The notes beneath the pieces are model-generated. The model did no database searches, was not told the origin of the DNA, and saw only the letters and a list, made by a program, of their open reading frames with translations. DNA of 11,222 nucleotides, taken from positions 18,212-29,433 of the forward strand of contig PBCB01000005.1 in NCBI GenBank assembly GCA_002717765.1, written 5' to 3'. Shown in pieces: positions 1 to 11,222 of this stretch. Origin of the DNA: Fidelibacterota bacterium. Lineage in GTDB: Bacteria; Marinisomatota; Marinisomatia; Marinisomatales; TCS55. The number at the start of each line of letters is the position of its first letter. Position 1 is the first letter of the stretch. The translations under genes and the position numbers were made by a program.

Positions 1-438
1 TTTAGAGATGAGGATGGTTATTATTGGATAACCGGAAGGGTTGATGATGTATTGAATATTTCAGGCCATCGAATAGGAACTGCTGAAGTAGAAGGCTCTA
101 TTGGAAAAGCTGATGGGGTTGCTGAAGCAGCTGTTGTTGGTTATGTTCATGAAATTAAGGGTCAGGGCATCTATGCTTTTGTTACACTAATGACAGGTAA
201 AGAGCCAGATTCATCTATTGAAGAAGCAATTAGAGATAGCGTTACTAGAGAAATAGGTCCGCATGCTAAACCTGATAAAATTCAATTTACCCCTGGACTG
301 CCCAAAACACGCTCCGGAAAGATTATGAGGCGGATATTAAGAAATATTGCTGATAATAAACTTGATGATATGGGGGATACATCAACCTTGGCAGATCCAT
401 CTGTTATTAATAGCCTAATTGAGGGAATTATAAAATAG
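1..438 (+). CDS. acs: Acetyl-CoA synthetase, C-terminal part (5' end outside window)
   Basis: AMP-forming acetate:CoA ligase, which turns acetate, ATP and CoA into acetyl-CoA in the cytoplasm. The reading frame is open from base 1, giving 145 codons before TAG, so the true start lies to the left; a TTG at 52 is internal. What is seen: the hinge region with [20 protein letters not shown] (residues 9-28 of the fragment) and the A10 motif [11 protein letters not shown], whose Lys (codon 319-321) is the catalytic lysine that is commonly acetylated by Pat-type enzymes in this family. The tail [11 protein letters not shown] is also typical of Acs rather than of other acyl-CoA ligases. The gene converges on the cupin gene with a single base between the two stops, and I see no terminator hairpin between them. 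Family is confident; a propionyl-CoA ligase close relative cannot be fully excluded from the C-terminus alone. Confidence 0.95.
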
Positions 439-439
439 G

Positions 440-805
440 CTAAATCCACTGATCATTTGGTGCGGTCATTTTATTTTCCTTATCACCAGTATTAATAACG
501 CCCTTTGGTTCAATCAACATTATTTCGCACTCATTGCTAGCAAGAGGTTTATGCTCGACGCCCTTAGGAACAACAATCATTTCACCAGGCCCTAAGCTTA
601 CTTTCTCATTTCTAAATTCTATTGTCAAATTACCATTTATAACAAAAAATGTTTCATCTGTATCATCATGTTTGTGCCAGATGAATTCATTCTTAACCTT
701 GGCTAGCTTAAACTGATAGTTATTCATTTCAGCAATTACTCTAGGTGACCAATAATCAGATATCTTTTCAAATTTCTCATTAATATTTATTTTTTTTATT
801 TTCAT
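440..805 (-). CDS. Small single-domain cupin protein
   Basis: A 121-residue protein that is almost only a cupin beta-barrel. Cupin motif 1 is seen at residues 44-58 (H44, H46, E51, G58) and motif 2 at 74-85 (G74, P80, G82, H85), so all four usual metal ligands (His44, His46, Glu51, His85) are present and a bound divalent metal is likely. The C-terminal TGD...TAPNDQWI ending is frequent in small Cupin_2 proteins annotated only as cupin domain-containing or mannose-6-phosphate isomerase-like. The substrate cannot be read from sequence. The start is supported by a strong ribosome site (AAGGGAG on the minus strand, + positions 816-822) 10 bases before ATG. It is divergent from pepA and convergent with acs, so it is probably its own transcription unit. 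Confidence 0.9.
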   Translation of the reverse strand: MKIKKININEKFEKISDYWSPRVIAEMNNYQFKLAKVKNEFIWHKHDDTDETFFVINGNLTIEFRNEKVSLGPGEMIVVPKGVEHKPLASNECEIMLIEPKGVINTGDKENKMTAPNDQWI

Positions 806-918
806 AAAATAATTACTCCCTTAAAGTGATTTATCTATATCATCATTTGATTATTTTGATTAAAATCATAATTTAAAGATCACTTTTTATATAAAAAATT
901 TGTTGAATAAGGATAAAA
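806..918. promoter_or_regulatory. Divergent control region between cupin gene and pepA
   Basis: A 113-bp very AT-rich spacer that must hold the promoters for both divergent genes. It contains an 8-bp inverted repeat, AAAGTGAT at 823-830 and ATCACTTT at 879-886, with centres 56 bp apart, which could be paired operator half-sites. An AAGGAT ribosome site at 909-914 precedes the pepA ATG at 919. I could not find a convincing pair of -35/-10 boxes at normal spacing, and the ECF-type promoter seen further right is absent here. Confidence 0.4.
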
Positions 919-2388
919 ATGGCAAATCTTTTAAAAATTAAACATATCTCTAATGATTGGCACAATTCAAATGACCAATCTGTTTCTGTAGGAATTTACG
1001 AAAATCTTCAATTAAATCGTCAACTTCAAGGTGTGAATAGAAAATTAGGAAGAGCGATTTCACATACTTTATCTGCGGGCTTAATTAAAGGCAAAATAGG
1101 TGAAGTAACCCGCATTGTTGGTAAAAAAGGTTTTGTTGTCTATGTATATGGATTAGGAGAAAAGGGAAAATTAACCGCTGAGGTGTTTCGAATAGCGGCT
1201 GCAAGCATTGCTAAGGCCTGCATTTCAGATAATATTGATTCTGTCACATTTCTTTTACCTATTGAAGCGAAAGATAGTACAATGTCGCAGGCAGCATCTG
1301 AAGGATTGGTATTGGGAAGTTACCAGTTTAACGAATTCAAATCTAAAAAAGATGATTTATGTGAATTAAAACATGCTAGCATTTCTGGTGGAAATAAGAA
1401 AGCGGTTGATAGAGGCGCCATTATTGCTAACTGTGTTTGTTTTGCCCGAGATTTAGAAAATCGCCCTGGAAATATTGCTACCCCATCTCATTTAGCGGAC
1501 AATGCTATGCGTATTGGAGAATCTTCAGATGTAGATGTCACAGTTTTTGATAGAGAAAAATTTACTAAAATGGGCATGGGCGCATTAGCCGGTGTGGCCT
1601 CAGGAACTGATGAGCCGCCAAAATTTATTATATTAGAATATTTTAATGGACCAAAAAATCAAAAGCCTAAAGTATTAGTGGGAAAAGGCTTGACCTTTGA
1701 TAGTGGTGGTATTTCAATTAAACCAGCAGCAAAAATGGATGAAATGAAATATGATATGTGCGGCTCTGGGGTTGTACTTGGAGTTATGAAGGCTGTTTCA
1801 ATTATTAAACCTAAAATGAATATTGTTGGCATTATTCCTTCAACTGAAAATATGAGTGGTGATAAAGCTTATCGCCCAGGAGATGTGTTAACAGCATACA
1901 ATGGAAAAACGATAGAGGTTTTAAATACAGATGCAGAGGGAAGGTTAATCTTAGCGGATGCACTTTCATATGCCTGCAAGCATTATGAACCTGAATATAT
2001 TTTAGATTTTGCAACACTAACCGGTGCAGTAGTCGTTGCTTTAGGTCACATAGCTTCAGGAATTATGGGCACTGACTCTTCTTTAATATCTTCAATAAAA
2101 ACTTCTTCCGATATTACAGGTGAGAAAGTCTGGGAATTTCCCTTGTGGGATGAATATCTAGATCAAGTCAAATCAAAAATTGCAGATGTAAAAAATCTAG
2201 GTGCGCCCGGACAAGCTGGAACGATTGCTGGAGGTGCATTTCTAAAATCATTTGTTGAAGATGACGTTCCTTGGTGTCATTTTGATATTGCGGGATCGGC
2301 CTGGGGCGATAAAAAACTTGCGTATCAGAACCCTGGAACAGCATCGGGTGAAGTTATTCGCTTGGTAGTAAATTTATTGGAAATTTAA
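919..2388 (+). CDS. pepA: Leucyl aminopeptidase, M17 family
   Basis: Cytoplasmic metallo-aminopeptidase that removes N-terminal residues from peptides, usually a hexamer with two metal ions per subunit. At 489 residues it has the family's normal length. The C-terminal catalytic domain shows the complete active site: Lys256 and Asp261 in VGKGLTFDSGG, catalytic Lys268 in SIKP, Asp279 in KYDMCGSG, and the signature NTDAEGRL with Asp338, Glu340 and catalytic Arg342. The N-terminal half (about residues 1-165) is the less conserved macro-like domain. An AAGGA site 5-6 bases upstream supports ATG 919. Its stop overlaps the start of the RmuC gene by one base (TAATG), so the two are very likely co-transcribed and translationally coupled. 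In E. coli PepA also binds DNA at cer/carAB; nothing here shows whether this one does. Its role is probably peptide recycling, which fits a protein-degrading heterotroph. Confidence 0.96.
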   Translation: MANLLKIKHISNDWHNSNDQSVSVGIYENLQLNRQLQGVNRKLGRAISHTLSAGLIKGKIGEVTRIVGKKGFVVYVYGLGEKGKLTAEVFRIAAASIAKACISDNIDSVTFLLPIEAKDSTMSQAASEGLVLGSYQFNEFKSKKDDLCELKHASISGGNKKAVDRGAIIANCVCFARDLENRPGNIATPSHLADNAMRIGESSDVDVTVFDREKFTKMGMGALAGVASGTDEPPKFIILEYFNGPKNQKPKVLVGKGLTFDSGGISIKPAAKMDEMKYDMCGSGVVLGVMKAVSIIKPKMNIVGIIPSTENMSGDKAYRPGDVLTAYNGKTIEVLNTDAEGRLILADALSYACKHYEPEYILDFATLTGAVVVALGHIASGIMGTDSSLISSIKTSSDITGEKVWEFPLWDEYLDQVKSKIADVKNLGAPGQAGTIAGGAFLKSFVEDDVPWCHFDIAGSAWGDKKLAYQNPGTASGEVIRLVVNLLEI

Positions 2389-3482
2389 TGGATATAACAG
2401 CAATCATAATTTTTATATTAGGTATTCTATCTGGTGTATGTGTCTTCTGGCTTATAAATAGAAAGTCAAATGATTCTTATCAGCAAAATCGTGAAAATCT
2501 CAAAGCAGAATTTGGAGACCTTTCCAAGCAAGCCCTAGATCAAAATCTTGATAGTTTCTTAAAATTAGCAGAAAATAAATTTTCTGAATTACTAAAATCA
2601 TCTGACTCCCAACTCAATCAAAAAAAAGAATTAATCGACCAAACGATTATTGATATGAAATCAAAATTAGAAGGGTTGGATAAATCAACTAATGAGCTTA
2701 AAGGTCACGTAGAAAGCTCTAAAAAAGGAATCGGCGATCTAGCAGAAACTACAAATAAGCTCTCTCGCATTCTTTCAAGCTCTCAAGAACGAGGGCAGTG
2801 GGGTGAGCGCATGGTTGAAGATATATTGAGCTTTATGGGGCTTGTTGAGGGTATAAATTTTGAAAAACAACTTCAAGCAGGTGATGGTAGGCCAGACTTT
2901 ACGTTCAAACTACCGAACAATAAGTTAATCAATATGGACGTAAAATTTCCTTTGGTTCATTATGAGAATTATCTTAGTTCAGAAAATGAAAATGAAAAGC
3001 TCCAAGAGAAGAATGCTTTTATTAAAGATGTGCGCAGTCATGTAAAGGCTATAGAAAAACGTTCGTATATCAACCCCGAAGAAGGCACCGTTGATTACGT
3101 ATTAATGTTTATACCGAATGAGAGTGTTTACGCATTTTTAAATCAAGAAGATAAAGACTTAATTGACTTTTCTCTTTCGAGAAAAGTTCTTTTGTGTTCC
3201 CCAATAACTCTATATGCGGTGCTATCATTAATTAGACAGGCAGTATCAAATTTTGCTATGGAACAAAAAGCTGGTGAGATGCAAGATTTAGTTGGTGTAT
3301 TTAGAAAGCAATGGGAACAGTTTACCGAAAAAATACATGCCATGGGAAAGTCAATAAACGCTTTAACAAATCATTATGATGAACTGAAAGGCCCAAGATT
3401 TCGCTCGCTTGAGAAGCCGATGGAGAAAATTAATGAACTTCAGCTTGGTCAAGATTCAAAACATAAAGAAATCAAGGATTGA
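2388..3482 (+). CDS. rmuC: RmuC-family protein (DNA recombination protein RmuC homologue)
   Basis: RmuC proteins limit DNA rearrangements such as inversion at short inverted repeats. They belong to the PD-(D/E)xK nuclease-like group, but the biochemical activity is poorly known. Seen here: an N-terminal membrane segment (residues about 4-23), a long charged helical and probably coiled-coil stretch (about 30-135), then the RmuC domain with ERGQWGE (134-140), GRPDF (167-171) and DVKFP (184-188), where Asp170, Asp184 and Lys186 are placed like a PD-(D/E)xK core, followed by VDYVLMFIPNE (235-245). The 364-residue length is normal for the shorter members. The start codon overlaps the pepA stop by one base and the stop overlaps the next gene's TTG, so it sits in the middle of a tightly coupled run. 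Family assignment is firm; function in this organism is inferred. Confidence 0.93.
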   Translation: MDITAIIIFILGILSGVCVFWLINRKSNDSYQQNRENLKAEFGDLSKQALDQNLDSFLKLAENKFSELLKSSDSQLNQKKELIDQTIIDMKSKLEGLDKSTNELKGHVESSKKGIGDLAETTNKLSRILSSSQERGQWGERMVEDILSFMGLVEGINFEKQLQAGDGRPDFTFKLPNNKLINMDVKFPLVHYENYLSSENENEKLQEKNAFIKDVRSHVKAIEKRSYINPEEGTVDYVLMFIPNESVYAFLNQEDKDLIDFSLSRKVLLCSPITLYAVLSLIRQAVSNFAMEQKAGEMQDLVGVFRKQWEQFTEKIHAMGKSINALTNHYDELKGPRFRSLEKPMEKINELQLGQDSKHKEIKD

Positions 3483-3886
3483 ACAAACTACTCCTATTAT
3501 TTTTTGCCTCTTTCTTGCTTAATTGCGTAGGCCCTGCTGATCCAGATCATGGTTTAGTAGAAAATTTACCTGCTGTGATTAACAAGAATGACGTTTTCTC
3601 ATTTGTTTTGAGAGCAGATGGCTTTAATTACGATAAGTCATTTGATCTATCGCTTGCAGTGCCAAGCAATAAGCTCTTGCTTTCAACATTGGTTATTACT
3701 GATTTCAATAGTCAAGATTCATCAACCATTCAAATTATTGGACAAAACGATACATTGGTTTATAGCTATCTAATCAAATCAAATATTACTGTTACAAGCA
3801 ATCATGATTATCCTTCACCCAAAATATCAAAAGTTCGATTGAATAATTTTTCAGGGATAATAGATTGGGTTGTTACTGCTAATTAA
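3479..3886 (+). CDS. Small predicted lipoprotein, unknown function, TTG start
   Basis: A 135-residue protein that I do not recognise. The N-terminus MNKLLLLFFASFLLNC is a compact lipoprotein-like signal peptide with Cys16 as the probable lipidated residue. Asn at -1 is unusual for a lipobox, so lipidation is likely but not certain. The rest is rich in Ser, Asn, Ile and Val in an alternating pattern that suggests beta structure, with no motif I can name. The start must be TTG 3479: the frame is closed by a TAA at 3464-3466 and no other NTG start lies between. TTG overlaps the TGA of rmuC (TTGA), so translation is probably coupled to it. Its 3' end overlaps the convergent metalloprotease gene by 8 bp. 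Confidence 0.78.
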   Translation: MNKLLLLFFASFLLNCVGPADPDHGLVENLPAVINKNDVFSFVLRADGFNYDKSFDLSLAVPSNKLLLSTLVITDFNSQDSSTIQIIGQNDTLVYSYLIKSNITVTSNHDYPSPKISKVRLNNFSGIIDWVVTAN

Positions 3887-6299
3887 TTTCAGAGCATTGG
3901 AAAGCTGATCCAATTGGTGATCCTGGTGGTGCAGTCGGAATATTTATTGGTCGAAATGTCTCGGGCTTATCAATAAATTTATCTAATCGTTTTTTTAACA
4001 TGCTATTATGTGCCCTTATCCTAAAGTCTTTCGTATTGCTTCGAATTAATCTATTTGATAATTCTTTAATTTTATACATTGCTATAGACTGAACAGCTGG
4101 GGAGCTATTTTCATTGACAGCTAAATTCATTAAGTGATCTAGAACAACAAAATCAATATTACGCTTTATTTCACCCTTCAACCCTTTTGGGGCTTTTGCT
4201 AATAATGTATTATCTAAAATTGTCTCAATAACCTTTTTTAGCCCCGGCTGCTCTTTGTTTCTGGCATGATATTCAACTAGCCTTGTTGAACGCTCAGGAT
4301 TAAATAACATTTTGCTTGTCATATGAGCTGCTGTTTCAGCTAAGCTAATACCATCAAAAGTAACGCCTGTTCTTGACTGGAAAGACTCTCTAGTTTTACC
4401 CCTACCAGATGCTCGAGGAGGGATTATTTTAAGTAAACGCTCATCCAATGCAAGGAATTCAGGGTGCAATGTTTTTACTAGCGTATTTAGGGACTCTAGT
4501 TGAAAATCCGGATCTAACATTTCAGTTATCAGTTGGCCATCGCCTCTTAATGCGTAGCTGTAATTTAGACCACCTATAATTTTTGCAGCAGCTTCAATTT
4601 GATAGCGATGTAAAAGGTAGATAGGGACTAAAACATCTCCAAGATCGCTATACGGTTCGCCATATCGAATATTATTTTCACCAAACCTATTTAATGCGAC
4701 TTTCCTGATTTCAATTAAATTATTGAGCTCAGCTACTGCGTCTTTTCCATTATCCCATAAATGGCTCGCTGGGTGCGCTGACCCTGTTGCCCTGGAGTCT
4801 TGATCCGTAATAAAAGTTATTCCTCGCTGAATCCCTTTTTGAATTATTTCCTCCAAAGCCTCATTTTCATCTACCTCATTTGGAAAATCTTGGTAGCCAT
4901 AGGCTACGGAAATTTTATCCCACTCCCCAATTCCAGTAGCATATGCATCCATCCATTCAATTTCATTTGAACTATTTAATTTCAGCGTTGGATGTGGATA
5001 GTCCATTACCGATGCGCGATCAAATGAGCTGGCAAGAAAATTGTGTTGTATACCTATTGTATGTCCAATTTCATGAGCAACGAGCTGTCTTATTCTTGCT
5101 AGGGCAAGTTCTTTCATTGCAGTTGGGGTAGTTGATTTGTCTTCATATGGAGCAAGTAATCCTGTTGCAATAAGGTAATCTTGTCGCAAACGCAAAGAAC
5201 CCAGAGATACATTTCCTTTTATGATCTCTCCAGTACGTGGATCTGCGACCCATCCCCCATATGACCATCCTCTAGTAGCGCGATGGACCCAGTGAATCAT
5301 ATTGTAGCGGACATCCATTGGGTGCGCCCCATCAGGAAGCATTTTAATTTGAAAAGCATTTTTATAGCCAGCAGCTGAAAAAGCATCATTCCACCATTTT
5401 CCACTTTCAATCATTGCGCTACGAATGGGTTCAGGAACACCGGGATCTATATAATATACAATCGGCTCTTTTGCTTTACTTGTTTTAGCTTTTGGATTTT
5501 TTTTCTCTAGACGGTGTCTTTGTATATATCTTACATATATAGACTCGTCAAGGTTTACAGAATAATCTTGAAAAGAAAGCGGGTAAAATCCTGCCCTTGG
5601 GTCGTGTTTTCTTGGGGTGTAATTATCATCAGGAAGCTGGACAAGTGAATGATGTAAGCGCACTGTAATTGCGCTTGCTGTAGGGGTTACTTGGCGAACA
5701 TATTTTCCAGGATCTGTACCAACATATGTGAGCATTGTCTCCACGTTGGTATTTTCTGGAAAATTCATTGTGCCGGGCATATAGATTGCGGATCGAGAAG
5801 CATCCACTTTATAGTTACCCATTTTCTGAGATTTTAATCTATTGATGACTCCATGAGCATCTTGCATAAAAAAATCTGTTGCATCCACCAGAACACGCCC
5901 TGATTGTTCAGCCGCTACTTCAAAACCCCAGAGGGTTGATTTTGCAAACCCATCTGCAACTGATTTTTGTTCTTTTTTATCTTTTGTAATCGCTCTATAA
6001 TAATAATTTGGCTGAATCATCAATACTTTGGGGCCTATGCGTTTAAAAAATACAATTCTTTCATTACCCAATTGCCCTCTATCAAGGCCGATATCATTAG
6101 ACCCTACACCTGCAGTCAGTGAATTCACATACAGGAATTCTTTATCAAAATCATTTATTTCAAGCCAAAGTTTTCCAGATGTATTATCCCAATACATATT
6201 GAAATAACCAGACAGTTTTTTCATATCTTTTGTTTTATTTGATATTGATTCAGACATTATCATGCCTGAAAAAATCATAATCGCGAATAGTTTTTTCAT
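3879..6299 (-). CDS. Secreted zinc-dependent metalloprotease (DUF5117/DUF4953 type)
   Basis: A large exported peptidase of 806 residues. A signal peptide lies at residues 1 to about 18 (MKKLFAIMIFSGMIMS), so it acts in the periplasm or outside the cell. The region of about residues 75-270 has the look of DUF5117, and the catalytic region follows. The zinc motif is HEIGHTIGIQH at 409-419, giving ligands His409, His413 and His419 with catalytic Glu410, and SVMDY at 430-434 supplies the Met-turn (Met432). This is the metzincin-like pattern of the DUF5117-DUF4953 family common in Bacteroidota and related marine bacteria, and the length is usual for it. The start is supported by AAAAAGG about 8 bases upstream on the minus strand. 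It lies 24 bp downstream of the Gp157-like gene, so read-through from that promoter is possible. Substrates are unknown; protein scavenging is the likely role. Confidence 0.93.
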   Translation of the reverse strand: MKKLFAIMIFSGMIMSESISNKTKDMKKLSGYFNMYWDNTSGKLWLEINDFDKEFLYVNSLTAGVGSNDIGLDRGQLGNERIVFFKRIGPKVLMIQPNYYYRAITKDKKEQKSVADGFAKSTLWGFEVAAEQSGRVLVDATDFFMQDAHGVINRLKSQKMGNYKVDASRSAIYMPGTMNFPENTNVETMLTYVGTDPGKYVRQVTPTASAITVRLHHSLVQLPDDNYTPRKHDPRAGFYPLSFQDYSVNLDESIYVRYIQRHRLEKKNPKAKTSKAKEPIVYYIDPGVPEPIRSAMIESGKWWNDAFSAAGYKNAFQIKMLPDGAHPMDVRYNMIHWVHRATRGWSYGGWVADPRTGEIIKGNVSLGSLRLRQDYLIATGLLAPYEDKSTTPTAMKELALARIRQLVAHEIGHTIGIQHNFLASSFDRASVMDYPHPTLKLNSSNEIEWMDAYATGIGEWDKISVAYGYQDFPNEVDENEALEEIIQKGIQRGITFITDQDSRATGSAHPASHLWDNGKDAVAELNNLIEIRKVALNRFGENNIRYGEPYSDLGDVLVPIYLLHRYQIEAAAKIIGGLNYSYALRGDGQLITEMLDPDFQLESLNTLVKTLHPEFLALDERLLKIIPPRASGRGKTRESFQSRTGVTFDGISLAETAAHMTSKMLFNPERSTRLVEYHARNKEQPGLKKVIETILDNTLLAKAPKGLKGEIKRNIDFVVLDHLMNLAVNENSSPAVQSIAMYKIKELSNRLIRSNTKDFRIRAHNSMLKKRLDKFIDKPETFRPINIPTAPPGSPIGSAFQCSEIN

Positions 6300-6323
6300 A
6301 TAATACCTTTTTAAAAAGTTAGA

Positions 6324-6815
6324 CTATTTTATATCCAATCGAGTTTCTTGAACTAACCTTGCCCCATGCACAGATTCACCCTTTTTCAATTCATCTTTTA
6401 CTTTTTTTAGATTAACCTTTTCTGTTACTTGCTTATCAATAAATGTTTCAGGAATCATTTCTTCATCTTCAATAATTGCTTTTGGTGGATTTTTCTTAAT
6501 GGTTAAATCAAAATGAACAGTTTCAATCTTCTTTATTTGATTCTCTTCCATAACATTTTTCACATACTTTTTTATGTTACTCACCCTTTTTTCTAATCTC
6601 TTTCTGCGTTCAGCCATATTTTTTTCGGCCTCTTTAATCGCATTGATTGTGCCATCGAGATTTTGGGTATATTTTATAATATTTTCAGACTTTGCCTCTA
6701 GAGTGCCTTTTAAACCTTCAAGCGTATCGACTATTGCTTCATCTTCTAAATCGGTTAATTCTTCCAGGGCATCTTTATAGTCTTTTGCAATTTCATATAA
6801 TACTGGTAATGCCAT
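6324..6815 (-). CDS. Gp157-like protein of phage type (Sipho_Gp157 family)
   Basis: A 163-residue protein that matches the siphovirus Gp157 pattern by eye: short N-terminal LYE(I/L) motif (6-9), a charged helical middle with likely coiled coil (about 15-92), IKKNPPKAIIEDEEMIP (106-122), and the closing GARLVQETRLDIK (151-163). Gp157 was first described in Streptococcus thermophilus phage Sfi21 and linked to phage resistance; in phages it usually sits beside recombination genes. Here no other phage gene is visible, and the neighbours are a protease and lipoproteins. An AAAAGGG ribosome site lies 5 bases before ATG on the minus strand. It is either a domesticated phage gene or a remnant carried in by transfer. 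The reading frame is intact and base use looks like its neighbours. Family call is fairly sure; function here is unknown. Confidence 0.82.
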   Translation of the reverse strand: MALPVLYEIAKDYKDALEELTDLEDEAIVDTLEGLKGTLEAKSENIIKYTQNLDGTINAIKEAEKNMAERRKRLEKRVSNIKKYVKNVMEENQIKKIETVHFDLTIKKNPPKAIIEDEEMIPETFIDKQVTEKVNLKKVKDELKKGESVHGARLVQETRLDIK

Positions 6816-6958
6816 TTTTTTCCCTTTTCTAATATTTATAATAATTGAAATTAGTTCTTAAGCTTATTCAAAAAAATAAATAAAAGCATTTTTGAAATTC
6901 AGAAATCAATCTAATTTGCATCTAGAAGTATTTATATAATTTTTTATTAGGTATGATT
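6816..6958. promoter_or_regulatory. Divergent spacer with a possible housekeeping promoter
   Basis: A 143-bp AT-rich gap between the divergent Gp157-like gene and the lipoprotein gene. A perfect TATAAT lies at 6935-6940, 18 bases before ATG 6959, and could be a sigma-A type -10 box for the lipoprotein, but no good -35 box sits 16-18 bases before it. The ribosome site TTAGG at 6947-6951 is 7 bases before ATG 6959 but only one base before the in-frame ATG at 6953, which decides the start in favour of 6959. No ECF-type promoter is present. Confidence 0.35.
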
Positions 6959-7444
6959 ATGAGACGCATTTTAATTCTTTCCTTTGCCTTATTTTTGTTT
7001 TCCTGTGAAGATGAAAAAGAAAAGACCAGTGATTCCAACCTTGTAGGCACATGGAATCTTTCAAATATGGGTGAATACGAGAATGCTGCTAATTGCTCAG
7101 GGGCTATTGATAATACGGGTTGGGCTTTTGCGCAGGCATTTGGCATGACAGGATCTTTAGATTTTAAGACGGATGGATCTGGAACTATTAGTGTAACTGT
7201 GCTTGGAATGAGCGAAAGTGGCCAATTTTCTTGGTCTGAAGGAAAAAATGAATTTTGCGTTGAAGGAGAATGTATTCCTTTTAAAGTCGAAGGAAATACA
7301 TTAAGCTATGATGACAAACAAGATGCTTATTGTGAGGATAATGATGGAAACGAAACTAGCCAAACCAGTGAATCAAGCTGTAATAATGCAGGTAATATAT
7401 GGTACGATGCTTCCTGTACTGTTTCAGAATACACAAAACAATAA
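6959..7444 (+). CDS. Small Cys-rich lipoprotein with lipocalin-like start
   Basis: A 161-residue predicted lipoprotein. The signal peptide MRRILILSFALFLFSC has a good lipobox (LFSC, Cys16), so it is probably anchored in a membrane facing the periplasm or the outside. The mature part opens with NLVGTWNLSNMG (27-38), the phrase typical of lipocalin-like domains in small marine lipoproteins, followed by alternating beta-type sequence. Six more cysteines (46, 100, 105, 125, 141, 153) suggest up to three disulfides; the last two sit in CNNAGNIWYDASC. ATG 6959 is preferred over ATG 6953 because of ribosome-site spacing. No terminator hairpin follows; the next 105 bases hold the ECF promoter of the next gene. 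Ligand and function are unknown. Confidence 0.82.
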   Translation: MRRILILSFALFLFSCEDEKEKTSDSNLVGTWNLSNMGEYENAANCSGAIDNTGWAFAQAFGMTGSLDFKTDGSGTISVTVLGMSESGQFSWSEGKNEFCVEGECIPFKVEGNTLSYDDKQDAYCEDNDGNETSQTSESSCNNAGNIWYDASCTVSEYTKQ

Positions 7445-7479
7445 ACCTTAATAAAATAAAAAATCATAATTAAAATTTT

Positions 7480-7506
7480 AACTTTCGTAAATTTACCGCA
7501 TCTAAT
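7480..7506 (+). promoter_or_regulatory. ECF-sigma-type promoter A (first Spy-like gene)
   Basis: AACTTT at 7480-7485 and TCTAAT at 7501-7506, separated by exactly 15 bases. The same two boxes at the same spacing recur at 8661 and 10014. The pattern agrees with the known sigma-E type ECF consensus (AAC in the -35, TCTGA/TCTAA -10). The predicted transcript starts near 7512, leaving a leader of about 38 bases with an AAGGA ribosome site (7537-7541) 8 bases before ATG 7550. Confidence 0.82.
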
Positions 7507-7549
7507 ACTGTAGAGACGCAACAACGAACAAATTATAAGGATTAATATT

Positions 7550-8536
7550 ATGAATAAATTTATCTTGCCATTCGCTTGCATGTTACTGGTTATCACAGGT
7601 TGTGAAAACTCTATGCACAGCGAATCTTCAAATCTCGACAGTGCTGAATTGCAGGAACTATCCTCTGAATTAACTTATGACTTAGGGTTGAGCAGATCCT
7701 CTGCAGATGCCATGAACAAATCTCTTAATCGTCATGGGAAAGGTGGAAAGCACCGCGAGCCAGGTTTCCTATGGAAAGTTGCAGCTGAAATGTCTGATCA
7801 GCTAACAGATGAAGAAAAAGCAGCCTTGTTTGAAAAAATGGATGAGAAAGATATTCCACTATTTGGAGTATCTAAAGGGAAGAAGAGTAAGTCAGGTAAA
7901 AAAGGAAAAAGCCAATTTTCAGCTATATACAAAGTCCTAACTGATGACCAAAAAGTTTTATATAAAGCGATGATGGCAGATTATAAAGAAAAGTTTAAAT
8001 CGCTTCGAGCGCAAGTGAAAGACGGTTCAATGTCAAAAGAAAGCGCTAAAGAGGAAATGAAGGCTCTTAAAGAAGCAATGCAAGCAGAAGTTGATGCACT
8101 ATTAACTGATGATCAAAAAGCGCAGCTAGAGCAAAACAAGGCAGATCATAAAGCCAAGCGCCAAGCGTATCGTGATTCATCGAAGGCTGTAAAGATTAGC
8201 GTTCTTGGGATGTCAGATGATCAAGTATCTTCTTACGATGCGGTAAATCAAGAAGCTAAAGATGCTGCCAGCGCACTATTTGAGCAGTCTAAGAATGGAG
8301 ATATTGACCGGGAAACACTTCGAGCAAGCTTAAAAGCTGTTTTCTCAGCTAGAAACGATAAGCTTACCGCATTATTTGATGACAACCAATTGGATATCAT
8401 CAAAATTCATAAAGCCCTTGAGATGAGAATGAAAAAACATCGCTCCTCAAAAGGAGATAAATCCAGAAAAAGCAAAAAAGGGAAAAAGGGCAAAAAAGGG
8501 AAAAAGGGCAAAAAGGGAAGCCGAAGTAAAGGCTAA
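7550..8536 (+). CDS. Spy/CpxP-like lipoprotein with four LTxxQ-type motifs and Lys/Gly tail (paralogue 1)
   Basis: A 328-residue lipoprotein: signal peptide with lipobox ITGC, Cys18. Four LTxxQ-type motifs are seen: LTDDQ 130-134, LTDDQ 185-189, MSDDQ 221-225 and DDNQ ending at 280. The first and second pair are each 55 residues apart, which suggests two tandem Spy/CpxP-like all-helical units. Spy and CpxP are periplasmic chaperone/stress-sensor proteins, and the related CnrX and ZraP bind metals. Before these units is a block shared with the paralogue at 8985: LNRHGKGG.HR and PGFLWKVAAEM (59-81). The C-terminus (about 300-328) is almost only Lys and Gly (KKG repeats), strongly basic, and missing from the paralogue. 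It is preceded by ECF promoter A and followed by a strong terminator, so it is a single-gene unit. Chaperone or sensor function is inferred from family and promoter. Confidence 0.85.
   Translation: MNKFILPFACMLLVITGCENSMHSESSNLDSAELQELSSELTYDLGLSRSSADAMNKSLNRHGKGGKHREPGFLWKVAAEMSDQLTDEEKAALFEKMDEKDIPLFGVSKGKKSKSGKKGKSQFSAIYKVLTDDQKVLYKAMMADYKEKFKSLRAQVKDGSMSKESAKEEMKALKEAMQAEVDALLTDDQKAQLEQNKADHKAKRQAYRDSSKAVKISVLGMSDDQVSSYDAVNQEAKDAASALFEQSKNGDIDRETLRASLKAVFSARNDKLTALFDDNQLDIIKIHKALEMRMKKHRSSKGDKSRKSKKGKKGKKGKKGKKGSRSKG
8474..8519 (+). repeat. 9-base tandem repeat encoding Lys-Lys-Gly
   Basis: About five 9-base units alternating AAAAAAGGG and AAAAAGGGC at the 3' end of the paralogue 1 gene, coding KKGKKGKKG. 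A purine-only tract like this is prone to strand slippage, so copy number may vary between strains, always in steps of three residues. Confidence 0.85.
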
Positions 8537-8546
8537 TCTTAAATTT

Positions 8547-8585
8547 AAAAGGCTGATCAGTGATAATTGATCAGCCTTTTTTTTT
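8547..8585 (+). terminator. Intrinsic terminator of Spy-like paralogue 1
   Basis: Perfect 13-bp stem, AAAAGGCTGATCA (8547-8559) with its complement at 8568-8580, an 8-base loop, and a run of nine T at 8577-8585. It lies 10 bases after the stop codon. Confidence 0.95.
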
Positions 8586-8660
8586 CTTCAATTTTTATTT
8601 AACTTCATCTGATTGTATATGTCTAATAAGCTATATAGGCATTTAGAATAAAAATTGTGA

Positions 8661-8687
8661 AACTTTCTTTAATCATAATTGTCTAAA
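8661..8687 (+). promoter_or_regulatory. ECF-sigma-type promoter B (87-aa gene and second Spy-like gene)
   Basis: AACTTT at 8661-8666 and TCTAAA at 8682-8687 with a 15-base spacer, the same as promoters A and C. The -10 is followed by TAG, as in promoter C. Predicted transcript start is near 8693-8696, giving a leader of about 30 bases with AAAGGA (8709-8714) 10 bases before ATG 8725. Confidence 0.82.
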
Positions 8688-8724
8688 TAGTATAGAAGCA
8701 TAATAATTAAAGGATATATAAGTT

Positions 8725-8988
8725 ATGTGTAATGCAATTTTAGAAACTATGTTAAGCGCCTCGCTCTTTATCTTCGGTGGAAATATTGTAGATACCAAGC
8801 TTGGGCTTCACCATTTTGAAGATGATGATTATAGTGAAATATTTTATCAGAAACACAATACCATTATAGTTAAAAATTGCACACGACATTCAGAATTAGA
8901 AAACATTAAAAAACTAAGGCGCCATCGACCTGAAAGTGGTGGACAAACAACAGTTTATAAAATAACAAAAACAAAGGAAGATGCATGA
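8725..8988 (+). CDS. Unknown 87-aa protein, translationally coupled to Spy-like paralogue 2
   Basis: I do not recognise this protein. It is 87 residues with a moderately hydrophobic N-terminus (5-20), an acidic patch HHFEDDDYSE (29-38), then a basic stretch KKLRRHRPE (62-70) before a polar end. There is no lipobox or clear signal peptide, so it may be cytoplasmic. Reasons to think it is real: a good AAAGGA ribosome site, position directly behind ECF promoter B, and an ATGA overlap (8985-8988) with the next gene, the usual sign of translational coupling. The copy 1 cassette lacks it. With two Cys (2, 52) and several His it could bind a metal or a partner, but that is a guess. Confidence 0.68.
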   Translation: MCNAILETMLSASLFIFGGNIVDTKLGLHHFEDDDYSEIFYQKHNTIIVKNCTRHSELENIKKLRRHRPESGGQTTVYKITKTKEDA

Positions 8989-9953
8989 AAAACTTTTCAC
9001 TATTAACCGCATTGGCATTATTAATCTTTACGGGTTGTGAAAGCGCAAATAATAATGAAGTTAATCTAGATGATCCAGAACTACAGGCATTAGCTGAGGG
9101 TTTAAATGCAGATATCGGTCTTAGTAAGTCATCTGATGATGCATTCAAGGATGCATTAAATCGTCATGGAAAACGCGGTGGACACCGTAAGGATCCTGGA
9201 TTCCTTTGGAAAGTAGCTGCAGAAATGCAAGGGAAGCTTTCCCAGGAAGAGAAAGATAGACTCTTTGCTTGGATGGACAATCACGCCGTTCCTTTTCTAC
9301 ATGCTCCCGAAAAAGATGCCCATCACGGACCTAAAGGGGATAAGGGCGGTATGGATTTTCGCCTATTATTCACTGTCCTTGACGCTGATCAGCAAGAAGC
9401 TTTAAAAGGTATTTTAGACTCCTACAGAGTACAAATGGAAGATGTCTGGAGTAAAATGAAAGATGGTTCAATGGATGAGGCTACCGGCAAAGCAGAACTC
9501 GAAGCTTTAGAGCTAGCTATGAAAACAGAGGTTGAGTCGTTGCTTTCTGATGACCAAAAAGCGCAACTTGAAGCGATGCTTGCTGAAATGAAAGATAAAA
9601 TGGAAGCATCAAAAAACGCTGAGTATGATGCAATGGTTGCTGCGCTAAGCATGACCTCAGATCAAGAATCCAGCTTAAAGGCTATCAATCAACAACATAA
9701 TGAGGCTGTAAAGGCACTATTAGAAGCTGCAAAGAATGCTGGTAAAGATGTTGATAGGCTTGAACTTGGAGAGAAAATTAAAGCCTTGATGATGGATCGA
9801 AATACAAGCCTAGAAGCGCTTTTCACTGATCAGCAATTAGACATAGTTAAAGTTCATATGTCTCTTGTGATGATGTTTTCAAAACATTGCGATGGTAGAA
9901 AAGATGGACGCTGGGGTGATTCAGATGATAAAGGTGGATCAACAAAGAGATAA
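8985..9953 (+). CDS. Spy/CpxP-like lipoprotein with four LTxxQ-type motifs (paralogue 2)
   Basis: A 322-residue lipoprotein paralogous to the one at 7550. Signal peptide with lipobox FTGC (Cys18). Motifs: LDADQ 132-136, LSDDQ 187-191, MTSDQ 223-227, FTDQQ 280-284, again two pairs about 55 apart. The conserved block LNRHGKRGGHR (58-68) plus PGFLWKVAAEM (71-81) is shared with paralogue 1. A His-rich loop HAPEKDAHHGPKGDK (106-120) replaces the Lys-rich loop of paralogue 1, and the C-terminus (about 300-322) is Gly/Asp/Lys-mixed instead of KKG repeats. ATG 8985 overlaps the stop of the 87-aa gene and has AGGA 6 bases upstream, inside that gene. Likely made from promoter B and ended by the terminator at 9979. 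Role as envelope chaperone, metal buffer or sensor is inferred. Confidence 0.85.
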   Translation: MKNFSLLTALALLIFTGCESANNNEVNLDDPELQALAEGLNADIGLSKSSDDAFKDALNRHGKRGGHRKDPGFLWKVAAEMQGKLSQEEKDRLFAWMDNHAVPFLHAPEKDAHHGPKGDKGGMDFRLLFTVLDADQQEALKGILDSYRVQMEDVWSKMKDGSMDEATGKAELEALELAMKTEVESLLSDDQKAQLEAMLAEMKDKMEASKNAEYDAMVAALSMTSDQESSLKAINQQHNEAVKALLEAAKNAGKDVDRLELGEKIKALMMDRNTSLEALFTDQQLDIVKVHMSLVMMFSKHCDGRKDGRWGDSDDKGGSTKR

Positions 9954-9978
9954 TTATATCTAACTTAATGAATAGATT

Positions 9979-10013
9979 AAAAGGCTGAAGTAAATACTTC
10001 AGCCTTTTTTTTT
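9979..10013 (+). terminator. Intrinsic terminator of Spy-like paralogue 2
   Basis: Stem AAAAGGCTGAAG (9979-9990) pairing with 9997-10008, six-base loop TAAATA, and nine T at 10005-10013. Its last T directly touches the -35 box of promoter C. The stem core AAAAGGCTGA is the same as in the terminator at 8547. Confidence 0.95.
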
Positions 10014-10040
10014 AACTTTTTTTATAGAGCTTAGTCTAAA
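10014..10040 (+). promoter_or_regulatory. ECF-sigma-type promoter C (sigma factor operon, autoregulation)
   Basis: AACTTT at 10014-10019 and TCTAAA at 10035-10040, 15 bases between. The downstream TAG continuation matches promoter B. The expected start of transcription is about 10045-10048, only 3-6 bases before the sigma gene's ATG, so the message would be leaderless or nearly so. The site implies that the sigma factor transcribes its own operon. Confidence 0.8.
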
Positions 10041-10050
10041 TAGAAGATGC

Positions 10051-10572
10051 ATGCGAACAGACAACGAATTAATAAAAGAATTTCAAGAGGGTAGAGAAGC
10101 TGCTTTCAATGAATTAGTTGGTCGTTATCTATCAAGCACATATGGGTTTTTTACTAAATTTACTGATTCTAAGGAGGAGGCTGAGGATTTAGCTCAGGAA
10201 ATTTTTATTAAAATGTACAAAGCACTTAAAAAATTTCGCTTTGAATCTGAATTCAAGACTTATTTATACCGGGCAAATATCAATATGTCCAATACTTATC
10301 TAAGGAGAAATAAATGGAAAAATATGCTTCACTTAGATCAGGCCCCTGAGCCCGAATATATTGATACGACAAATGAGGATGCATGGAAACGAAAAGAACT
10401 ATGGGATGCAATCGCAAAGCTTCCTAAGCGACAACAAATGGTTGTTACTATGAGAATAGCTGAAAATTTACCCTACAAAGAGATTGCTGATATTATGAAA
10501 ATTAGTGAAAATTCTGCGAAGGTCAATTATCACCATGCGGTGGAAACCTTAAAAAAATATTTTAAAAATTAA
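10051..10572 (+). CDS. ECF-type RNA polymerase sigma factor
   Basis: A 173-residue sigma-70 family protein made only of regions 2 and 4, as in extracytoplasmic-function sigma factors. Region 2 covers about residues 8-86, with the start DNELIKEFQEGREAAFNELV and the core-binding/-10 recognition part DSKEEAEDLAQEIFIKMYKAL (39-59). Region 4 covers about 115-171, with LPKRQQMVV and the helix-turn-helix YKEIADIMKISENSAKVNYHHA (142-163). The start is set by family length; no strong ribosome site is present, only AGAAG 4 bases upstream. Promoter C overlaps its leader, and two more identical promoters precede the Spy-like genes, so these are its likely targets. It is followed after one base by a membrane protein of anti-sigma topology. 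Similar to RpoE and CnrH in role; exact ECF group not determined. Confidence 0.95.
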   Translation: MRTDNELIKEFQEGREAAFNELVGRYLSSTYGFFTKFTDSKEEAEDLAQEIFIKMYKALKKFRFESEFKTYLYRANINMSNTYLRRNKWKNMLHLDQAPEPEYIDTTNEDAWKRKELWDAIAKLPKRQQMVVTMRIAENLPYKEIADIMKISENSAKVNYHHAVETLKKYFKN

Positions 10573-10573
10573 T

Positions 10574-10957
10574 ATGAAAATTGAAGAACAATTTAAAAAA
10601 TTATTGAATACATCATCTGATACAATTGAATCAGATGCGTTTTTAAAAAGCCTTCACTCTGAACGTCTACGACGCGATGATAGAAGGAAGAAATTATACG
10701 ATGGGTTTGTATCCTTATGCTTTGTACTTGTCTTTAGCTTTATTACCATGAGTCAATTAACAAATGATCCGGCCATCTATGCATCAGTTGATTTGCAGCC
10801 TTATGAAGAGATGGATGAAGAAACCGAAGAGTATGTTAATGATCTTGCCTATTATTTAATCAATACCAGCGATGATATTTGGGAGACAATAAATTTCTTT
10901 GAAACAATCAACTTTGACAATGTAATCGCTATGAACAATGGAGATATATATGAATAA
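10574..10957 (+). CDS. Single-pass membrane protein, probable anti-sigma factor
   Basis: A 127-residue protein with a charged N-terminal region (1-41, with the very basic RLRRDDRRKK), one membrane segment (about 42-60, YDGFVSLCFVLVFSFITMS), and an acidic periplasmic part (61-127, EEMDEETEEY). The basic flank before the segment predicts the N-terminus inside, which is the topology of short anti-sigma factors such as CnrY that hold the ECF factor at the membrane. No ZAS (HxxxCxxC) motif is seen and I know no exact family. The call rests on position, one base after the sigma gene, and on topology. Its last 8 bases overlap the next gene's start. Confidence 0.75.
   Translation: MKIEEQFKKLLNTSSDTIESDAFLKSLHSERLRRDDRRKKLYDGFVSLCFVLVFSFITMSQLTNDPAIYASVDLQPYEEMDEETEEYVNDLAYYLINTSDDIWETINFFETINFDNVIAMNNGDIYE
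10940..10943 (+). promoter_or_regulatory. Ribosome site fixing the start at 10950
   Basis: GGAG six bases before ATG 10950, inside the end of the anti-sigma gene. It supports an overlapping start and hence coupled translation. Confidence 0.65.
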
Positions 10958-11222
10958 AATTGTTATAATTCTTATGAGCTTCTCAATTATCTTTTGCCAA
11001 CCAGGAAAGGCGCGTGGCCCTGGAGGTCAATATGAGAATCGAATGGAGATGATGATGGTCTGGAAGCTTACTGACTACTTAAATCTATCTGAACAGCAAG
11101 CAGAAAAACTCTTTCCTAGAATGCGTAAGCATCGAGTAGAAATAGGAAAGTACCACAAAAATGAAAAAGAGCTTTTTGACTCCTACCTTTCAAAGATAAA
11201 AAAAGGGGAAAAGGTATCCCAG
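10950..11222 (+). CDS. Spy/CpxP/CnrX-like exported protein, N-terminal part (runs off right edge)
   Basis: Open for 91 codons to the end of the window. An export signal occupies about residues 1-21 (MNKIVIILMSFSIIFC); Phe at -1 of the Cys makes lipidation doubtful, so ordinary signal peptidase cleavage near GKA-RG is possible. The mature part holds one LTxxQ-type motif in KLTDYLNLSEQQAEKLFP (39-56), then a charged helix. This is the pattern of Spy, CpxP and CnrX and of the small 'sensor of ECF-type sigma factor' proteins that follow sigma/anti-sigma pairs in many Bacteroidota. It is shorter in design than the two four-motif lipoproteins upstream and is not a close paralogue. Likely job: periplasmic sensor that controls release of the sigma factor by the anti-sigma protein. 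Coupled by an 8-base overlap to the anti-sigma gene. Confidence 0.85.
   Translation, partial: MNKIVIILMSFSIIFCQPGKARGPGGQYENRMEMMMVWKLTDYLNLSEQQAEKLFPRMRKHRVEIGKYHKNEKELFDSYLSKIKKGEKVSQ

Follow-up and report, generated by a model that had tools for sequence, protein, structure and literature searches.

Three closely similar sequences, each just upstream of a gene, lie on one strand of a DNA stretch that also encodes an extracytoplasmic function (ECF) sigma factor, which raises the question of whether that sigma factor reads them and, if so, what system it governs. The stretch analysed here (the window) comprises 11,222 nucleotides from an uncultured Fidelibacterota (Neomarinimicrobiota) bacterium (contig PBCB01000005.1). 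We consider it likely that the sigma factor whose gene begins at 10051 uses all three sites as its promoters, and that together they serve an autoregulated envelope-stress system with a putative membrane anti-sigma factor, a putative Spy-like sensor and probable lipoprotein chaperones. An autoregulated ECF envelope system of this sort is a type already known.

Probable promoter sites and their conservation in relatives

An exact search of both strands of the window for AACTTT-N15-TCTAAW returned three matches, all on the + strand, and none elsewhere, compared with a mean of 0.03 and a largest count of 1 among 200 dinucleotide shuffles. The starts of the −35 and −10 boxes are 21 nt apart at each site, and the next + strand genes begin at 7550, 8725 and 10051, respectively.

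7480..7506, + strand: very probable ECF promoter 1, for lipoprotein A (AACTTT 7480-7485, N15, TCTAAT 7501-7506; exact match, also in relatives)
8661..8687, + strand: very probable ECF promoter 2, for a small ORF and lipoprotein B (AACTTT, N15, TCTAAA; exact match, also in relatives)
10014..10040, + strand: very probable ECF promoter 3, for the sigma operon, implying autoregulation (AACTTT, N15, TCTAAA; exact match, also in relatives)

A preliminary description of this DNA had reported the same three positions and spacing, had found no further intergenic match and had proposed a comparison with random sequence. The positions and their excess over chance are borne out, and the absence of further matches holds for exact ones, since a one-mismatch intergenic match exists at 8601-8627, 60 nt upstream of site 2. 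The −10 half of this match is not conserved in the two nearest relatives compared. Permitting up to two mismatches is uninformative, because the 12 matches then found in the window (shuffle mean 7.8) are also reached by 18 of 200 shuffles.

Phylogenetic footprinting reveals that the promoter boxes are conserved in related loci although the spacers have diverged. A site with at most one mismatch is located upstream of all 19 sigma genes of relatives (0.71 expected) and all 24 first-lipoprotein genes (1.09 expected), as well as 4 of 5 copies of the small ORF and 12 of the 15 lipoprotein B genes counted, which are those at loci without a small ORF in front. Of the 24 first lipoproteins, six are distant single ones (L138-L143), and the other 18 either are arranged as a pair or are truncated at a contig end. 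The window itself was excluded from these counts, as were the first lipoproteins of L123, which a frame change disrupts, and of L100, which lies at a contig edge. On the basis of these comparisons we judge the three sites very probably to be ECF promoters, and the footprinting likewise supports the earlier proposals that they are of the ECF type, that the sigma operon is autoregulated and that two lipoprotein units are served.

The sites might instead belong to a different ECF sigma factor of the cell, with the local sigma gene merely one of its targets. Six genomes of the family do carry further, weaker ECF homologues at 32-37% identity, and the sigma and lipoprotein promoters diverge differently in four distant genomes (G002, G004, G005 and G007). 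There the sigma promoter has AACCTT as its −35 box and the lipoprotein promoter has AACTT, so that the two promoters have not changed in strict step; the lipoprotein promoter also has a 17-nt spacer and a −10 box of TCTAA, or TCAAA in G007. Weighing against this possibility, a promoter matching TAAC[CT]...TCxxA is found in front of this sigma gene across the phylum (83 of 94 genes), and the lipoprotein pair adjoins the sigma gene in 17 of the 27 fetched loci, where the order is lipoA-lipoB-sigma-tm-spy. We therefore regard a different sigma factor as an unlikely reader of these sites, and favour the one encoded at 10051.

Products of the sigma operon and the lipoprotein units

Promoter 3 precedes three overlapping or closely spaced genes:

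10051..10572, + strand: ECF sigma factor, 173 aa (Pfam Sigma70_r2, 1.5e-14, and Sigma70_r4_2, 5.6e-15; TIGR02937, 6.5e-31)
10574..10957, + strand: putative anti-sigma factor, 127 aa (a single membrane span at about 44-62 separates a short N-terminal part from an acidic C-terminal part)
10950..11222, + strand: Spy/CnrX-like exported protein, truncated where the window ends (165 aa in L001; PF13801 or PF07813 in some relatives)

The domain matches confirm the earlier identification of an ECF sigma factor. Sigma70_r2 covers residues 22-89 and Sigma70_r4_2 residues 115-167, such that the protein consists of sigma2 and sigma4 only, and its TIGR02937 score lies above the cut-off. The 127-aa protein has a single hydrophobic span (44-62) with a net charge of +2 before it and −17 after it. 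It has no anti-sigma match in Pfam or NCBIfam, including the RseA and zinc anti-sigma domains, and no match in a PDB profile search; a distant relative in L233 likewise has no anti-sigma match in Pfam. An AF2 model of the L001 Spy-like relative weakly resembles CnrX, Spy, CpxP and ZraP, with no E-value below 0.001.

The region upstream contains the two lipoprotein units and their predicted ends:

7550..8536, + strand: lipoprotein A, 328 aa, putative Spy-like chaperone (lipobox-like N-terminus by eye; Lys/Gly-rich tail)
8547..8580, + strand: predicted intrinsic terminator between units 1 and 2 (15-pair stem and T run)
8725..8988, + strand: small ORF, 87 aa, in the near clade only, its end overlapping the lipoprotein B start
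8985..9953, + strand: lipoprotein B, 322 aa, helical (relatives with PF07813; Metal_resist below cut-off)
9979..10013, + strand: predicted intrinsic terminator of unit 2 (13-pair stem at 9979-10008; T run abutting the −35 box of promoter 3)

Lipoprotein A has no Pfam match above cut-off, and is conserved next to lipoB and sigma in the loci of relatives. The small ORF, also without a Pfam match, was found by tblastn in 5 of 27 loci at 45-83% identity. Lipoprotein B matches Metal_resist at 2.6e-4, which is below the cut-off, and its AF2 model (pLDDT 66, pTM 0.40) probably comprises two tandem Spy-like helical modules at about residues 125-221 and 225-302; fold searching with the lipoproteins gave no match with E ≤ 0.001. 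The earlier description of the lipoprotein units as Spy-like is reasonable, although weak by Pfam within the window and firmer in relatives, where precomputed PF07813 matches exist. The terminator abutting promoter 3 recurs in L118-L123 and L135, and a larger gap is present in other loci.

Given this set of components, we propose that a resting cell probably has its sigma factor bound by the 127-aa membrane protein, and that the Spy-like exported protein would tune this hold as a sensor in the periplasm. The sigma factor would be freed by envelope trouble, for which misfolded or overloaded outer-membrane proteins, and not metals, are the most likely cause. It would then transcribe its own operon, creating positive feedback while supplying more brake and sensor, along with the two lipoprotein units, whose products are probably membrane-anchored chaperones.

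Reach of the proposed regulon and comparison with known systems

The preliminary description considered the regulon to be local and suggested a genome-wide motif search. In G001, the metagenome-assembled genome with the nearest relatives, six of seven exact matches do belong to this locus, which is present there in two copies, and the remaining one lies within a 932-aa reading frame. Writing the −35 box as TTTAACTW adds two places, one within a reading frame and one intergenic, before an outer-membrane receptor gene. In relatives, a site is present upstream of a remote 134-aa Spy-like gene in 9 of 9 cases (0.65 expected) and, within one mismatch, upstream of the receptor gene in 17 of 30 loci (1.97 expected from mononucleotide shuffles), these being the loci obtained for 31 matching genomes. 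The remaining 13 receptor genes have no site within one mismatch, and the misses at distant loci are less sure because the gene start was extrapolated from an alignment beginning inside the protein. A purely local regulon is not supported, because the site also precedes these two genes in relatives, where the sigma factor may drive both. By string alone, genome-wide enrichment is weak: counts summed over 40 genomes come to 81 for the longer pattern and 68 for its reversed control, and 17 of 35 off-locus matches examined fall inside reading frames of at least 100 aa.

These targets also bear on the signal. In the Cnr system of Cupriavidus metallidurans, the sigma factor, anti-sigma factor and periplasmic Spy-fold partner are encoded together, in an order that differs from the one here, and CnrX-type sensors have conserved His/Met metal ligands. 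The anti-sigma factor of such systems is short, with its N-terminus inside the cell and two helices ahead of a single membrane span. The present locus resembles CnrYXH in co-encoding a sigma factor, a short one-span putative anti-sigma factor and a predicted Spy-fold periplasmic partner. By the same component logic, the Spy-like protein could bind metal and free the sigma factor for metal defence, and both the predicted fold near CnrX and the weak Metal_resist matches seen by Pfam are compatible with this. However, no histidine is conserved at 90% among 16 of the operon's Spy-like proteins, and two of these proteins contain no histidine; no efflux gene was detected by Pfam among the ten window proteins scanned; the remote targets tested are the receptor and Spy-like genes. 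Four Met are conserved after the signal region, three of them in the first helix. Since the sensor lacks conserved histidines and the targets are lipoprotein and receptor genes rather than metal efflux genes, we consider metal sensing improbable and retain envelope-protein stress as the candidate signal.

A close parallel in that respect is E. coli RpoE (sigma-E) with RseA and RseB. As reported, its operon encodes a membrane anti-sigma factor and a periplasmic partner (PMC12153292), and its −35 target is GGAACTT (PMC8103513), which shares AACTT with the sites here. Both systems have a sigma factor with sigma2 and sigma4 and, as predicted here, envelope-protein targets. The putative anti-sigma factor differs from RseA in being short and in having no recognised RseA domain, the place of RseB is taken by a Spy/CnrX-like protein, and the sigma mRNA would be near-leaderless. 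CnrY, a class II anti-sigma factor, is described as two helices wrapped around its sigma factor (PMC7406223), and Spy is reported to protect outer-membrane proteins (PMC8546600). The Acinetobacter SigAb-AabA-AabB system is likewise described as an autoregulated ECF operon with a small anti-sigma factor and a direct regulon of few genes, but with a −35 of GTCAAC, a −10 of CGTT and different partners (PMC12153292). Autoregulation is reported for approximately 55% of ECFs (PMC8103513).

An upstream ATG before the sigma start

The very short sigma leader and a conserved ATG within it were absent from the preliminary description.

10047..10094, + strand: out-of-frame upstream ATG at −4 of sigma, opening a 15-codon overlapping reading frame

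Across the phylum, 71 of 94 sigma genes carry an out-of-frame ATG at −4, −5 or −7 relative to the sigma start, whereas an in-frame ATG at −6 or −9 occurs in one of 94. The survey matched 106 of 245 genomes, 32 of them within the family, and 60 of the other 74 were fetched; among the 94 rows are the window, a pair of copies from each of G001 and G008, and species that are closely related. L232, whose contig ends at the sigma start, was excluded from the start-codon table, and the sigma tree holds 93 of the 94 rows. In all 70 of these genes with a recognised promoter, the upstream ATG is located 7-10 nt after the −10 box, where the mRNA would be expected to start.

It is possible that this ATG has no translational role, and simply results from an A-rich start region or from sequence that the promoter requires. 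Of 24 lipoprotein A leaders, 11 have an ATG at the same distance from the −10 box, which might be expected if the promoter needed it. In addition, 23 of the 94 sigma genes have none, and the fraction with one declines from 21 of 35 representatives at 70% identity to just 12 of 23 at 60%. Against this reading, when the 12 nt upstream of sigma are shuffled, an ATG is present in 9.9 genes on average and in 19 at most, compared with the 71 seen, and only 3.4% of other genes of the same loci have a comparable one. Most other regulon promoters also lack it (lipoprotein B 1/12, small ORF 0/4, Spy-like 0/9, receptor 1/12, the last being 12 of the 30 receptor loci), and it persists while its distance to the sigma start shifts among −4, −5 and −7. 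This pattern suggests that a conserved 5′-terminal upstream AUG may act on sigma translation.

Some E. coli mRNAs (ptrB, rcnR and others) are reported to have, ahead of the gene, an AUG that is out of frame and lies 0-2 nt from the 5′ end, and such AUGs are able to bind 70S ribosomes and to increase or decrease expression of the downstream gene (PMC4965119). The sigma genes share the out-of-frame AUG (71/94). They differ in that the E. coli genes are described as having a normal leader with a Shine-Dalgarno sequence, while here the sigma AUG follows 4-7 nt on, in an arrangement that recurs through the phylum and with a 5′ end predicted from the −10 box.

We tentatively propose that sigma is doubly controlled, by its own promoter and by a wrong-frame 5′-terminal AUG that lies 4-7 nt ahead of the true start on a near-leaderless mRNA and would capture 70S ribosomes. 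Ribosome state, such as free 70S or the supply of initiation factors under stress, could then set the sigma yield per transcript, and capture at the upstream AUG could damp or gate the positive feedback loop. If true, this would add a new layer of regulation to the ECF class, in the form of a decoy or loading start that is old in the phylum and forms part of an ECF switch.

A literature search on Marinimicrobia and sigma factors, judged by titles and the beginnings of abstracts and with subscription journals mostly outside its scope, found no ECF regulon. The footprinted promoter offers a usable motif for reading envelope-stress regulons in the genomes of this phylum of marine bacteria, and the recurring upstream ATG provides a way to ask whether 5′-terminal AUGs, known from scattered E. 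coli mRNAs, are a long-kept regulatory device.

Probable promoter sites and their conservation

The window derives from the uncultured phylum Neomarinimicrobiota. Among named relatives, contigs PASZ01000027 and PASZ01000017 stand nearest to it; both belong to one metagenome-assembled genome and are approximately 80% identical to the window in nucleotide sequence over the shared stretches. The features considered here are as follows.

6324-6815, minus strand, gene whose product is Siphovirus Gp157-like (Pfam E 9e-45), although its surroundings otherwise look chromosomal
7480, 8661 and 10014, AACTTT-N15-TCTAAW sites, putative ECF promoters
8725-8988, small ORF (87 aa) preceding lipoprotein B and restricted to the near clade
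10047, out-of-frame ATG shortly before the sigma start
10051-10572, ECF sigma gene, followed by genes for a 127-aa membrane protein and a Spy/CnrX-like exported protein

The three exact sites of the preliminary description were borne out, and their count in the window is far above chance expectation. Genome-wide counts were taken in the nearest relative, G001 (0.9 Mb), as a proxy for the window's genome. Seven exact matches are present there, three on each of two locus-carrying contigs and one within a 932-aa reading frame, and the reversed pattern gives zero matches in the same assembly. The sigma/lipoprotein locus occurs in G001 as two diverged copies (contigs C20 and C30), and therefore this assembly is probably a mix of two strains or species.

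Footprinting used 27 loci with lipoprotein homologues, drawn from 26 of 40 family genomes. We sought AACTT-N16/17-TCTAA with at most one mismatch no more than 100 nt upstream of each gene, with expectations from dinucleotide shuffles. Sites precede 19 of 19 sigma genes (16 exact; 0.71 expected), 24 of 24 first lipoproteins, including six distant single ones (16 exact; 1.09 expected), 12 of 15 second lipoproteins (9 exact; 0.61 expected) and four of five small ORFs (2 exact; 0.21 expected). In the sigma promoter set the boxes are kept and the spacer is mostly variable. On this comparative evidence, the sites before the sigma, lipoprotein and small-ORF genes are very probably functional and under selection. 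We consider it likely that they act as promoters, and in this respect the earlier interpretation was almost right.

The first two units (lipoprotein A; the small ORF with lipoprotein B) each end in a terminator, and the T run of the second abuts the −35 box of the sigma promoter in the window and in fetched loci L118-L123 and L135. Autoregulation has been described for approximately 55% of ECFs (PMC8103513). Read as a probable self-regulated ECF system of the envelope, the locus adds a new example to a widespread type.

Operon products and extent of the proposed regulon

The sigma gene carries both ECF domains. The membrane protein that follows is short, with one span and net charges of +2 before and −17 after it, and a family search gave no match. 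Its operon position and layout, together with the class II example CnrY, an anti-sigma (PMC7406223), indicate that it is likely an anti-sigma. L130 (7880-8637, oriented with the lipoproteins on the plus strand) contains two tandem copies of all or part of this putative anti-sigma gene. The third product is exported and helical, and its model is similar to those of CnrX, Spy, CpxP and ZraP; probabilities reach 0.99, but no E-value falls below 0.001. Conserved histidines are absent from this protein, which argues against metal sensing. Among 15 further family sigma loci, all 15 gave a match to the Spy-like neighbour and 14 gave one to the membrane protein; across 60 loci from elsewhere in the phylum, the former was matched (E <= 0.01) in 55 and the latter less often.

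The order lipoprotein A, lipoprotein B, sigma, membrane protein, Spy-like protein is found in 17 of the 27 fetched loci, counting L123 (first lipoprotein broken) and L100 (outer genes cut by contig ends). Among the others, the contig stretch of L119 stops within sigma, L135 has a single lipoprotein, L136 and L137 are truncated at contig ends, and in L138-L143 the lipoprotein is a distant one and the fetched stretch contains no sigma. L118 has a second small-ORF-related copy (2-136), situated upstream of lipoprotein A. In some relatives (L122, L123; proteins P0008, P0009 and P0010), lipoprotein B has an additional Cys-rich C-terminal domain (PF00050/PF07648, precomputed), an odd companion for a Spy-like lipoprotein; we take it to be a Kazal-type protease inhibitor. 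The more distant genomes (G011-G015 and G035-G040 among those fetched) include loci (L228-L231, L233-L237) in which a different lipoprotein-like gene, of 322-357 aa and assigned to no family, lies downstream of the Spy-like gene.

Intergenic copies of TTTAACTT-N16/17-TCTAA in relatives also precede several envelope genes, with the string count showing by itself a small excess (81 versus 68 for the reversed control). Sites with at most one mismatch precede a 134-aa Spy-like gene in all nine of the 40 genomes that have it (0.65 expected) and a TonB-dependent-receptor-like gene (OMP_b-brl_3) in 17 of 30 (1.97 expected). The pattern TTTAACTW-N16-TCTAA has six matches in G001, versus none for its reversed control: four at the two locus copies, one in a reading frame and one in the intergenic stretch preceding the receptor gene. 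Immediately upstream of sigma, G011 and G013 carry a 138- and a 135-aa gene, respectively, with its own ECF site, and G012 has two ECF sites there without such a gene. Because the sites precede envelope genes that differ by lineage, the regulon theme appears to be envelope protein care, with effectors swapped between lineages.

An out-of-frame ATG before sigma

There is hardly any alternative to the sigma ATG as start, since the window offers no earlier in-frame start and the first in-frame Met after it, residue 55, falls within region 2; in 41 of the 60 phylum loci, the sigma ATG likewise has no other in-frame start nearby. The −10 box begins 16-17 nt upstream of the ATG in 18 of 19 loci, and thus the leader can be at most a few nucleotides. 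Upstream of the lipoprotein genes, by contrast, there is space for a leader of ~17-45 nt, in many cases including a purine-rich stretch that resembles a Shine-Dalgarno sequence. In L360, L361, L379 and L380 the sigma ATG is merely 3 nt past the TCTAA box, which places the expected transcript start inside the gene.

In the family set, 33 of 34 rows have an out-of-frame upstream ATG at −4; in the phylum, 71 of 94 sigma genes have one at −4, −5 or −7 (40, 20 and 11 cases), versus a mean of 9.9 and a maximum of 19 when the 12 upstream nucleotides are shuffled. An ATG at in-frame −6 or −9 occurs once among the 94. Of 350 other ORFs in these loci, 3.4% carry an ATG at the out-of-frame positions −4, −5 or −7. 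Wherever both a recognised promoter and an upstream ATG are present (70 of 70 genes), the ATG starts 7-10 nt after the −10 box, where transcripts would begin if these promoters behave like other ECF promoters.

A tree of 93 sigma proteins implies at least four spacing changes among carriers and at least nine switches between presence and absence, so that common descent alone does not explain the ATG. Losses fall partly on long branches, and the ATG is present in 12 of 23 representatives at 60% identity. The out-of-frame peptides vary from 5 to 24 codons, and therefore the conserved feature is the position of the ATG rather than the peptide.

Other regulon promoters mostly lack an upstream ATG; lipoprotein A is the exception, with the ATG in 11 of 24 cases, all from one clade. 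In the lipoprotein A leaders of L124-L132, L134 and L137, an ATG lies exactly 8 nt past the −10 box; the reading frames from these ATGs in the one clade are short, and their frame varies.

Scattered E. coli mRNAs with 5′-terminal out-of-frame AUGs bind 70S ribosomes, and these AUGs can increase or decrease expression of the gene downstream (PMC4965119). Translational control of sigma by its upstream AUG is a possibility that we advance tentatively, and it is this AUG that makes the locus a variant worth experiment.
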